Shown piece after piece: positions 1-64,000 of a stretch of DNA of 64,000 nt. A program made the translations under genes and the position numbers. The DNA is from Hamadaea flava. Its GTDB lineage: Bacteria; Actinomycetota; Actinomycetes; Mycobacteriales; Micromonosporaceae. The notes below the pieces were generated by a model. That model was not told where the DNA came from and made no database searches. It saw only the letters and a list, made by a program, of their open reading frames with translations. The stretch is taken from NCBI RefSeq assembly GCF_024172085.1, contig NZ_JAMZDZ010000001.1, forward strand, positions 496,001-560,000, written 5' to 3'. How positions within the stretch are numbered: the stretch's first letter is position 1; every line of letters begins with the position of its first letter.

Positions 1-624
1 CGCGAGGACGCCGGCCACGACCGGCCCGCCCGCGAACGCCGTGCCGACCGAGGCGACCGACCCGATGACGGTGAGCGCCATCGACGCGCCGCCGCCCCAA
101 CTGCAGTCGTGCTCCAGCGCCTTGAGCGTCTTGTCGGCGATCTTGTTGACGTCGTCCCGCGCGGTCTTCCAGACGCTCTGATATGCCTGGACGGCGCCGC
201 GCATCACGTAGACGGCGATGAACTGGCTCTGCACGTTCGCCGGGAACGGCTTGATGAAGTTGGTCGTGAAGTTCTGCGCCGCGCTGCCGGTCCAGCCGTC
301 GACCAGCGTGCTGACGTCCATGTGCTTCAGATCGCCGACCGGCGAGATGGTCTCGCCCTCCTTGTTGGCCTTGGTCGGCGGCAGCAACTGTCCGTCGGAC
401 AGCTCGGTCAGCGCGCCCTTGAGGTCGTCGATGATCGTCTTCACCGACCCGTTGGGATCGGGGAGCTGCGCGAAGGGCTCGAACAGCTGCGGGATCTGGC
501 TCCAGGTCGCCATCTCCGCCCGTTGCTCGGCGTCCAGCACCGTCCCGTTCGCCTGGATCTTCTGCGCCCACTCGTTGCACTTCTGCAGGATCTTGCTCGC
601 CTTGCCCCGGATGTCGTCGCTCAT
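1..624 (-). CDS. ESX/WXG-type secreted protein, partial at left edge
   Basis: The gene runs off the left edge: 208 codons are visible from the ATG at 624 and no stop is reached. A W-T-G turn at residues 111-113 (DGWTGSAAQNF) sits inside a mostly helical protein, the hallmark of WXG100/LXG-type proteins exported by type VII (ESX) secretion. Near residues 185-208 a glycine/alanine-rich hydrophobic stretch begins. The start lies 7 bases after the stop of another small helical gene on the same strand, as expected for ESX partner genes. Whether this is a simple secreted substrate or the N-terminus of a larger effector depends on the missing part. The family call rests on motif and context. Confidence 0.6.
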   Translation of the reverse strand, partial: MSDDIRGKASKILQKCNEWAQKIQANGTVLDAEQRAEMATWSQIPQLFEPFAQLPDPNGSVKTIIDDLKGALTELSDGQLLPPTKANKEGETISPVGDLKHMDVSTLVDGWTGSAAQNFTTNFIKPFPANVQSQFIAVYVMRGAVQAYQSVWKTARDDVNKIADKTLKALEHDCSWGGGASMALTVIGSVASVGTAFAGGPVVAGVLA

Positions 625-631
625 GTCAGCC

Positions 632-1045
632 TCACAGCGCCAGCTTGATGTCGGGGATCGAGACCTTGTTGCCGGACTTGTCCTGCGTGTAGTCGTTGCT
701 CATCAGCTTCCGCAGCTCGGTCCCGGCCGCCTGGTCGGTGCGTGCGTACTCCTGCGCAGCCAGCCGCAGCGCCTCCGCGGTCAGTTCGACGTTGTGCCCA
801 GCCTCCTTCACGCAGCCGGCGATGATGTCGCCCAACTGCGAGATGACCTCCGCGTGCTTGTCACCGCCGCCACCCTCGAAGTCCGCGGGCCGGGTGAAGG
901 CCGCCGCGACGTTGTCCGCCGCGTACTGGACCTTGCCCTGCACGCGATAGAACGCCGCCTGCACCACCGGCATCTCGGCATTGGCCGCGCGCACCAGATC
1001 TTCGAGCCGTGCGCCCAGCAGCTGCCCGCTCAGATAATTCCCCAC
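632..1045 (-). CDS. Small ESX-like helical protein
   Basis: A 137-residue, cysteine-poor, helix-rich protein with no signal peptide, starting VGNYLSGQLLGARLEDLVRA. The GTG at 1045 is chosen because a GGGGAGG ribosome binding site ends 5 bases before it; the longer frame to 1144 has no such site. A glycine-rich loop (FEGGGGDKH) near the middle takes the place where WXG100 proteins have their turn. It is followed after 7 bases by the W-T-G protein, so the two probably form a co-secreted pair, and both would act outside the cell. An equally fair description is conserved hypothetical ESX-locus protein (EspC-like). Confidence 0.6.
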   Translation of the reverse strand: MGNYLSGQLLGARLEDLVRAANAEMPVVQAAFYRVQGKVQYAADNVAAAFTRPADFEGGGGDKHAEVISQLGDIIAGCVKEAGHNVELTAEALRLAAQEYARTDQAAGTELRKLMSNDYTQDKSGNKVSIPDIKLAL

Positions 1046-1209
1046 CGCCACCTCCCCAGGTCCGAAAGCTGGGGAACGCACAGTGTGGGATGTCTTGTGT
1101 GACGGTGAGCCCCCCAGCTGAGGCCATCGTAGGAAGATCGGCACGCCCGATACGTCGCACAGGAAGTGGAAATAGCTCTACAACTTGTGCGGTATATGAA
1201 TGAGGCGGA

Positions 1210-1350
1210 CTACTCCGCTTCGGCGACCCGCTCTAACGCGGGCAGATACGCGCGATACGGCCCGACGTCGAGCCGATGCCGCCTGGCCAGCACCTCCGCG
1301 ATCTGCCCCAGATGGGTGAGGTCGTGCGCGACCCACGCCGCGCTTCGCCA
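1210..1350 (-). pseudogene. Remnant of DinB/DUF664-family protein (C-terminal end)
   Basis: On the minus strand this frame encodes 46 residues ending in a TAG at 1210-1212, with AAWVAHDLTHLGQIAEVLAR followed by RHRLDVGPYRAYLPALERV. The HDLTHLGQI element is the conserved C-terminal metal-binding helix of DinB-like (DUF664) thiol-transferase proteins. No start or N-terminal half exists: similarity stops exactly where the palindrome at 1351 begins. I read it as a truncated gene left by a deletion or element insertion. It also contains a TTA leucine codon, rare here. The rest of 1046-1437 holds no gene I can support. Confidence 0.6.
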
Positions 1351-1411
1351 GGCAGATCAGGGAGATGCATGCTTCCGAGGCCCAAGATCGCAGGCATATC
1401 CCTGATCTGCC
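1351..1411. repeat. Long intergenic palindrome
   Basis: Two 22-base arms (1351-1372 and 1390-1411) are reverse complements with two mismatches, separated by 17 bases; each contains GGCAGATCAGGGA. It sits directly at the broken end of the DinB remnant and downstream of the YesL-like gene, so it may act as a terminator or be a REP-like dispersed element. Confidence 0.7.
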
Positions 1412-1437
1412 GATACAGGCAGGGCTGGGGTGGGCGG

Positions 1438-2049
1438 TCAGGAGTGCAGGGCTGCGACGATGTGGCGGGTGTTGGCCCAGACGACGTACAGCGCCGGCCC
1501 GGCGAGCAGGAACAGCCCGATGGCTGGCTTGGTGACGACTGCGCCGGCCAGTACGCCGAGCACGGCCAGGTTCGCCAGGCTGAGGTACCACTTGCGGACC
1601 GACAGGTAGGCCGCCGCGACGACGAGCCGCCAGGTCAGCCGGGTGTCCAGCGCCAGCAGGGCGGTGGCGGTGACGACGACCAGCACGACGAGCAGGGCCA
1701 GCATCGGGGTGGCCGCGCCGAACGGCGTACCGAGGGCGAGGCGGAAGTCGGTGGCCAGCACGATGACGGCGAACGCCGCCGCCGCACCGACCGCGAGCGA
1801 CCGGCCGAACCGCTTCCGGTAGGACTGCCAGAACGAGCCGCCCGTGAAGGAGCCGAACGCGGCCGCCACCGCCGGGCCGAGCACCGCCGACAGCGCGACG
1901 AAGAACGGCCAGGCGGCCAGCGGCTCCCCGCTGAACGCGAAGGCGGCCAGCAAGGGCAGTGCGGCCGCGACGAGCGCGAGGTTGGTCTTGAGGAACGCGT
2001 ACGCCGTGGCGAAGATCGTGTCGTAGGGCAGGCGTGCGAGCAGTCTCAT
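1438..2049 (-). CDS. DUF624 (YesL-like) membrane protein
   Basis: A 203-residue integral membrane protein with about five hydrophobic segments and almost no soluble domain. The size, the N-terminal pattern (a short basic start and an aromatic segment, LPYDTIFATAYAFLKTN) and position as the last gene of a sugar ABC operon fit the DUF624/YesL family, which is regularly found beside oligosaccharide transporters but has no proven function. It starts 4 bases after the stop of the upstream permease gene, so translation is probably coupled. A role in the same uptake system is inferred from context alone. Confidence 0.7.
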   Translation of the reverse strand: MRLLARLPYDTIFATAYAFLKTNLALVAAALPLLAAFAFSGEPLAAWPFFVALSAVLGPAVAAAFGSFTGGSFWQSYRKRFGRSLAVGAAAAFAVIVLATDFRLALGTPFGAATPMLALLVVLVVVTATALLALDTRLTWRLVVAAAYLSVRKWYLSLANLAVLGVLAGAVVTKPAIGLFLLAGPALYVVWANTRHIVAALHS

Positions 2050-2053
2050 GCCG

Positions 2054-2884
2054 TCACCCCTTCATTCCGGAGGTGGCGATGCCCTGGATGAAGTACCGCT
2101 GGCCGACGAGGAAGATGAGCAGGATCGGCAGCACGGACAGCACGGAGCCGGTCATCATCATCGCGTAGTCGGCGTCGAACTGGCCGACGAACGAGCGCAG
2201 ACCGAGCTGGATGGTCCAGAGGTCGTTGCTGGTCAGGTAGATGAACGGACCCATGTAGTCGTTCCAGGTGTTGACGAACGTGAGCAGGCCGAGGCTCGCG
2301 AGCGCGGGCTTGGACAGTGGCAGGATGATCCGCGCCCAGATCCCGTACTCGGACAGGCCGTCGACCCGGGCCGCCTCGGACAGCTCCTCGGGGATCGTCA
2401 GGTAGTACTGCCGCATCAGGAAGACGCCGAACGCGCCGAACGCCTGAAGCAGGATCAGCGACCAGAACGTGTTCGTCAGGCCGGCCTTCTGCATCATGAT
2501 GTACTGCGGGATCATGTACGCCTGCCACGGCACGGCGATGGTCGCGACGTACGCGAAGAACAGCGCGTCGCGGCCGGGGAAGCGCAACTTGGCGAACCCG
2601 TACGCCGCGAAGCTGCCCGTCAGCACCTGCAGGAAGGTGATGACCGCGCTGAGGAAGACGGTGTTGCGCAGGTAGGTGCCCATCGGGATCTGCGTCCAGA
2701 TGTCGCTGAAGTTCTTCCATCGGAAGTCCTTCGGGATCCACTGCACCGGGATGCTCAGGACCTCGTTGTTGCGCTTGAGCGAGGCGCTGATCATCCAGCA
2801 GAACGGCACGAGGATCGCGACCGCGGCGACGATCAGCACGACGTAGAGCAGTACGCGCCCGGCGAGGCGGAATGGAGACTTCAT
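2054..2884 (-). CDS. Carbohydrate ABC transporter permease (MalG type)
   Basis: A 276-residue inner-membrane permease with six predicted membrane segments. The EAA loop that docks the ATPase is clear: EAARVDG, then ILP (about residues 184-203). The length and the N-terminal segment followed by a long extracytoplasmic loop (SASLKRNNEVLSIP) are typical of the MalG-like partner in CUT1 sugar importers. The ATG overlaps the stop of the other permease by ATGA (2881-2884). No ATPase gene is in the operon, so a shared MsiK-type ATPase encoded elsewhere is likely, as is usual in actinomycetes (inference). The substrate is unknown; the neighbouring DUF2264 enzyme suggests an oligosaccharide. Confidence 0.9.
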   Translation of the reverse strand: MKSPFRLAGRVLLYVVLIVAAVAILVPFCWMISASLKRNNEVLSIPVQWIPKDFRWKNFSDIWTQIPMGTYLRNTVFLSAVITFLQVLTGSFAAYGFAKLRFPGRDALFFAYVATIAVPWQAYMIPQYIMMQKAGLTNTFWSLILLQAFGAFGVFLMRQYYLTIPEELSEAARVDGLSEYGIWARIILPLSKPALASLGLLTFVNTWNDYMGPFIYLTSNDLWTIQLGLRSFVGQFDADYAMMMTGSVLSVLPILLIFLVGQRYFIQGIATSGMKG

Positions 2885-3813
2885 GAGCGCTCCCGGCGGT
2901 TGTTGAACCAGAACTGCGTCAGGGTGAGCACCAACACGAGCGCGAACAACACGAGCGAGATCGCCGAGGCGTACCCGAACTCGCCTTCGACGATGCCCTG
3001 CCGGTAGATCTGCTGGGACAGCACGAGGGTGGCCCGGCCGGGTCCACCGTCGGTCATCACGACGATCAGGTCGAACACCTTGAAGCTCTGCACCGTCAGC
3101 AGGATGAGCACCAGGAAGGTGACCGGCCGCAGACCGGGCAGGGTCACGTTGCGGAACCGCTGCCAGTTGTTGGCGCCGTCCATCTTGGCGGCCTCGTAGT
3201 GCTCGGTCGGGATCGCCTGGAGACCGGCGAGGAACAGGATCATGTAGTAGCCCATGTCGCGCCACACGCTCGTAAGGATCACGGCGGGCATCGCCCAGGT
3301 GGTGCTGGTCGTCCAGCCCGGCGCGTCGTCGATCCCGATGAAGTGCAGGAACTGGTTGACCGGCCCGACCTCGGGGTTGAACAGCATGTTCCACACGATG
3401 GCGACCGCGACCATCGAGGTGATGTACGGGAAGAAGGCGGCGGCCCGGAAGAAGCCGACCCCGGCGATCTTGCGGTTGAGCAGCAGCGCCAGGCCGAGCG
3501 CCGCGAGCACGGTCAGTGGCACGTGCCCGAGCGCGTAGTACGCCGTGTTCCTCAGCGCGATCTTGGTCGACTCGTCGTCGAGCAGGCGCTGGAAGTTCTT
3601 CAGCCCCACCCACTCGGGCGCGTTGTAGGAGTCCCAGTCCATGAAGGACAGCACCAGCGCGGCGATCACCGGGATGAGCGTGAGCACCGCGAAGCCGAGG
3701 AAGTTCGGCAGGATGAAGCTCCAGCCGATGAGCGTGTTCCGCCACCGGCGCCGGGTGCGCCGCGGCGGCGACGGCACGGCGGTTGCCGGCGTCGCGGTGA
3801 GCAGGTCTGCCAT
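2881..3813 (-). CDS. Carbohydrate ABC transporter permease (MalF type)
   Basis: A 310-residue permease. A basic proline-rich N-terminus is followed by six membrane segments, the first beginning NTLIGWSFILPNFLGFAVL. The EAA loop reads EAAKMDG then VTLP (about residues 207-226). It pairs with the MalG-type permease, whose start overlaps its stop. It is separated from the upstream binding-protein gene by about 90 bases containing a very strong hairpin (3841-3894), the classic arrangement that lets the binding protein be made in excess of the membrane subunits. The substrate is not deducible from the permease. Confidence 0.9.
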   Translation of the reverse strand: MADLLTATPATAVPSPPRRTRRRWRNTLIGWSFILPNFLGFAVLTLIPVIAALVLSFMDWDSYNAPEWVGLKNFQRLLDDESTKIALRNTAYYALGHVPLTVLAALGLALLLNRKIAGVGFFRAAAFFPYITSMVAVAIVWNMLFNPEVGPVNQFLHFIGIDDAPGWTTSTTWAMPAVILTSVWRDMGYYMILFLAGLQAIPTEHYEAAKMDGANNWQRFRNVTLPGLRPVTFLVLILLTVQSFKVFDLIVVMTDGGPGRATLVLSQQIYRQGIVEGEFGYASAISLVLFALVLVLTLTQFWFNNRRERS

Positions 3814-3840
3814 AGTCTCTGCCTTCGTCGGTCCTCAGTG

Positions 3841-3894
3841 CTCCCCGGACGGCTCCCGCCCGTGCGAGGCAACGGGCGATAGCCGTCCGGGGAG
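3841..3894 (-). terminator. Bipartite hairpin between binding-protein and permease genes
   Basis: Perfect 14-base outer arms (3841-3854, 3881-3894; CTCCCCGGACGGCT and its complement) enclose a second 7-base stem (3857-3863 with 3872-3878). There is no U-tract, so partial termination or 3'-end protection of the binding-protein message is more likely than full termination, as in malE-malF type operons. Confidence 0.75.
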
Positions 3895-3905
3895 GGTGAA
3901 AGAGG

Positions 3906-5171
3906 TCAGCTGGCCTCGTTCTTGACGCGCTTCTCGATCTCGGCGATGCCCGCGTCGACCGACTTCTCCTTCGTCATGATCAGCCCGTGCTCCTCGTTGA
4001 GGATCGTGTCGATCTTCGAGGTCTTGTCGCTGACCGGCATCTCCAGCACGATCTTGTCGGGCGCGAACGCCTTCTTCGAGGTGTCGTCGGTGGGCATGCC
4101 CTCGAGACCGAAGTACGACGTCCGGATCTCGTCGGTGAGCAGGGCCGGGACGACGCCGATGGCGGCGATCGCCTTGGCGCCCTCGGGACCGGCGGCGAAC
4201 TCGACGAACTTCTGCGCCGCGGCGGCGTGCTTGGCGTTCTTGTTCACCGCGAACGCCGTCGGCGAGCCGAAGGTGGTCACGCCGGACGCACCGGCCGCCT
4301 GGGGCAGCGGCGCGATCGCCCAGTCGGCGTCGGTCGAGCCCTTCTTCTTCTCCGCCATGATCTTGGCGATGTACCAGGTGCCCATCGGCAGCATGGCGGT
4401 CTTCTTGGTCTCGAACATCGACGCGTAGCCGGTCTTCTGCGTCTTGGCCGTGCCGTAGTCGAGGGTGGCGCCCGCCTCCTGGATGCCCAGCGCGTTCTTG
4501 TACTGGTCACCAAAGAACTTGTAGTCCGGCCCGAGCAGGTTGCCGCCGGTCTGCGCGGCCGAGATGGCCTGCACGACCGAACGCCAGGTGTGGTGGTAAG
4601 TGCCGTACACCTTGTTCTGGCCCGCGCCGCCGGTCAGCGCCTTGGCCAGGTCGGCGTACTGGTCCCAGGTCAGATTGGTCGGGTAGGGCTTGCCCGCCGC
4701 GTCGAACAGCTTCTTGTTGTAGTACAGCACCCAGAAGTCCTGGCGGTAGGGCAGCGCGTAGTACTTGTCGCCCTCCTGCTTGAACGCGTCGAGCCCGTTC
4801 AGCTTCGCGCCGTTCTCCGACTTCGCCAGCGACGTGACGTCCTTCAGCTGACCCCGGCCGGCGTACCGGGCGTAGTCGATGACGTTCTTCATCGTGATGA
4901 CGTCGGTGCTGTCGCCACCGGCGAGCATCGTGGTCACCTTGGTCGGGTAGTCGTCGGCCAGGATGTCGACGGGCTTGATGGTGATGTCCGTGTTCGCCTT
5001 CTGGAAGGCGTCGAACAGCGCCTTGAACTCCGGCGTGGAGTCCATGTTCCACACGCTGATGGTCAGCTCGACGGGGCCGCTCTCCGCGCCGTCGTCGTCC
5101 GAGCCGCAGGCCGCGAGCGGCGCGGCGGCGGCCACGGCCGCGCCGAACGCCAGCAACTTTCTTCTGTTCAC
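3906..5171 (-). CDS. Extracellular sugar-binding lipoprotein of ABC importer
   Basis: A 421-residue solute-binding protein of the CUT1 (family 1) type. The N-terminus is MNRRKLLAFGAAVAAAA followed by lipobox LAAC, with the lipidated cysteine at residue 22 and an acidic DDDGAESG linker. The mature part opens with ELTISVWNMDSTPEF, the usual first strand of this fold. The start is GTG with GGAAGG 8 bases upstream; it overlaps the stop of the DUF2264 gene by GTGA. It would capture the substrate outside the membrane and deliver it to the two permeases. A strong hairpin follows the gene. The ligand is unknown. Confidence 0.9.
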   Translation of the reverse strand: MNRRKLLAFGAAVAAAAPLAACGSDDDGAESGPVELTISVWNMDSTPEFKALFDAFQKANTDITIKPVDILADDYPTKVTTMLAGGDSTDVITMKNVIDYARYAGRGQLKDVTSLAKSENGAKLNGLDAFKQEGDKYYALPYRQDFWVLYYNKKLFDAAGKPYPTNLTWDQYADLAKALTGGAGQNKVYGTYHHTWRSVVQAISAAQTGGNLLGPDYKFFGDQYKNALGIQEAGATLDYGTAKTQKTGYASMFETKKTAMLPMGTWYIAKIMAEKKKGSTDADWAIAPLPQAAGASGVTTFGSPTAFAVNKNAKHAAAAQKFVEFAAGPEGAKAIAAIGVVPALLTDEIRTSYFGLEGMPTDDTSKKAFAPDKIVLEMPVSDKTSKIDTILNEEHGLIMTKEKSVDAGIAEIEKRVKNEAS

Positions 5172-7060
5172 GAGGGGTCCTTCCTAGGGAGCGGGAAATC
5201 AAGGGGGGCGGTCGTTCTGGTCAGGTCGGGCCAGGTCACCGTGACGGATGACCCGGATGTTTCGATCCGCGGAGGTTGGGCTCCGCCGTTCAGCGCCAGG
5301 CCCACGAACCTCCAGCCATCCGGCTTCCAGCCGCCCATCTGGTACGCCGAGAGCCACGGTGTGCTGGTGAGCCCGCCGAGCGGAGTGGCGTCCCGGGCTT
5401 GATGGGTGCCGGAGTCTTCGAATCCGCCGAGGTCCACCGCGACGGAGGTGTGCTGGTCACCGGTGACCGGCCAGCCGCCGACACGCAGCGCCACGGCGCG
5501 GTCCCAGCCGGGCGCGCCGTCGGGGTCGACCCGTACGCAGCGGACCTCCCACGCGCCCCGGACGATCGACACGGTCGTGATCAGGGCGGCGTCGAGGACG
5601 GTTCCGGGGCGGCCGGAGCCGTGGTCGGGCACGCTGCGGTCGGGGTCGATCCAGTGCGCGCGAGCGCGGGAGGCCAGCACGGCCGCCCCGTCGACCTCGC
5701 CGGCCGTGAGCGTCTCGAACCCGGTGCGGTGGGTCGCCCGGCCGTCCGCGTCGAGCAGCACGACCGAGTTGTCCAGCGGCGCGTCCCAGCCCGCCTCGTC
5801 CAGCAGCGGAGCCGTCGCCGTCGAGTACGCCATCCGCGCGTACAGGGGCGAGTCGCCGGTCCGGTCGCCGGGGCGGGCGTGGTCGGTGCCGTGGTTGTGG
5901 ACGCGGACGATGCCGTCGGCGTGCGTACCCACCACCGCCCAGCCGGGCGCGGCGGCGACGGTGAGCTGGTCGGCCTGTTCAACGGGCAGCGGCTGCTCCA
6001 CGTCGGTCCACACCGGATGGTCGGCCGGCAGGGCGAGCCCGAGCATGCCCTTGGCCGCCCAGTAGGGCGATCCCGGCCCGGAGTAGCGCTGGGCGATGGG
6101 CCGCCAGGGGTGGTGCCAGCCCAGGGTGAGCAGCCCGTCGTCGTCGGGTGCGCCGTGGTCGGCGAAGTGCTTGACGATCCCGGACGCGGCCCGCCTGATC
6201 AGCCCGGGTGCGAGTGTGGGCGACCCGGCCAGCGCGCCGACCCAGAACGGAGCGGCGGCGGCGAAGCGGTAGGTCAGGCTGCGGCCCTGGATCAGCGGCG
6301 AGCCGTCGGCGCCGACGAGGCGCACCGCGTCGAGGAGGAAGCGGTCCAGCCGTTCGGCGTACGCCGGCAGCCGCGGAGCGGCGAGCTGTTCCGCACCGGT
6401 CATCCGGCTCCAGAGGATCGGATACAGGTGCAGCGCCCACCCGGCGTAGTGGTCGTAGTTGCGCGATACGCCGTCGCAGTACCAGCCGCCCGCGCGGGCG
6501 AAGGACTCGTGCGTGGCCAGGTCGGCTTCCATGTCGTCCAGCGACCACGGGCCGCCGACGGAGGCGAGGAACTGCTCGACGACGATCCGGAACCACACCC
6601 AGTTCGACCGGGGGTAGTCCTGGTCGCCGACGACCTCGGCGAGATAGGCCACGACCCGTTCCTGCACACCCGCGTCGAGGGCGTCCCACAGCCACGGCCG
6701 CGTCACGTCGAGGATCAATGCGATCGACGCTGCCTCGACTTTGGCCTGACCGTGTTCGCTCGGCCGGACCCAACGCTCGGGGGACGTGGGATCCGTGCCC
6801 GTGGCGATGCCTTGTGCGTACCAGTCGAGGAGCTGGAGCGGGTCCTCGCCACGCTCCCCCGCGATCCGGAAGCCCGCGAGCAGCAGGGTCCGGGCGAAGC
6901 CCTCCAGGCCGTCCACATCGGTGCCGTAGCCGCCGGGCGCGCCCGGCGGCGTGATGCGCGCGTGGCTGGGCGAGGCGTGGCGGCGGGCCGCCAGCAGCAT
7001 GCGATCGGCCAGCGTGGTCCAGTCGTCGCGCGTCCAGCCGGTGATGGGCGAGATCGTCAC
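5168..7060 (-). CDS. DUF2264 domain protein, probable polysaccharide-active enzyme
   Basis: A 630-residue protein without signal peptide. The N-terminal part (to about residue 370) has the DUF2264 pattern: SNWVWFRIVVEQFL, GGWYCDG then NYDHYAGWALHLYP, and LIQGRSLTYRF, an alpha/alpha-barrel-like fold rich in aromatic residues. The C-terminal part is beta-rich. DUF2264 proteins resemble heparinase/lyase-type enzymes and travel with sugar transporters, but the reaction is unproven. It lies between the dehydrogenase and the binding-protein gene with 4-base overlaps on both sides, so it probably acts in the cytoplasm on the imported oligosaccharide. The start is GTG. Confidence 0.75.
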   Translation of the reverse strand: MTISPITGWTRDDWTTLADRMLLAARRHASPSHARITPPGAPGGYGTDVDGLEGFARTLLLAGFRIAGERGEDPLQLLDWYAQGIATGTDPTSPERWVRPSEHGQAKVEAASIALILDVTRPWLWDALDAGVQERVVAYLAEVVGDQDYPRSNWVWFRIVVEQFLASVGGPWSLDDMEADLATHESFARAGGWYCDGVSRNYDHYAGWALHLYPILWSRMTGAEQLAAPRLPAYAERLDRFLLDAVRLVGADGSPLIQGRSLTYRFAAAAPFWVGALAGSPTLAPGLIRRAASGIVKHFADHGAPDDDGLLTLGWHHPWRPIAQRYSGPGSPYWAAKGMLGLALPADHPVWTDVEQPLPVEQADQLTVAAAPGWAVVGTHADGIVRVHNHGTDHARPGDRTGDSPLYARMAYSTATAPLLDEAGWDAPLDNSVVLLDADGRATHRTGFETLTAGEVDGAAVLASRARAHWIDPDRSVPDHGSGRPGTVLDAALITTVSIVRGAWEVRCVRVDPDGAPGWDRAVALRVGGWPVTGDQHTSVAVDLGGFEDSGTHQARDATPLGGLTSTPWLSAYQMGGWKPDGWRFVGLALNGGAQPPRIETSGSSVTVTWPDLTRTTAPLDFPLPRKDPS

Positions 7061-8067
7061 GCGCTCACCTCCAGCACCTCGCTGGTGACGGCGTCGATCG
7101 GCGGCACACCGGCGATGAATCGTTCCAATTCGGAGAGTGCCTGAGCGCTCATCCGGCGCGTCTCGGAGCCGAGCGAACCGGCGATATGCGGGGTGATCAT
7201 CACGTTGGGCAGCTGGTAGAGCAGTGAATCCTCGGGCAGCGGCTCAGGCTCGGTGACGTCGAGAACGGCGTTGAGGCGGCCGGTCGCGCATTCGCGCTCC
7301 AGCGCCACGTGGTCGATGACCCCGCCGCGGGCGGTGTTGATGACCGTGGCCCCGTCGGGCAGCAGCGCGAGTTCCCGTACGCCGATCGCGTTGCGGGTCT
7401 GCGGCAGCTCCGGCAGATGCAGCGACAGGATCTCCGACCGCGTCAGCAGCTCGTCGAGGTCGACCAGCCGGCCGCCGGCGGCCGCCACCGAGGCGGCGTC
7501 GGCGTAGGGGTCGGTGACCAGGACTTCGGCGGTGTCGAGGGTCTGCAGGCGCTCGACGACACGGCGGCCGATCCGGGAGAACCCCAGTACGCCGATCGTG
7601 CGCCCGAAGTTGGACAGGTCCTCACGGGCGGCGACGCTGTACCAGTCCGCGCGGTTCGCCCGCGCCTCGGCGGCGAGCAGATGCGCCTTCTTCCCCGCGA
7701 AGATGATGGCGGCCAGGGTGAACTCGGCGACCGGGGTGGCATTGGCCTCCGCCCCGCTGGTCACCAGGATTCCCCGATTCCACACCTCGTCGGAGACCAG
7801 GCTGCGGACGCTGCCGGCGCAGTGCAGGACCGCGCGTAGTTTCGGCGCGGAGTCCAGGCGGTCGGCGGTGAGCGTGGGGCAGCCCCACGAGGTGAGCAGC
7901 ACCTCCGTCTCGGCCAGGCGGGCGCGGGTGTGCGGCGCGTCGAGGTCGTCCGACCAGATCGGATCGCCGAGGTCGGCAAGCGACCTCAGCCGCCGCATCT
8001 CCGCCGGGCCGAACTGGAGCCGGAAACTGTCGGGCCGCATCACGAGCAGTGCCTGCGGACGGTGCAT
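7057..8067 (-). CDS. D-isomer-specific 2-hydroxyacid dehydrogenase
   Basis: A 336-residue NAD-dependent oxidoreductase of the phosphoglycerate/glyoxylate reductase superfamily. The Rossmann motif is GVLGFSRIGRRV; the catalytic arginine is in NTARGG, the glutamate in DVTEPEPLP, and the histidine in TPHIAGS. It is the first gene of the transporter operon and overlaps the DUF2264 gene by GTGA. Its upstream region carries three GTTCGTT repeats (8104-8130) that overlap the likely promoter. In this setting it probably reduces or oxidises a hydroxyacid formed during breakdown of the imported sugar; the substrate cannot be read from sequence. Confidence 0.88.
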   Translation of the reverse strand: MHRPQALLVMRPDSFRLQFGPAEMRRLRSLADLGDPIWSDDLDAPHTRARLAETEVLLTSWGCPTLTADRLDSAPKLRAVLHCAGSVRSLVSDEVWNRGILVTSGAEANATPVAEFTLAAIIFAGKKAHLLAAEARANRADWYSVAAREDLSNFGRTIGVLGFSRIGRRVVERLQTLDTAEVLVTDPYADAASVAAAGGRLVDLDELLTRSEILSLHLPELPQTRNAIGVRELALLPDGATVINTARGGVIDHVALERECATGRLNAVLDVTEPEPLPEDSLLYQLPNVMITPHIAGSLGSETRRMSAQALSELERFIAGVPPIDAVTSEVLEVSA

Positions 8068-8103
8068 GCGATCGGGCCTTCCGGTGGTCCCCTGAGAGTG
8101 GGG

Positions 8104-8130
8104 GTTCGTTTGTGTTCGTTTTTGTTCGTT
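8104..8130 (-). promoter_or_regulatory. Three GTTCGTT direct repeats at exact 10-base spacing
   Basis: GTTCGTT occurs at 8104, 8114 and 8124, on one face of the helix, 37 bases upstream of the dehydrogenase ATG. On the minus strand a TTGACT (8152-8147) stands 17 bases before the first repeat, so the repeats would cover the -10 region. This is the expected form of a repressor site for the divergent DeoR/LacI-type regulator (inference). Confidence 0.65.
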
Positions 8131-8228
8131 CGATCGGGTGACAGGGAGTCAATCGCATGGAGAACTGCACCACAAGGGTTCGTTACCAGTCTGTAACACG
8201 ATATGACTCGGAACTGGCCGCACTTTTG

Positions 8229-8280
8229 TGATCGAATCTGATCGGTTCTGACCGAAACCTGATCACCACCTGATCACCGA
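8229..8280 (+). promoter_or_regulatory. Five phased TGATC-like repeats upstream of the regulator
   Basis: TGATC or TGACC begins at 8229, 8239, 8249, 8260 and 8271, a 10-11 base period, about 95 bases before the regulator start. It differs in sequence from the GTTCGTT array nearby. It could be an autoregulatory site or bind another factor. Confidence 0.5.
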
Positions 8281-8373
8281 GGGGGTTCCCGTGCCGTCGA
8301 CACCGAGGCGCACAATCGAGCTCCCGACCGCGCTCTCCCCCATCGCGGACCCGTCGACCCTGGAGGCGCAGCA

Positions 8374-9534
8374 GTGACCGTGTCCGAGCCCCCGCTGCTG
8401 CCCGCGGAACGACGCGAGCGGCTGCTCGCCGACCTACGGGTACGCGGGACTCTGCGGGTCAGCGACATCGCCCGCTCGCTCGGCGTCACCGCGGTGACCG
8501 TGCGTCGCGACATCGCTCAGCTGGCCGGCGAGGGCGCGATCGAACGCGTGCACGGCGGCATTCGCCTGCCGCGCCAGGCCGGCCCGGCCCTCTCCCCCGC
8601 CGCGTCCCCCGTGTCCCCGACCTCGTCCACCGGCCCGTCGAGCGACGACGACGCGGCGTCCATATCGGACGAGTCGGAGCTGGCCTCGGTCGGCATGGTC
8701 GTGCCCTCGCTGGACTACTACTGGCCCGCCATCGTGCAAGGCGCACGCGACGCCGCCCCGGACGCGGGCGTACGCATCGTGCTGCGCGGCTCGTCCTATG
8801 ACGACGTCGCCGACGTCCGCCGCCAGGTCACCTGGCTGCTGGAGTCGATCGGCGTCCAAGGACTGCTCATCGCCCCGCCGACGGTCGGCGCCGAGGCCGC
8901 CGAACTGATCGCGTGGCTGGCCGGGCTGGGCATTCCGGTCGTTCTGGTCGAACGCACCGCGACGGTCGGTCCCTACCACGAACACGTCGAGTCGGTCAGC
9001 ACCGATCACGCGTTCGGGGCCAGCCTCGCGGTGCGGTATCTCGCGTCCGAGGGCCACCGGCGCATCGGCTTCTTCGCCTCGGCCACGAGCCCGCACACGC
9101 CGAAGGTGCGGCTCGGCTGGCGGGAGACGGTGACCGAACTGGCGCTGGAGCTGGCCGGGACGCCCGACGTCATCTCCCCCGACCACCGCCACCCACAGTG
9201 GAGCGAGGAGGTCGACCGGGCGCTCGACGCCTGCGTGGCCACCGGGACGACCGCCCTGCTCGTGCACTCCGACCGGGAGGCGATCTCGCTGGTCGCCCGG
9301 TGCGAGGAACGCGGCATCCGGGTACCCGGCGACCTAGCCGTGGTGGCGTACGACGACGAGGTGGCCGGCTTGGCCAACCCCGCGCTCAGCGCCGTCCGGC
9401 CGGCCAAGTTCACCATCGGCGCGACCGCCGTCCAGCTGCTAGCCCAGCGCATGCAGACCGGCCCGGACCGGCCCGTCCATCGCGTACGCGTCAGCCCGCG
9501 GCTGGTCGTCCGTGACTCCAGCGGCCTTCGCTAG
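8374..9534 (+). CDS. Hybrid regulator: DeoR helix-turn-helix fused to LacI-type sensor
   Basis: A 386-residue transcription factor. Residues 11-66 form a DeoR-type winged helix (RLLADLRVRG, DIARSLGVTAVTVRRDI, ending in the DeoR signature RVHGG). A serine/proline/aspartate-rich linker (about 67-102) joins it to a periplasmic-binding-protein-like LacI sensor starting ASVGMVVPSLDYYWP. Normal DeoR proteins instead carry a sugar-phosphate isomerase-like sensor, so the effector here is probably a free sugar. The start is GTG with GGAGG 8 bases before. It is divergent to the transporter operon and is the natural candidate to bind the phased repeats between them. Confidence 0.88.
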   Translation: MTVSEPPLLPAERRERLLADLRVRGTLRVSDIARSLGVTAVTVRRDIAQLAGEGAIERVHGGIRLPRQAGPALSPAASPVSPTSSTGPSSDDDAASISDESELASVGMVVPSLDYYWPAIVQGARDAAPDAGVRIVLRGSSYDDVADVRRQVTWLLESIGVQGLLIAPPTVGAEAAELIAWLAGLGIPVVLVERTATVGPYHEHVESVSTDHAFGASLAVRYLASEGHRRIGFFASATSPHTPKVRLGWRETVTELALELAGTPDVISPDHRHPQWSEEVDRALDACVATGTTALLVHSDREAISLVARCEERGIRVPGDLAVVAYDDEVAGLANPALSAVRPAKFTIGATAVQLLAQRMQTGPDRPVHRVRVSPRLVVRDSSGLR

Positions 9535-10049
9535 AGCGTGATCCAGTAGCGCCGGGTGCGTCCGAGCACGGTGTCGCGCACGTCTTCCAGGACGCCGCCG
9601 TTGCGCTCGATCGTGCGCGCCGAGCCGATGTTGCCGTCCTCGCAGGTGATCAGCACCCGATCGAGCCCACGTTCCTTGGCCCGCTGCAACACCTGGCCGA
9701 GCGCCCAGCCGGCGAGCCCACGGCGGCGGGCCGACGGGCGTACGCCGTAGCCGATGTGGCCGCCGGCCTCGGCCAGGAAGTCGTTGAGCCGATGCCGGAG
9801 GGTGATCGCGCCCAGGATCTCGTCGCCCTCGGCGATCCACCAGTAATCCGCGTGGACCCGCCCCTCCGCGACCGGCACGGACATGTCCGACTGCCGCCGC
9901 AGGTACGCGACCCAGGCCGCGAACCCGTCAGGCGTGGACACGTCGTAGTCCGCCGACACCCCGGTGCCGTGCAGCTGTTCACCGGCCCACTCGTCGCGGA
10001 ACTCCAGCCAGGCGCGGTGCCGGTCGGCGGCCGGTTCGATCAACTCCAT
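9531..10049 (-). CDS. GNAT family N-acetyltransferase
   Basis: A 172-residue protein starting MELIEPAADRHRAWLEFRDE. The acetyl-CoA loop is visible as GYGVRPSARRRGLAGWAL (consensus R-x-x-G-x-A/G), followed by a C-terminal strand with NIGSARTIERNGG, where the asparagine and GG are typical of GNAT enzymes of the RimJ/YjdJ kind. The ATG at 10049 was chosen because the longer upstream frame has no similarity and runs into the divergent LysE gene. Its stop overlaps that of the regulator gene tail to tail. The acceptor substrate is unknown. Confidence 0.85.
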   Translation of the reverse strand: MELIEPAADRHRAWLEFRDEWAGEQLHGTGVSADYDVSTPDGFAAWVAYLRRQSDMSVPVAEGRVHADYWWIAEGDEILGAITLRHRLNDFLAEAGGHIGYGVRPSARRRGLAGWALGQVLQRAKERGLDRVLITCEDGNIGSARTIERNGGVLEDVRDTVLGRTRRYWITL

Positions 10050-10121
10050 GCCCTCACCGTAAGCACCCCGACGGGATACCCGCTTCCCAATTACGTTCCG
10101 GGCGGTGTTCACTTCTGAGCC

Positions 10122-10772
10122 ATGGGACCGGTCTTGTCGCACGTGCTCGATGTCCTGCCACAGTTCCTCCTGGCCTGCCTGGTGCTCGCGGTCCTGCCCG
10201 GCCCGGCGACCGCGCTGTTCCTGCACCGCTCGGTTCGCGACAGCCGGGCCGCCGGGCTCGCCGCCGTCGCCGGGAACGAGATCGGCATCTTCGCCTGGGC
10301 GCTGGCGGCCGGCAGCGGCTTGACCGCCCTGCTGCAGGCCAACCGGATGCTGTTCGACGCGCTGCATATCGTCGGCGCGGGCGTCCTGGTCTGGCTCGGT
10401 GTCTCGGCCTGGCGCAGCGCCGGTCGCCCCGAGACGGCGGTGCTCGCCGACCTGGCCCCGCCCAGCGGGCGTACGCCGACGGCCGCGTTCCGGGCCTCCC
10501 TCGTCTCGATCGCCGCCAACCCCAAGGCGGCGGTGTTCGCCTTCTCCTTCTTCCCCCAGTTCCTGCCGGCCGACGGCGCCGTCTTCGGCACCACTCTCGC
10601 GCTCGCCGTCGTGCAGGTGACCCTCGACAGCGCCTACTGCGCCCTCATCGTGCTGCTGGCTGTGCGCGTACGCGATTGGCTGGCGCGGGCGACCATCCGG
10701 CGTCGCCTCGAACGGACGCTCGGCGCCATCCTCGTGGCGCTCGGCGTACGCCTCGCCGTCGAGACGCGCTAA
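10122..10772 (+). CDS. LysE/RhtB family exporter
   Basis: A 216-residue membrane protein with about six hydrophobic segments. The first carries the family signature VLPGPATALFLHRS (P-G-P), and there is an NPKAAVFAFSFFPQFLP element in the middle, both characteristic of LysE/RhtB amino-acid or small-metabolite exporters. It is divergent to the GNAT gene with 72 bases between the starts. No neighbour indicates the exported compound. A TGATCA-type repeat cluster follows its stop. Confidence 0.85.
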   Translation: MGPVLSHVLDVLPQFLLACLVLAVLPGPATALFLHRSVRDSRAAGLAAVAGNEIGIFAWALAAGSGLTALLQANRMLFDALHIVGAGVLVWLGVSAWRSAGRPETAVLADLAPPSGRTPTAAFRASLVSIAANPKAAVFAFSFFPQFLPADGAVFGTTLALAVVQVTLDSAYCALIVLLAVRVRDWLARATIRRRLERTLGAILVALGVRLAVETR

Positions 10773-10774
10773 CC

Positions 10775-10887
10775 GTGATCATCGCGTCAGCCATGCCGCT
10801 TCGGTCTGGCCGTGACCATTGCGTCAGCCATGCTGCTTCGGGCGGCGATTTGTCCGGTGATACGGCATGGCCGGCGCAATGATCAAC
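10775..10887. repeat. Intergenic repeat cluster (two direct, one inverted copy)
   Basis: Two 30-base direct copies (10775-10804, 10812-10841) share GTGAYCATYGCGTCAGCCAT; an imperfect inverted copy lies at 10859-10887 ending in GATCAAC. It fills most of the gap after the LysE gene. The pattern resembles the other TGATCA palindromes of this window. Confidence 0.6.
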
Positions 10888-10939
10888 CGCCCAATGCCGG
10901 GGGCGGCGAAGGAGTGCGAGGGGCCGGTAGGGTTTGGTC

Positions 10940-11884
10940 GTGGATCTGGACGACATCGCCACCCGGCTCGGCGTACCCCTCGACGACGTCGACCGCGTTC
11001 ACCGGCTCGCCGGTGACCTGCCCTCGGCTCCGTTGCCCGCCAAGGCCGACGCACCGGCGATCCTCGCCCGGCTCGCGGTCCAGCCGGACGACGTCGCCGA
11101 GATCATGGCGGGCTGGCCCGATCCCGACTCCCCACTGTGGACCCCCGAGCTGCGCTGGCTGCTCGACCGTTCCATCGCCCTCGTCCGAGCCGACCTGGGC
11201 GGCTACGACTGGCTGCCGCCCGGACCCGAGCTGCCCCGCGACCGGGGTCCCGCCTGGCGACACCTCTACGTGTACGCCTACCTGGCCCTGGTCGACGTCG
11301 TGCTCGCGTACCACCGCGACCACGGCATCGCCGAGGCCGTCTCCTGGGCGACCCTCGCCGACCTCGGCCGCAACCTAGCCGTCGACCGCCGGATGAACCG
11401 CGAGGGCTGGCCGGTGATGCAGGCGTGGCTGACCCTGCACGCACGCGGCGGCCTCTACGAACTGGGCCGGCTGCAACACCAGCGCGGCGAAGACGCCATC
11501 GGCCTGCACATCCCCGAGGCGGGACCGCTGAACCCCGAGGCCATCACCGCGTCGCTCGACGAGGCCCGCGAGTTCTTCCCGCGCCACTTCCCCGACGAGC
11601 GGTACACAGCCTTCTCCTGCGGCTCCTGGCTGCTCGACCCGCAGCTCCAGGAGTACCTGCCCGCGGACTCGAACATCGTCCGCTTCCAACAGCGCTTCGA
11701 GCTGGAGCCGTACGAGGAGCCGGAAGGACTGGACGCCGACGTCGAGGTGCGGCGCTTCGTGTTCCGCAGCCTCACCACGCCGCTCGACCAGCTGCCCCGG
11801 CGTACCGTGCTTGAGCGCGCCGTCGCCGACCATCTGATGGCCGGCCGGCACTGGTACTGGCGTCGCGGCCGCTTCGACCTCTAG
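10940..11884 (+). CDS. Acyltransferase-domain protein (GNAT_C-like), function unknown
   Basis: A soluble protein of 314 residues rich in tryptophan and acidic residues, with WLLDRSIALVRADLGGYDWLPP, HLYVYAYLALVDVVLAYHRDHG and a C-terminal LMAGRHWYWRRGRFDL. This architecture matches actinobacterial proteins annotated as acyltransferase domain-containing (N-acyltransferase N-terminal plus GNAT_C domains). I recall the family by pattern and cannot verify it here. The GTG at 10940 is preferred over the upstream TTG because GGTAGGG ends 7 bases before it. No operon partner is evident. Confidence 0.65.
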   Translation: MDLDDIATRLGVPLDDVDRVHRLAGDLPSAPLPAKADAPAILARLAVQPDDVAEIMAGWPDPDSPLWTPELRWLLDRSIALVRADLGGYDWLPPGPELPRDRGPAWRHLYVYAYLALVDVVLAYHRDHGIAEAVSWATLADLGRNLAVDRRMNREGWPVMQAWLTLHARGGLYELGRLQHQRGEDAIGLHIPEAGPLNPEAITASLDEAREFFPRHFPDERYTAFSCGSWLLDPQLQEYLPADSNIVRFQQRFELEPYEEPEGLDADVEVRRFVFRSLTTPLDQLPRRTVLERAVADHLMAGRHWYWRRGRFDL

Positions 11885-11970
11885 CACATCGATCGAGAGG
11901 ACCTCCGGGCCGGCTTGCGCGTCCGATTCCGTGATCATGCTTCCGTGGTCTGCGCGAGACGGCCCCTGGG

Positions 11971-12030
11971 CGCACACCATCGGCGCATGATCTTGCGAAT
12001 CGGCTGGAATCGCACACCATGGCGCATGAC
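11971..12030. repeat. Short direct repeat in 220-base intergenic gap
   Basis: CGCACACCAT(CG)GCGCATGA occurs at 11971 and 12011. The surrounding gap 11885-12104 also contains a GTGATCATG motif near 11932 like the other intergenic repeats. No gene is seen in the gap. Confidence 0.45.
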
Positions 12031-12104
12031 AAGCGCATCCGTCGGTGCCGTCCGTGTCGTCGTGACCCATGCGGCGCCGCGAGAGTATCGAGCCACGCAA
12101 CGGC

Positions 12105-13640
12105 TCAGCATCTCCGATGGAGGGTGTTGCGGACTGCTCCTCGCCGTGGGTCGACGAAGGCGGGAGGGAGGAATTCGGGGAAGCCGTCTGGTCTGATGCG
12201 GACTTCCCAGTGCCCGTGGTGGATTTCGCGGTGGTGGAACCCGCAGAGTAGGACGCTGTTGGTGAGGCAGGTGTCGCCGCCGTCTGCCCATGATCGGATG
12301 TGGTGGCCGTGGCACCACTGGGGTGGCCGGTCGCAGCCGGGGAACGCGCATCCCTTGTCCCGCAACACGAGTGCGCGGCGGAGTGGTCCGTCGATGAGGC
12401 GTCGGGCGCGGCCGACGTCGAGGACTTGGCCGTCGCCGCCGAGGACGGCTGGGATGATCTTCGCGTCGCACGCCAGCCGGCGCACGGTTTCCGGAGTGAG
12501 CAGGTCACCGGTGTCGAGCAGCCCTGCGCCGACCTTGGCTTGGAGGGCGTCCCAGGGCAGGGTGATCGTCAGGTGTGGTTTCTCGCCGCCGTTGTCGGGC
12601 AGCTCACCGGCGTTCATGATCCGCTGGCACACCTCCACGAGGGCGTCAGCCCTGCGGGCGCCGGCCGAGCGCAGATCCGGTTCACCTGGCAGCACCCGGG
12701 CCGCACCGCGACCGACGTCGGCTGCATCCGCACCACGTCCCGCGCCCGCGCCGCTCGCATCCGCACACGCGTCCGTGCAGCCCGCGTCCGTGCAGCCCGC
12801 CACGGTGAAGCCGCCCGTTGCGTCCACACCCACGCAGCCCGTGCCCGCGCCGCCTGCCATGGTGAACCTGCCTGCGTCGACATCCGTGCCGCCTGACGCG
12901 TGGGAGCCGCCTGCGGCGTCTGGAGCGCCAGCGTGCCCAGCCGCAGCGGTCGCGGTCGGTGTGGGCTTGCGTGGCGCGGACAGCGGATCCAACGCGGTCC
13001 GCACGATCGCCGCCATTTCAGCGTCCAGGACGCCGCGGACCCGGTATTCGCCTTCGCCGTGCGGGATGAGGGTGAAGTCACGCCGGTCGTAGGCCGACCG
13101 CTCGGCCCGCTCCAAGTCTTTGCGGAGGCGCTCTTCGGCGATCTCCGGCGCGACCAGCTCCAGGATCTGCGAGCGGTGGTTCTCCAGCGTCTCCGGGCGT
13201 AGCAGGTCGTCGACAGCCAGCTTCGTCAACACGTCAGCGGCTTTCGCCTTGCCCGCATCGCCCACCGCCGACGGCAGATCATGCACCGTCTTGGCGATCA
13301 CCCGCGCTTGCTCGACAGCGACCTGTCCGGCGGCGAGCGCCTGCTCCACGACGGGCGTCTCAGGTAGCAGCTTGGCCAGCTTGGTCCACCCGACTGCGTC
13401 GCGATGCCGCATGGCCAGCAGATAGGTCAGCCAGTTCGCGGTGCCGGTCGCACCCGCGGTGTACGGGATCTCGCGACTGTCGGCGGTACCGATCAACGTC
13501 AGCAGCCGGCCGGACAGCTGCTGGATCACGGCGTGAACCCGGCGGACTCCGTCGGTGATCTCGGCGTCCGAAAGTGTCCACAGGGGACCAGCGACCAGCT
13601 CGGCGACATCCGCCTCGACCTGCGCCAACAGCCCGCCCAT
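12105..13640 (-). CDS. DUF222 / HNH endonuclease-domain protein (13E12 family)
   Basis: A protein of about 511 residues. The N-terminal helical DUF222 domain covers roughly residues 1-220; the C-terminal HNH domain has RDKGCAFPGCDRPPQWCHGHH, SVLLCGFHHREIHHG, with zinc-binding cysteines and the catalytic histidines intact. Between them lies an unusual low-complexity stretch rich in Gly, Ala, Thr, Asp and Cys with CTDA repeats. Such proteins are multicopy in actinomycetes; a nuclease role is assumed from the fold and none is established. The ATG at 13640 (MGGLLAQVEADVAEL) is the start most like the family; an in-frame ATG at 13724 adds an AT-richer leader and is the alternative. Confidence 0.82.
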   Translation of the reverse strand: MGGLLAQVEADVAELVAGPLWTLSDAEITDGVRRVHAVIQQLSGRLLTLIGTADSREIPYTAGATGTANWLTYLLAMRHRDAVGWTKLAKLLPETPVVEQALAAGQVAVEQARVIAKTVHDLPSAVGDAGKAKAADVLTKLAVDDLLRPETLENHRSQILELVAPEIAEERLRKDLERAERSAYDRRDFTLIPHGEGEYRVRGVLDAEMAAIVRTALDPLSAPRKPTPTATAAAGHAGAPDAAGGSHASGGTDVDAGRFTMAGGAGTGCVGVDATGGFTVAGCTDAGCTDACADASGAGAGRGADAADVGRGAARVLPGEPDLRSAGARRADALVEVCQRIMNAGELPDNGGEKPHLTITLPWDALQAKVGAGLLDTGDLLTPETVRRLACDAKIIPAVLGGDGQVLDVGRARRLIDGPLRRALVLRDKGCAFPGCDRPPQWCHGHHIRSWADGGDTCLTNSVLLCGFHHREIHHGHWEVRIRPDGFPEFLPPAFVDPRRGAVRNTLHRRC

Positions 13641-13808
13641 GGGATCAACGTTAGAACGAAGGTACGACACCTTCCAGGGATCAAGGTCACGAAAATGTGC
13701 CACAAATCTATCTACAGTGGACATCCAGCGCTTGCGACTGTACCGGCGCGATGGCCACGCCGTGTTGCCTGAGCCACCATCCACGGTCGCCGTTGACTGA
13801 GGAGGAGG

Positions 13809-14684
13809 TCATCGGGCGAGCGCGCTGAACAGTAGCGCCGCGTCGGCGGTCGGCGGCAGGTCACTCACCTGGCCGTCGCCGACCTCGACCACGCGCCACT
13901 CGCCGTCCGCGCGCAGCGCCAGGTCCGTGGTCACGAAACGCCCGCCGAGGGCTGCGACCAGCGGCGCGACCGCGCGCAGGTCGGGATGCGGGGCCAGGTC
14001 CGGGGTGTCGGGGTGGGCACTGACGAGGACCGGTTCGGCGTCGACCCACCAGGCTCTGGCCTCGGCGGTACGCCCAGCGGCGCGGCCGTAGTCCTCGAAG
14101 CGGCGTACCACTATGCCGCCTTGGAGCGTGTCGTCCTGCAGCTCGATCAGGCGGGTGATGACCCGGGTCGCGTGGTCGAGGTCGGCGAGGTCGGGCAGGT
14201 AGCAGGCTTCGGCCCACTCGTGTTTGCGGGACTTGACGTAATCCTTCACGATCGCGGGACCGCTGCCGAGGGAGCCGATGAGGTCGGCGATTTCGCCGGG
14301 TGACGGCGGGTCGAGCGGCTGGCGGGGCATCCAGACGCTCTCCGGGGTGACGGCGGCGAAGGTGGCGTACCAGCCGGGCAGTTCGTGCGCCGCCCGGTAG
14401 TCGTCCGGCGGTACGCGCAGCGGCGTGCCGCGGCCGGCGAGCACCGCCGCGAGTTCGGCGTACCGGTCGGCGGGGATCATCCAGCCGCGATACCAGACGG
14501 GACCGGCGTCGACCGGCACTCGGCGTACGGCGGTGACGGAGTTTCCGGCCAGGACGGCGTCGTGGTCGACCAGGGCGGTCGCCCCGCCGAGCTCGCGGAC
14601 GAGGGTTGCCTGGTCGGCGAAGTACGGGTCGACCCGGTGGGGGCTGAGCGGGTCGGCGCAGAACAAGACGGTGAACGCGGCCAC
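13809..14684 (-). CDS. ATP-grasp domain protein (DUF4343-like)
   Basis: A 291-residue soluble protein starting MAAFTVLFCADPLSPHRVDP. It has the ATP-grasp layout: an N-terminal alpha/beta part, the central GPAIVKDYVKSRKHEW with the nucleotide-binding lysine, RRFEDYG, and a C-terminal WRVVEVGDGQVSDLP that supplies metal-binding glutamate/aspartate. It resembles the DUF4343 ATP-grasp group, which joins a carboxylate to an amine by an acyl-phosphate, with unknown substrates. It stands 13 bases downstream of the phosphotransferase gene on the same strand, so the two may be co-transcribed. Confidence 0.75.
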   Translation of the reverse strand: MAAFTVLFCADPLSPHRVDPYFADQATLVRELGGATALVDHDAVLAGNSVTAVRRVPVDAGPVWYRGWMIPADRYAELAAVLAGRGTPLRVPPDDYRAAHELPGWYATFAAVTPESVWMPRQPLDPPSPGEIADLIGSLGSGPAIVKDYVKSRKHEWAEACYLPDLADLDHATRVITRLIELQDDTLQGGIVVRRFEDYGRAAGRTAEARAWWVDAEPVLVSAHPDTPDLAPHPDLRAVAPLVAALGGRFVTTDLALRADGEWRVVEVGDGQVSDLPPTADAALLFSALAR

Positions 14685-14697
14685 CCGACCACCGTAG

Positions 14698-15540
14698 TCA
14701 GTCGTCGCCGCGCCGTCGCTCCGTCCAGGCGGTGTGGCGGCTGCGCAGATCGGCCGCGCTGAGGTCGGTCCGGCCGAGATCGTGATAGTTGTCGATCCAG
14801 GTTTCGACGTCGCGATCGGCGTTGGCCAGTGCGAACAGGTCCCATTGCCGCAGCTCCGGCACGGTGACCCCGGCCGCCTCCTGGTACGCGTCCAGGAACA
14901 CCTCGGCGTACGCGGGGCCGTGGAGCAGGACGAGGTCGAGGCGGCACCAGCTGATGTCGAATCCCCGGGGGGCGAGGCTGGCTCCGGACCAGTCGATGAT
15001 GCCGGTGAGGACGTCGCCCGCCCAGAGGACGTTGCCGGTCCAGTAGTCGAAGTGGGTCAGTACGCGTTCCTGCTCGGCCAGGCGCGCCCGTGCCGCGGGC
15101 ATCGCCCGGGACGCGCCGCCCGCGGCGGTGACCGCCATCCCGTCGCGGAACCCGGCCAGCCCGCCGACCGGTACGCCGTGCAACCGGGCCAGTGCCCGGC
15201 CCAGCGGCTCGGGATGCGGAGTCGCGATGTCGGTGTCGCCCGGAATGCGGGTGGTGAGCACGGCGGGCTCGCCGAATACGGCGCCAGCGGGGTCGGCTGC
15301 GACGAGCCGGGGCGCCCAGCCGCCGAGCCCGTCCAGGGCGGCGAGCACGGTCGATTCCCGGACGACGGCCGGATCGCCGGGCCGGAATCGGCGCAGCACC
15401 AGATCGTCGATCGAACCGTCGAATCGCAGCAGGTGTGTGGCGGCGTGCGTCCCGCCGGCCAACCGACGCGCGTGGCGTACGGGGGCGCCGGTCGCGGCAG
15501 CGACCCAGGTCAGCGCCGCCGGCGACGGTTCAGCTTCCAT
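14698..15540 (-). CDS. Aminoglycoside phosphotransferase-family kinase
   Basis: A 280-residue APH/choline kinase-fold protein. The active site is LTHFDYWTGNVLW (a variant of HxDxxxxN in which HFD replaces HGD) followed by GIIDWSGASLAP (the metal-binding D of IDW). The N-terminal lobe shows ARRLAGGTHAATHLLRFDG. Such small kinases phosphorylate diverse hydroxyl groups; resistance should not be assumed. The ATG at 15540 fits the usual length, since the long upstream extension of the frame is only a shadow of the opposite strand. It lies just upstream of the ATP-grasp gene. Confidence 0.82.
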   Translation of the reverse strand: MEAEPSPAALTWVAAATGAPVRHARRLAGGTHAATHLLRFDGSIDDLVLRRFRPGDPAVVRESTVLAALDGLGGWAPRLVAADPAGAVFGEPAVLTTRIPGDTDIATPHPEPLGRALARLHGVPVGGLAGFRDGMAVTAAGGASRAMPAARARLAEQERVLTHFDYWTGNVLWAGDVLTGIIDWSGASLAPRGFDISWCRLDLVLLHGPAYAEVFLDAYQEAAGVTVPELRQWDLFALANADRDVETWIDNYHDLGRTDLSAADLRSRHTAWTERRRGDD

Positions 15541-15551
15541 GATCCACAAGG

Positions 15552-15704
15552 CTACGGCAGCGGTGGGCGCGGCGGCTGGCCGGGCGGGGCCGCCCGGTTC
15601 TTCCGTTGTGCTGAGACGACGACGGCGATGACGGCGGCGGCGAACGCGCCGACGACGGTGACGACGATCAGGAGCACGATGGCGAACAGGAGCCACGCGG
15701 CCAC
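15552..15704 (-). CDS. Small single-span membrane protein (50 aa)
   Basis: A 50-residue peptide: a hydrophobic helix of about 30 residues (WLLFAIVLLIVVTVVGAF onward) followed by a basic, proline-rich tail SAQRKNRAAPPGQPPRPPLP. The GTG start at 15704 has GGAGG with 4-base spacing, good evidence that the gene is real. Its stop is 11 bases before the start of the phosphotransferase gene, so they may share a transcript. I know of no function. Confidence 0.6.
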   Translation of the reverse strand: MAAWLLFAIVLLIVVTVVGAFAAAVIAVVVSAQRKNRAAPPGQPPRPPLP

Positions 15705-15810
15705 AGGACCTCCAGGGGAGCCGGTCCACCGAGGATAGTTCAGCGGATGGTTCAGCGCGGATCTCGCGAAATGCGGCGTCCCTTTTGATCGTCTTGGTAC
15801 GCTTTGCGCC

Positions 15811-16833
15811 ATGCTGCGGCATCCCTGGCGGCCCGTGATCGGTGCGACGATCGCATCCGTCGTGCTGGCCCTCGCCATCGTCCTGGGCAGCCGGGGACTG
15901 CGCACCTTCGACTCCGCGCTCGCCCCGTACGCCGTCGCGACCGTGTTCCTGGTGTTCGGCGCGACCTACCGCTATCTCGTGTGGATCTCCCGACCGGGGG
16001 CGCAGCGGCTGTTCCGGAAGGGCTTCGGCGCGCTGTTCAGCTGGGACAACTTCCGGCGTACGCCGACCGCGCTGCCTCGGATGGCGGCCACCTATCTCGG
16101 CTTCCAGAAGTTCCTCGGGGCGCGCTCGAAGCCTCGCTGGGTGGCTCATCAGCTGCTGTTCTGGGGCTGCATCCTCGCCGCGCTCATCACCTTCCCACTG
16201 ACCTGGGGCTGGTTCACATTCACCGCGAACAGCGGCAGCGGCAGCGGGCCGCAGTACACCATGAACCTCTGGGGATTCGGGATCCTGAAGTTCGACGCCT
16301 TGTCGGTGTTCGGCTGGATCATGTTCCACGGCCTGGACATCGCGGCCGTCCTCGTCCTAGCGGGCGCCGGCTACTTCCTGGTACGCCGCATGCGCGACCG
16401 GGAGGCCACGACCGGCCAGCGGTTCGGCTACGACCTCCTGCCGCTGCTGGCGCTGATCACGATCTCGGTGACCGGGCTGCTGCTGACCTTCTCCAGCGTG
16501 TTCCTGCACGGCGGCGGCTACGAGTTCCTGGCCGTCCTGCACATGGCCTCAGTCGTGCTGACCCTGATCTATCTGCCGTTCGGCAAGTTCTTCCACATCA
16601 TCCAGCGGCCGGCCGCCGTCGGCATGCAGCTGTTCAAGTACACCGCCCAGGGGAAGGTCGCGCACTGCGTGCGGTGCGGGCGGGAGATCGACACGGCGGC
16701 GTACCTGGAGAACCTGCGCGGCACCATGCGCGACCTCGGGTTGAGCTTCGACGAGTGGGCCGGAACCTGCCCGGAGTGCAAGCGGCGGCTGCGGGGTCAG
16801 GCGTACCTGTCCTCGGTGAAGAAGGGCTTCTGA
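15811..16833 (+). CDS. Membrane anchor of molybdopterin oxidoreductase (NarI-like)
   Basis: A 340-residue protein with about six membrane segments and several histidines placed in or next to them (VAHQL, MFHGLD, FLHGGG, LHMAS, KFFHIIQ), as in b-heme anchors that oxidise quinol. The cytoplasmic C-terminus has two CxxC pairs (CVRCGREID and CPECKRR), suggesting a zinc or iron site. It is the first gene of an operon with molybdopterin, iron-sulfur and Rieske subunits, and the next start follows 5 bases after its stop. Heme binding and quinol oxidation are inferences. No close named family is recognised. Confidence 0.7.
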   Translation: MLRHPWRPVIGATIASVVLALAIVLGSRGLRTFDSALAPYAVATVFLVFGATYRYLVWISRPGAQRLFRKGFGALFSWDNFRRTPTALPRMAATYLGFQKFLGARSKPRWVAHQLLFWGCILAALITFPLTWGWFTFTANSGSGSGPQYTMNLWGFGILKFDALSVFGWIMFHGLDIAAVLVLAGAGYFLVRRMRDREATTGQRFGYDLLPLLALITISVTGLLLTFSSVFLHGGGYEFLAVLHMASVVLTLIYLPFGKFFHIIQRPAAVGMQLFKYTAQGKVAHCVRCGREIDTAAYLENLRGTMRDLGLSFDEWAGTCPECKRRLRGQAYLSSVKKGF

Positions 16834-16838
16834 GCGCT

Positions 16839-19109
16839 GTGAGCGTCGACCCGTCCGTGACCCCGCCGGGCACCCGCAACTTCCGCGACGCGGGCGGGCT
16901 GCCGGCCGACGCCTGGCGCGCCCTGTACGGAAACGAGACCCTGGTGCCGACCCATTGCTGCTTCTGCGGCGTGCAGTGCGGCATGTATCTGCGGGTCCGG
17001 GACGGCAAGGTGTTCGGCGTCGAACCCCGCAATCACGACATCAACCGCATGCGGCTGTGCCCGAAGGGGCTCAACGCGTACCAGCAGGTCAATCATCCGG
17101 ACCGGCTGACCGTGCCGTTGCTGCGGACCTCGCGTGACGCGGAGCTGCGGGCGGTGAGCTGGGACGACGCGCTGGACTACACGGTCGACCGGATTCAGGC
17201 GATCCAGGCCGAGCACGGGGTGGACGCGTTCGGGATGCTCGGCGGCGCGAGCCTGTTCACCGAGAAGACCTATCTGGTCGGCAAGTTCGCCCGGGTCGCG
17301 CTGAAGACGCGACACGTCGACTACAACGGCCGGCTGTGCATGGTCAGCGCGGCCGGGGCGAACAAGCTGTCGTTCGGCATCGACCGGGCGGCCAACCCGT
17401 TCGCCGACATCCTGCTCTCGGACTGCCTGCTGATCGCGGGGTCCAATGTGGGCGAGTGCTTCCCGGTGATGACCCAATACCTGTGGGGTGCACGGGATCG
17501 GGGCGCGAAGCTGATCGTGGTCGACCCGCGCGAGACCAGCGTCGCCCGGACCGCCGACATCCATGTGGCGCTGCGGCCGGGCACCGACTCGGCCTTCTTC
17601 AACGCCGTGCTGCACGTGGTGATCCGCGAAGGTCTGGGCGACCAGGAGTACGTGGACGAGCACACGACCGGGTGGGCCGAGCTGGCCGAGACGGTTCAAG
17701 GGTATCCGCCTGAGCGGGCGGCCGAGATCTGCGGCATCCCCGCCGAGCAGGTCGAACAGGTGGCGCGGATGTTCGCCACCGCGCCGCGGGCGATGGCCTG
17801 GCACGCGCGGGGCATCGAGCATCACACGCAGGGCGTCGAGAACTGCCTGACCGTGATCAACCTCTGTGTGGCGACCGGCAACCTGGGCAAGCCGGGCGCC
17901 GGCTACGGCACGATCACCGGGCAGGGCAACGGCCAGGGTGGACGCGAACACGGGCAGAAGTCCGATCTGCTGCCGGGCGGGCGGTCCATCAACGACCCTG
18001 TGCATCGGCGGCAGATCGCCGAGATCTGGGGCATCGAGGAAAGCGAGCTGCCGCAGGCGGGGACCTCGATGATGGAGATGGTCCACCAGATGAGCCGTGG
18101 GGAGATCCGCGGTTTGTTCGGCATGTGCAACAACCCGTTCGTCTCGCTGCCGAACTACGACGTCGTCAAGGCGGGCTACGACTCCCTGGCCTTCCACGCG
18201 CAGTGCGACTTCTTCCTGTCCGAGACGGCCGCCAACGCCCACGTCGTCTTCCCGGTCACCACCTGGGCCGAGGACGACGGTGTCATGGCCAACGCCGAGG
18301 CCCGGGTCGTCCGGCACCGCAAGGCGCAGGAACCGCCCAGCGGCGTACGCACCGACACGTGGGTGCTGTGCGAACTGGCCCGGCGGCTCGGCGTGGGCGA
18401 CAAGTTCGCGTTCACCAGCTCCGTCGACGTCTTCTCCGAACTGCGAATCGCATCGCGGGGCACGGTCAACGACTACTACGGCATCACCTACGAACGGATC
18501 GACGAGACCGGCGGCATCGCCTGGCCCTGCCCCGAAGTCGATCATCCCGGTACGCCCCGCCTGTTCGAGGACGGCCGCAGCTATCACGCCGACGGCAAGA
18601 TCCATCTGCAGCCCGTCGAGTGGCATCCGCCGGCCGACCCGTACGACGACGACTTCCCGATGCGGCTGACCACCGGGCGTACGGTGGCGCACTTCCTGTC
18701 GGGGAACCAGACCCGACGGCTCGGCGGCCTCGTCGAACAGACGCCTCGCCCGTGGGTCGAGATCCATCCGAGCCACGGGTACGCCAACGGCGACGCGGTG
18801 ACCGTGGTGACCCGGCGCGGCGAGGCGACCTTCCCGGCGCTGGTGACCGAGGCGATCCGGCCGGACACCGTATTCGTGCCGTACCACTGGCCGTTCCCGG
18901 TGGCGGCGAACGCGCTGACCATCGACGCGCTCGACCCGCGATCGAAGATCCCGGAGTACAAGGTGTGCGCCTGCCGCCTCGAACGCGCCGCCGCCGTGGT
19001 CGACGTTCCCGCGCCGCCGATGCCACCCGGCCGGGAGGCGTACCCGGCGGCGCAGGCCGCCCGGTCCGATCCGAACCCGCCGACGTCGTCCCAGGGAAGG
19101 GGGTTCTAG
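16839..19109 (+). CDS. Molybdopterin oxidoreductase, Nas/Nap-like nitrate reductase catalytic subunit
   Basis: A 756-residue enzyme. An N-terminal [4Fe-4S] site is formed by C40-x2-C43-x3-C47-x26-C74 (HCCFCGVQCGM, RLCPKG). The probable molybdenum-ligating cysteine is C167 in NGRLCMVSAAGANKL, the position used in assimilatory (NasA/NarB) and periplasmic (NapA) nitrate reductases. Further family motifs are GQGNGQGGREHGQK and the C-terminal dinucleotide-binding HFLSGNQTRR. No Tat signal is present, so it should stay in the cytoplasm. The nearby NarK-like transporter supports nitrate or nitrite as substrate; a formate dehydrogenase-like activity is the alternative. Confidence 0.82.
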   Translation: MSVDPSVTPPGTRNFRDAGGLPADAWRALYGNETLVPTHCCFCGVQCGMYLRVRDGKVFGVEPRNHDINRMRLCPKGLNAYQQVNHPDRLTVPLLRTSRDAELRAVSWDDALDYTVDRIQAIQAEHGVDAFGMLGGASLFTEKTYLVGKFARVALKTRHVDYNGRLCMVSAAGANKLSFGIDRAANPFADILLSDCLLIAGSNVGECFPVMTQYLWGARDRGAKLIVVDPRETSVARTADIHVALRPGTDSAFFNAVLHVVIREGLGDQEYVDEHTTGWAELAETVQGYPPERAAEICGIPAEQVEQVARMFATAPRAMAWHARGIEHHTQGVENCLTVINLCVATGNLGKPGAGYGTITGQGNGQGGREHGQKSDLLPGGRSINDPVHRRQIAEIWGIEESELPQAGTSMMEMVHQMSRGEIRGLFGMCNNPFVSLPNYDVVKAGYDSLAFHAQCDFFLSETAANAHVVFPVTTWAEDDGVMANAEARVVRHRKAQEPPSGVRTDTWVLCELARRLGVGDKFAFTSSVDVFSELRIASRGTVNDYYGITYERIDETGGIAWPCPEVDHPGTPRLFEDGRSYHADGKIHLQPVEWHPPADPYDDDFPMRLTTGRTVAHFLSGNQTRRLGGLVEQTPRPWVEIHPSHGYANGDAVTVVTRRGEATFPALVTEAIRPDTVFVPYHWPFPVAANALTIDALDPRSKIPEYKVCACRLERAAAVVDVPAPPMPPGREAYPAAQAARSDPNPPTSSQGRGF

Positions 19110-19115
19110 ACCGTC

Positions 19116-19706
19116 ATGATGGGCCGCACCCTGTTCATCGACCCGGGCCGTTGCATCGGCTGTGAGGCGTGTGTCTCGGCCTGCCGCGAATGCGACTCGC
19201 ACCGGGGTAAGTCGATGATCCACCTCGACTTCCTGGAACCGGGCAGCACGGTCGCCTCGATGCCGACCGTCTGCATGCACTGCTCCGACCCGGTCGCCCC
19301 GTGCGCGCAGGTCTGCCCGGCCGAGGCCATCCTGATCACCGAGGACGGCGTGGTCCACGACGCGGACAAGACCCGCTGCATCGGCTGCGGGAACTGCGTC
19401 AACGCCTGCCCGATGGGTGTGCCGAAGATCGACCTCGCCGCCAAGCTCCAGTACAAGTGCAACCTCTGCTACGACCGCACGGCGCACGGCCTCGCCCCGA
19501 TGTGCGCCACGGTCTGCCCCACAGGCGCGCTCTTCTACGGGTCGCTCGACGAACTCGAGGCCGACCGGCCCGGCGTACGCGTCTCCGACCAATTCGACTT
19601 CGGCGGATACCCGCTCGGCACCGGGGTCGGCGTGGTCGTGCCGGCCGACCGGGACAAGCCGGTGCCCGGCGGCTTCTATCCCAGCGTCCTCGGGGAGCCC
19701 CTGTGA
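19116..19706 (+). CDS. Four-cluster [4Fe-4S] ferredoxin subunit (DmsB/FdhB type)
   Basis: A 196-residue electron-transfer subunit with four cysteine groups: CIGCEACVSAC, CMHC...CAQVCP, CIGCGNCVNACP and CNLCYDR...CATVCPTG, the standard arrangement of DmsB/HybA/FdhB proteins. It would carry electrons between the Rieske or membrane subunit and the molybdenum subunit. It starts 6 bases after the catalytic gene and its stop overlaps the next start (GTGA), so the complex is translated as a unit. An ATG three bases downstream is an equally possible start. Confidence 0.88.
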   Translation: MMGRTLFIDPGRCIGCEACVSACRECDSHRGKSMIHLDFLEPGSTVASMPTVCMHCSDPVAPCAQVCPAEAILITEDGVVHDADKTRCIGCGNCVNACPMGVPKIDLAAKLQYKCNLCYDRTAHGLAPMCATVCPTGALFYGSLDELEADRPGVRVSDQFDFGGYPLGTGVGVVVPADRDKPVPGGFYPSVLGEPL

Positions 19707-20230
19707 CCACCCGTGACTCCGAAGTGGACGCATCTGATGCGGATCTGGATCGGCTGCGGGCCGACGATCTGACGTCGCGGCGGGACTACCTGCGGATCGC
19801 GGTGACCGTCTCCGGTGGACTCGCCGTCGGCGGCATCGCGACCGCGGCCGGCCTGTTCCACCGCCACGGCGACGGCACGGCCGAACCGCTGCGCATCGCC
19901 GACCGCATCGACCCCGGCCAGTCGGTCGCCTTCGCGTACCCAGGCGACGAGGATTGGGCGGTCGCGATCCGGTTGGCCGACGGCACCCTGGTCGCGTACT
20001 CGTCGATCTGCACTCATCTGGCCTGCGGCGTGCTGTGGCGGGCCGATCGGGGTGAGCACGGCGAACTCTACTGTCCTTGCCATGAGGGGGTGTTCGACGC
20101 GCGGACCGGGCGGGTGACCGCGGGGCCGCCGCCCCGGCCGCTGCCGCGTGTGATCGTCGAGGAGCGCGCCGACGGCATCTACGCGACCGGCACCGCGCGT
20201 TCGGACACGGCGGCGGAGGGTGGCCGATGA
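19703..20230 (+). CDS. Rieske [2Fe-2S] protein with Tat-type anchor
   Basis: A 175-residue protein. Residues about 26-50 read SRRDYLRIAVTVSGGLAVGG, a twin-arginine signal/anchor, implying export of the domain to the outer face. The Rieske cluster ligands are CTHLACG and CPCHEGVFD (C-x-H and C-x2-H). It overlaps both neighbours by four bases. In this operon it could accept electrons from quinol at the outer face, while the catalytic subunit looks cytoplasmic; how they connect is not obvious and makes the complex interesting. Confidence 0.85.
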   Translation: MTTRDSEVDASDADLDRLRADDLTSRRDYLRIAVTVSGGLAVGGIATAAGLFHRHGDGTAEPLRIADRIDPGQSVAFAYPGDEDWAVAIRLADGTLVAYSSICTHLACGVLWRADRGEHGELYCPCHEGVFDARTGRVTAGPPPRPLPRVIVEERADGIYATGTARSDTAAEGGR

Positions 20231-20541
20231 CCAACCAGCCGACCCATGATCGCTATCCGCAGATCCGCCCGACCAGCGGGTACGCCGATTCGCGCATCAG
20301 CGCGACGGGTCCCGGGCCGGGCGCGGGCGTCGACGCCGATCCCGAACGGTCGGCGATGCTGTCCGCCCGGACCGGCATCGTCATCACCATCCTGATCGGA
20401 CAGCTGTGGGCGTTGGCCGTCGCGGTCGACGCCTGGATGAGCGGGACGGTCGCCACCGCGTGGTGGCTGGCGGCGTTCCAGGTCGCGTCGTTCATCGTGG
20501 CGTACGCCGTCTGGCGGGCCGGAGACCGGAGGGACCGATGA
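20227..20541 (+). CDS. Small two-span membrane protein of the nitrate operon
   Basis: A 104-residue protein: a polar N-terminal 45 residues, then two membrane helices (GIVITILIGQLWALAVAVDA and WWLAAFQVASFIVAYAVW) and a short basic end. Its ATG overlaps the Rieske stop and its stop overlaps the transporter start, so it is translationally coupled to both. It could be a small subunit stabilising the membrane complex. I do not recognise the family. Confidence 0.65.
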   Translation: MTNQPTHDRYPQIRPTSGYADSRISATGPGPGAGVDADPERSAMLSARTGIVITILIGQLWALAVAVDAWMSGTVATAWWLAAFQVASFIVAYAVWRAGDRRDR

Positions 20542-21743
20542 GCGAGACGCCCTCTCGCACCGCGTACGTCAACGTGATCCTGGCGGCGACCTCGTTCCTG
20601 CTCTGCTCCTGGGCCTGGGGCCTGATCAGCCCGCTGGGCGGCCGCCTCGGCACCGCTTTGCACCTGAGCTCCTTCCAGCAGTCGCTGCTGGTCGCCGTCC
20701 CGGTGCTGGTCGGGTCGCTCGGACGAATCCCGGTCGGGGCGCTGACCGACCGGCTCGGCGCGAAGGTCATGCTCCCCGCGATCAGCTTCCTGACGCTCCT
20801 CCCGGTGCTGGCACTGATCCCGGCGTACGACTCCTATCCGGCCCTGCTCGTCGTCGGCTTCTTCCTCGGCCTCGGCGGTACGCCGTTCGCCGCCGCCATC
20901 CCGCACGGCAACGGCTGGTTCCCGCCGGCCCAGCGCGGCTTCGCGCTCGGCGTGATCGGCATGGGCATGGGCGGAACGGCGATCGCGGCACTGCTCACCA
21001 CGCCGATGCTCGACCACTTCGGACGCAACGCCCAGTTCGTGCTCGTGGCGATCGTGCTCGCCGTTTTCGGCCTGATCCTGCTCGCCGTACTGCGCGACCC
21101 ACCGGGGCGCACTCCGCCGACGACATCGTTCGCCCAGCGCTTCGGCACCGCCGCCAAGCAGCCGATGACCTGGCCGCTGGCCGGGCTCTACGCGATCACC
21201 TTCGGCGGCTACGTGGCGTTCGCCGTCTACCTCGTGACCTACCTGCAGACCGGCTACGGGCTGGAACCGAACGACGCCAGCCTCAAAGCCGCCGGATTCA
21301 CCCTGGTCGCGGTCGTCCTCCGCCCGTTCGGCGGCTCGCTGTCGGACCGGATCGGCCCGGCCCGCGTCCTGACCGGATGCCTCGTCGTGGTCACGGTGAT
21401 GGCACTCTGGCAATCGTTCCAGCCGTCGCTCTACCCGTGGGCCACCATCACCTTCCTCACGATGGCCGGCGCGCTCGGCGCCGGGGCAGGCGCGGTCTTC
21501 GCGCTGGTCTCGCAGGTCACCGCGAGAGACCAGATCGGCTCGGTCACCGGCATCGTCGGAGCGGTCGGCGGACTCGGCGGCTTCGTCCCACCCCTGGTCA
21601 TGGGAGCCATCCACGGCATCACCGGCTCGTACGCACTAGGCCTGGTCCTGCTCGCGATCGTCGCGTTCGCCGGCCTGGCGTACTCATGGTTCCTGGTCCG
21701 CCGCACGTCCAGCCCCACCCCACCCCCCGCCCTATCCCCCTAA
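20538..21743 (+). CDS. narK: NarK-type nitrate/nitrite MFS transporter
   Basis: A 401-residue major facilitator with 12 predicted helices. The nitrate signature of the NNP family is present after helix 4 (GNGWFPPAQRGFALGVIGMG), with a second glycine-rich signature in helix 11 (GIVGAVGGLGGFVPPLVMG). The first loop has the MFS motif GALTDRLGAK. It ends the oxidoreductase operon and should import nitrate or exchange it for nitrite, which fixes the likely function of the whole cluster. One copy of the 67-bp inverted repeat follows 28 bases after the stop. Confidence 0.85.
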   Translation: MSETPSRTAYVNVILAATSFLLCSWAWGLISPLGGRLGTALHLSSFQQSLLVAVPVLVGSLGRIPVGALTDRLGAKVMLPAISFLTLLPVLALIPAYDSYPALLVVGFFLGLGGTPFAAAIPHGNGWFPPAQRGFALGVIGMGMGGTAIAALLTTPMLDHFGRNAQFVLVAIVLAVFGLILLAVLRDPPGRTPPTTSFAQRFGTAAKQPMTWPLAGLYAITFGGYVAFAVYLVTYLQTGYGLEPNDASLKAAGFTLVAVVLRPFGGSLSDRIGPARVLTGCLVVVTVMALWQSFQPSLYPWATITFLTMAGALGAGAGAVFALVSQVTARDQIGSVTGIVGAVGGLGGFVPPLVMGAIHGITGSYALGLVLLAIVAFAGLAYSWFLVRRTSSPTPPPALSP

Positions 21744-21771
21744 CCTCTCCCTCCCCGCCTCCGCTCTCTAC

Positions 21772-21838
21772 CCCGTTGATCATGAACTTTCGGTCGTGAT
21801 CAACCGGCGTGTCGTGTCCGCAGCTCCCTGATCGACTC
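21772..21838. repeat. 67-bp inverted repeat, left copy
   Basis: Matches the reverse complement of 24390-24456 at 65 of 67 positions. It contains an internal palindrome TTGATCA...TGATCAA. A third partial copy (TCGTGATCAATCGGCG) follows near 21847. It lies after narK and could be a terminator or a dispersed element. Confidence 0.85.
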
Positions 21839-21975
21839 CGGGGGTTCGTGATCAATCGGCGGTGACCAGGATGTGGTGGACGGCCCAGCTCAGGCTCCGC
21901 GCGACGTCCGACTCGCGAGGTTGCCGGTTCGGCCACGACGACGCCGAGAGGCGCGCCTCCAGCTGAGGCTGTAGT

Positions 21976-22461
21976 TCATAGTTCACGCAGTGCCGCGACC
22001 TGGACGGGGTCCAGGTGACCGTCGGCGGCTACGAACGCCTTCGCCACCGTCAACACTTGGCGGCCGTGCTCGTCCGTCTGACACGCCGCTCGTTTGCGCC
22101 AGCGACCGATGACCGCCAGCGCGCCACCGCGGACGTCGCCGTACCACCTGTCGGGCCACGACGGATTCGGGTCGCCAGGGCGCGTACTGCGGTAGCCGGC
22201 CCGCTTGGCCAGGCGTCGTCGGGCGGCGTACGCCTCGACGTCGGCGAGCCACAGCGTCCGGCTGCGCGACAACACGTCCAGCGCGTGCAGTAGTGCCGCC
22301 TCGTCGCGGCGAATCGGGCCGGCGACCCGCCTCAGGTAGGAGAACGTGGCGTGGAACCCGATCGGGCGGTAGAGCTGCACGCAGCTGCCCAATGCCGTGA
22401 GCCGCCGACCGAAAGGCAGGCTGGGATCGGCGACTTTACGGGCGTACGTGCCGAAACTCAT
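21976..22461 (-). CDS. Hypothetical protein, basic, soluble
   Basis: A 161-residue protein rich in arginine, starting MSFGTYARKVADPSLPFGRR, with DEAALLHALDVLSRSRTLW and a C-terminal TVAKAFVAADGHLDPVQVAALREL. No catalytic motif, signal or membrane segment is seen. Its ATG overlaps the stop of the phosphotransferase gene (ATGA at 22458-22461), so the two are co-translated. I do not recognise the family; a role linked to the kinase is only suggested by the overlap. Confidence 0.6.
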   Translation of the reverse strand: MSFGTYARKVADPSLPFGRRLTALGSCVQLYRPIGFHATFSYLRRVAGPIRRDEAALLHALDVLSRSRTLWLADVEAYAARRRLAKRAGYRSTRPGDPNPSWPDRWYGDVRGGALAVIGRWRKRAACQTDEHGRQVLTVAKAFVAADGHLDPVQVAALREL

Positions 22462-23222
22462 TGCAGGGCGGCTGCCCAGTCGTCGGCGCGCTCCCGGGCG
22501 TACGCCGCGTCGGCGTCGTAGAGGTCGGCGTGTCCTTCGGCGAGGTGCCGGGCGAACGCTTCGTCACCGGCAGCCGCACGAGTGCGGATCAACTCCGCCA
22601 TCGCGCGTACGCGTTCCTCGATCACCTCCGGCAGCCGCGCGCGGTCGGCCGCCGACAACGCGTACGCGTCGCAGAAAAGCCGGAGCCGCGCGGACTGCTC
22701 GGCGGTGGTGCCCCGGCGGTCGTGGTTCGCCGGGCCGCCCAGCGGGACGAACCGATAGACGGTGTAGGCGACGTCCCAGACACGCGAACCCGGGTGGGCT
22801 GTGTCGAAGTCGATCAGCGCGACCGGCTGACCCGCCCGGAACACCGTGTTGTACGGCGCGACGTCGCCGTGGCAGACGACCTCGACCGGCTCGCGGGGCG
22901 GTTGGTACCACAGGCCGTGCGCCGGGAACGCGGCCGTGGCGTCGTGGTACGCCCGCAGCAGCCGGGCGGTCGCGATCAGCGTCTCCTCGGACCAGACGTA
23001 CTCCGGCATCGGATAGCCCGGAACGTCGCCGTCGAGGAAGTCGACGACCTCGCGGCCTTCGTCGTCGAACCCGTGGGCCCGTGGCGCACCGGTGAACCCG
23101 GCGTCGGCGAGGTGCCGCAGCAACGCCTGCACCGTCGGCGACCACGGACCAGCCGGGCGGTGCAGCAGGGTTCCCCGGCGGACTACCGCGTTGACGCCGC
23201 CGCGCAGGATTTCTTGATCCAC
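22458..23222 (-). CDS. Aminoglycoside phosphotransferase-family kinase
   Basis: A protein of about 254 residues with the APH/choline kinase active site: VVCHGDVAPYNTVF (HGDxxxxN) and ALIDFDTAHPGSRVWD (metal-binding IDFD), and the N-terminal lobe signature LRGGVNAVVRRGTLLHRPAG. The GTG at 23222 (VDQEILRGG) gives the family length and avoids overlap with the divergent gene; an ATG at 23258 would overlap it. A TGTATC stands about 8 bases upstream of the GTG, so the message may be nearly leaderless. The natural substrate is unknown. Confidence 0.78.
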   Translation of the reverse strand: MDQEILRGGVNAVVRRGTLLHRPAGPWSPTVQALLRHLADAGFTGAPRAHGFDDEGREVVDFLDGDVPGYPMPEYVWSEETLIATARLLRAYHDATAAFPAHGLWYQPPREPVEVVCHGDVAPYNTVFRAGQPVALIDFDTAHPGSRVWDVAYTVYRFVPLGGPANHDRRGTTAEQSARLRLFCDAYALSAADRARLPEVIEERVRAMAELIRTRAAAGDEAFARHLAEGHADLYDADAAYARERADDWAAALQ

Positions 23223-23251
23223 TCGGCCGAAGATACAGTCACGGAGTGGAC

Positions 23252-24376
23252 GTGTCATGGGGGTTTGTCAGTGGCCGGCGGCTCGACCGGCACGGTTTGA
23301 CCACCCCGGTCGCCGACGTCGCGGCTGCCGCGCGGGCGATGTGCGGTACGCACTCCCAGGTGCTCTCCGCGGCCGAGCTGTCGATCGGGCTGCGGCTGGC
23401 CGACGGCACCCGCCAGGACGTGCAGAACGCGCTGTGGTCCGAGCGCACCCTGGTCAAGACGTTCGGTCCCCGGGGAACCATCCATCTGCTGCCCGCTGAG
23501 GATCTGGCTCTATGGTGCGGCGCGTTGGGCGCCATCCCGTCGGGCAATCCGTCTCCGCCGGGCATACGCGTGACCCCGGAGCAGACGGAAGAACTGGTCA
23601 CCGCGCTCGGCACGATCCTCTCCGACGGCGAGTTCACCGTCGACGAGGTGACCGACGCACTCGGCGTACGGGTCGGGTCGTGGGCGGTCGACCCGGTCGT
23701 GCCCGCGTTTCAGACGTTCTGGCCCCGGTGGCGGCAGATCACCCATCTGGCGGCGCATCGCGGAGTTCTCTGTTTCGGTCCGAACAAGGGGCGCAACGTC
23801 ACCTACACCAACCCGGCTCGCTGGCTGCCCGGCTTCACGCCCGCGCCGGCCGCCGAGTCCACCTCCTGGCTACTGCACAGCTACTTGTACGCGTACGGCC
23901 CGTCGGCGTCGCCGCACTTCGCCCGATGGCTCGCCGCGCCGCCCCGCTGGGCCGCCTCCGTCTTCGCTGACGCCGATCTCGACGAGGTGACCGTCGAAGG
24001 CACCGCCGCCTGGGTGAACCGCGGCGACACAGAGTTCCCGTCCGCGGCCGACGGCGTCCACTTGCTACCCCACTTCGACGCGTACGCCGTCGGCGGTCAG
24101 CCGCGCGAACTGCTGTTCCCCGGCGAGGCGGCGAAACGGGCGCTGGCTGGAAGCCAGGCGGGCAACCATCCGGTGCTGCTCGTCGACGGCGTCGTCGCGG
24201 GAGTGTGGCATCAGAAGAAGTCCGCCAAGAACGTCGCGATCACCGTTGATCCGTTGCGTACGCTGACCGCCCAACAGCGCGGGCAGCTCGATACGCAGGT
24301 CGAACGGGTCGGTGCGATCCTCGGGCTGAAGCCGTCGTTGACCATCGACACCGTGACGGTCGGCCCCCACGCGTGA
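23252..24376 (+). CDS. Winged-helix DNA-binding protein (HTH_42, AlkZ/YcaQ-like)
   Basis: A 374-residue protein of the HTH_42 family: LWSERTLVKTFGPRGTIHLLP near residue 70 and a C-terminal LLVDGVVAGVWHQKKSAKNV are its strongest signatures. Relatives include AlkZ and YcaQ, DNA glycosylases that unhook interstrand crosslinks, sometimes protecting producers of alkylating antibiotics. The QxQ/QxD active-site motif of AlkZ is not evident to me, so activity is uncertain. The GTG at 23252 has GGAG 5 bases upstream. It is divergent to the kinase gene. Confidence 0.75.
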   Translation: MSWGFVSGRRLDRHGLTTPVADVAAAARAMCGTHSQVLSAAELSIGLRLADGTRQDVQNALWSERTLVKTFGPRGTIHLLPAEDLALWCGALGAIPSGNPSPPGIRVTPEQTEELVTALGTILSDGEFTVDEVTDALGVRVGSWAVDPVVPAFQTFWPRWRQITHLAAHRGVLCFGPNKGRNVTYTNPARWLPGFTPAPAAESTSWLLHSYLYAYGPSASPHFARWLAAPPRWAASVFADADLDEVTVEGTAAWVNRGDTEFPSAADGVHLLPHFDAYAVGGQPRELLFPGEAAKRALAGSQAGNHPVLLVDGVVAGVWHQKKSAKNVAITVDPLRTLTAQQRGQLDTQVERVGAILGLKPSLTIDTVTVGPHA

Positions 24377-24389
24377 TCAGTCCGTTGGG

Positions 24390-24456
24390 GAGTTGATCAG
24401 GGTGCTGCGGACACGACACGCCGGTTGATCACGACCGAAAGTTCATGATCAACGGG
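24390..24456. repeat. 67-bp inverted repeat, right copy
   Basis: Reverse complement of 21772-21838 with two substitutions. It begins 14 bases after the winged-helix gene stop and lies downstream of both flanking convergent genes, a place where a bidirectional terminator would fit. Confidence 0.85.
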
Positions 24457-24490
24457 ATAGCGCGGGCAGCGCGGGGGACGGGCGAGGGGG

Positions 24491-25352
24491 TCAGCGGGAT
24501 CGGGTAGAGAGGACGGCGGAGGCGATGACGAGGTCTTGCCAGGACATGCCGGAACCCTTGTAGAAGACGGGGCCAGGGGGAACGACGAAGGAGCCCCGGA
24601 CGACGTCCGCCATCGGGACGAGGCGGGCCGGTGTCAGGTCACCCGAAGCGATCGCCAGGATCACGTCGCCGCACTCTCGAAGGGCCGTCGCCGGGTCTTC
24701 GACGATGACGGTCGCACGAGCGCAAAAGGCCGCGTCGACCTCCCGCGCGTCCGGCGTGTGCGCGCCGACAGCGGCGACCACTGCGTCACCCCCGCAGCTC
24801 CGACGAGTCGAACACCGGCTGCGCCGAGGTGGTGGCACAGATGATCACGTTGGCGTCGCGCAGCGTTGGGCGTACCCCTTGGGAGGACACCACGTGCAGG
24901 GACGCGACCTCGTAGCGCGCGGCGAGGGTTTCCGCGTGCCCGTGGCCCTGCGGCCCGGCGCCGAACACGACGACGCGGAGCGGGCCGAGCCGGTCGAGGG
25001 CCGGGCGCAGCGCGGCGACCGTGACGGCAGGGGTGCGCAGGGTCGTGAGCGCGGTGCCGTCGAGGAGCGCGACCGGCTGGAGGGTCTCCGCGTCGAACAG
25101 GGTGTAGACCGCGTTGATCCGCGGCAGGCCGCGGGCCGCGTTGCCGGGCGCGACGGTCGCGAGCTTGACCCCGGCGTAGCCGCCGGCCTCGGCCGGCATG
25201 AGCAGCAGTTCGCCGTGGCTGAGCGCCACCGACGTACGCGCCACGGAGGCGGAAGGATCCAGGCCCGATCGCAACGCGGCGGTGATGGCGTCGACAGCGG
25301 CCGATGGGCTGAGCGCACGCCGGATCGCGTCGGCGTCGAGGTACGGGATCAT
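24491..25352 (-). pseudogene. Ornithine cyclodeaminase / pyrroline-2-carboxylate reductase family, frameshifted
   Basis: The N-terminal frame (from ATG 25352) has LLMPAEAGGYAGVKLATVAPGN in two parts, the NAD(P) loop VVVFGAGPQGHG and ends prematurely at DSSELRG. The C-terminal half continues in another frame as GDAVVAAVGAHTPDAREVD through GSGMSWQDLVIASAV. Removing one base from the run of five C (24789-24793; G on the coding strand) restores one continuous protein of about 287 residues. This is either a real inactivating indel or a homopolymer sequencing error. It overlaps the proline racemase-family gene (ATGA), the pairing used for 3-hydroxyproline or D-proline metabolism. Confidence 0.8.
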
Positions 25353-26332
25353 CGCAGCACGAATCCCGGCAGGTCGTCGTCGGGATCGACGACGAAGGTG
25401 TGCTCCCCGGTCTGGTACGCGGTTCCGGTGACGCACGGCACGACTGCAGCGAAGCCATCCACAGTGGTCTCCGAGACGATCGAGGCGGTGAACCGCGAGC
25501 CGACGATCGAGTCGTGCACGAACGCCTGTCCGGGGTGGAGCCGTCCGGTCGCGGCGAGCGTGGCGACCCGCGCGGCGGTGCCGGAACCGCACGGCGACCG
25601 GTCCAGCTCGCCGTCGGCGAAGATCGTGACGTTGCGCTGGTGCAGCGGGCCGAGTTCCTCGTAGAGGATCGTGCCGTAGACGCCGCTGAGCCGGTCGTCG
25701 CTGGGGTGTCTCGCCCACGGGCTGTCGTTCAGCGCCCACTTGATCTCGCGGCCGATCGCGATGAGGTCCTGATGCGACTCCGGCGTCACCGTCAGACCGA
25801 GCGAGGCGGCATCCACCTGGGCGTAGATCGCGCCGCCGAAGCTCACGTCGACGCGGTACTCCCCCACTTCGACGTCGCGCGCGATGAGGTAACTCGGTAC
25901 GTTGACGAAGTCCACCTTCGACACGCGGCCGTCGTTCACGTGAACCCGGGCGGTCACGCGGCCGGACGGCACGTCGATGACCACATCGGTCTGCTCACCG
26001 GTGACCGGCACGAGTCCACTGCGGACGGCCCACGCGCCGAGCGCGATGGTGCCGTGCCCGCAGGCCGTCGAGAAGCCGTCCTTGTGCCAGAACAGCACGC
26101 CCAGGTGCGCGCCGTCGTCGTCCGGCGGCACGAGGAAACCGCCGTACATGTCCGCGTGCCCGCGCGGCTCGAAACACAGCAGCCGCCGCAGCCCGTCCAC
26201 ACGCGGATCGGCCATCGCGCTCACCCGCCGGGCCGCGACGGTCTCGCCCGCGATCGGCCCGGGGTCGGTCACGATCCGGAAGGGCTCACCGCCTGTGTGA
26301 TAGTCGACGGTACGCACAACGCCGTGATCCAT
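25349..26332 (-). CDS. Proline racemase / hydroxyproline epimerase family
   Basis: A 327-residue enzyme. Both catalytic cysteines are present: C91 in STACGHGTIA and C248 in DRSPCGSGTAAR, so racemase or 4-hydroxyproline 2-epimerase activity is more likely than 3-hydroxyproline dehydratase, which has threonine at one of these sites. The N-terminus MDHGVVRTVDYHTGGEPFRI matches the family. The stop overlaps the ATG of the cyclodeaminase-family gene, suggesting use of a proline-type amino acid via pyrroline-2-carboxylate. No transporter is adjacent. Confidence 0.85.
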   Translation of the reverse strand: MDHGVVRTVDYHTGGEPFRIVTDPGPIAGETVAARRVSAMADPRVDGLRRLLCFEPRGHADMYGGFLVPPDDDGAHLGVLFWHKDGFSTACGHGTIALGAWAVRSGLVPVTGEQTDVVIDVPSGRVTARVHVNDGRVSKVDFVNVPSYLIARDVEVGEYRVDVSFGGAIYAQVDAASLGLTVTPESHQDLIAIGREIKWALNDSPWARHPSDDRLSGVYGTILYEELGPLHQRNVTIFADGELDRSPCGSGTAARVATLAATGRLHPGQAFVHDSIVGSRFTASIVSETTVDGFAAVVPCVTGTAYQTGEHTFVVDPDDDLPGFVLR

Positions 26333-26381
26333 GCCGGTCAGCGTATGTGACCGAGCCGCCTGCCGTCGGCGCGACGGGCCG

Positions 26382-27983
26382 TCAGGAGAAGGCGGTCAGG
26401 AAGCGGTCGCGGAACTGGTCCATCGGCCAGACGGGCGCGGTGGGAGCGGGTCGCAGCCCGTCGGTCCAGCCCCAGGACGCGGTCCGGTCGAGCAGTGCCC
26501 GGTCGCGGGCCACGATGGTGATCGGCACGTCGTGACCGGCGCCCGGCCCGGTCACGGCGGGCGCGGGCTGGTGGTCGCCGAGGAAGACGAGCACGAGGTT
26601 GTCGTCGCCGTAGGTCTCCACATAGGAGATGATCGTTTCCAGCGAGTACGTGATCGCCGTCCGGTAGTCCTTGCGCAGCCGGGCCGGATCGCGATGGATC
26701 ACGAGGTCGGCGGAGTCGCCCGCGCCCGGCTTCTCCTCGAACGTCGAACCGTCGCCGACCTGGTCCCATGGGCGCAGGGTCGGCACCGGCTCCCACGGGG
26801 CGTGGCTGGAGATCAGCGGGATCACCGCCATCACCGGCGGCCGGTCGGCCTTACTGCGTTCCCGCTGCTGGAACTGCGACAGCGTGTACTGGTCCGGCAT
26901 CATCGCGAAGGCGTACAGGGGGCCTTTGTAGGCGAGGTCCTTGGACGCGTACACCTGGTCGTAGCCGAAGAACTCCCCCTCCGGGAAACCGGCGACGGTC
27001 GCGGGCATGACGGCGACCGAACGTCCGCCCGTCTTGGCGAAGGCGGAGGTCAGCGTGAGCCGGTCGCTGGCGGTCAGGGTGTCGTAGCGCTGCTGATTGT
27101 CGACCCACAGGCCGGACAGCAGCGTCGAGTCGGCCAGCCAGCTGCCGCCGCCCACGACCGGTGAGGTCAGGTAACCGCTGCGGGCGGCGTACCCGGCGCG
27201 GGCGAGCCGCGCCGTCCCGTCGGCCAGCACCTGGTCGATCTGCGGCGCGATCTCGGGGTGCTCCAATGCGGTACGCCCATAGCTCTCGACGATGGCGAAG
27301 ACGACGTCCTTGCCGCGTAGCCCGGTCAGCAGCTGATCCGGCGGGACGTCGCGGAACCGGTCCTGCTTCAGCGCGGCGATGAACTGCCGCTGATCCTCGA
27401 TCCCGGAGGTCACCTGGCGTACGCGGTCGTAGCCGTCACGTCCGGCGACCGGAACGGCGGTGACCAGTTGCGCGCCGGTGATCGCGAGGATCACCCAGCC
27501 GACGGCGAGGACGCCGAGCGTGGCGGCGGCCGGCGTACGGTGCTCGACCGACACTCTCGCCAGGCTGCGGAAGGCGACCACGGCCAGCACCAGCACCAGC
27601 AGTCCCAGCAGGATCGCGCCGACGATCGCGGCGATCTCGACCGGGCGGCCGCTCGACAGACGCAGGTAGGTCGCGCCGGAGCCCAGGAAGCTCCAGTCGG
27701 CGACCGGATCGAACGGCCGGTCGAGAACGGTGGAGAAGCCCAGGCTGAGGATCTTCAACACGGCGAGTACGCCCAGCAGGACGCCGATGACGGGGACGGC
27801 GACGCGACGGGCCTTCGGCGGCAGCACCAGGATCAGGCCCAGGCCGACGATCAGGTCGATCGGGAGACGGACGAACGCCGCCGGGGTCAGCCGGACGGAC
27901 TCGTCCGGGGCGATCATGAGGAGGACGAGCACGAGGACGGCGAAGACCGCCGCCCCGATCGCCAGCGGACGCCGGATGCGCAC
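26382..27983 (-). CDS. Membrane-bound sulfatase/phosphoethanolamine-transferase-fold protein
   Basis: A 533-residue protein: five N-terminal membrane segments (to about residue 175), then a large domain outside the membrane with the alkaline phosphatase/sulfatase fold. Metal and active-site elements are DVVFAIVESYGRTAL (family EsxGRt), SSHAPWEP, and LVFLGDHQPAP near the end. The layout is that of LtaS/OpgB-type enzymes that move phosphoglycerol or phosphoethanolamine onto lipids or glycans. It is 61 bases downstream of ribA on the same strand. The substrate is unknown. Confidence 0.78.
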   Translation of the reverse strand: MRIRRPLAIGAAVFAVLVLVLLMIAPDESVRLTPAAFVRLPIDLIVGLGLILVLPPKARRVAVPVIGVLLGVLAVLKILSLGFSTVLDRPFDPVADWSFLGSGATYLRLSSGRPVEIAAIVGAILLGLLVLVLAVVAFRSLARVSVEHRTPAAATLGVLAVGWVILAITGAQLVTAVPVAGRDGYDRVRQVTSGIEDQRQFIAALKQDRFRDVPPDQLLTGLRGKDVVFAIVESYGRTALEHPEIAPQIDQVLADGTARLARAGYAARSGYLTSPVVGGGSWLADSTLLSGLWVDNQQRYDTLTASDRLTLTSAFAKTGGRSVAVMPATVAGFPEGEFFGYDQVYASKDLAYKGPLYAFAMMPDQYTLSQFQQRERSKADRPPVMAVIPLISSHAPWEPVPTLRPWDQVGDGSTFEEKPGAGDSADLVIHRDPARLRKDYRTAITYSLETIISYVETYGDDNLVLVFLGDHQPAPAVTGPGAGHDVPITIVARDRALLDRTASWGWTDGLRPAPTAPVWPMDQFRDRFLTAFS

Positions 27984-28043
27984 CCCGCCATCATCGCAGC
28001 TGGCACGGCCCGGCTGCGATCCCGGGGGCGAGGCTTGGCCACG

Positions 28044-28664
28044 TCAGCCGAAGATCGTGTGGCCGCCGAGTCTGGCCTTGGCCGCGAGGTATCCGGCATT
28101 GGCCGGCGACAGGTGCACCCCGGTCGCCACGTGCTCGGTCACGGCGATGCCGAGCCGGTCCAACTGCTCGGCCTTGTCGGGGTTGTTGCTGAGCAGCGCG
28201 ATGCGGCCCGCACCGAGCGCGTGGAGCATCTGGGCGGCGACGGTGTAGTCCCGCTCGTCCTCGGCGTGCCCGAGCGCGAGGTTCGCCTGATAGGTGTCGA
28301 GCCCAGCATCCTGCAGCGTGTACGCCTCCAGTTTGGCGTACAGGCCGATCCCCCGTCCCTCCTGCCGCAGGTAGAGCAGGTATCCCCCGGCGGCGGTGAT
28401 CCGTTCGGCCGATTCGCGTAGCTGCGGGCCGCAGTCGCACCGCTGGCTGCCGAAGACGTCGCCGGTCAGGCATTCGCTGTGCGGGCGTACCAGTGGCGGG
28501 CGACCGGGCGGGATCGTGCCGAGCCGCAACGCGACGTGTTCGCGGTCGTCGACCAGGCCGGTGAACGAGACGACGCAGGCCATGGTCGCGTACCCGTCGG
28601 CGAAGCGCAGCGGGACGGTGACCTCGGTCCGGATCTCGGCCGGCGGGATCGGCTCGGGCGTCAT
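28044..28664 (-). CDS. ribA: GTP cyclohydrolase II
   Basis: A 206-residue stand-alone RibA. The zinc site is CLTGDVFGSQRCDCG (C-x10-C-x-C), preceded by the GTP-binding VRPHSE and followed by QEGRGIGL and the C-terminal ALLSNNPDKAEQL. It opens the GTP ring to the pyrimidine precursor of riboflavin and related compounds. It lacks the fused RibB domain and is coupled by ATGA to a RibD-like reductase, yet no ribE/ribH is nearby, so a dedicated pathway other than bulk riboflavin supply is plausible. It is downstream of the LPG-synthase-like gene in the same operon. Confidence 0.92.
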   Translation of the reverse strand: MTPEPIPPAEIRTEVTVPLRFADGYATMACVVSFTGLVDDREHVALRLGTIPPGRPPLVRPHSECLTGDVFGSQRCDCGPQLRESAERITAAGGYLLYLRQEGRGIGLYAKLEAYTLQDAGLDTYQANLALGHAEDERDYTVAAQMLHALGAGRIALLSNNPDKAEQLDRLGIAVTEHVATGVHLSPANAGYLAAKARLGGHTIFG

Positions 28665-29365
28665 CCGGCGCCCCCGGACGCGTCGCAGCGCGGCGAGAGT
28701 GCGTACCGCATCAGCACGACGTCGCCGATCTGGCGTACCTCGGCGAGGGCCGCCCGGCGTCCGGGGTGGAAGGGGAACCGGCCGTCGCCGACGAATCGCC
28801 GCCCCCGGGAGTCGCCCACGAAGAACGGGGCCACCACCAGGTGCAACTCGTCGGCCAGGTCGGCGGTGAGGAACTGGGTGTGCACGGTGCCGCCGCCTTC
28901 GACCATCAGGCGGCGTACGCCCCGGGCGTAGAGGTCCTCGGTCAGCGCCCGCAGATCGACCGGCTGCCCGCCGTCGACGATCGTGGCGCAGCCGCCCAGG
29001 CGGGACTTGGCTTCGCTGACCGAGTCGCTCTGGCAGTACACGAGCTTCTCCGCGTCGCCCGCCGCGAAGAACGCCGCCTCCGGGTCGAGCAGCGCCGACC
29101 CCGTGACGGTCACCTTCATCGGGCTCGACGGCAGGCCCAGGCGTACGCGTTCGTCCCGCCGGTCGTCCGAACGGATCAGCAGGCGGGGATTGTCGTGCCG
29201 GATGGTGGTCGCGCCGACGAGGATGGCGTCGTGCGCCGCGCGTACGGCGTCCACGCGGTCGAAGTCGGCTTCGTTGGACAGCAGCAGCCGGTCCTCGGTC
29301 GGGCCACTGAGGTAGCCGTCGATCGACATGCTGCAACTGAGCAGGATGTACGGGCGGTCAGCCAT
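28661..29365 (-). CDS. RibD C-terminal-type reductase (DHFR-like fold)
   Basis: A 234-residue protein starting MADRPYILLSCSMSIDGYLS, with HDAILVGATTIRHDNPRL and RRLMVEGGGTVHTQFL, the NADPH-binding signatures of the RibD C-terminal domain/bifunctional deaminase-reductase family. The deaminase half is absent. The ATG at 29365 has GAGGGGG 8 bases upstream; an ATG six codons earlier is less likely. It overlaps ribA by ATGA and its start overlaps the end of the membrane-protein gene, so the three form an operon. It probably reduces the RibA product or a derivative. Confidence 0.85.
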   Translation of the reverse strand: MADRPYILLSCSMSIDGYLSGPTEDRLLLSNEADFDRVDAVRAAHDAILVGATTIRHDNPRLLIRSDDRRDERVRLGLPSSPMKVTVTGSALLDPEAAFFAAGDAEKLVYCQSDSVSEAKSRLGGCATIVDGGQPVDLRALTEDLYARGVRRLMVEGGGTVHTQFLTADLADELHLVVAPFFVGDSRGRRFVGDGRFPFHPGRRAALAEVRQIGDVVLMRYALSPRCDASGGAG

Positions 29366-30245
29366 GGACGGCCACCCCCTCATCCAGAGTGGACGGTTTG
29401 AGCACCCGGGCGAGCAGCACGAGCGCGCCCGGCAGGCAGGCCGCCAACCCCAGTACGCCGTACGTCACCGCGGTGGCGACGCCCTGCTCGGCAGTCAGCC
29501 CGGCAGCGCCGAACGCCCAGGCGGCGACACCTTCGCGGGGCCCCCATCCGGCGAGGTTCAGCGGCAGCATCATCGCCAGCAACGCGCACAGAGTCAGCGG
29601 CAGCAGCCGGGTCAGCGACGCCGTCGCGCCCGCCGTCCGGGCCGCCACGACGAACGTGGTCAGGTGCCCGGCGAGGATGACCGCCGACAGCCCGGCGACC
29701 CCGAGCCACGGCATCTCAGCGATCCTCCGCCGCTGCCGCCACGCCAGGACTCCGGCCGGCACCGCCAGCGGGATCAGGGCGTAGCGGGCGTAGCCGCGTA
29801 CCGGGGACGGCAAGAGGGCCAGCAGCACCACGCCCAGCGCGACGACCACCGCCTGACCGGCGATCCGCTCGACCGCGACCGAGCGCACCCCGAGCCGGAC
29901 GTCGCCGATCGACCGTCCATGCCGGACGGCGCGATGCACGTCGCCCGCGATCCCGCCGGGCAGCGTCGTGTTGAGGAACTGTGCCCGGTAGTACGCCGCG
30001 ACCGCGCGCGGGAACGGCAGGCTCACCCCCAACCGGGCCGCCACCAGCCGCCAGCGCCACGCCGAACACACCGTCGTCAGGGCACCCGCCGCGAGCGCGA
30101 CTCCGATCGCGACCGCGTCGATCCGGCGTACGCCGGCCAGGAACGGGCCGGCGCCCACCCGCCACAAGAGAACGGCGAGCAGGGCGAAGCCGCCGATCGC
30201 CCGGGCCCACCCCCAGAACGGGCGGTTCGATCTGGACGCGGTCAT
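29358..30245 (-). CDS. Lysylphosphatidylglycerol synthase TM-like membrane protein (UPF0104)
   Basis: A 295-residue membrane protein with about eight hydrophobic segments and the family motifs WRWRLVAARLG, YYRAQFLNTTLPGGIAGD and LNLAGWGPREG, seen in the flippase-like half of MprF and in stand-alone UPF0104 proteins. These may flip or present lipids. Start: ATG 30245; a GTG two codons earlier is possible. It is the first gene of the operon with the RibD-like reductase, ribA and, further down, the sulfatase-fold protein, which hints at a lipid-linked product. The 190-base region upstream (30246-30435) shows no gene. Confidence 0.8.
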   Translation of the reverse strand: MTASRSNRPFWGWARAIGGFALLAVLLWRVGAGPFLAGVRRIDAVAIGVALAAGALTTVCSAWRWRLVAARLGVSLPFPRAVAAYYRAQFLNTTLPGGIAGDVHRAVRHGRSIGDVRLGVRSVAVERIAGQAVVVALGVVLLALLPSPVRGYARYALIPLAVPAGVLAWRQRRRIAEMPWLGVAGLSAVILAGHLTTFVVAARTAGATASLTRLLPLTLCALLAMMLPLNLAGWGPREGVAAWAFGAAGLTAEQGVATAVTYGVLGLAACLPGALVLLARVLKPSTLDEGVAVHG

Positions 30246-30435
30246 CCACACACCCTAACTACCGCCGGTTCCGCTGGGACTAAACATCGTCGGACCGCCG
30301 GTGCGACCGGCGCGGCGGAGGTTTCCGCCCGGCCGTCCGAAATCCGGGCGGGGGATGCGATGAGTTCGGCCGGATGCGGCAGTCTGAGGACATGACGATC
30401 ATTGACGAGTCACCGACGAACCAAAGGGGATCATC

Positions 30436-30885
30436 GTGAAGTTCCAGGCCGTCATCGAACTGCACGGCAAGACCGCGACCGGCATCGTCGTCCCGGACGA
30501 GGTGGTCGAGGCGCTCGCGGCGGGCAAGCGCCCGGCGGTGCGGGCGACCATCCGCGAGCACACCTACGAGACGACCATCGCGCCGATGGGCGGCCGGTTC
30601 CTGATGCCGGTCAGCTCCGACGTACGCGCCGCGGCCGGCGTCGCCGCCGGCGACGAGGTCGAGGTGACGGTCGAGGTCGACGCCGCGCCTCGGCAGGTCG
30701 AGGTGCCGGACGACCTGGCAGCGGCGTTGGACGCCGTGCCCGCCGCCCGCAAGACCTTCGACGGGCTCTCGGTGAGCCTGCGCAAGTACCACGTGACACA
30801 GGTGACCGGGGCGAAGACCGACGAGACCCGGCAGCGGCGGATCGAGAAGTCGGTCGCCACTCTCGCCGAGGGCCGCGCCCGCTAG
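30436..30885 (+). CDS. DUF1905 / YdeI-OmdA domain protein
   Basis: A 149-residue soluble protein with an N-terminal DUF1905 barrel (MKFQAVIELHGKTATGIVVP to about residue 85) and a C-terminal helical YdeI/OmpD-associated element (VPDDLAAALDAVPAARKTFD). Fusions of these two are common in actinobacteria; the family is loosely linked to bacteriocin or antibiotic tolerance, but nothing here proves that. The start is GTG with AAAGGGG 8 bases before. The stop codon lies inside the first unit of a tandem repeat. Confidence 0.8.
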   Translation: MKFQAVIELHGKTATGIVVPDEVVEALAAGKRPAVRATIREHTYETTIAPMGGRFLMPVSSDVRAAAGVAAGDEVEVTVEVDAAPRQVEVPDDLAAALDAVPAARKTFDGLSVSLRKYHVTQVTGAKTDETRQRRIEKSVATLAEGRAR

Positions 30886-31034
30886 AGCCGGGGGCATGTC
30901 CTGCTGGAGCCGGGGCATGTCCTGCTAGAGCCGGGGGCACGTCCTGCTAGAGCCGGGGGCACGTCCTGCTAGAGCCGGGGGCACGTCCTGCTGGAGCCGG
31001 GGTACGTCCGCTAGCACCGAGGTCCGCGCCCGCT
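30884..31034. repeat. Tandem repeat of a 22-bp unit, about seven copies
   Basis: Units begin at 30884, 30906, 30927, 30949, 30971, 30993 and 31013. Units 3, 4 and 5 are identical (AGAGCCGGGGGCACGTCCTG plus CT); units 1, 2 and 6 differ slightly (20-22 bp) and the last is degenerate. The array starts on the stop codon of the DUF1905 gene and fills most of the gap to the antiporter gene. There are no spacers, so it is not a CRISPR. Confidence 0.9.
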
Positions 31035-31071
31035 GGCACTCGAAGATCGCCCGACCGGGAAGATAGGAGAC

Positions 31072-32655
31072 GTGCTCGGTCTCGAACTCGTCGTGCTGCT
31101 CGGCCTCGCGCTGCTGGTCTGCGGTCTGCTGGCCCGGCGTACCGGGGTCGCCCCGCCGGTGCTGCTGCTGATCTGCGGCGTGCTGCTCGGGTTCATCCCG
31201 GTGCTTCGGGAGGTGCACCTGCCGCCCGAGATGGTGCTGCTGTTGTTCCTGCCCGCCCTGCTGTACTGGGAGAGCATCACCACCTCGCTTCGCGAGATCC
31301 GCAACAACCTGCGGGTGATCGTGCTGGTCAGCACCGTGCTCGTGATCGGGACGGCGGCCGCGGTCGCCTGGGCGGCGCACGCGCTCGGGATGCCGTGGGG
31401 TCCCGCCTGGGTGCTCGGGGCGGCGGTCGCACCGACCGACGCGACGGCGGTCGGGGTGCTGGCGCGGGCGCTGCCGCGCCGACAGGTCACCGTGTTACGG
31501 GCCGAGAGCCTCATCAACGACGGCACCGCCCTGGTCATCTACGGACTGGCGGTCGGGGTCACCGTCGGCGAGGAACATCTGAGCACCCTGCACGTGAGCT
31601 GGCTGTTCGGAGTCGCGTACGCCGGAGGGGCGCTGGCCGGAGCCCTCGTGGGCTGGCTGTCGGTGCAGTCCCGCCGCTGGATCGACGACCGTGTGCTGGG
31701 CAACGTCGTGACGATCCTGACGCCGTTCTCGGCGTTCCTGCTCGCCGAGTTGATCGACGCGTCCGGGGTGCTGGCGGTCGTCGTGGCGGGCCTGTGGCTG
31801 AGTCAAGCCGGGCCACGGGTCATCCGGGCGGAGGCCCGTCAGCAGGCCGAGGCGTTCTGGTCGATGGCGACCTACCTGCTCAACGGAACGTTGTTCGTCC
31901 TCATCGGGCTCCAGGTGCACGACGCCGTACGCGGTCAGGACGGCAAGGCGTTCACCGACGGGCTGACGGCGGTCGCGATCATCTCGGCGGTGGTCATCGG
32001 CACCCGGTTCGTCTGGCTGTTCACCACGCCGTACCTGATCCGTGCGCTGGATCGGCGGCCGCAGCAGCGGCTGCGCCGGATGGGGCCACGGCCGCGCGTG
32101 GTCAGCGGCCTGTCCGGCTTCCGGGGCGCAGTGTCGCTGGCCGCCGCGCTCGCGGTGCCCCGGCTGATGGCGTCCGGGGAGCCGTTCCCGAACCGAGACA
32201 TGATCATCTTCGTGACGACTGGCGTCATCGTGGTGACCTTGGCGCAGGCGCTGCTCCTGCCCCGGGTCGTACGCTGGGCGCACCTCCCGCCGGACACCTC
32301 GCCGGCCCAGGAGCGGCACCTCGCGGAGACGACCGCGACGGAGGAGGCGCTCGCGGCGATGCCCCGGATCGCCGGCGATCTCGGGGTCGAGCCGAAGGTG
32401 GTCGACCGGCTGCGCCACGAGTACGAGAAGCACCTGCGGGTGCTGCGGGCGTCCGAGCCCGACGTCGACGATCAGCCCGCGCTGACCTACGACCAGCAGT
32501 ACACCGAGCTCAAGCTGGCCGTGCTGGCGTACAAGCGGGCCACCGTGGTGCGGCTGCGCGACGACGGCAGCATCGACGACATCGTGCTGCGCAACGTGCA
32601 GACCCGGCTGGATCTCGAAGAGGTGCGGCTGACCCGCCACGAGGCCCTCGAATAG
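31072..32655 (+). CDS. Na+/H+ antiporter, CPA1 family
   Basis: A 527-residue protein with about 12 membrane segments. The ion-binding region is clear: APTDATAVGVLARALP then ESLINDGTALVIYG (the CPA1 ND motif), and SGFRGAVSLAAALAVP in a later helix. A cytoplasmic tail of about 120 residues with charged helices follows. It extrudes sodium in exchange for protons. The start is GTG. An in-frame TTA leucine codon at 31495 is uncommon in such GC-rich genomes and might make translation depend on the rare leucyl-tRNA. The tandem repeat lies directly upstream. Confidence 0.9.
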   Translation: MLGLELVVLLGLALLVCGLLARRTGVAPPVLLLICGVLLGFIPVLREVHLPPEMVLLLFLPALLYWESITTSLREIRNNLRVIVLVSTVLVIGTAAAVAWAAHALGMPWGPAWVLGAAVAPTDATAVGVLARALPRRQVTVLRAESLINDGTALVIYGLAVGVTVGEEHLSTLHVSWLFGVAYAGGALAGALVGWLSVQSRRWIDDRVLGNVVTILTPFSAFLLAELIDASGVLAVVVAGLWLSQAGPRVIRAEARQQAEAFWSMATYLLNGTLFVLIGLQVHDAVRGQDGKAFTDGLTAVAIISAVVIGTRFVWLFTTPYLIRALDRRPQQRLRRMGPRPRVVSGLSGFRGAVSLAAALAVPRLMASGEPFPNRDMIIFVTTGVIVVTLAQALLLPRVVRWAHLPPDTSPAQERHLAETTATEEALAAMPRIAGDLGVEPKVVDRLRHEYEKHLRVLRASEPDVDDQPALTYDQQYTELKLAVLAYKRATVVRLRDDGSIDDIVLRNVQTRLDLEEVRLTRHEALE

Positions 32656-32698
32656 CCGCGCCGAACAGCCGCCCGAGCAGCTGGCTTAGGGTGATCAC

Positions 32699-33670
32699 AT
32701 GCGCACCACCACGTTGGGAACCCGAGGTCCGGAGGTCGGCGTCGTCGGTCTCGGCTGCATGGGCATGAGCCACGCCTACGACGATCCGGCCAACCGCGAC
32801 GACGACGTCTCGATCGGCGTGATCCGGCAAGCCCTCGACCTCGGGGTCACCCTCATCGACACCGCCGACGTCTACGGCCCGTACACGAACGAGGAACTCG
32901 TCGGCCGGGCGCTGACCGGGGCGTACCGGGACCGGGCGGTGCTGGCCACCAAGGTCGGCCTCGTTCCCGACGGCAGCTCGGACAGCACCTCGCCCAACTA
33001 CGGCCGCAACGGGAGCCCCGAGTACATCCGCCGGGCGATCGACGCGAGCCTGCGCCGGCTCGGCACCGATCACGTCGACCTCTACCAGCTGCACCGCGTC
33101 GATCCCACCGTCCCGATCGAGGAGACGTGGGGCGCGATGGCGGAGACCGTCGCGGCGGGCAAGGCCCGGCAGATCGGCCTGTCGGAGGTGACCGCGGACG
33201 AGATCCGGCGGGCGCAGACGGTGCACCCGGTCGCGTCGGTGCAGTCGGAGCTGTCGTTGTGGACGCGTGATCCGCTGGCCGAGGTGCTGCCCTACTGCGT
33301 ACGCGAAGGCATCGCGTTCCTGCCGTTCTCGCCGCTGGGCCGCGGCTTCCTCGCGGGCCGGGTCTCGTCCTTCGACGAATTGCCCGCCGACGACTTCCGG
33401 CGGCGACTGCCGCGTTTCCAGCAGGACGCGCTGCGGGCCAACCTGGCCCTGGTCGGCCGGGTCCAGGCGGTCGCCGACCGGATCGGGGCCACGCCCGCAC
33501 AGGTCGCGCTGGCCTGGGTCCTCGCACAGGGCGAGTGGGTCGTCCCGATCCCGGGTACGAAGACCCCGAAGTACCTGATCGACAACGCGGGCGCGGCCGA
33601 CGTCCGGCTCAGCGCCGAGGATCTCGCCGACCTGGACGCGCTGCCCGCGCCGGAAGGAAGCCGGTACTAG
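32699..33670 (+). CDS. Aldo/keto reductase
   Basis: A 323-residue NADPH-dependent reductase of the AKR13-like bacterial group. The catalytic tetrad is visible: D and Y in [14 protein letters not shown] in ATKVGL, H in YQLHRVD. The C-terminal cofactor segment is [14 protein letters not shown]. It reduces aldehydes or ketones; the in vivo substrate is unknown. It stands 43 bases after the antiporter gene and 2 bases before the next gene, which begins immediately after its stop. Confidence 0.92.
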
Positions 33671-33672
33671 AC

Positions 33673-34287
33673 ATGGCGGTGCTGTACAAAGCCGAGCTGC
33701 ACCCGTCGAAGCTCGATCTGATCAACGCCTGGCTGCCCGGTCGCCCGTGGTTCGCCGGGCCGGTCGGCGTACCGGTGGACCGGCTGGCGGCCTGCCGATT
33801 CGACGACCCGGCCGGTGAGGTGGGCGTCGAGACGATGCTCGTGCGCGCCGGAGACGGGCCGATCTACCACACTCCGCTGACGTACCGGGGCGCGCCGCTG
33901 GCCGGGGCGGCGGCCTTCCTGCTGGGCACCTCCGAGCATTCGACACTCGGGACGCGGTGGATCTACGACGCGGTCGGCGATCCGGTCTATGCCGCTGTGC
34001 TGGCGGCCGCCATCGTCTCCGGCGGCGGCGAGGCCGAGGAGTACATCGAGGACGAGGACGGCCGCCAGCAGCGTCGCGAGCCCGCGATGACGGTGCGCGG
34101 CAGCGGCGTACCGGGGGCCGTCGCGGCGCGGATCAGCGTCGTCCGCGAGGTCGTCGACAGCGATCCGGCCGTCGTCGTGACGGACGGCGCGCAGCTGCAC
34201 GTGGTCCGGGTCGTCGGCACGCCCGTCGCGGGCGCGACCCTGACCGCGACCTGGCCCGGCGCGACGGCCGTGCTCGCGTCACTATGA
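33673..34287 (+). CDS. Maltokinase N-cap-like domain protein
   Basis: A 204-residue soluble protein starting MAVLYKAELHPSKLDLINAW then LPGRPWFAG, a pattern I associate with the N-terminal cap of mycobacterial maltokinases (Mak_N_cap) present without a kinase domain. It continues with GDGPIYHTPLTYRGAPL and HSTLGTRWIYDAVGDPVY. A catalytic kinase core is absent, so it may bind a ligand or partner rather than phosphorylate. It is coupled to the aldo/keto reductase gene (2-base gap). Family membership is from memory of the pattern. Confidence 0.65.
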   Translation: MAVLYKAELHPSKLDLINAWLPGRPWFAGPVGVPVDRLAACRFDDPAGEVGVETMLVRAGDGPIYHTPLTYRGAPLAGAAAFLLGTSEHSTLGTRWIYDAVGDPVYAAVLAAAIVSGGGEAEEYIEDEDGRQQRREPAMTVRGSGVPGAVAARISVVREVVDSDPAVVVTDGAQLHVVRVVGTPVAGATLTATWPGATAVLASL

Positions 34288-34307
34288 GAACTACGTCGCG
34301 GTAAGGG

Positions 34308-35291
34308 CTACAGGGCCGCCGCGAACCGGCGGACCGTCTCGTCCCAGCCGGTCAGGCTCGACCGGCGGGCCAGCGCGGCGGTCCGCAGGTCCGCGCGTAC
34401 GTGCGGGTCGGTGAGCCACGAACGCACGGCCCGCGCGAAGGACGCCGGGTCGTCGGGCGGCACGAGCAGCCCGCCCCGGCCCAGCGCCTCCGGCACGCCA
34501 CCGACGTCCGCCGCCACCACCGGCATGCCTTGGGCCAACGCCTCCCCGATCACCATGCCGTAGGTCTCCCCCCGGCTCGCGAGACACAGCAAATCGCCAT
34601 TCCAACGAGTACGCACACCGCCGAGCACGATCCGGTCGGTCAGGCCGGCGGCATCGATCTGCTTCCGCAATGCGTCCACATAGGCCGGATCGCGGTCGAG
34701 CGGGCCGGCGCAGTCGAGCGTCCACTCCAGATCCGTCAGGGTGGCGAGCGCGTCCACGAGGATGTCCTGGCCTTTGCCGGGGGTGACGGCCGCGACGCAG
34801 ATCAGCTGCGTTCCGGCGGCCGTACCGGGGTGGATCGGCCGCGCGTCCACCCCGGGTTCGGCAACGTGCACCCGGTCGCCCCGGTACGCGTACCAGCTGC
34901 TGACGAGCCGGCGGGTCCACTGGCTGGTGGTGACGACGGCGCTGACCGACCGCAGCGCCGCCGCTTCCTCTGGTGTGGACAGTGGCATGTGCATCAGCAG
35001 GATCAGTCGAAGCCGCTGATGCCGGGCGAGCACCGCGGGCGCGGCGGAGCCGATGAGCCCGTCGACGACCACCGTCGCCCGGTCAGGCAGTGCCGCGAGC
35101 GCCTGGTCGAGCCGGTCGAGGTCGGCCGGCGACGGATGGGGCCAGGCCCCCGCGACCGGATGCTCGGCCGGAACCCGGCCCACGATGCCTAGCCGGTCGA
35201 TGACGTGACGGTCGTAGACGTTGCCGCCGCTGGGGGTGGCGTCGATGTCGCTCGGGACGACGAAGTGGACGGTCTGAACGGCCGATGTCAT
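34308..35291 (-). CDS. Glycosyltransferase family 4 protein
   Basis: A 327-residue GT-B glycosyltransferase. The C-terminal nucleotide-sugar site is present: [16 protein letters not shown], then [20 protein letters not shown] and [13 protein letters not shown] (the E-x7-E element is ETYGMVIGE). The N-terminal half is shorter than in many family members. Its ATG overlaps the stop of the PTPS-like gene (35288-35291). In the operon with a dehydrogenase and PTPS-like protein it probably glycosylates a small or lipid-linked product. Confidence 0.88.
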
Positions 35292-35686
35292 AGGGCTCGT
35301 TCGTAGGTGGCCCAGGCGATGTGGGATTCGTGGAGCGTCACGGCGAGGCCGCTGAGCCCCCGCGCGGTCTCGCCGAGCTGCCCGGAGTGGACGCCGTCGG
35401 CGAGCCGGTCGGCGATCGCCCGCGCGAGCACCTCGGTGGTGGTGTTGAGCCCGGTGAACTCGGGCAGCTCGTCGAGATTGCGCAGGTGGTACGCGCCGAC
35501 GATCTGCTTGAGCGTGTCCGCCGCGAGCGCGATGTCGACCACGACCCCGTCGGCGTCCAGATCGGACCGTTTGAACGTGGCGTCGACGACGAAGGTCGCG
35601 CCGTGCAGTCGCTGGGCGGGCCCGAAGGTCTCGCCGTGGAAGCTGTGCGCGATCATCATGTGGTCCCGGACGGTGACGCTGAACAA
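35288..35686 (-). CDS. 6-pyruvoyl-tetrahydropterin synthase-like protein, degenerate active site
   Basis: A 132-residue T-fold protein ([69 protein letters not shown]), the 6-pyruvoyl/6-carboxy-tetrahydropterin synthase family. The canonical CxxxHGH zinc and catalytic motif reads AQRLHGAT here: the cysteine is alanine and the last histidine is alanine. Normal QueD/PTPS chemistry is therefore unlikely. The TTG at 35686 is chosen for its GGGGAGAG site 4 bases upstream; ATG at 35716 is the alternative. It is coupled to the glycosyltransferase gene. Confidence 0.8.
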
Positions 35687-35723
35687 TGGACTCTCCCCGG
35701 CTCTGTTCGGAATCATGGTCGGA

Positions 35724-36698
35724 TTACTGGTCGGCGTAGGTGATGACGTGGCACATCGGCAGGTCGCCGGCCGCGATGCGGGGCAAGACGGCCGGCAGCT
35801 CCCCGAACGGCGACTCCCCGTCGAGCAGCGCGTCGAAGACGGGGTCTTTGAGCAGGTCAAGTGCGGTACGCAGCCGGTCGCCATAGGTCCGGCTGTCCCG
35901 GCGGGCCGGCGCGACCCGGCCCACCTGGCTGCTGCGGATGGTGATCCGTCCGGAGTGGAAGACGCCCCCGAGCCCGAGGCTGACCTCCCGGTCGCCGTAC
36001 CAGCTCAGTTCGGTGATCGTGCCCTCGTCGCGCACCACGTCGAGCGCCGTACGCAGGCCCGCCTCGGCCGCGCTGGCATGGTAGACCAGGTCGCGGCCGG
36101 TCCGGGCGTCGGCCGGGGTCGCGAAGCGTACGTCGAGTTTCCGGGCGACCTCCCGCTTGGCCTCGTCGACGTCGACGAGTTCGACGTCCGCGCCGGGGAT
36201 CTTGGCAAGTACGGCGGCGACCCCGCAGCCGACCATGCCCGCGCCGATGACCGTGATCCGGTCGCCGACCAGCGGCGGCGTGTCCCACAGCGCGTTGACC
36301 GCCGTCTCCACCGTGCCCGCGAGCACGGCACGTTTCGGATCCACGCCCGGGGGAACCTCCACCACGGCGCTTCTCGGCACGACGTACCGGGTCTGATGCG
36401 GATGCAGGGCGAACACGGTCGTCCCCACATCCGGTCCGGCCTCGATCACGCCGACGCTGAGGTAGCCGTACTTGACCGGTGCCGGGAACTCGCCCGCCTG
36501 GAACGGGGCGCGCATCCGGGCGTACTGGCCGGGGGGCACCTCGCCCCGGAAGACGAGGGTCTCCGTGCCCCGGCTGACGCCGGAGTAGAGCGTACGGACT
36601 TCGACGTCGTCGGAGCCCCGTTCCGGCAATGGCTCGTCGCGGATCTCCCCGACGCCGGGCGTACGCACCCAGAAGGCGCGGGCAGTGGAAGTCCCCAT
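35724..36698 (-). CDS. Zinc-type alcohol dehydrogenase-like protein (MDR)
   Basis: A 324-residue medium-chain dehydrogenase/reductase. The Rossmann motif is [18 protein letters not shown]; the N-terminal GroES-like part has [19 protein letters not shown], in which SRGTE replaces the usual zinc-binding CGTD, the form typical of a subgroup near threonine dehydrogenase/BchC-like enzymes. The catalytic zinc site may therefore be incomplete. It leads the operon with the PTPS-like and glycosyltransferase genes. Its ATG and the start of the divergent gene are only 5 bases apart. Confidence 0.82.
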
Positions 36699-36703
36699 AA
36701 TTG

Positions 36704-37477
36704 ATGATTGTGCCGATGATGCGTACCGGACCGGTGACAGGGCTCGCCGTGCAGGTCGGTCTCCTTGCCGGACTTTCCGTCTCGGTGGGGCTGACCGGGC
36801 TCGGCTGGACCCTGGGCGTGGCCTACGGGCTGGCCGTCGCCGGGCTGCTGACCTGGGCGTTGTGGACGGCTGGGCGAGGTCTGGGGCCCGCCGACGGGAT
36901 CACGCTCGCCCGCGCCACGCTGGTCGGCGGGATCTTGGCGATGACCGTCGGCGTGCCGGGGCCGGTGTGGGTGATCGTCTGGACGTCGACGCTGGCGCTG
37001 GTCCTCGACGCGATCGACGGCTGGATCGCGCGGCGTACCGGGACGGACTCGCCGCTGGGTGCCCGGTTCGATATGGAGGTCGACGCGTTCCTGCTGCTCG
37101 TGCTGGCGATCTACGTCGGGCGGTCGGCCGGGCTGTGGGTGGCGCTCATCGGGTTCATGCGCTACCTGTACGCCCTCGCCGGCTGGCTGCTCCCCTGGCT
37201 GCGCGGCCAGGTGCCCTACCGGTACTGGCGCAAGGTCGTCGCCGCCGTCCAGGGCATCGTCCTGGTCTGCGCGGCCTCGGGACTGTTCCCGCACTGGCTC
37301 GTCCTCACGACCTTGGCGGTGGCGTTGGCGCTGCTGCTCGAATCGTTCGGGCGCGACGTCGTATGGCTGGCCGCGCAGCGCTTCCCCGCGTTGCGGCGGC
37401 TGGGGCCGCTAGTCTTCCCGACGGCCGCAAATGCCCGCGCCTGGGACGGCCGTCCGCTTGTACGCTCCTCCGCGTGA
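36704..37477 (+). CDS. CDP-alcohol phosphatidyltransferase family protein
   Basis: A protein of about 257 residues with six to seven membrane segments and the full family motif: LDAIDGWIARR followed by G and the two aspartates in GARFDMEVD (DGx2ARx8Gx3Dx3D). It joins a CDP-linked alcohol or lipid to an acceptor, releasing CMP, in the membrane. Starts at ATG 36704, 36716 and 36719 are all possible; the later ones are likelier because the divergent gene begins at 36698. The Nudix gene start overlaps its stop. Context suggests synthesis of an unusual phospholipid head group. Confidence 0.85.
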   Translation: MIVPMMRTGPVTGLAVQVGLLAGLSVSVGLTGLGWTLGVAYGLAVAGLLTWALWTAGRGLGPADGITLARATLVGGILAMTVGVPGPVWVIVWTSTLALVLDAIDGWIARRTGTDSPLGARFDMEVDAFLLLVLAIYVGRSAGLWVALIGFMRYLYALAGWLLPWLRGQVPYRYWRKVVAAVQGIVLVCAASGLFPHWLVLTTLAVALALLLESFGRDVVWLAAQRFPALRRLGPLVFPTAANARAWDGRPLVRSSA

Positions 37478-37962
37478 CCGACGGGGAGATAAAGATCCGG
37501 CGCGCCGCGCGAGTGCTGCTGCTGGACGCCGACGACCGAGTGCTCATGTTGAAGATCCATGACCCGTCCGCAGTACGCGGCCCGGGTCCGCTGCCGAGCA
37601 TGGATTTCTGGCTCCTCGTCGGCGGCGGGCTGAACCCGGAGGAGAGCTACGAGCAAGCCGCTCGGCGGGAGGTATTCGAGGAGACCGGCATCACCGACCT
37701 CGTCCTCGGCCCGTGCATCCTGCGGCAGGAGAAGGTCGTCGAGAACCCGTACGGCGAACTGCAGCACGTCAAGCAGCAGGTCTTCGTCGGCCGGGTGCCG
37801 TCGGGCGTACCGGTGAGCTTCGACGGGCACGAGCCGCTGGAGGCCTCCACGACCCTCGGCTACGAGTGGTTCACCCATGCCCAGGTGCTCGCCCGTGAGC
37901 CCTACGAGACGTTCGTGCCGCTCGGTCTCGGCAAGCTGATGGGCGAAGTCCTTCTAGGCTGA
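37474..37962 (+). CDS. Nudix hydrolase
   Basis: A 162-residue protein with a complete Nudix box: GGGLNPEESYEQAARREVFE then ETGI (Gx5Ex7REUxEExGU). The N-terminal IKIRRAARVLLLDADDRVLM and C-terminal TLGYEWFTHAQVL are usual for the MutT fold. The start GTG (37474) overlaps the stop of the phosphatidyltransferase gene. It would cleave a nucleoside diphosphate-linked compound, possibly a by-product or intermediate of the neighbouring pathway; the substrate is not predictable from sequence. Confidence 0.9.
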   Translation: MTDGEIKIRRAARVLLLDADDRVLMLKIHDPSAVRGPGPLPSMDFWLLVGGGLNPEESYEQAARREVFEETGITDLVLGPCILRQEKVVENPYGELQHVKQQVFVGRVPSGVPVSFDGHEPLEASTTLGYEWFTHAQVLAREPYETFVPLGLGKLMGEVLLG

Positions 37963-37966
37963 GCAG

Positions 37967-38710
37967 ATGGACGTGTTCGCCCGCGCGTGGGGCATCACCC
38001 GGTCGATGGCGATGTACCACGGGATCCCCGGCCGGCAGCGGCGGATGCGCCGGTTCTACGGCCAGTTCCTCGGCCCCGGCGAGGTCGGCTTCGACATCGG
38101 CGCGCACGTCGGCAACCGCGTACGCGCCTGGCGGGCGCTGGGAGCCCGGGTGATCGCGGTCGAACCGCAGCCCGACTTCATCCGGCTCCTGCGGATCATG
38201 TTCGGCCGGTCGCGCGCCGTCGTCCTGGTGCCATCGGCGGTCGGCGCCACCGCCGGCCGCACCACGATGGCGTTGTCGTCGGCGACCCCGACGGTCTCCT
38301 CGATGTCGCCGGAGTGGATCACCTCGGTCACCCGGGACGACCGATTCTCCAGCATCCACTGGGATCGCACCGTCTCAGTCGACGTGATCACCCTGGACCA
38401 ACTCGTCGCGGCCTACGGCGTACCAGCGTTCGTGAAGATCGACGTGGAGGGCTTCGAACTGGAGGCGCTCCGCGGTCTGTCCCACCCGGTACGCGCGCTG
38501 TCGTTCGAATACCTGCCGCCCGCGCACGAGGCCGCGCTCGCGTGCCTGGACCTGGTCGAGAAGCTGGGCGGCTACGAATACAACTACTCGCCGGTCGAGA
38601 CCATGCGCCTGGCCTCGGCGGACTGGCTCGACGCGGCCGGGCTCACCACGTTGCTGGACCGGTTCCGCCCGCTCGGCCGATCGGGCGACGTGTACGCGCG
38701 CCGCCGCTGA
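37967..38710 (+). CDS. FkbM family methyltransferase
   Basis: A 247-residue SAM-dependent methyltransferase. The cofactor loop is VGFDIGAHVGNRVRAW followed by VIAVEPQPDFIRLL, and the FkbM signature VKIDVEGFELEALRGL is intact. Members O-methylate sugars, lipids or natural products. It begins 4 bases after the Nudix stop and ends the rightward operon started by the CDP-alcohol phosphatidyltransferase. A long palindrome separates it from the convergent glutaredoxin-like gene. Confidence 0.9.
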   Translation: MDVFARAWGITRSMAMYHGIPGRQRRMRRFYGQFLGPGEVGFDIGAHVGNRVRAWRALGARVIAVEPQPDFIRLLRIMFGRSRAVVLVPSAVGATAGRTTMALSSATPTVSSMSPEWITSVTRDDRFSSIHWDRTVSVDVITLDQLVAAYGVPAFVKIDVEGFELEALRGLSHPVRALSFEYLPPAHEAALACLDLVEKLGGYEYNYSPVETMRLASADWLDAAGLTTLLDRFRPLGRSGDVYARRR

Positions 38711-38789
38711 CGCGACCCGGCCCGCTGACGCGGTTCCCCGGCGCGACGCGGCACCCCCATGGCCCGGCGCCCCGAGCGGCCCGGTTCAT

Positions 38790-38850
38790 GATCTCCGGAG
38801 CGTGGCGCACCTGATCTTGGCGCGATCACGTGCGCCACCGTCCGGAGATC
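38790..38850. repeat. Long palindrome between convergent genes
   Basis: Arms of 21 bases (38790-38810 and 38830-38850; GATCTCCGGA, two-base difference, GTGGCGCAC) with an inner TGATC/GATCA pair in the loop. It sits between two convergent genes and could end both transcripts. It resembles the other GATC-containing palindromes here. Confidence 0.8.
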
Positions 38851-38857
38851 GCCAGCG

Positions 38858-39109
38858 TCACGGCCAGGTGAGGCCGAGCACCTCGGCAAGTTCCTTGTCG
38901 GCCGGCTCGACCAGGTGGCGGCCGTCCGGGAGGGCGACGACCGGGATCGACATGCGCCCGTCCTGCACCTGTTGGACGTAGTCGCGCGCGGCGTCGTCGG
39001 CGTCGGTGTCGATCCAGGCGTACTCGACGCCGTTGCGGTCGAGGAACCGCTTGGTGCGTACGCAGTCGCCGCACCAGGTCGCGCCGTACACCGTGAGGGT
39101 GTCAGTCAT
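38858..39109 (-). CDS. Glutaredoxin-like protein (mycoredoxin type)
   Basis: An 83-residue thioredoxin-fold protein: MTDTLTVYGATWCGDCVRTK, redox motif CGDC (residues 13-16), the cis-proline in MSIPVV, and PDGRHLVEPADKELAEVLGL. Length and motif match the NrdH/mycoredoxin-like proteins of actinobacteria, which use mycothiol or thioredoxin reductase for reduction. Mycoredoxin-1 has a CxYC motif, so CGDC suggests a related subfamily. It acts in the cytoplasm. No operon partner is apparent. Confidence 0.85.
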   Translation of the reverse strand: MTDTLTVYGATWCGDCVRTKRFLDRNGVEYAWIDTDADDAARDYVQQVQDGRMSIPVVALPDGRHLVEPADKELAEVLGLTWP

Positions 39110-39166
39110 GCCTTGATCAAGTCCGGCTCGCCGCCGCCTATTCCCGCCGCCATGGCGACCGCCTGC

Positions 39167-41917
39167 CTACCTGAGGCCGGCTTTGGCGCGTACGCGGGCG
39201 GCCTGGGCGTCGTCGAGACCGTCGAGAACGGACAGTGCCTGCCGCCAGGCCTCCCGGGCGTCGCCGGTCCGGCCGGTCGCCGCGTACGCGTCGCCGAGGC
39301 GGTCGAGGGTGGCGGCCTCGTCGATCGGCTGCTCCGCGTCGCGCAGCAACGGCAGCGCCCGGTGGTAGCAGGCGATCGCGTCGTCGAGCCGGCCGAGCCC
39401 GGCGTACGCGAAACCCATGCTGTCCCAGGCGAGCGCCTCGCCACCGGGGCAGTCGTGCTGAGCGAGCAACGCCTGGGCCGCACCGCAGTCGGCGAGCCCC
39501 TGCTCGTACGCGCCGAGGTGGGCCGCCGCCCAGCCGAGGCAGTTGAGCGCGCGGCCTTCGCCGATGGGGTCGCCGAGGACGCGGAACACGTCCCGTGCCG
39601 CCTCGGCGTGTGTCACCGCGTCGCCGGGCCGGCCGAGATAGTCGGTGTTCAGCCAGCTCAGCCCGAGCCGGGCGTGGCCCTGACCGGCCAGGTTGCCGGC
39701 CGAGGCGAACAGCTCCAGGGCGGCGGTCAGGTGCCGCACGGCCTGGTCGGCTCCCTCGGTGAAGGCGTGCACGCGGGCCAGGACGAGGTGCGACCGGGCC
39801 TGGTCGAGAATGTCCCCCGCCGCTTGGGCGGCGTTCAGCGCCGTCGTCTGGCAGCGCAGCAGCGCCGGCCAGTGGGCGTACTGCTGCTGGTAGCCGGCGA
39901 CGGCCCAGGCGATCTCGCAGGCGTAGGCCCAGCGCCCGGCAGCCACGCAGCGGTCCACGACGACGGTCAGCGGATGCTCCTCGGCGGCGAACCAGGCGAC
40001 CGCCTCGGCCCGCCCGGAGATCTCCGTGATCGTGACGCCGGGCTGGGGACCGGCCGGGGCAGGCCGCACCCGATGCGGGCTGAACTCCGCGTTCGCCCGG
40101 TACGCCGTGTGCAGGTAGTGCTCGGTGAGCCGCAGTTCGGCCTCCGGGTCGGCGTCGGCCGCCGCGATGTCGTCGGCGTACTGGCGGAGCAGGTCGTGCA
40201 GTTCGTAACGCAGGTGGCGGCGTTCGGCCAGCAGGTTGGCCCGCATCAGCTCGGTGAGCGCCCGCCCGGCGTCGGCGGCGGGCACGCCGGCGAGACTGGC
40301 CGCGGCGGCGACGGTGACCGTCCCACCCGGATGCAGGCTGAGCAGCCGGAACAGTCTGGCCGCAGCTGGACTCAAGTCCTGGTAGGACTGCTCGAACGCG
40401 GTGCGCAGGTCGCTCATGAGGTCGTCGTCGACGACCGCGCCCAGGCCGCTGCTCTGCTCGAACCGGCGGCTCAGCTCGGCCAGCGACGCGTGCGGCCGCA
40501 ACGCGACGTGCGCGCCGACGACGGCGAGCGCGAGCGGCAGACCGCCGCAGCGGCGCAGGATCTCGTCGGCGGCGGCGGGTTCGCCGCGCATGCGGTCCGC
40601 GCCTATCCGCGTACGCAGCAGGTCGCGTGCTTCCCCATCAGCCAGCGGCTCCAACGGCACCGGCTGCGCGCCGTGCGAGACGACCAGCCCGGTCAGCTGC
40701 TTGCGGCTGGTGATCAGGGTGAAGCAGCCGGGCGCGGCCGGCAGCAGCGGGCGTACCTGATCGGGGTGGCGGGCGTCGTCGAGGACGACCAGCATCCGCC
40801 GGCCGTGTAGCAGACTCCGGAACAGCGTCGCCTGAGCGTCCACTCCGGACGGTACGCGGTGGGCGGGCACTCCGAGCGTGTCGAGGAACCCGCGCAGCAC
40901 ACCCGCGGCGTCGGCGGGCGTCGTGTCCGGCGCGAATCCCCGCAGGTCGGCGTACAGCTGACCGTCGGGGAACCGGTCGGCGGCCGCATGTGCCCAGGTC
41001 AGGGCGAGCGAGGTCTTGCCGACCCCGGCGGTCCCCCAGACCACGGCGATGCTGTGCCGGCCCGGGACGGCGTCGAGCGAGGCCAGCTCGGCGGCCCGGC
41101 CGACGAAGCCCGCGCACGGCTGTGGCAGCGCGGCGGGGACCAGTTCGATGGCGCCCGGCGCGGGCGGGGCGGCCAGCTGGGCGTCCTGCCGCAGGATCGC
41201 CAGGTGCAGGTCGCGTACGCCGGGACCGGGCTGGATGCCGAGCTGCTCGGTGAGACTGACCCGCAGGTGCTCGTACGCCTCCAGCGCCTCGGCCTGCCGG
41301 CCGCTGCGGTACAGGGCGAGCATGAGCGTCCGGGTCAGCGGCTCGCGCAGCGGATCCTCGTCGATCATGCGCTCCAGGCGCGGGATGAGCGTGTCGTAGC
41401 GGCCCAGGGCCAGCTCCGCCTCGGCGAGCTGCTCGTACGCGCGCCGCCGTTCCTCCGCCAGCCGCTGGCGCTCGATTCCGGCGTACTCGGAGGTCACGTC
41501 GGCCAGCGCCTCGCCCCGCCACAGGTGCAGCGCCTGATGGAGCAGGCCGGCGGCGTTCGCCGGGTCGGTGGCGGCCACCGCCGCGGCGCGGTGCACGGTC
41601 GCCCGGAAGGTTGTCAGGTCGATGTCCTCGTCTCCTGCCTCCAGCAGATAGCCGCCGTCCAGGGATCGGATCACCGCCGCCCGTGCCCCGGCGGCCACGG
41701 TGCGCCGCAGCGCCGACACCGCCCCGTGGACCTGCGTACGCGCCGACGCGGGCGCCGCCTCGCCCCAGATCGCGGGGATCAGCCGGTCGAACGTGACGAC
41801 CCGGTTGGCATGGAGCAGCAGGTACGCCAGCACGCCTCGATGCTGGGGCCGGACGGCGGCGGCCGCCCCGCCGGAGAGGCTGACTTCCAGAGGTCCCAAG
41901 AGCCCGAACGTCGGCAT
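39167..41917 (-). CDS. AfsR/SARP family transcriptional regulator
   Basis: A 916-residue multidomain regulator. It has an OmpR-like winged helix (about residues 1-95, FGLLGPLEVSL), a bacterial transcriptional activation domain (96-245), an NB-ARC ATPase (P-loop GTAGVGKTS at 295-303, Walker B MLVVLDD) and C-terminal TPR repeats (from about 650). Such proteins activate secondary-metabolite clusters by binding direct repeats near promoters. The ATG at 41917 has GGAGGG 8 bases upstream. It lies 53 bases after the signal peptidase gene, at the end of the Cys-rich peptide locus, and is a good candidate to control it. Confidence 0.92.
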   Translation of the reverse strand: MPTFGLLGPLEVSLSGGAAAAVRPQHRGVLAYLLLHANRVVTFDRLIPAIWGEAAPASARTQVHGAVSALRRTVAAGARAAVIRSLDGGYLLEAGDEDIDLTTFRATVHRAAAVAATDPANAAGLLHQALHLWRGEALADVTSEYAGIERQRLAEERRRAYEQLAEAELALGRYDTLIPRLERMIDEDPLREPLTRTLMLALYRSGRQAEALEAYEHLRVSLTEQLGIQPGPGVRDLHLAILRQDAQLAAPPAPGAIELVPAALPQPCAGFVGRAAELASLDAVPGRHSIAVVWGTAGVGKTSLALTWAHAAADRFPDGQLYADLRGFAPDTTPADAAGVLRGFLDTLGVPAHRVPSGVDAQATLFRSLLHGRRMLVVLDDARHPDQVRPLLPAAPGCFTLITSRKQLTGLVVSHGAQPVPLEPLADGEARDLLRTRIGADRMRGEPAAADEILRRCGGLPLALAVVGAHVALRPHASLAELSRRFEQSSGLGAVVDDDLMSDLRTAFEQSYQDLSPAAARLFRLLSLHPGGTVTVAAAASLAGVPAADAGRALTELMRANLLAERRHLRYELHDLLRQYADDIAAADADPEAELRLTEHYLHTAYRANAEFSPHRVRPAPAGPQPGVTITEISGRAEAVAWFAAEEHPLTVVVDRCVAAGRWAYACEIAWAVAGYQQQYAHWPALLRCQTTALNAAQAAGDILDQARSHLVLARVHAFTEGADQAVRHLTAALELFASAGNLAGQGHARLGLSWLNTDYLGRPGDAVTHAEAARDVFRVLGDPIGEGRALNCLGWAAAHLGAYEQGLADCGAAQALLAQHDCPGGEALAWDSMGFAYAGLGRLDDAIACYHRALPLLRDAEQPIDEAATLDRLGDAYAATGRTGDAREAWRQALSVLDGLDDAQAARVRAKAGLR

Positions 41918-41970
41918 CGTCGCCCTCCAGTCGCGCGCGCCCGGGGGTGGTGGGCGCACCGATTGGCAGC

Positions 41971-42441
41971 CTAACCGATCATGGGCGCATCTTGATCTGT
42001 CGATAATGGAGCGCGTGCCAGCCGCCGGACCGCCACCCCTACGACCAGGGCGGCGTCGAGGAAGCCGAACTCCCGCGAGTCGTAGCTCACGGCCGGATTG
42101 TCGCCGAGCACGACGAGCCGGCCGGGCGGAACGCGCCCGTGTTCGTCCCCGATGGACAGTCGCGCGGGGACGGGATCACCGGCGACCGCCACGACCCGTT
42201 TCACGAGCAGCCGGTCGTCCGGCAGCATCCGGCGTACGCGCGACGAATCGGTGACATCGGCGATCGCGGACAGCTCCGGGGTGCCGGCCGGACTGCGGAA
42301 CACCACCGGCATCCCCGGCCGCACCCGGTCGGCGGGCGTACGCCGGACCAGCAGGCGGTCCCCCGGCGCGTACGCGGGCAGCATGCTGTGGCCGTCCACG
42401 GTGACGATCAGCAACCGGCGTCGCAGCAGATCCCAGATCAC
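41971..42441 (-). CDS. S26 family signal peptidase
   Basis: A 156-residue protein of the type I signal peptidase family. The nucleophile is in VDGHSMLPAYAPGD (Ser19) and the general base in LLVKRVVAVAGDPVP (Lys81), with the C-terminal GRLVVLGDNPAVSYDSREFG. The usual N-terminal membrane anchor is short or missing, so it may depend on the preceding exporter for location. The GTG start overlaps the ABC gene stop (GTGA), linking it to export of the 62-residue Cys-rich peptide, whose leader ends in a V-x-A type site. Confidence 0.88.
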   Translation of the reverse strand: MIWDLLRRRLLIVTVDGHSMLPAYAPGDRLLVRRTPADRVRPGMPVVFRSPAGTPELSAIADVTDSSRVRRMLPDDRLLVKRVVAVAGDPVPARLSIGDEHGRVPPGRLVVLGDNPAVSYDSREFGFLDAALVVGVAVRRLARAPLSTDQDAPMIG

Positions 42442-44234
42442 GATCCGACCTCCTGCGCATATCCGGCCGCCTGCAGCCGGAACAGCCGCGCGTACTCGCC
42501 GTCCAGGGCCAGGAGCGACGAGTGGTCGCCGGTCTCGGCGACGCGGCCGTCCCGCAGGACGTAGATGAGGTCGGCGTCGCGGACGGCCGACAGGCGGTGC
42601 GAGATCAGCAGATTCGTCCGGCCGAGCCGGGCGGTCCGCAACGACCGGTGCAGCTCGTGTTCAGCCTGCGGGTCGAGGCCCGAGCTGGGCTCGTCGAGGA
42701 TCATCAGGTCGCAGCCTTCCCGCAGCAGCCCCCGGGCGACGGCGACGCGCTGCCACTGGCCGCCCGACAGCACCGTCCCCGCTTCATCGTCGCCGTCGAA
42801 GAACGCCCGGGTCAGCATGGTCTGATAGCCGCGCGGCAGCTCACGCAGGACGGAGTGGACTCCGGCGCCGGCGGCGGCGGCCTCGACCCGGCCCGGATCG
42901 TCTCGGGCGGTCAGATCGCCGAGCGCGATGTTGTCGGCGGCGCTCACGTCGTAGGTCATGAAATCCTGGAACACCGCCCCGATCCGCGTACGCAGCTGGG
43001 CCGGGTCCGCGTCGCGCAGATCCACGCCGTCCCAGCCGATCGTGCCCTGGCTCGGGTCGTAGAGCCGGCACAGCAGCTTGACCAGTGTGCTCTTGCCCGA
43101 GCCGTTCAGGCCGACCAGCGCCACCGTCGAGCCGGCCGGCAGCAGCAGGTCGACCCCGCGCAGCACCCACGGATGGCTCTCGTCGTACCGGAACCACACG
43201 TCGCGCAGGCGTATCCCCTGCCGCAGCGACGGCACCGGCACGGGGACGGGCGGCACGGGCAGATCCGGCGGCGTACGCAGAATCTCGGCGTACGCCGCGA
43301 AGAACATGCCCTGCGCGTGGAGGTTGGCCGTCGTGGCGACCACCATGGCCAGGCCGGACTGCGTACTGGCGATGGCGGCGAGGAAGATCGACACGTCGCC
43401 GAGGGACAGTTCGCCGCGCCGGGCGGCCAGGGCGGCCCAGATCAGCCCGGCTCCGGCCACGACGGCGGTGAGCGCGGCCAGTCCGGTGTGCCCGCCGACC
43501 TCCCGCCGTTCCATCCGGCGGATCGCGGTGTCCGCTGTGGACCGTTCGCGCATCATCAGCGTACGCAGGAACCCGCCGGTGCCGAACAGGCGGATCTCCT
43601 TGGCGGCCTGCGTACCGGTGAGGAGCTGGCTGTAGAAGTACTCCCGGCGATGGTTGGGCTCGACGCCGATCTGCGCGGCGGCCCGGCGTCGGGCGAGGTA
43701 CAGCTCGGCGACCAGCATCGGCACGGCGGCGCACACCAGCACCACCGTCATCGCCGGGCTGAGAACGAGCAGCGAGCCGATGAAGCCCGCCAGGAGCAGC
43801 ACACCCCGGCCGAGCCCGAGGACGCCGTCGAGCAGCTGACCGGCGTTGTCGCAACCGCGTCGGGCGACCCGCAACCGGTCGAGGTACGCCGGATCCTCGA
43901 ACCGGCGCAGCCCGACGAGACGGCCGGTCGCGGCGAAGAGGCGTTCGGTCGCTACGGCGCTCAGCCGGCGGCTCGCCTCGTTGCTCAGGAACAGGCTGAT
44001 CCGGGGCAACGACGCGGCGATCACGCCGAGCGCGGCGAGCCCGACGACGTAGGCCGTGATCGGTCCCGTCCCGGCCAGCCGATCCAGCAGCAGCTTGGTC
44101 AGCCAGGCGAGCAGCACCGGGACGACCGCCTCGGCCACCGTCACGGCGACGTACGCGGCCGCCACACCCGGGGCGGCCGCGCCGACCAGTCCGGCGAATT
44201 GGCGTACCGCGCCGGACCGGGGCTGATCACGCAT
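42438..44234 (-). CDS. ABC exporter, fused membrane and ATPase domains
   Basis: A 598-residue half-transporter with six membrane helices in residues 1-310 and an ATPase in the rest: Walker A GLNGSGKST, ABC signature VLSGGQWQRVAVARGLL, Walker B LMILDEPSSGLD, H-loop ISHRLSAV. There is no N-terminal C39 peptidase domain, consistent with a separate peptidase encoded next. It probably works as a homodimer to export the peptide of this locus. The ATG overlaps the TlpA-like gene by 8 bases. A drug or lipid cargo is the alternative. Confidence 0.9.
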   Translation of the reverse strand: MRDQPRSGAVRQFAGLVGAAAPGVAAAYVAVTVAEAVVPVLLAWLTKLLLDRLAGTGPITAYVVGLAALGVIAASLPRISLFLSNEASRRLSAVATERLFAATGRLVGLRRFEDPAYLDRLRVARRGCDNAGQLLDGVLGLGRGVLLLAGFIGSLLVLSPAMTVVLVCAAVPMLVAELYLARRRAAAQIGVEPNHRREYFYSQLLTGTQAAKEIRLFGTGGFLRTLMMRERSTADTAIRRMERREVGGHTGLAALTAVVAGAGLIWAALAARRGELSLGDVSIFLAAIASTQSGLAMVVATTANLHAQGMFFAAYAEILRTPPDLPVPPVPVPVPSLRQGIRLRDVWFRYDESHPWVLRGVDLLLPAGSTVALVGLNGSGKSTLVKLLCRLYDPSQGTIGWDGVDLRDADPAQLRTRIGAVFQDFMTYDVSAADNIALGDLTARDDPGRVEAAAAGAGVHSVLRELPRGYQTMLTRAFFDGDDEAGTVLSGGQWQRVAVARGLLREGCDLMILDEPSSGLDPQAEHELHRSLRTARLGRTNLLISHRLSAVRDADLIYVLRDGRVAETGDHSSLLALDGEYARLFRLQAAGYAQEVGS

Positions 44235-44769
44235 GGGCGGGTACGCGGTCCGGCAGTTCCTCCACGCGCATGCCGTTGGCGGTCACGACGCCGTCGGACA
44301 GTACGCACAGACCGGGGAACCCGGCGACGGCGAACGCCTCGGACAACGGACCGGAGTGGGGCTCGACGACGACGCGGGCGGTGCCTGCCAGCTGATCGGC
44401 GTACTCGCTGAAATCCTGCGCGTCGGTGACCACGACGGCCAGGACCTTCTCGCGCGGGAAGCGCGCCGCGTAGTCGGCGAAGCGCGGGACGGCGGCGCGG
44501 CAGGGCTTGCAGGTGGGGCTGAAGAAGCCGACGAGCGCGTCCCCGGTCAGTTCGGCCGAATCGACGATGTCACCGTCCAGTGTGGTCGTGGTGAAGGCTC
44601 CGACCCGGCTGCCCGGCTGGAGCACCGGATTCTCGGGCAGCGTGAAGGCGTTGTCCTGGCTCTGCTGGGCGGTCTGCTCGCGGAGCCGCCGCAGTACGCC
44701 GAACAGCAGGAACAAGTTGAGCAGGGTGAGCACGGCGAGGATGATGACCGCCGCGGTGAGAGTCGCCAT
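44227..44769 (-). CDS. TlpA/MauD-like membrane-anchored thioredoxin-fold protein
   Basis: A 180-residue protein with one N-terminal membrane helix (AAVIILAVLTLLNLFLLFGV) and a thioredoxin fold outside the membrane; the redox motif is CKPC in LVGFFSPTCKPCRAAVP, followed by the cis-proline in VAGFPGLCVL. It resembles MauD, which with MauE handles disulfides of the methylamine dehydrogenase small subunit. Here it lies directly downstream of an eight-cysteine peptide gene and upstream of the exporter, so it probably forms or reshuffles the peptide disulfides. Confidence 0.88.
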   Translation of the reverse strand: MATLTAAVIILAVLTLLNLFLLFGVLRRLREQTAQQSQDNAFTLPENPVLQPGSRVGAFTTTTLDGDIVDSAELTGDALVGFFSPTCKPCRAAVPRFADYAARFPREKVLAVVVTDAQDFSEYADQLAGTARVVVEPHSGPLSEAFAVAGFPGLCVLSDGVVTANGMRVEELPDRVPAHA

Positions 44770-44798
44770 TTCCGGCCTCCATGCCGTTGAGAGGAAGA

Positions 44799-44826
44799 CG
44801 GCGGGGCCCGGTGCCGGACCCCGCCG
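44799..44826 (-). terminator. Strong hairpin just after the Cys-rich peptide gene
   Basis: CGGCGGGG pairs with CCCCGCCG and an inner CCGG with CCGG, with one mismatch and a two-base loop (44799-44826), 13 bases after the peptide stop. It stands before the redox and export genes and would let the peptide be made in excess of its processing proteins. Confidence 0.75.
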
Positions 44827-44838
44827 AACGGGGCTGCG

Positions 44839-45027
44839 TCAGCAGCCACCGCAGCTGGCGTAGCTGGTGGAGCAGCCTTCGTTGAGGCAGCACACCCGGG
44901 TCACCTTCTGGCCCAGGTAGCTACGCGGCGCCGGACAGTCCTGGCACCACGACGTCACCGAGCATCCGGCGGCGACGCGGGCCTTGGGGACGACGAGCCC
45001 CAGCAGGCGATCGGCCAACTTACCCAT
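44839..45027 (-). CDS. Cys-rich 62-residue precursor peptide (candidate RiPP or MauA-like)
   Basis: A 62-residue peptide: a basic amphipathic leader MGKLADRLLGLVVPKARVAA, then a core with eight cysteines (22, 28, 31, 46, 47, 52, 59, 62) and one tryptophan, ending CSTSYASCGGC. The ribosome binding site AAAGGAG with 7-base spacing is among the best in the window, and a hairpin follows the stop, both expected of a highly expressed structural gene. The leader ends in V-A-A before Gly-Cys, compatible with signal-peptidase cleavage. Downstream are TlpA, an ABC exporter and an S26 peptidase; a MauE-like protein is divergent. I recognise no named family; function is inferred. Confidence 0.75.
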   Translation of the reverse strand: MGKLADRLLGLVVPKARVAAGCSVTSWCQDCPAPRSYLGQKVTRVCCLNEGCSTSYASCGGC

Positions 45028-45150
45028 GGGAATCTCCTTTCTCGTGGGTTCGGCAGCACGCTGTCACGCGTCGCTACGATCCGGCTAACCGCCGACTACT
45101 GGGGCCCGGACCTCTTGCATCCCGGTGGCCACGATGGATACCGTCCGCTC

Positions 45151-45675
45151 GTGCCCTACCTTGAGCTGGCCTGCCGCCTGGTGCTGGTGACCGTGTTCGC
45201 CACCGCGGTGGCGGGGAAGATCTCCAGCCGCGCGGCCTGGACCGCATTCGTCGACTCGCTGGACCGCATGGACGCCGTCCCGGTTCGTCTGCTCCACCCA
45301 GCCGCGTGGGCGTCACTGGCCGCCGAGATCGCGATCTCCCTGCTCCTGGTCGTGCCCGGCCGCCTCTTCGCGGTCGCCGGCTTCGTGATCGCGATCGGAC
45401 TGCTCGGCTCGTTCACCGCCGCCATCGCGAGCGCGATCCGCCGTGGCAAGAACGCGCCCTGCCGATGCTTCGGCGCCTCGGTCACCCCGCTGGGCTGGAG
45501 TCACGTCGGGCGCAACTCGGGCCTGATGGTGCTGGCCGCGGTGGGCTTGACCGCGGCGCTCCGCGGCGGTCCGATCGACATCGCTCCAGCGGTCGTCGCC
45601 GCCGCCACTGGCGTCGTCGTGGGCCTGCTCGTCACCCGTCTCGACGATCTGCTCGCGCTGTTCCGCACCCCCTGA
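45151..45675 (+). CDS. MauE/DoxX-type redox membrane protein
   Basis: A 174-residue protein with four membrane helices, starting VPYLELACRLVLVTVFATAV. It has the MauE hallmark NAPCRCFGASVTPLGWSHVG then RN (C-x-C-F-G...W...RN), in which the cysteine pair exchanges electrons across the membrane. It probably reoxidises or reduces the TlpA-like partner. The gene is divergent to the Cys-rich peptide, the two starts 123 bases apart, so they likely share a control region. Start GTG 45151 is chosen by family length; its ribosome site is weak. Confidence 0.82.
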   Translation: MPYLELACRLVLVTVFATAVAGKISSRAAWTAFVDSLDRMDAVPVRLLHPAAWASLAAEIAISLLLVVPGRLFAVAGFVIAIGLLGSFTAAIASAIRRGKNAPCRCFGASVTPLGWSHVGRNSGLMVLAAVGLTAALRGGPIDIAPAVVAAATGVVVGLLVTRLDDLLALFRTP

Positions 45676-45698
45676 CAAGCGGCGGTACGCCGTCGTGC

Positions 45699-46073
45699 TC
45701 AGCGGGCGAGCACTTCGGAGGCAGCTGCTACGGCGTACGTGGTGAGCCAGAAGAGTCCGATCAGGAGGCCGATCGCGGCCGGGGTGAGCGCCCGGACGAG
45801 GCCCCGGCGGCGGGCGTGCCAGCCGCAGACGATCGCGACGACGCTGGGCGCCATCGCCATGCCGACCAAGGCGAACCGGACGAGTAGGTCCCGCCAGGGA
45901 TGCGGCGGCAGGTGGTAGTCGGGAATCCAGGCGCGCAGGCCCACCCCGGTCGCCCAGGCGCCGCCGAGCGACATGATCGCGGCGAGCGCCCCGATCCAGG
46001 CGTACGCCAGTGTCGGGTCGTCCACCTTCTCCGTCGCGATCGTGTCGGTCGGCGACTCCACCGGCAGTTCCAT
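45699..46073 (-). CDS. Hypothetical three-span membrane protein
   Basis: A 124-residue protein: a polar acidic N-terminus (MELPVESPTDTIATEKVDDP), then three membrane segments (AYAWIGALAAIMSLGGAWAT; LVRFALVGMAMAPSVVAIVC; LTPAAIGLLIGLFWLTTYAV) joined by WHARRRG. AAAGGTG upstream supports the ATG at 46073. It is convergent with the MauE-like gene and 63 bases from the DoxX gene stop region. I do not recognise a function. Confidence 0.65.
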   Translation of the reverse strand: MELPVESPTDTIATEKVDDPTLAYAWIGALAAIMSLGGAWATGVGLRAWIPDYHLPPHPWRDLLVRFALVGMAMAPSVVAIVCGWHARRRGLVRALTPAAIGLLIGLFWLTTYAVAAASEVLAR

Positions 46074-46136
46074 GGCGCACCTTTCCGCGTACCACATCTG
46101 TTGGGGCAAACGCGGAGCGGACCTGGACGTAACGGA

Positions 46137-46580
46137 CTAACCGAGCGCGGCGGCGATCGCGGCGCCCACGAAGACGACCTGAAGCGCGGTACGCAGCGGC
46201 AGCGGGGTGGCGGGCTTGCCGCCGAGGGTCAATCCTCGCCGCGCGGCCAGGACGTTCGCGGGGAACATCGCGAGCATCAGCAACGCGAGGCAGATCGCGG
46301 CGATCGGGGCGAGCGGCTTGATCAGCAGTCCCACCGCGCCGGCGAGTTCGAGGACGCCGGTCAGCGTGACGAGCAGGTCCGGCCGGGGCAGCCGCGGCGG
46401 GATCATGGCGATCATGTCGCGCCGCCAACTGGGCAGGAAGTGCACGACGCCGGTGGTGACGAACATGAGCGCGAGCCCGCCGCGCAGGGCGGGCTGCCAG
46501 GTGTCGAGGGCGTCCACGCCGACGAGCCCGAGCAGGCGCAGGACGGCGAATCCGCCGATGAGAGCGATGAGGGGAGCCAT
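46137..46580 (-). CDS. DoxX-like membrane protein
   Basis: A 147-residue protein with four membrane segments: IALIGGFAVLRLLGLVGVDA, GGLALMFVTTGVVHFLPSWR, DLLVTLTGVLELAGAVGLLI and later PLPLRTALQVVFVGAAIAAA. The pattern matches DoxX/SURF4-like proteins, often redox-stress responsive. The ribosome site GGAGACGGGAAG precedes the ATG. Two palindromic sites with a perfect TTGACA in one of them lie immediately upstream (46592-46644), so it is almost certainly repressed by a MarR-like regulator not encoded next to it. Confidence 0.82.
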   Translation of the reverse strand: MAPLIALIGGFAVLRLLGLVGVDALDTWQPALRGGLALMFVTTGVVHFLPSWRRDMIAMIPPRLPRPDLLVTLTGVLELAGAVGLLIKPLAPIAAICLALLMLAMFPANVLAARRGLTLGGKPATPLPLRTALQVVFVGAAIAAALG

Positions 46581-46591
46581 CTTCCCGTCTC

Positions 46592-46644
46592 CAATCTTGT
46601 CGTTGCCAAGATTGCTCTCCCGGCGAGAACTTGTCAACGACAAG
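46592..46644 (-). promoter_or_regulatory. Promoter with two palindromic operators upstream of doxX
   Basis: Site A (46592-46614) is CAATCTTG-7 bases-CAAGATTG; site B (46630-46644) is CTTGTC-AAC-GACAAG. Their centres are 34 bases apart. On the minus strand TTGACA (46637-46632) lies in site B, and a -10 at the right distance would overlap site A. The form suits a MarR-type repressor. Confidence 0.75.
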
Positions 46645-46681
46645 ATTGGTGACGCGCCCCACTCGTTCACCGCGCCGGAAA

Positions 46682-46761
46682 GACCATGTGCCCGTGGCCT
46701 GCGTTCGCCGCAGACCATGTGCCCGTGGCCTGCGTTCGCCGCAGACCACGGGCACATGACC
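46682..46761. repeat. Tandem 31-bp repeat plus inverted partial copy
   Basis: Two identical 31-base units (46682-46712, 46713-46743), each starting GACCATGTGCCCGTGGCC, followed by the inverted GACCACGGGCACATGACC (46744-46761). Either unit can pair with the inverted copy, giving alternative hairpins downstream of the small pseudogene. Confidence 0.85.
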
Positions 46762-46771
46762 AGGAGAGTGC

Positions 46772-46996
46772 CTAACCCCGCGCGCGGGAGCGGCGGCGGA
46801 ACCACCACACCATCAGCGCGGCCGAGACGATCGCGGGCCCGCAGTGCACCAGCAGTACGCCGGCCAGGCTCGGGCCGCCCCAATCCTTGGCGTAGCTGGC
46901 CGAATCGGACCAGTCGATGACGAACAGCTCCGCGATCCCCCGGACGATGAACTACGCACCGAACACGAACGCGATGACCAACAACACCTTTCGCAT
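46772..46996 (-). pseudogene. Small membrane protein with in-frame stop
   Basis: An otherwise good 75-codon frame begins MRKVLLVIAFVFGA, meets TAG at codon 15 (46952-46954), and continues FIVRGIAELFVIDWSDSASY through GGPSLAGVLLVHCGPAIVSA to a basic end. The part after the stop is membrane-like and coherent, so a single TGG-to-TAG change is the simplest explanation. A shorter product starting inside is possible. It is upstream of the tandem repeat and on the same strand as doxX. Confidence 0.65.
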
Positions 46997-47023
46997 GCCA
47001 TGATCATCACACAGGCCGACCCG

Positions 47024-48040
47024 TCAGCGTTTGCGGCCGACGACCACGCCGTTCGCTCCAGGCGCGTCCAGTGGGACGACCCGGACGTCGCTGAAACCTG
47101 TGTCGGACAACCAGGCGGCGTACTCCACATCGGAGTAGTTCCGGCCGCCTTCGGTCTCGACGATCATGTTCATCCCCATCAGCGCCGCCTCGGCCGGACC
47201 GGTCCGATCGCCGTTGAGCAGCCACTCCGAGACGATCAGGACGCCGTCGGGCGGCAGCGCGGCGTAGCACTTGGCCAGGAGTTCGCGGTTCGTGGCCTCG
47301 TCCCAGTCGTGCAGGATCATGCTCAGCAGGATCACGTCGTAGCCGTCCGGCAGCACCGGCTCCGCGCGGAAGTCGCCCGGCACGGTCTCGATCCGGTCGG
47401 CCAGCCCGGCCGCCGCGATCTTCCGGTCCGCGATCTCGCACACGTGCGGCAGGTCGTAGACCGCGGCTTTGAGGTGGCTGAAGTTCCGGCACAGTTCGAT
47501 CGGGTACGCGCCACCGCCGCCACCGACGTCGAGCAGGCGCGCATGCTGCCCGAAGTCGTACGCCGAGGCGAGCGTGCGTGCGGTGAAGATGGAGGTGGAG
47601 AACATCGCCTCCCAGAACTCGGCGAGCATCGCCGGGTCGCCGGTCTCGAAGGCCGACCGATCGGTGTCGGGATCCCAGGTCAACGGACGGTCGGTACGCA
47701 GCGCTTCGCCGATGCGGTGCCAGGGCAGGTAGGTCTTCACGTCGCAGTACCGGACCTGGCCGCCGAAATAGTAGGGGCGGCCGGCGACGAGGAACTCCTC
47801 GGCCAGCGGCGAGTTGCGGTAGCCCTCGCCGTCGCGCTCCAGCAGACCGAGCGAGGCGCACGCGGCCAGCAGCATGTCGGCCGGCCGGTCGGCCAGCCCG
47901 AGTTCGTCGCGGAGGTCGGCGACGGTGACGACCCGGCCGCCCGCGATCCGGGTGAACAGGTCCAGCTCGACGGCGACCGCCAGAGTCTTGAAGCTCCAGA
48001 AGCCGGTCACGAGCCGCATCAGCGGAGTGGGAGTGATCAT
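47024..48040 (-). CDS. SAM-dependent O-methyltransferase (plant/antibiotic type)
   Basis: A 338-residue methyltransferase: an N-terminal winged-helix dimerisation domain (to about 110, MRLVTGFWSFKTLAVAVELD) and a Rossmann domain with the SAM loop RLLDVGGGGGAYPIELC and the catalytic histidine region LSMILHDWDE. This is the family of small-molecule O-methyltransferases such as those of polyketide tailoring. It lies 10 bases downstream of the TetR gene on the same strand, and the FAD monooxygenase is divergent, so the three may modify an aromatic compound. Confidence 0.9.
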   Translation of the reverse strand: MITPTPLMRLVTGFWSFKTLAVAVELDLFTRIAGGRVVTVADLRDELGLADRPADMLLAACASLGLLERDGEGYRNSPLAEEFLVAGRPYYFGGQVRYCDVKTYLPWHRIGEALRTDRPLTWDPDTDRSAFETGDPAMLAEFWEAMFSTSIFTARTLASAYDFGQHARLLDVGGGGGAYPIELCRNFSHLKAAVYDLPHVCEIADRKIAAAGLADRIETVPGDFRAEPVLPDGYDVILLSMILHDWDEATNRELLAKCYAALPPDGVLIVSEWLLNGDRTGPAEAALMGMNMIVETEGGRNYSDVEYAAWLSDTGFSDVRVVPLDAPGANGVVVGRKR

Positions 48041-48050
48041 CCCGCCATTC

Positions 48051-48602
48051 TCATGTAGACGGTCGCAGCCCGTCCAGCAGCACAGTGAGAAATGCGTCGA
48101 TGTGTTCGGGCGAGCCCGACCGGGCGACGGCGTACGCGGACTCGCCGATGACCGCCGTGAGGACGCCGAGCGGGACGTCGTCGCGTACGCGGCCGTGGCG
48201 TTGCGCGGCGGTGAGCATCTTCTCGACCGCGGTCACCAGTTCGCCGCGAAGTGCCGTGGTCTCCGGCGCGGACAGGCCACGCAGGTTGTCGCCCGCCGCG
48301 TGGTGCGCCCCTTGGAACGCCATCAACTCCGCGAGGAAGGTACGCAGCGCCTGCTCCGGGCGATCCGAGCCGGACAACTCGTGCGCGCGGGCGACCACGG
48401 GGCGCAGCAGTCCCGCGACGGCCGCGTCCAGCAGCGCGTCCTTGCCGCCGAACGCGCGCACGATCGTGCCCGAGCCCAACCCGGCCCGCTTCGCGATGAC
48501 CTCGACGGTGAGCGTGGCGTCCGGCTCAGCGAGCAGCGCCGTGGCCGCGTCGAGGGCCAGCTGCCGATTGCGTACGGCGTCGGCCCGGCTCGGAGTTGAC
48601 AT
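48051..48602 (-). CDS. TetR family regulator
   Basis: A 183-residue regulator with the TetR helix-turn-helix in residues 14-60 (ALDAATALLAEPDATLTVEV, then IAKRAGLGSGTIVRAFGGKD), and a helical ligand domain. The ATG at 48602 has GGAAGGG upstream. It is divergent to the FAD monooxygenase, with a 7+2+7 palindrome (48626-48641) between the starts. It should repress that gene and itself, and probably the co-directional methyltransferase. Confidence 0.9.
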   Translation of the reverse strand: MSTPSRADAVRNRQLALDAATALLAEPDATLTVEVIAKRAGLGSGTIVRAFGGKDALLDAAVAGLLRPVVARAHELSGSDRPEQALRTFLAELMAFQGAHHAAGDNLRGLSAPETTALRGELVTAVEKMLTAAQRHGRVRDDVPLGVLTAVIGESAYAVARSGSPEHIDAFLTVLLDGLRPST

Positions 48603-48625
48603 CTGGAACGTCCCTTCCACATAAT

Positions 48626-48641
48626 TGGAATGAGCATTTCA
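48626..48641. promoter_or_regulatory. Candidate TetR operator
   Basis: TGGAATG-AG-CATTTCA, a 7+2+7 palindrome with one mismatch in an AT-richer patch between the divergent TetR and monooxygenase starts. Confidence 0.6.
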
Positions 48642-48664
48642 GTTATCGTACTCGAGGAGTCGCC

Positions 48665-49765
48665 ATGAACAAGCGCATCCTGGTCTCCGGCGCGAGCATC
48701 GCCGGGCTGACCCTGGCGTACTGGCTGACCAGGCACGGCTTCCAGGTCACGGTGGTCGAACGGGCCGAGCGGCTGCGCGCGGGCGGCAACGGCGTCGACG
48801 TACGCGACCAGGCCACCGACGTCGTCGCCGAGATGGGCCTGCTATCGCAGATCCGGGCGGCCGCCACCGACGTACACGGCATGAAGTTCGTCGACGCCGC
48901 CGATCGGGCGGTGGCCCGGATCGACATCCGCGACCCGGCCAGCCTGGAGATCATGCGGGGCGACCTGGTGGCGTTGCTGCACGGCGTGACCGACGTCGAA
49001 TACCTGTTCGGCGACTGGATCACCGCGATTCGCCAGGACGACGACGGCGTGACCGTCGACCTCGCGAGCGGCGGCACACGCCGGTTCGACCTGCTCGTCG
49101 GGGCCGACGGGCTCCACTCGGCGACCCGGCGGCTGGCGTTCGGCCCGGAGGCTGACTACCTCACCTTCAAGGACCACTACTTCGCCTTCGCCGACGCCGA
49201 CTCCTCGCTCGGCGAGGACCGCTGGGTCACCATGTTCAACACGCCGGGCAAGATGGCCGGGCTCTACCGGTCCGGCAACCACGCGCAGGCCAAGGCGTAC
49301 TTCATCGTCCGGTCGAAGCCGATCACGTTCGACTACCGCGACGTCGGCGAGCACAAGCGCCTGGTCCGCGACGCGTTCGGCGGCGATCGATCGTGGCGGA
49401 TTCCGGAGCTGCTCGACGCCGCGTTCGCCGATCCCGAGTTCTACTTCGACGCGCTCAGCCAGGTGAGGATGCCGACGTGGTCCACCGGTCGCGTGGCGCT
49501 GACCGGGGACGCCGCCTGGTGCGCCTCCCCCGCGTCGGGCGCCGGCGCCGAACTGGCCCTGGTCGGGGCGTACCGGCTGGCCGAGGAGCTGGCCGCGGCC
49601 GAGGGCGACCACCGGATCGCCTTCGCCCGGTATCACGCGGCGCTTCGGGGACTGGTCGCGAAGAAGCAGCGGATCGGGGTGAACGTGCGGGTCATGGTGC
49701 CCCGGACCGAGGGCGGGCGACGCGTACGCGACTTCGCCGCCCGCCTCCGGTCCGGCCGGAACTAA
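48665..49765 (+). CDS. FAD-dependent monooxygenase (PHBH fold)
   Basis: A 366-residue flavoprotein monooxygenase. The FAD site is ILVSGASIAGLTLAYWLTRH, the DG motif is LLVGADGLHSATRRL, and the second FAD motif is VALTGDAAWCASP (GD). Such enzymes hydroxylate aromatic or polyketide substrates using NAD(P)H and oxygen; relatives of the TetX type inactivate tetracyclines or rifamycins. The ribosome site GAGGAG is 6 bases upstream. Divergent TetR control suggests induction by its substrate. Confidence 0.9.
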   Translation: MNKRILVSGASIAGLTLAYWLTRHGFQVTVVERAERLRAGGNGVDVRDQATDVVAEMGLLSQIRAAATDVHGMKFVDAADRAVARIDIRDPASLEIMRGDLVALLHGVTDVEYLFGDWITAIRQDDDGVTVDLASGGTRRFDLLVGADGLHSATRRLAFGPEADYLTFKDHYFAFADADSSLGEDRWVTMFNTPGKMAGLYRSGNHAQAKAYFIVRSKPITFDYRDVGEHKRLVRDAFGGDRSWRIPELLDAAFADPEFYFDALSQVRMPTWSTGRVALTGDAAWCASPASGAGAELALVGAYRLAEELAAAEGDHRIAFARYHAALRGLVAKKQRIGVNVRVMVPRTEGGRRVRDFAARLRSGRN

Positions 49766-50155
49766 GGACTGCTGCAGGTGAGCGTAGGCGCGGACGGGCT
49801 GCCGTTGGCGAGGAACCCGAACGTCGTCGAGGTCCCGGCCGCGAGCGACCCGTTGTAGGACACGTTCTTCACGGTCACGGCCGAACCGCTGACCGTCAGG
49901 GTGCCGCTCCACAATTGAGTGATCGTCTGGCCGGAGGCCGGCGTCCAGCCGGCGGTCCAGCCGTTGATCGCCGAGGCTCCGGCGGTGACCGTCACCTCAC
50001 CCTGGAAGCCGCCCGGCCAGGAATTGACCGTCTTGTACGCCGCAGCGCAGACCCCGGCCGGCGGCGGTGAGGACGGCGGAGGCGACGACGGCGGTGAGGA
50101 CGGCGGGGGTGAGGACGGTCGGCCGCACGCTGGAACGGCCCGGGATGTGGATCAC
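49762..50155 (-). pseudogene. Secreted CBM2 carbohydrate-binding protein, frameshifted
   Basis: From GTG 50155 (GGGGAGG 5 bases upstream) one frame encodes a signal peptide (RPTVLTPAVLTAVVASAVL, TAAG). The next frame then encodes a full cellulose-binding CBM2 domain (VCAAAYKTVNSWPGGFQGEV...GWTAGWTPASGQTITQLW...GFLANGSPSAPTLTC) with its cysteine pair and three exposed tryptophans. Deleting one base of the CCCC run at 50052-50055 (G on the coding strand) joins them. As read, the product is broken; a homopolymer error is equally possible. No catalytic domain is attached. Its stop overlaps the monooxygenase stop. Confidence 0.75.
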
Positions 50156-50292
50156 TGAGCCTCCCCGATAGATGATCACGAATGGTCGGGCAGTACCAGC
50201 GTCGTTCCGCGCAGCCATTCACGTCAAGGCTCTTCCGGAAACTTTCGGTCGTTGGCCCGAAATTTCCATTCTGATGCAGGCGAATACGGCGA

Positions 50293-50715
50293 TCAGCCCT
50301 CGGGAGACTTCCGAAGCTCGCGGGACTTGCCGCGGAACTCCGCGATGACCTCGTCGCCGCAGGTGACGGTCACGTCATAGATGCCGCTACGCCCGTACCG
50401 GGTGCGCTCGGTCGCGACCGCGGTCAGCTCGTCGCCCAGCCTCGCCGCGCGGACGAAGACGATGTCGCACGACTCCGCCACCGTCGGCGTGCCATACGTG
50501 TTGCAGGCGAAGGCGAACGCCGTGTCGGCCAACAGGAAGACGTACCCGCCGTGGCAGATGTCGTGACCGTTGATCATGTCGCGGGTCACCGACATACGCG
50601 CGACGGCCCGGCCCGGCTCGACCCCCTCGATGGTCGCCCCGGCGCGCTGCGACGCGAGATCATCGGCGTACATGGCGTCGGCCGAGCGCCGGGCCAGCTC
50701 GTGTGCTTCGTCCAC
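50293..50715 (-). CDS. paaI: Hydroxyphenylacetyl-CoA thioesterase PaaI-like
   Basis: A 140-residue hotdog-fold thioesterase. The active region NGHDICHGGYVFLLADTAFA then FACN has the catalytic aspartate and HGG helix of PaaI, which removes stalled CoA esters during phenylacetate breakdown. The rest (VAESCDIVFVRAARLGDELT; GIYDVTVTCGDEVIAEFRGK) fits. The other paa genes are not in the window, so it may serve another CoA ester. A perfect 24-base hairpin lies upstream at 50820-50882. Confidence 0.85.
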   Translation of the reverse strand: MDEAHELARRSADAMYADDLASQRAGATIEGVEPGRAVARMSVTRDMINGHDICHGGYVFLLADTAFAFACNTYGTPTVAESCDIVFVRAARLGDELTAVATERTRYGRSGIYDVTVTCGDEVIAEFRGKSRELRKSPEG

Positions 50716-50819
50716 CTGGCCACGCTACCGCCCGGCGGCACTGTCGCCCGGGCGCCTCCCGCCGCCTTGCGACCCCGCGGGGGCCGCCGTCGCGTGGGGT
50801 CCGCCGCCGGTGGGGAAGG

Positions 50820-50882
50820 CGATCACCGGAACGCTGTGTACCTGTCACGCCAACGGATAGGTACACAGCGTTCCGGTGATCG
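50820..50882. repeat. Perfect 24-bp palindrome
   Basis: Arms 50820-50843 and 50859-50882 are exact reverse complements (CGATCACCGGAACGCTGTGT plus ACCT), with a 15-base loop. It lies in the 263-base gap between paaI and the MFS gene, downstream of the MFS transcript, and would form a strong terminator; no gene is seen in the gap. Confidence 0.9.
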
Positions 50883-50978
50883 TGCCGTCCCCGCTTCACG
50901 GGCCGGGCGGCGCGGCTGGCGCCCCGTGCGCGCCAGCCGCCGCCGAAGGGCTGCCCCGAAGGCCGCGCGGGAAGCGCG

Positions 50979-52724
50979 TCAGTCGCCCCGGGACGGTTCG
51001 GCCGACGCCGGGATCGGCGTGAGCGGCTGTGCGCCCAGCTCGTCGATCAGCTCGCTCTCCCGGGTGACCAGGTCGGTGGCCATCTGCGTACGCGGGGAGA
51101 CGAGTGACGCGGCCGCGCCGAGGATGCCCATGACGATGGCCAGCCAGAAGACGACGACCAGTCCGTCGTGGAACGGCCCGGCGATCAGGGTCGGGAAGAA
51201 CTGGCGGTCGGTCAGGGTCGCCGCGTTCGCCGCCGGGAGCTGGCCGAGGATCTGCGGCCCGAGCAGTTCCTGGATCGGGTTGTAGCCGAGGAACGCCGCG
51301 AACAGCGTACCGACCGGCGGGAGCGCGGAGATCGTGTGCGCCGCCTCCGGCGGTACGCCTTGCGCGGTGAGCCCGGAGTCCAGGGTGGACGGCAGCGAAC
51401 CGGCCAGTCCGGCGACCATCAGCGAGAAGAACACGCCGATCGACAGCACCATGCCCGCGTTCTGGAAGGTCGCCCGCATGCCGGAGGCGACACCACGGAG
51501 GTGTGCCGGAACGCTGGACATGATCAGCGCCGTGTTCGGGGCGGAGAACAGGCCGCCGCCGAAGCCGTTGAGGAACACCAGCACGGCGAAGACGCTGTAG
51601 TGGAAGTTGGTCTGCACCAGCAGCAACGCGGCGAACGACGCCGACATGAGCAACAGCCCGCCGGCCGCGAACGGGCGCGGGCCGAACCGGTCGGACAGGA
51701 ACCCGGAGAGCGGTCCGGCGGCGAGGAACCCGATGGTCAGCGGCAGCAGGTAGATGCCGGCCCACAACGGGGTCTGCTCATAGTCGTAGCCGTGCAGCGG
51801 CAGCCAGATGCCCTGCAGCCAGATGATCAGCATGAACTGCAGGCCGCCTCGCGCGATCGAGCCGAGCAGGCTGGCGGCGTTGCCACCGGTGAACGCCGGG
51901 ATGCGGAACAGCCGCAGCGGGAACATCGGCTCGGCGACCTTGGCCTCGATGACGGCGAACGCGGCCAGCAGCACGACTCCCCCGGCCAGCCCGGCGATGA
52001 TCCACGGGTTCGTCCAGCCCATCGAGTGGCCCCCGTACGGCTGGATGCCGTAGGTGATCGCGGCCAGCAGCGCGGTCAGCCCGGCGGCGAAGGTGAGGTT
52101 GCCCCACCAGTCGATCTTCCCCGGCCGGCGTACGCCGTTGTCCCGCAACGACTTGTACGCCCAAATGGTGCCGATGACGCCGATCGGGACGTTGACCCAG
52201 AAGATCGAGCGCCAGTTCCACTCGGCGAGCACTCCGCCGAGCACGAGCCCGATGAAGGATCCGGCGATGGCGGCGACGATGTTGATGCCGAGCGCCATGC
52301 CGCGCTGCGCGGCGGGGAACGCGTCGGTGATGATCGCGGCGGAGTTCGCCATGAGCATCGCGCCGCCGATCGCCTGCACGACTCGCCAGCCGATCAGCCA
52401 CAGGGCGCCTTTGCCGCCGGTGAACGGGTCCAGCGACAGGATCACCGAGGTCACGGCGAAGATGGCGAAGCCCAGGTTGTAGATGCGTACGCGGCCGTAG
52501 ATGTCGCCGAGCCGGCCCAGGGTCACCACGAGCACGGCGGTGACGAGCATGTACCCCATCAGCATCCAGAGCAGGTAGCTGACGTTACCGGGCAGCAGCG
52601 GGTCGAGGTCGACGCCGTTGAAGATGGCGGGCAGCGAGATGAGCACGATCGAGGAGTTGATCGTGGCGATGAGCATGCCGAGGGTCGTGTTCGACAACGC
52701 GACCCACTTATAACGGCTGTTCAT
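50979..52724 (-). CDS. MFS drug exporter, DHA2 family (14 TMS)
   Basis: A 581-residue transporter with about 14 hydrophobic segments. Motif A is GRLGDIYGRVRIYNLG; the antiporter motif C is in AAIAGSFIGLVLGGVLAEWN, with NWRSIFWVNVPIG following, both typical of DHA2 (EmrB/QacA) proton-drug antiporters. A long loop between the last helices (DSGLTAQGVPPEAAHTISAL) is present. Its ATG overlaps the MarR stop (52721-52724), so the repressor and pump share a message; export of an inducing toxic compound is likely. Confidence 0.92.
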   Translation of the reverse strand: MNSRYKWVALSNTTLGMLIATINSSIVLISLPAIFNGVDLDPLLPGNVSYLLWMLMGYMLVTAVLVVTLGRLGDIYGRVRIYNLGFAIFAVTSVILSLDPFTGGKGALWLIGWRVVQAIGGAMLMANSAAIITDAFPAAQRGMALGINIVAAIAGSFIGLVLGGVLAEWNWRSIFWVNVPIGVIGTIWAYKSLRDNGVRRPGKIDWWGNLTFAAGLTALLAAITYGIQPYGGHSMGWTNPWIIAGLAGGVVLLAAFAVIEAKVAEPMFPLRLFRIPAFTGGNAASLLGSIARGGLQFMLIIWLQGIWLPLHGYDYEQTPLWAGIYLLPLTIGFLAAGPLSGFLSDRFGPRPFAAGGLLLMSASFAALLLVQTNFHYSVFAVLVFLNGFGGGLFSAPNTALIMSSVPAHLRGVASGMRATFQNAGMVLSIGVFFSLMVAGLAGSLPSTLDSGLTAQGVPPEAAHTISALPPVGTLFAAFLGYNPIQELLGPQILGQLPAANAATLTDRQFFPTLIAGPFHDGLVVVFWLAIVMGILGAAASLVSPRTQMATDLVTRESELIDELGAQPLTPIPASAEPSRGD

Positions 52725-53188
52725 GAAGGTGCGTTCTCCGAAGGGGTTGCGACGGATGGAGACGTGACGAGGTCGGCGAGGGCGTTCAGAGCGGGGAGGG
52801 CGGCGGAGATCGCGGCCGCGTCGCGCGGCTCGAGCTGGGCCAGCAGGGCGGCGACTTTGCCGCTGCGGACGGACCGGCGATGACGCAGCAGGTCGAGGCC
52901 GGCCGTGGTGATCTCGACGAGCACCACCCGGCGGTCGCCGGGATCAGCGGTACGCACGGCGAGCGAATCACGTTCGAGCCGGGACACGACCTGCGTCATC
53001 GCGGGTTGCGTGACGCCCTCGATCCCGGCCAGCTCGGTCAGCCGGCGGGGACCCTCTCGTTCGAGGGTGGCGAGCGTCGACGCCGCGGTCAGGCTGAGTC
53101 CAGACGGGTTGAGCCGCCGCAACGCGGTGAAGACCCGCAAGATCGTAGTGCTCAGGTCCGTATCAGGAGTGACCGAGGTGGACCGCAT
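52721..53188 (-). CDS. MarR family regulator
   Basis: A 155-residue MarR-type protein with a winged helix in residues 31-95: SLTAASTLATLEREGPRRLT, GVTQPAMTQVVSRLERDSL and the wing RTADPGDRRVVLVEIT. It is translationally coupled to the DHA2 pump and lies 12 bases after the mmpL-like gene. A 6-base inverted repeat, TTCTAT...ATAGAA (53196-53216), is at its promoter, probably its operator, and would link pump and transporter expression to a small-molecule inducer. Confidence 0.9.
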   Translation of the reverse strand: MRSTSVTPDTDLSTTILRVFTALRRLNPSGLSLTAASTLATLEREGPRRLTELAGIEGVTQPAMTQVVSRLERDSLAVRTADPGDRRVVLVEITTAGLDLLRHRRSVRSGKVAALLAQLEPRDAAAISAALPALNALADLVTSPSVATPSENAPS

Positions 53189-53195
53189 ATGGAAT

Positions 53196-53216
53196 TTCTA
53201 TCATGATCTTATAGAA
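53196..53216 (-). promoter_or_regulatory. AT-rich palindrome and promoter of the marR-pump pair
   Basis: TTCTAT (53196-53201) and ATAGAA (53211-53216) flank 9 bases; on the minus strand TATAAGAT forms a good -10. The site covers the last codons of the mmpL-like gene and lies 8 bases before marR. Confidence 0.55.
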
Positions 53217-55393
53217 GTACCTAATGCACCGCGCGTACGCCGCCGCTCCAGGTATCGACCGGGCCACTGGGCGGCCGACCCGATGACGGCCAGCAGCGCC
53301 GGGGCGAGCAGGGAGCGTACGACGAAGGCATCGATAAGAATGCCCGCGGACAGCGCGAAGGCCAGCTCGCGGAAGGGCCGCAGCGGCACGAGCGCGAGCA
53401 GGCCGAAGCTGACCGCGAGAGTGAACGCGGCGGCGCGGATCGCGCGCGCGGACTCCGGCAGGGTCACCGCGAGCGCGTCGCGCAGCGGACGGCGGCGGGC
53501 CTCACGCCAGGCGGGCCCGATGCCGAAGATGTTGTAGTCGGAGCCGAGCGCGACCAGCAGCACCGCCGCCGCGAACGGGACGTAGAAGGTGATCCCGTCG
53601 TTGCCGAGCCAGTCCTCGAACACCCGTGTCGTCAGGCCGAGCGTCGCGAGGATGGCCAGCACGCTGCACGCCAGCAGCGCCAGCGGGGCCGTCAACGCCC
53701 GCAGGTACAACGCGAGGAACAGCAGGTTCGCCGCCAGCGCCGCGAGCGCGATGCGGCCGAGGTCGGCCACGGTCTGATCCACGATGACGTCCGCGACCGC
53801 CGTGTCGCCGCCCAGGCTGACGCGCGTACCGCCGAGTCCGGCGCGGTCGGCCAACCCGGGCAGGTCCGCCTGCAACTGGGTCACCGTCTGGATCGCGCGC
53901 GCGCCGAGCGGTTCGTCGGACAACACCACCAGATATCGGGCCGCGCTGCCGTCCTTCGCCTCGAACAGGGGGCGTACCTGCTCGATCAGGCGGTCGTCTG
54001 GTCCGACGACCGCCGCGACGCCGGGCTCGTGCGCGAGCGCGTCGCGCAGCCGGGCCAGTTCGGCCGTCTTCCCGGTGACGCCCGCGCCCTCCACCAGCAC
54101 TTCGGTCGGTGACAGGATGCCCTCGGCGAATCCCGCCTCGGCCTGCTGAGCGGCTTGGCGGGCTGGATGCGTCGCGGGCAACGCGTCCACAAAGGACACG
54201 CTGAGCGTCATGTGCCGCACCGGCAACGCCGCCCACAGCAGCCCGCCCACGCAGGCGACGAGCACCACCACCGAGAAGCCGGGCCAGGTCAGCGTGCGGG
54301 CCCACCAGCCGCGCGGCTCGCGTACCGCTTTCGGCCGTCGCCGCGACCGCCCCGGCGCCCACAGCACCGCCCGCCCGAGGATCGCCAGCAGCGCCGGCAC
54401 CAGCGTCACCGCGACCACCATGCCGATGGTCACCGCGACCGCCAGGCCCGGCCCGAACGCGCGGAAGGTCGGCGTGCCGGCCACGATCAACGCGCCGGTC
54501 CCCGCCGCAGCCGTCGCTCCCGCGGTCATGATGATCGGCGAGAACCGCGCCGTCGCGAGCCGCGCGGCGGACAGCCGGTCCATGCCGTCATCAAGGTGTA
54601 CGCGCAACGCCGAAACGTAGAACACCACGTAGTCGGTGACCACCCCGAGCAGCAACGCGACCAGCAACGGCTGTGTCTCCTGTGGAACCGCGACGTCGAA
54701 GCGCGCCGCGAGCGCGCCGCCCACCCGCAGCGTGATCACGATGGCCAGGCCCGCCACGGCCAGTGCGAGCACCGGCGCGACCACCGAGCGGAACGCGAAC
54801 GCCACGATGACGAACACCGCCGCGACCGTCGCGACCTCCAGCCAGGTCAGCGAGGACAACACGATCCGCCCCTGCTCGACCCGGGCGGGCACCGAACCGG
54901 TGACCCCGACGACGTGATCCTGCGGGCCGTAATACTTCGCAACGAACTGGTCGGCCGCGTCGACCTGCTCGGCCAGACTCACATCGGGCCTGGTGAACAG
55001 GTACGTGATGATGGTCGTGCCGTCCTCCCGCGACCCGGGCAGCAGCTTCTTCTCGTTGGTGATCGGCACCGCCGCCAGAATCGGCTGCACATCGGCGTAT
55101 TGGCCCTCCGAGACCGCCCGCGCGCGGGACACCGCCTTGGCCTGCACGTCGAGCGGCAGTCCACGCGGATCCCGTTGCACCACGGCGACTCGGCTCAGCA
55201 GCGGAAAGCCGAACTTGTCGTAGGACCGCACCTCGGTCTGGACCGCCGGGTTGCCGACCGAGACGAGCTGGCTGAGATCCTCCCCGGCCTGCCCGACCGC
55301 CGGCAGCAATCGCACCGCCGCGATCGCCGCGGCCACCCAGAACGCCACCACCAGCCAGCGCAGGGCGACCAAGACCCAGGCGTAGACCTTCAT
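53201..55393 (-). CDS. MMPL/RND family transporter
   Basis: A 730-residue protein with two repeats, each a membrane helix, a large outer loop and five helices. Family cores are LLVALLLGVVTDYVVFYVSA in the first half and FAAAVLLVALGSDYNIFGIG in the second, carrying the proton-relay aspartate-tyrosine pairs of MmpL proteins. It exports lipids or drugs. The ATG at 55393 has GGGGAGCG upstream. The end is AT-rich and contains a TTA leucine codon (53224-53222). It is upstream of marR and the DHA2 pump. Confidence 0.9.
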   Translation of the reverse strand: MKVYAWVLVALRWLVVAFWVAAAIAAVRLLPAVGQAGEDLSQLVSVGNPAVQTEVRSYDKFGFPLLSRVAVVQRDPRGLPLDVQAKAVSRARAVSEGQYADVQPILAAVPITNEKKLLPGSREDGTTIITYLFTRPDVSLAEQVDAADQFVAKYYGPQDHVVGVTGSVPARVEQGRIVLSSLTWLEVATVAAVFVIVAFAFRSVVAPVLALAVAGLAIVITLRVGGALAARFDVAVPQETQPLLVALLLGVVTDYVVFYVSALRVHLDDGMDRLSAARLATARFSPIIMTAGATAAAGTGALIVAGTPTFRAFGPGLAVAVTIGMVVAVTLVPALLAILGRAVLWAPGRSRRRPKAVREPRGWWARTLTWPGFSVVVLVACVGGLLWAALPVRHMTLSVSFVDALPATHPARQAAQQAEAGFAEGILSPTEVLVEGAGVTGKTAELARLRDALAHEPGVAAVVGPDDRLIEQVRPLFEAKDGSAARYLVVLSDEPLGARAIQTVTQLQADLPGLADRAGLGGTRVSLGGDTAVADVIVDQTVADLGRIALAALAANLLFLALYLRALTAPLALLACSVLAILATLGLTTRVFEDWLGNDGITFYVPFAAAVLLVALGSDYNIFGIGPAWREARRRPLRDALAVTLPESARAIRAAAFTLAVSFGLLALVPLRPFRELAFALSAGILIDAFVVRSLLAPALLAVIGSAAQWPGRYLERRRTRGALGTSIRS

Positions 55394-55503
55394 TCCGCTC
55401 CCCTGCCGCTCGCCCCGTTCCGATGTGCGCGGCCGGTACCCACGCGGCCGCATCCCGGAAACCCCGCCCTGGGCGCGACCGGCAGGCCGTCTAGATTGGA
55501 GGG

Positions 55504-56103
55504 ATGCAGCGCACGCCGCCGGACGAACTGATCGCCGAGGCCGCCCAGAATCCGGGCGGCTACGTCTACGAGATCGACGGGGAGATGATCGGCGATCCCG
55601 ACGGATACATTCCGCCGGAGGCGATCCTGGGCGCCTGGGAGGTCGGGCCGGACGGCGTCCTGACGGGCGAGTACGAGCCGAACGAGGAGCACGGGCCGCC
55701 GCAGGACGACTTCAGCCACCTGACCGAGGCGGACCACTGGCTCGACTGGATGGGCGAGGACCCCGCTGCCGCCATCCGCGAGTCGGTCCTGGAAGTGTTG
55801 CAGGATCAGGTGCCGGACGCGTCGCTGCGCTGGATGAAGATCGTCGCCGAGCCACGCTTCCTCACGGCGGGCCGGCCCGCGCCCGACGATCCGGACAAAC
55901 TGATCGTCACCCGGGCGGCGCTCGCGCTGTCGTTCGGACTGGGCGTCGACTCCGGCGACAGCTACGAGATCCTGTGGGGCGTGTTCAGCGTCGCCGTCGT
56001 CGGCCTCGACGAGCCGGCCGGCCGCAGCCGCGTCTGGTTCGACCTGTGGGCCGACCTCGATGAGGCCGAGGAGCAGCTCCCCGACCGCATCAGCGGCTTC
56101 TGA
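55504..56103 (+). CDS. Hypothetical acidic protein
   Basis: A 199-residue, strongly acidic, soluble protein (MQRTPPDELIAEAAQNPGGY, EYEPNEEHGPPQDDFSHLTE, RISGF end) with several tryptophans and no cysteine, signal or membrane segment. GGAGG stands just before the ATG, supporting the start. The last 14 bases overlap the convergent DUF4291 gene. I do not recognise the family; it may be an immunity- or adaptor-like protein, but nothing demonstrates it. Confidence 0.7.
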   Translation: MQRTPPDELIAEAAQNPGGYVYEIDGEMIGDPDGYIPPEAILGAWEVGPDGVLTGEYEPNEEHGPPQDDFSHLTEADHWLDWMGEDPAAAIRESVLEVLQDQVPDASLRWMKIVAEPRFLTAGRPAPDDPDKLIVTRAALALSFGLGVDSGDSYEILWGVFSVAVVGLDEPAGRSRVWFDLWADLDEAEEQLPDRISGF

Positions 56104-56674
56104 CCGCCTCGGCCGGGGCATAAGGGCGCTCGGCGGGGAGCATGTCGCGGGCGTCGTCGAGGCCGCCGCCCCGGATCACCGCCCGGATAGCCTGGCACTG
56201 CGTCGTGATGTCGTCGATGCCGACGATCCAGTCCTCGGTGTAGCGGCGTACGGCTTCGCCGGAGAGGCCGACCTGGATCGCGCGGTGCGGCAGCGGACGC
56301 AGGTGCAGGTCGCGCTCGGGGTCCCACTGGATGCGCACAGGCGCGCGCAGCGACCGCTTCCAGTCATCGCGGTCGCGGTGGACGCCGCGCTCGTAGCTGC
56401 TCAGTGCGCTGTTCGCGAGCGCCCAGTCGAACCCGTCGCGGCGGATGCGGATGGCGAGCACGCGCTCCTGACCGGCCTTGCCGCCCCAGCCGCAGCGGTA
56501 CATCATCCACAGGAAGGACGGCTTGATCCAGGTCATCCGGTCCCGCTTGAAGCCCGGCCCGAAGCGCCCGGAGAGGGCGGCGGGCTCCGCGATAGCCGGG
56601 TTGTACGCCTGGTAGACGGTGATCGTCTCGTCGTCGTGCAGCGCCCGGATCTGCCGGGCGGGAATCTCGTTCAT
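56090..56674 (-). CDS. DUF4291 family protein
   Basis: A 194-residue soluble protein with the DUF4291 signature: DDETITVYQAYNPAIAEPA, FKRDRMTWIKPSFLWMMYRC then GWGGKAGQERVLAI, and VRIQWDPERDLHLRPLPHRA then IQVGL. The family is widespread in bacteria and fungi with no known role; the conserved R, W and K residues suggest a binding or enzymatic site. The ATG at 56674 is the family start. It is divergent to the helicase gene and convergent with the acidic protein. Confidence 0.82.
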   Translation of the reverse strand: MNEIPARQIRALHDDETITVYQAYNPAIAEPAALSGRFGPGFKRDRMTWIKPSFLWMMYRCGWGGKAGQERVLAIRIRRDGFDWALANSALSSYERGVHRDRDDWKRSLRAPVRIQWDPERDLHLRPLPHRAIQVGLSGEAVRRYTEDWIVGIDDITTQCQAIRAVIRGGGLDDARDMLPAERPYAPAEAVRSR

Positions 56675-56837
56675 AACGAGGGCAAGGTATCGATCGGAAA
56701 ATCGGTTGAGCCTCCGAGTTTCGCCGGGATAGGCTCCTCCGCCGCAATCGAGGCGAACCCCTCGCAGCGTACGCACGCTGAACTGAGGACGGGCGTGACT
56801 GCCGGCTGAATCATCACGACTAGGGATGGACTTCAGC

Positions 56838-58865
56838 ATGGACGAGAGCACGGAGATCACGGCGGAGCAGGCGTACCTGGCGCACGCGCGGGGCGCGTTG
56901 GACCGGATGCGGCAGGACGTGCTGGACACGGAGACCCCGGAGTTCGTCTCCGGCACCGACGAGGTGTGGTTCAACACGATGTACCGGATCGCCCGCGCCC
57001 AGCGGGGCCGGGATCTCGTCGATCTGCCGGACGTCCCGCTGTTCTTCGGCCGGCTCGACTACGACCCGGGCACGGTCTTCGAGGATTCGTCCGGCGGCGA
57101 GGACCGCGTCTATGTCGGGCGGCGGCATGTCCGGGACAACGACGGCACCCCGTTGGTGGTGGACTGGCGGGCACCGGTGTCGATGCCGTTCTATCGGGCG
57201 ACGCCGAAGGACCGGCTGAGCGTCGTCCGGCGCCGGCGCTATGGTTTCGCTGAAGGTGCGCTGCTCACGGCGTATGAGGATGAGATTCTGGGGAGCGGGG
57301 CCAGCGGGCCGGGCGCGTTGCTGGCCGCGGAGATCGAGCGGCCACGGTCTGGGCCCATGCGCGACATCGTCGCGACCATCCAGCCCGAGCAGGACGAGTT
57401 GGTCCGTGCGCCCCTCCAGCCGAGCATCTGCGTGCAGGGCGCGCCGGGGACCGGCAAGACCGCGGTGGGCCTGCACCGGCTGGCTTACCTGTTGTACGCG
57501 GAGCCGCAGCGGCTCGGCGCGGGCGTGCTGGTGGTGGGGCCGAACCGGTCGTTCTTGTCCTACATCCGGCACGTGCTGCCGGCGCTGGGCGAGGTGTCGG
57601 TGGGCCAGAAGACGATCGATGAGCTGATCGACCGGACCGTGTCGGCGGTGGACACTCCGAACGCCCTGCTCGTGAAGGGCGACGCGCGGATGGCCGAGGT
57701 GCTGCGGCGGGCATTGTGGAGCCATGTGTCGCTGCCCGGCGAGGATCTGGTGTACGTGCACGGCTCGACTCGATACCGCGTCGGCCAGGGCCGGATGGCG
57801 CAGATCGTGAGCGAGATGCAGTCCGTACGCTATGCCGCCGGGCGGGACGGCGCGGCGCAGCGGATCGCGGGCCTGGTCGTGATGCAGATGGAGCGGCGCG
57901 GCGCGACGCCGGACGACCGAGAGGTGGCGGCAGTTGCCCGATCCAAGCCGGTGAAGGGTGTCCTCGACGCGGCCTGGCCGAAGCTGACGCCCGAGCAGGT
58001 GCTCTTCCGGCTCCTGTCCGACGCGGACTTCCTCGCCTCGTGTGCGGCGGATCTGCTCGACGAGCAGGAGCAGGCGGCCGTGCGGTGGGCCAAGCCCGCT
58101 CGCTCGGTGAAATCGGCCCGGTGGTCGGCGGCCGACACGGTGCTGCTCGACGAGCTGGCCGGGCTGATCGACCGGGTGCCGTCGCTGAGCTATCTGATGG
58201 TGGACGAGGCGCAGGACCTCAGCCCGATGCAGTGCCGGGCGCTCGGCCGCCGCTGCGGCAACGGATCGCTGACCGTGCTGGGCGACATCGCGCAGGGCAC
58301 GAGCCCGTGGGCGGCCGGTGACTGGCCGTCGCTGCTGGCCCATCTCGGCAAGCCGGACGCGGAGGTCGCCGTGCTCGACCGCGGTTTCCGGGTGCCCGCC
58401 GCGATCATCGAGTACGCCGCCAGGCTGCTGCCCGCCATCGCTCCCGGGCTCGGCGTGCCGACCTCGGTCCGGCGTACCGCCGGTGCGCTGGAGGTGCTAC
58501 CGGTGTCTGCCGGTGAGCTGGCCTCGGCTGTGGTGGACGCCGGTAAGGCACGGCTGGCCACCGAAGGCTCGGTCGGCGTCATCGCCGCCGACTCGGACAT
58601 CGCCGCCCTGCACGCGGCGGTGACGGCGGCCGGGCTCGATACCGCGCTCGTCGGCGTCGACGAGGACGCCTTGGAGTCGGCCCGGCTCGTGTGCGTACCG
58701 GCGGGGTTGGCCAAGGGGCTGGAGTTCGACTCGGTGATCGTCGTCGAGCCGGCCCGGATCGTCGCCGCCGAGGAGCGCGGGCTGCAGCGGCTCTACGTCG
58801 CGCTGACCCGCGCGGTCAGCTCGCTTCAGGTGCTGCACGCCGAACCGTTGCCCGCCGGGTTGTGA
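56838..58865 (+). CDS. HelD-like UvrD-family helicase/RNA polymerase-recycling ATPase
   Basis: A 675-residue superfamily 1 protein. It has an N-terminal coiled-coil (about 1-60), a conserved VYVGRRHVRD...PLVVDWRAPVSMPFY segment, Walker A GAPGTGKT (201-208), Walker B LMVDEAQDLSPMQ, motif III LGDIAQG and the C-terminal KGLEFDSVIVVEP and YVALTRAV. This order is that of HelD, which frees stalled RNA polymerase; the actinobacterial HelR subgroup gives tolerance to rifampicin. I could not identify a rifamycin-response element upstream. The ATG at 56838 has AGGG at suitable distance; ATG 56826 is the alternative. Confidence 0.88.
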   Translation: MDESTEITAEQAYLAHARGALDRMRQDVLDTETPEFVSGTDEVWFNTMYRIARAQRGRDLVDLPDVPLFFGRLDYDPGTVFEDSSGGEDRVYVGRRHVRDNDGTPLVVDWRAPVSMPFYRATPKDRLSVVRRRRYGFAEGALLTAYEDEILGSGASGPGALLAAEIERPRSGPMRDIVATIQPEQDELVRAPLQPSICVQGAPGTGKTAVGLHRLAYLLYAEPQRLGAGVLVVGPNRSFLSYIRHVLPALGEVSVGQKTIDELIDRTVSAVDTPNALLVKGDARMAEVLRRALWSHVSLPGEDLVYVHGSTRYRVGQGRMAQIVSEMQSVRYAAGRDGAAQRIAGLVVMQMERRGATPDDREVAAVARSKPVKGVLDAAWPKLTPEQVLFRLLSDADFLASCAADLLDEQEQAAVRWAKPARSVKSARWSAADTVLLDELAGLIDRVPSLSYLMVDEAQDLSPMQCRALGRRCGNGSLTVLGDIAQGTSPWAAGDWPSLLAHLGKPDAEVAVLDRGFRVPAAIIEYAARLLPAIAPGLGVPTSVRRTAGALEVLPVSAGELASAVVDAGKARLATEGSVGVIAADSDIAALHAAVTAAGLDTALVGVDEDALESARLVCVPAGLAKGLEFDSVIVVEPARIVAAEERGLQRLYVALTRAVSSLQVLHAEPLPAGL

Positions 58866-58913
58866 GCGGATCGGCGGCTGAGGCGCCGGGTGGCGTCTCA
58901 GCCGCCGGCTGGG

Positions 58914-59297
58914 CTACAGGACGGCCAGTGCGTCGATCTCGACGAGCATGCCTGGGGCGAGCCCGACGAAGACCGTGGTCCGGCTGGGGAACGGGGCTTG
59001 GACGAACTCCTGGTAGACCTCGTTCATCGCCGCGAAGTGCTCGTGGCTGGTGAGGTAGACCCGCATCATGATGACGTCGTCCATCGTGGCGCCCGCGGCG
59101 GCGAGCACCGCGACCACATTGGTGAGCGTCTGGCGGGTCTGTTCGGCGACGCCGCCTTCGACCAGTTGTCGGGTCGCCGGATCCAAGCCGACCTGTCCGG
59201 CGACGGCGACCGTGTTGCCCTTGCGGACGGCCTGCGAGTAGCTCGCCGCCGGGCTGGGGGCCTGGTCGGTGGAGTACGCCACCTTGTCTTGGCTCAT
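58914..59297 (-). CDS. RidA family enamine/imine deaminase
   Basis: A 127-residue RidA protein: SYSQAVRKGNTVAVAGQVGL, QTRQTLTNVVAVLAAAGATM then DDVIMMRVYLT, and the catalytic arginine region FPSRTTVFVGLAPGMLVEID (the R of P-S-R-T, family P-x-R-x). It removes reactive enamines such as 2-aminoacrylate or acts on related imines in a catabolic route. The ATG overlaps the stop of another RidA-family gene, an unusual tandem pair. Confidence 0.9.
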   Translation of the reverse strand: MSQDKVAYSTDQAPSPAASYSQAVRKGNTVAVAGQVGLDPATRQLVEGGVAEQTRQTLTNVVAVLAAAGATMDDVIMMRVYLTSHEHFAAMNEVYQEFVQAPFPSRTTVFVGLAPGMLVEIDALAVL

Positions 59298-59752
59298 CGG
59301 ACCTTCACCACCATCTCGACCTCGACGGCCCAGTTGAACGGGATGGTCATCCCGACCGCGCTGCGGCTGTGCTGCCCGGCCGGGCCGAAGACCTCCCGGA
59401 GGAGGTCGCTGCACCCGTTGACGACCGCGGGCGTGTCGTCGAAGTCCGGGGCGACGTTCACCATGCCGAGAACCTTCACGAACTGCTCGATGTCGTCGAG
59501 CGAGCCGACGAGCGAGCGGATGGCCCGCAGATTGTTCAGCGCGCACATGCGCGCGGCCTCGTACGCCTCCGCCACGGAGACGTCGGCACCGACCTTGCCT
59601 TTGATGTCCTTGCCGTCCCACGAGGAGATCTGACCCGAGGTGAAGATCAGATCACCGACCCTGGTCGCGAGCGCGAACTTGCCGTTGTCGAGTTCGATGG
59701 GCTCGATGATCAAGCCCATGCCCTTCAGCGTCTCTTCGTAGGACACAGTCAT
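59294..59752 (-). CDS. RidA-like protein, YjgH/Rid paralogue
   Basis: A 152-residue Rid-superfamily protein: GKFALATRVGDLIFTSGQIS, EAARMCALNNLRAIRSLVGS then LDDIEQFVKVLGMVN, and a C-terminal RSAVGMTIPFNWAVEVEMVV. Where canonical RidA has the P-x-R-T arginine, this one reads HSRSAVG, so the arginine is kept in a different context; longer paralogues of this type belong to Rid2/Rid4-like groups. It is coupled to the canonical RidA gene, so the two may handle successive or alternative imines. Confidence 0.85.
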   Translation of the reverse strand: MTVSYEETLKGMGLIIEPIELDNGKFALATRVGDLIFTSGQISSWDGKDIKGKVGADVSVAEAYEAARMCALNNLRAIRSLVGSLDDIEQFVKVLGMVNVAPDFDDTPAVVNGCSDLLREVFGPAGQHSRSAVGMTIPFNWAVEVEMVVKVR

Positions 59753-59855
59753 CCCCTAGGTACGGTGAATCTTCGCTCTGCCGACGCATTGAACCACGCT
59801 GTGCAGCGCGGATGCGAGGTAGCGCGGCGTGTCCGGCGGATCTTGTCAGGAGGTT

Positions 59856-59881
59856 GCCGGGCGGCGCAGTCACCGCCCGGC
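59856..59881 (-). terminator. Hairpin terminator after the amidase gene
   Basis: GCCGGGCGG (59856-59864) pairs with CCGCCCGGC (59873-59881) around an 8-base loop, just downstream of the amidase stop at 59890. No U-tract follows, as usual in such GC-rich genomes. Confidence 0.7.
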
Positions 59882-59889
59882 GACACATG

Positions 59890-61032
59890 TCAGTACTGGA
59901 ATGCCTCGCGAACGGCGCCGCCGACGACGGCACACCAGGTGGAGAGGTCGACCTTGCCGTTGGGGTGCAGTCCGTGCAGGCGCTGCATGTCCTGGACGGC
60001 CTTCATCGTGACGTGGTCGTACTCGCCGGTGACGAGGACCTCCGGCCAGCCCTTGCGGTTGAGCATGTACTGCACCGCGCTGACCGGCAGGCCGGTGGCG
60101 TCCTTCTCCAGCTCGACGACCAGCGCCTCCCAGGTCGCCAAGGTGAAGGTGGCGTCGGCGTCGACCGGGATGCCGTTGGCCGCCTGGAACGCCCCGACGG
60201 CCGCGACCGTGGCGGAGCCGAACGCGCCGTCGGTGGGCACGGCGTATCCGTGGTGGTTGAGCAGATACTGACCGACCTGCACGATCGGGCTGTTGACGAA
60301 GCGCCAGATGTCGGGCCAGCGCCGGTCCGGGATGTCGGCGTGGTCGGAGCCCATCGCTTCGGCCACCCGGGAGCGTACCGAGGGGAACAGCTTGTAGAAC
60401 TCGATGCCGGGGCAGTCGGTGAACCGGAAGTCCCAGTGCCCGAAGATGTCCCAGGCGTGCAGCCCGAACCGCTGCGAGACGGCCACGCACAGCCGCACCA
60501 GCGAGTTCAGCAACGCGTCCGGCGGCACCTCGGTGATGTAGGTGCCCTCGTTCTCGATGCCGATCGCGTTGCCGTTCTCACCCGGGCAGTGCGCGGCGAC
60601 GACCTGGTGGTCGCCGGCCTCGAGCCGCTCGAGGCTGCGGTGGCGGCCTTCGAGGACGTAACCGCCCCGGCTGACGGTGAAGTGCTGACCGGTGTCGGCC
60701 CAGCCGTTGCCGTCCATGTGCAGGTCCTGGCAGTCCTGGGCGAGCTTGACGGCCTGCTCCCGCGAGTAGTCCGTGACGTTCGGGAACGCCATGTGATGCA
60801 GGATGATCTTGTTGGTGGTGTTGTTGGTCAGCTGGATCGTGCTCGACGGCGGCCGGGCGCCCCACGAGTCACAGTCGATGATCCAGGGGAACTCGCTGCT
60901 CGGAGCGGCCGCCGCGGGCGTACCCGTGGCCAGCTCGGTGCCGACGACCGCCACCGCGGCCAGGCCCAGGCTGGCGCGCAGGAGCGTACGCCGATCCACT
61001 TCGGAGATCGCATCGGGGATGTCGTGTGCCAT
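59890..61032 (-). CDS. Tat-exported N-acetylmuramoyl-L-alanine amidase with peptidoglycan-binding repeats
   Basis: A 380-residue cell-wall hydrolase. A twin-arginine signal (DRRTLLRASLGLAAVAVVG, then AAAAPSS) is followed by a PGRP/Amidase_2 domain with zinc ligands in KIILHHMAF and GHWDFRFTDCPG and an intervening HCPGENGNAIGIENEGTY. The C-terminus has two peptidoglycan-binding repeats (VQVGQYLLNHHGYAVPTDGA; VSAVQYMLNRKGWPEVLVTG). It cleaves the stem peptide from muramic acid outside the cell. A NodB deacetylase gene is upstream on the same strand. Confidence 0.92.
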   Translation of the reverse strand: MAHDIPDAISEVDRRTLLRASLGLAAVAVVGTELATGTPAAAAPSSEFPWIIDCDSWGARPPSSTIQLTNNTTNKIILHHMAFPNVTDYSREQAVKLAQDCQDLHMDGNGWADTGQHFTVSRGGYVLEGRHRSLERLEAGDHQVVAAHCPGENGNAIGIENEGTYITEVPPDALLNSLVRLCVAVSQRFGLHAWDIFGHWDFRFTDCPGIEFYKLFPSVRSRVAEAMGSDHADIPDRRWPDIWRFVNSPIVQVGQYLLNHHGYAVPTDGAFGSATVAAVGAFQAANGIPVDADATFTLATWEALVVELEKDATGLPVSAVQYMLNRKGWPEVLVTGEYDHVTMKAVQDMQRLHGLHPNGKVDLSTWCAVVGGAVREAFQY

Positions 61033-61091
61033 GAGGACCTCTTGGGGGCGAGGGTGGCAGATTTCTTCGTCATGCCACGGGCTCACGAAGA

Positions 61092-61835
61092 CTATTTGCG
61101 CCCAGCAGTCCCCGCAAGACCCTGGTAGGCGGACACCCCCAGCAGCTTGTCCACGGTGACAAACTTGTAACCTCGCTGCAGAAGGCCGTCGACGGTTTCG
61201 CGTACGGCGCGCACGGTCTCGCCGCGATTCCCGCCGTGGCCGTCGAATCCGTCGTGGAAGATGAGGATCGATCCCGGACGCGTCTTCGCCACCGCCCGGC
61301 GGCCCATGCGTACGCCGGACGGCTGGAACACCTCCAGCGCGTGCCCGAACTCCCCCGCCACCGGGTGCAGATCGCGGCGGCGCAGCATCCGCAGCAGGCC
61401 CGGATGCCGCCAGAGCCACGGCGTACGCGCCAACGCCGGAGTGCGGCCGGTGACCTGGGTGAGGATCTGCTGGGTCCGCTCGACCTCCCGCTCGTACGCA
61501 CCCGGCCGCAGATAGGTGCCGAACCGATGGCTCAGCGAATGGTTGCCGACGACGTGCCCGGCGGCGATCACCCGCCGGACGACGTCCGGATGCCGCTCGA
61601 CGCACTGTCCGACATGGAAGAAGGTCGCCTTGACTCCCCGATCGTCGAGGATGTCGAGGATCTCCGAGGTGTACGGCTCGTTCGGGCCGTCGTCGAAGGT
61701 CAGCGCGACCACCTTGTCCCCGGCCGGGGCGCGGTGCGGGTAGGTCCGCGCCGTCGGCCCGAACGGCGCCATCAGCAGCCAGTACGCCGCGCCCCCGAAC
61801 GCGACGACCAGCAGCACGGCGCCGAGGACGATCAC
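61092..61835 (-). CDS. Polysaccharide deacetylase (NodB domain)
   Basis: A 247-residue protein: an N-terminal membrane anchor (VIVLGAVLLVVAFGGAAYWL), then a NodB domain with the metal/catalytic motifs VVALTFDDGPNEPYT and GNHSLSH (H-x3-H), WLWRHPG and a C-terminal LIFHDG. It removes N-acetyl groups from peptidoglycan or another glycan at the outer face of the membrane. The GTG start overlaps the stop of the glycosyltransferase gene (GTGA), so they likely act on the same polymer. Confidence 0.9.
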   Translation of the reverse strand: MIVLGAVLLVVAFGGAAYWLLMAPFGPTARTYPHRAPAGDKVVALTFDDGPNEPYTSEILDILDDRGVKATFFHVGQCVERHPDVVRRVIAAGHVVGNHSLSHRFGTYLRPGAYEREVERTQQILTQVTGRTPALARTPWLWRHPGLLRMLRRRDLHPVAGEFGHALEVFQPSGVRMGRRAVAKTRPGSILIFHDGFDGHGGNRGETVRAVRETVDGLLQRGYKFVTVDKLLGVSAYQGLAGTAGRK

Positions 61836-62695
61836 CGGTTCTCCCGCCCAGCCAGCACCGGCGTCGCCACGGCGACGGGAGCCATCGCGGCAGCGGGAGC
61901 CGCGGCCCGCATCGCAGCCGGAGCGGCGGCCTGCGCGGGCAGCGCCGCCTGGAAGGAGCCCTGCTCGTGCCGGAACGCCGGAGCCGAGCCGAGCACCCGC
62001 CGGCCGGCGATCCGGTTCACGCCATAGGTGAGCAGGTAGTGCACGGGAAGGCTGACGAACACGTTGTAGGCCAGGCCCCGGGTGAACCGCCGGCCCGAGG
62101 TGAACGTGGGGTTCGCGTGGGCGTACAGGACCCGGCCCTGCTTGCGCAGCCGGCGCAGCTGGTCCAGCTCGTCGCCGCCCTGGGTCAGGTTGGTGTCGTA
62201 GCCGGTCCAGGCGTCGCGGCGGAACGCGATGTTGGTCGCGCTGGCGTACATGGCCCGGCCGGTCAGCTTGTAGACGCCGTTGACCGCGCCGAACAGCGTC
62301 CGGCCGTACACCCGGCCCCAGCGCGGGCCGTCGGCGTACTCGCACGGGCCGACGACGGCGACGACGTCGGCCCCGGTGCGGAACTGGGCATCGATGCGGC
62401 TGAGCCAGTCGCGGCCGTACACGGTGTCGGCGTCGGCCGAGACGACGATCTCGCCCCGCGCTTCGAGCGTGCCGCGCTGCCGGGCGTTGCAGACGCCGGG
62501 CGTGGGCTCGGTCACCACCCGCGCACCGAGGTCGCGGGCGATCTGCGCGGTGTCATCCGTGCAGTTGTTGTCGACCACGATGACCTCGAAGCCGCCGTCG
62601 AAGTCCTGCTTCTGCAGCGACAGCAGCGCGTCGGCGACGTAGCCGGCCTCGTTGAAGCACGGGATGACGACGCTGAACCTGATCTTCTCTGCCAT
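61832..62695 (-). CDS. Glycosyltransferase family 2
   Basis: A 287-residue GT-A protein: FSVVIPCFNEAGYVADALLS, EVIVVDNNCTDDTAQIARDL, the metal-binding VVSADADTVY (DxD), and GDELDQLRRLRKQG. A single hydrophobic region (about 215-235) is followed by an unusual C-terminal run of Ala/Pro/Met. It adds a sugar to a lipid carrier or glycan at the cytoplasmic face and is coupled to the deacetylase gene. The region 62696-62896 holds the divergent promoters and no gene that I can see. Confidence 0.88.
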   Translation of the reverse strand: MAEKIRFSVVIPCFNEAGYVADALLSLQKQDFDGGFEVIVVDNNCTDDTAQIARDLGARVVTEPTPGVCNARQRGTLEARGEIVVSADADTVYGRDWLSRIDAQFRTGADVVAVVGPCEYADGPRWGRVYGRTLFGAVNGVYKLTGRAMYASATNIAFRRDAWTGYDTNLTQGGDELDQLRRLRKQGRVLYAHANPTFTSGRRFTRGLAYNVFVSLPVHYLLTYGVNRIAGRRVLGSAPAFRHEQGSFQAALPAQAAAPAAMRAAAPAAAMAPVAVATPVLAGRENR

Positions 62696-62896
62696 GCGGT
62701 TCAGTCTTCGGCGTCGGGGCCTGCCTGAACCATCAGGAGCTCCCCCGAGTTGGACGTGGGGTTATCCCCCGTAAGGAGCTGCGCTCAGCCCCAGATCAAG
62801 CCCGCTACCCAGGCGAGAGAACCCGGCTGGTGGGGTGAACGACTCAGGGCGACCTGAGTACCGGCGCTCATGACCGGGCGGCCCGTCCTGCCGACG

Positions 62897-63844
62897 ATGG
62901 AGGCCATGGACGGGGTTTATCTCGGATCACTGACGTACGCGCTGGGAACCCAGAAGCGGCACGTCCGCGAGTCCGCCGAAGCGGAGCTGCTGCGGTCGGC
63001 CGCGAGCGACCTGGAGGCGGCCGGTTTCCGGTGGCATCACGTATGCGCGCCGGATGAGACGGCATACGACTTGGCGCGCCGGGCGGTGGCGGAGATCGAA
63101 GGAACCAGCGGCCTGCACGACATCGACGCGATCGTCTACGCGACCTGCCTGCCCGAACCGCAGGACGGCCCGATCCGCGACGTCAAGGTGCTGATGGACT
63201 TCCCGGCGAGCCGGTTGCAGGCCGAGTTCGGGCTGCGCGACGCGATCGTGGTCGGGCTGCATCAGCAGGCGTGCACCGGGATGCTCGGTGCGCTGCGGAT
63301 CGCGAAGGCGCTGCTGGCTGCCGAGCCGGAGTTCCGGCGCGTGTTGTGTGTGACCGCCGATCGCTTTCCCGACGGCGCCTGGTACGAGCAGGCGTACAAC
63401 GTGATCTCGGACGGGGCTGCCGCGTGCGTCGTCGGCCGGGAGCCGGACGTGTGCCGGTTGCTCGCCGTTCACCAGATCACCAACGGCGGGCTCGGCCGGG
63501 CAGGCGATGACGAGACCGTCGGCACCTACTTCGCGTACACGCACCGGATCGTGCGGGAGACCGCGGCGCGGATCGGCGTCTTTCCGTCCGAGCTGGACTG
63601 GATCGTCCCGCAGAACACCCACGAGCAGGCGTGGCGGATCGTCGCCCGGCTGCTGGCGGTGGACCACGGGCGGGTGTGGCATCCGTCGCTGCCGGACGTC
63701 GGCCATGTGATCTCCGCCGACGTGGTGGTGAACCTGACCGCGTTGCTGGCCTCGGGCCAGACGCGGCCCGGTCAGCGGATCGCGCTGGCGATGGCCGGGT
63801 TCGGGCTGAACTGGCAGTGCGCGGCGCTGGAGGTGACGAAGTGA
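62897..63844 (+). CDS. Ketoacyl-ACP synthase III-like protein
   Basis: A protein of about 315 residues with the thiolase fold. The catalytic cysteine is at about residue 126 in LHQQACTGMLGALR; the later sites read VPQNTHEQAW (in place of the HQAN histidine region) and VGHVISADVVVNL (in place of GNT), so the His/Asn pair is altered as in specialised KASIII enzymes that transfer rather than decarboxylate. Start: ATG 62897; 62870 and 62906 are also possible. It overlaps the next gene (GTGA), so it probably begins a biosynthetic cluster beyond the window. Confidence 0.8.
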   Translation: MEAMDGVYLGSLTYALGTQKRHVRESAEAELLRSAASDLEAAGFRWHHVCAPDETAYDLARRAVAEIEGTSGLHDIDAIVYATCLPEPQDGPIRDVKVLMDFPASRLQAEFGLRDAIVVGLHQQACTGMLGALRIAKALLAAEPEFRRVLCVTADRFPDGAWYEQAYNVISDGAAACVVGREPDVCRLLAVHQITNGGLGRAGDDETVGTYFAYTHRIVRETAARIGVFPSELDWIVPQNTHEQAWRIVARLLAVDHGRVWHPSLPDVGHVISADVVVNLTALLASGQTRPGQRIALAMAGFGLNWQCAALEVTK

Positions 63845-64000
63845 GCGCGTTGGCCACCGCCTTGGCGGAGGTGGCGCCGACGGCCGAGCGGCTGAGCCGG
63901 TTGTCCGAGCGGGCCTTCCAGAATCCCTACACGACAGTCGACTGGCCTTCCACCGTAGAGCCGGAAGCGGACTGGTTCACCAGTCCCGAATACGTCAGCC
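63841..64000 (+). CDS. N-terminus of protein cut by right edge, possibly AurF-like diiron oxygenase
   Basis: 53 codons are visible from the GTG at 63841, which overlaps the stop of the KASIII-like gene. The start reads VSALATALAEVAPTAERLSR followed by FQNPYTTVDWPSTVEPEADW. The NPYTTVDWP-type beginning recalls AurF-like (p-aminobenzoate N-oxygenase) diiron proteins, but the metal-binding residues lie outside the window, so this is only a suggestion. Confidence 0.45.
   Translation, partial: MSALATALAEVAPTAERLSRLSERAFQNPYTTVDWPSTVEPEADWFTSPEYVS

Follow-up and report, generated by a model that had tools for sequence, protein, structure and literature searches.

Organization of the gene cluster

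The window analysed here is a stretch of 64,000 nucleotides from Hamadaea flava, in which the gene for a small cysteine-rich peptide is surrounded by genes for redox, export, peptidase and regulatory proteins, arranged as follows:

39167..41959, minus strand: SARP/AfsR-type regulator (BTAD, 145.9 bits); the start is probably ATG 41917
41971..42441, minus strand: S26 peptidase, Ser19/Lys81 (Peptidase_S26, 64.3 bits; sigpep_I_bact, 63.7 bits, cut-off 47)
42438..44234, minus strand: ABC exporter with membrane and ATPase parts, without C39 (ABC_tran, 95.2 bits)
44227..44769, minus strand: membrane-anchored TlpA/MauD-like thioredoxin-fold protein, CKPC (Pfam AhpC-TSA, 29.1 bits, cut-off 26)
44799..44826, minus strand: 12-bp hairpin between the peptide and TlpA genes, a possible attenuator (fold prediction)
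44839..45027, minus strand: precursor peptide gene, 62 aa with 8 Cys (ORF and translation; homologues with the same leader)
44842..44967, minus strand: predicted mature peptide, 42 aa with 8 Cys, assuming a cut after Ala20
44968..45027, minus strand: leader, residues 1-20 (MGKLADRLLGLVVPKARVAA), ending in a V-x-A form of A-x-A (family logo)
45034..45039, minus strand: ribosome-binding site AAGGAG, 6 nt upstream of the peptide ATG (read in the sequence)
45115..45675, plus strand: MauE-family membrane protein, CxCFG (PF07291, 85.6 bits, cut-off 27); the start is probably GTG 45151

The peptide, TlpA-type, ABC exporter and S26 genes form one operon, in which the TlpA and ABC genes overlap by 8 bases and the ABC and S26 genes by 4 bases. 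The sequence-only reading had described a 62-residue peptide with eight cysteines, followed on the same strand by a TlpA-like protein, an ABC exporter devoid of a peptidase domain and an S26 peptidase, with a divergent MauE gene and a SARP gene next to them. This description stands: the peptide ORF lies where it had been placed and on that strand, with a ribosome-binding site and homologues that have the same leader, the order of the following genes agrees with the ORFs and Pfam matches, and the MauE and SARP genes (PF07291 and BTAD, respectively) have the strands claimed. No C39 domain was matched by Pfam on the window ABC protein, and its match to the bacteriocin_ABC model TIGR01193 (132.8 bits, cut-off 523.85) covered the C-terminal part only. 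The ATPase motifs are conserved in an alignment of the exporter with its relatives. Likewise, among relatives above the score threshold, the CxxC cysteines of the TlpA-like protein are present in 99 and 98 of 99 aligned sequences, Ser19 and Lys81 of the S26 protein each in 90 of 90, and Cys116 and Cys118 of the MauE CxC motif in 77 of 77. The hairpin has a centroid energy of -27.7 kcal/mol with a z-score of -1.17, i.e. no better than shuffled sequences, and a repeat search found no inverted pair at that position. Two methyltransferase genes and one gene for an FAD enzyme lie within 10 kb of the cluster.

The cysteine-richness of the window peptide is by itself no more than expected by chance, as the window contains one ORF of 50-75 aa having 8 or more Cys and the reversed window contains two. 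What makes the peptide stand out from chance is homology: with a family profile (A2), in which the window peptide was one of the members, the 62-aa peptide was the sole match in the window at E ≤ 1, and the reversed DNA of 73 loci (1.03 Mb) gave no match of at least 20 bits with at least 4 Cys. AlphaFold, run with the window peptide and eight relatives, returned a pLDDT of 43.9 and a pTM of 0.18.

A peptide family with a conserved leader and variable cores

Scanning of 152 loci plus the window with profile A2 yielded 119 non-redundant precursors of 52-77 residues. Three of 54 sequences had been removed as weak before A2 was built (L084_7578, L113_5547 and L112_8557), and the short loci L001-L013 and L024-L051, most of which recur in longer stretches, were omitted from the counts. 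The leaders follow the pattern x-L-x-x-L-x-D-R-L-L-x-x-L-V-P-K-A...A-x-A and are probably amphipathic. In the logo (n=119), D reaches 68% at -15, R 57% at -14 and A 84% at -3, where the anchoring pattern permits only A, V, S, T or G, as it forces A at -1. An A-x-A motif is found shortly upstream of the first Cys in 112 of the 119 precursors, as compared with a mean of 26.8 and a maximum of 39 in 500 shuffles of the leaders, and a Shine-Dalgarno core precedes 99 of the 119 starts (8.3% of random sites). Mean pairwise identity is 38% for the leaders against 20% after shuffling, and 27% against 25% for the cores, which are thus barely more alike than shuffled ones. That is, the family combines a conserved leader with a variable core, as is characteristic of RiPPs.

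The cores (median mature length 41) usually contain 6, 8 or 10 cysteines, at spacings that vary widely from one core to another. The number of cysteines is even in 112 of 119 precursors (binomial p 1.8e-25, counting paralogues as independent; Cys number was not a filter, although A2 itself favours cysteine columns), suggesting that the cores may carry disulfides. A Gly-Gly pair within 8 residues upstream of the first Cys occurs in 5 of the 119 precursors and a lipobox ([LVI][ASTVI][GAS]C) at the first Cys in 2 of the 119, which places the family outside both the double-glycine peptides and the lipoproteins.

Distribution and co-occurrence with the exporter

The cluster is one case of an extensive bacterial family, so far little described, in which small cysteine-rich peptides have a common leader and their own exporter, redox pair and leader-cutting enzyme. 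Among 354 genomes of the host's own bacterial family, in each of which at most 17 candidates were scored, 72 have a precursor gene (E ≤ 1e-5), every one of them together with the ABC exporter (E ≤ 1e-100), which is present in 138 of the 354 (Fisher p 9e-37, ignoring genome relatedness). At looser precursor thresholds the exporter accompanies 94 of 95 positive genomes (E ≤ 1e-3) and 106 of 114 (E ≤ 0.01). A single-protein search with the window peptide reached 10 of the 354 genomes, its own included; one of the ten neighbourhoods taken from the nine others (L017) was a false match with no Cys-rich leader peptide. A scan of genome contigs with the window peptide gave 270 pattern matches, none of which was confirmed.

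Gene neighbourhoods were compared in 39 ABC-selected loci of the own family, 20 ABC-selected loci of other families (from 18 of the 28 genomes other than the own genome that were positive in a class-wide sample) and 14 further cassette loci. In the other-family loci a precursor lies within 5 kb in 20 of 20, together with TlpA in 20, MauE in 19 and S26 in 19. The sequence-only reading had proposed to search for homologues and to test whether they co-occur with the TlpA-ABC-S26-MauE set; the adjacency is borne out by these loci, and the retention of cysteines by the even counts given above. Peptide, TlpA, MauE and S26 occur all together in 13/39, 18/20 and 2/14 loci, respectively, and SARP nearby in 23/39, 11/20 and 5/14; beside some cassettes MauE, S26 or SARP is absent. 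Two locus sets were selected by the peptide and are therefore not independent, and in one of these 17 of 20 loci come from one genus. In the phylum sample the exporter was found in 2 of 296 genomes, one being the own genome, and the module therefore looks confined to some families.

An adjacent precursor is absent from 14 of the 39 own-family loci, eight of which have an ATP-grasp maturase instead and six neither, two of the latter (L123 and L124) sitting at contig ends. Five of the 14 further cassette loci (L161-L164 and L172) also have no adjacent precursor. A looser search for Cys-rich ORFs with a Shine-Dalgarno and A-x-A motif, covering 10 of the 11 precursor-less loci without ATP-grasp (all but L163), gave two weak, unconvincing candidates.

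A proposed export pathway and its alternatives

The best reading, which we consider quite probable, is that the cluster directs leader-guided ABC export of disulfide-rich peptides, in which an S26 enzyme cutting at A-x-A would replace the C39/double-glycine system and MauE and TlpA would handle the disulfides. The ribosome would produce a precursor with a conserved leader and a hypervariable Cys-rich core. The exporter would recognize the leader rather than the core, so that a single exporter could serve many different cores. The S26 protein, through its Ser/Lys dyad, would cut after A-x-A, as the equivalent of the built-in C39 domain that acts at Gly-Gly in bacteriocin exporters, and MauE (CxCFG) and the TlpA-like protein (CxxC) may act together in the membrane as a redox pair, making disulfides or reshuffling them. 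SARP would turn the cluster on, and the secreted product of the window would be 42 residues long and could have as many as four disulfides. A bacteriocin-like role in competition between bacteria has about an even chance of being correct.

It is rather unlikely, though suggested by several charge patterns, that oxidation and leader removal take place on the cytoplasmic side of the membrane, tied to the ABC protein as with C39, and that the folded, leaderless peptide is then exported. Directly after its membrane segment the TlpA-like protein has Arg27, Arg28 and Arg30, conserved in 84, 89 and 89 of 99 relatives, and K/R residues around the segment average 3.5 after and 0.3 before it in 73 sequences, a count that is biased because the search pattern for the segment already demands a basic residue behind it. 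MauE has about 5.5 K/R each in loop 1 and in the CxCFG loop, and about 0.3 or less in the other loops. By these patterns, the TlpA domain and the CxCFG loop of MauE would both face the cytoplasm, an arrangement hard to reconcile with oxidation outside; moreover, the window S26 gene, overlapping the ABC gene, encodes no hydrophobic N-terminal stretch. The argument, however, depends on positive-inside, only a rule of thumb, and in the S26 relatives the catalytic part is preceded by a hydrophobic stretch and then Arg (the 19-residue mean is at least 1.6 in 33 of 89, with a median of 1.52). In ordinary signal peptidases a hydrophobic stretch is likewise followed by Arg and the catalytic part lies outside. 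In addition, MauE and MauD are believed to mature methylamine dehydrogenase in the periplasm, which also counts against a cytoplasmic location.

The other explanations concern the nature of the peptide. That an enzyme encoded elsewhere adds more than disulfides to the core is improbable: ATP-grasp relatives do occur at the eight own-family loci mentioned and at 1 of 20 other-family loci with the ABC/TlpA module (the one scanned matched TIGR04187 with 307 bits, cut-off 350), and the module can therefore serve modified peptides, but the window has no ATP-grasp relative at E ≤ 1e-4 and the 13 window proteins scanned include no known RiPP modifier. We give still less credence to a secreted peptide whose cysteines bind copper or zinc. 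Such a peptide would agree with the high Cys density and with a distant resemblance of MauE to HvfX of copper-binding RiPPs (12.4 bits, cut-off 80), but the even Cys numbers and the CxxC partner fit disulfides and are not needed for metal binding, and the Cys spacing differs widely among cores. Finally, the adjoining MauE and MauD-like genes, and the high cysteine content that the peptide has in common with the methylamine dehydrogenase light chain, could recall a small enzyme subunit of that kind. This is highly improbable, as 51 members searched at E ≤ 0.1 reached no plausible family (four single-member chance matches per library), the PDB chains matched in a profile search (E ≤ 10) were three from receptors, with no methylamine dehydrogenase among them, and the cores are hypervariable. 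The window peptide itself has no match in Pfam or NCBIfam, and these searches did not show it to be a known enzyme subunit.

Relation to known systems

Double-glycine bacteriocins leave the cell through ABC exporters that contain a C39 peptidase. The present family resembles them in its hypervariable cores and, on the proposed reading, in leader-guided ABC export with a dedicated leader peptidase, but lacks C39, has a separate S26 protein and shows A-x-A where they have Gly-Gly. The clusters of glycocins, sublancin for example, encode thiol-disulfide oxidoreductases, and the window likewise has redox proteins set aside for a peptide that probably carries disulfides; the window, however, has a MauE/TlpA pair and a different leader, and no glycosyltransferase among the 13 proteins scanned. 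In methylamine dehydrogenase maturation the same kind of MauE/MauD pair adjoins a Cys-rich small protein, whereas here the peptide sequence is unrelated, ABC and S26 are added and the 13 proteins include no dehydrogenase subunit. Some graspetide clusters of the TIGR04187 kind carry the same ABC/TlpA module; the window, having no ATP-grasp relative at the threshold given above, does not belong among them.

The closest precedent is the decRiPPter study (Kloosterman et al. 2020, PMC7794033), which describes three candidate families from Streptomyces in which mauE (in one of them mauD as well) accompanies precursors with 8 or more Cys, and whose authors propose a role of MauE/MauD in RiPP maturation. 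The window shows the same pairing, and the precursors of those families, as compared by description only, are likely homologous to the present family. Where consulted here, that study mentions neither a common family of leaders nor an A-x-A site, nor any dispersal of precursors, and the terms S26 and signal peptidase do not occur in its main text. The system had been called undescribed: the combination of mauE with such precursors had in fact been flagged (PMC7794033), but the leader, the role of S26 and the dispersal of precursors are absent from the literature that our search found. One mining study's hint would become a family with clear bounds, whose leader can be searched for, offering many compact disulfide-rich scaffolds and making testable the function of MauE and TlpA/MauD, the replacement of C39 by S26 in leader-guided export, and the use of one exporter for tens of unrelated cores via the leader alone.

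Many precursors and few exporters

Prochlorosins combine a single modifying enzyme with many dispersed precursors. The present family is similar in that a single machine stands against tens of precursors that share a leader, except that the common machine is an exporter/peptidase/redox module and not a lanthionine synthetase. Somewhat short of even chances, we would give credit to a general actinobacterial route in which the common leader is an export ticket to a single MauE/TlpA/ABC/S26 hub, letting a genome keep tens of scattered, fast-changing precursors as an arsenal without copying the machinery; disulfide formation and leader cutting may then occur at the cytoplasmic face before export. 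Among the matches listed, one genome (G347) has the ABC exporter and no precursor (profile, E ≤ 0.01), and five genomes have 14 to 58 precursor matches each against one or two ABC copies, these being profile matches at E ≤ 0.01, most of them taken without one-by-one inspection. With at least 58 matches in one genome, the single cluster to which the sequence-only reading was confined is real but is part of a far larger system.

Gene content of the cluster

The sequence-only reading had proposed an export system for a 62-residue, eight-cysteine peptide; this finding proved to be real and wider in scope than proposed, with the steps of the mechanism beyond gene content being what we infer. Every ORF that it had named is present in the window, and its protein labels are supported by Pfam and NCBIfam, neither of which gave any match for the peptide itself. 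The genes are:

39167-41959, minus strand, SARP regulator
41971-42441, minus strand, S26 peptidase
42438-44234, minus strand, ABC protein
44227-44769, minus strand, TlpA-like protein
44839-45027, minus strand, 62-residue peptide
45115-45675, plus strand, MauE-family protein, divergent from the other five

One small ORF with eight cysteines occurs in the window versus two in the reversed window. That is, such an ORF taken alone is not unusual in DNA this GC-rich, and the case for the peptide therefore rests on its relatives.

Immediately past the SARP gene, a small glutaredoxin-like protein (38858-39109, minus strand) is possibly an extra redox part of the cluster. A DoxX-like membrane protein close by (46137-46601, minus strand) bears a weak likeness to MauE (22.6 bits, cut-off 27). 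An O-methyltransferase, a TetR regulator and a FAD-dependent enzyme lie next to one another at 47024-49765 and resemble a small-molecule locus of their own.

Relatives of the peptide

A single-sequence search with the peptide matched 10 of 354 genomes of its own family at E≤1e-3, own genome included. Among ten neighbourhoods from the nine other genomes, five contained MauE, TlpA, ABC, S26 and SARP together (L015, L018, L019, L020, L022), L021 had ABC, TlpA and SARP, L016 had SARP only, and L014 and L023 had no cassette within the fetched sequence; L017 was a false match and was rejected as a relative. A profile built on 11 peptides detected a precursor at E≤0.01 in 114 of the 354 genomes. Peptide, MauE, TlpA, ABC and S26 occurred together in 17 of 20 further peptide-chosen neighbourhoods, 17 of the 20 being from one genus; contig ends cut two of the 20, and L070 had SARP only. 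Named relatives of one precursor were found in Streptomyces, Embleya and Yinghuangia, and at these eight loci relatives of TlpA, MauE and ABC exceeded the score thresholds in all eight and S26 in five.

Co-occurrence tested from the exporter

At E≤1e-100 the window ABC protein was found in 138 of the 354 own-family genomes, cleanly separated from the remainder (about 1e-86 or weaker, by reading of the table). It was present in 72/72 genomes whose precursor reached E≤1e-5, in 94/95 at E≤1e-3 and in 106/114 at E≤0.01. A class-wide sample gave the exporter in 28 of 393 genomes, own genome not counted. At 20 ABC-chosen loci from 18 of these 28, all in other families, a precursor lay within 5 kb in 20/20, as the proposed association of the peptide with the TlpA-ABC-S26-MauE set predicted, together with TlpA (20), MauE (19), S26 (19) and SARP (11). 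Within the own family, 25 of 39 ABC-selected loci had a precursor, 18 of the 39 being from genomes where the first profile had missed any; of the other 14, eight had an ATP-grasp relative and six had neither. A precursor was also found at 9 of 14 additional cassette loci. The reversed DNA of these 73 loci, used as a negative control, gave no precursor match.

The ABC/TlpA module adjoins the ATP-grasp relative at L117-L121, L125, L126 and L128. The one of the eight relatives that was scanned, at L125, is TIGR04187-like but under the cut-off (307 bits versus 350), and at L120 a small protein nearby carries a C-terminal tail that contains Cys.

Precursors and machinery

The 152 scanned loci and the window yielded 167 precursors, of which 119 were left at 60% identity. 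Cysteine number was even in 112/119 (four in 2, six in 53, eight in 45, ten in 11, twelve in 1). An A-x-A motif lay within 10 residues before the first cysteine in 112/119, versus a mean of 27 in shuffled leaders, and a ribosome-binding core preceded 99/119 starts versus 8% of random places. Mean identity was 38% in the leader (shuffled 20%) and 27% in the core (shuffled 25%). Few precursors had Gly-Gly in the eight positions leading up to the first cysteine (5/119) or a lipobox (2/119). In the window peptide, position -3 is Val and position -1 is Ala, a combination accepted by signal peptidases. Predicted mature peptides have a median length of 41 and a median net charge of +1.

In aligned relatives above the score thresholds, Ser19 and Lys81 of S26 (both 90/90), two TlpA cysteines (99/99 and 98/99), both cysteines of MauE CxCFG (77/77) and the ABC motifs are kept. 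Several Arg directly after the TlpA membrane segment are conserved (84-89 of 99; a separate charge count around this segment was biased by its own search pattern), and the MauE CxCFG loop is flanked by positive charges. By the positive-inside rule, the TlpA CxxC and MauE CxCFG would both be cytoplasmic.

The description of the system as new stands in part. The decRiPPter study (PMC7794033) had already noticed the core idea, with three candidate families with mauE in Streptomyces, one also with mauD, and a precursor with at least eight cysteines in each. The leader, S26 and dispersed precursors were found neither in the passages of that paper covered here nor among the results of a search of mainly open-access literature.

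Precursor numbers and exporter copies

Precursors were counted as profile matches at E≤0.01, scoring no more than 150 candidates in each genome, and ABC copies were counted at E≤1e-100.

Precursor matches listed and ABC copies per genome
G074: 58 precursor matches, ABC 1
G325: 37 precursor matches, ABC 2
G344: 32 precursor matches, ABC 1
G345: 20 precursor matches, ABC 1
G346: 14 precursor matches, ABC 1
G347: 0 precursor matches, ABC 1

The single MauE-TlpA-ABC-S26 cassette had no precursor match within 18 kb of fetched sequence in G345 and G346, and one in G344. ABC adjoins S26 in G074 and G347, with TlpA located elsewhere. The neighbourhoods L160-L164 (G344, G345, G346, G347, G074) hold single hub exporters; their genomes have 14-58 dispersed precursor matches, except G347 with none. 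A full reading of 33 G074 precursors, spread over 20 regions, showed an even cysteine number in 32/33 and an SD core in 30/33. ABC copies in the own genome number at least five (window, L092, L093, L094 and 1371716-1373452). At the opposite extreme from the single-exporter genomes, the 14.1 Mb genome G350, with an estimated contamination of 10%, carries the cassette ABC 19 times.
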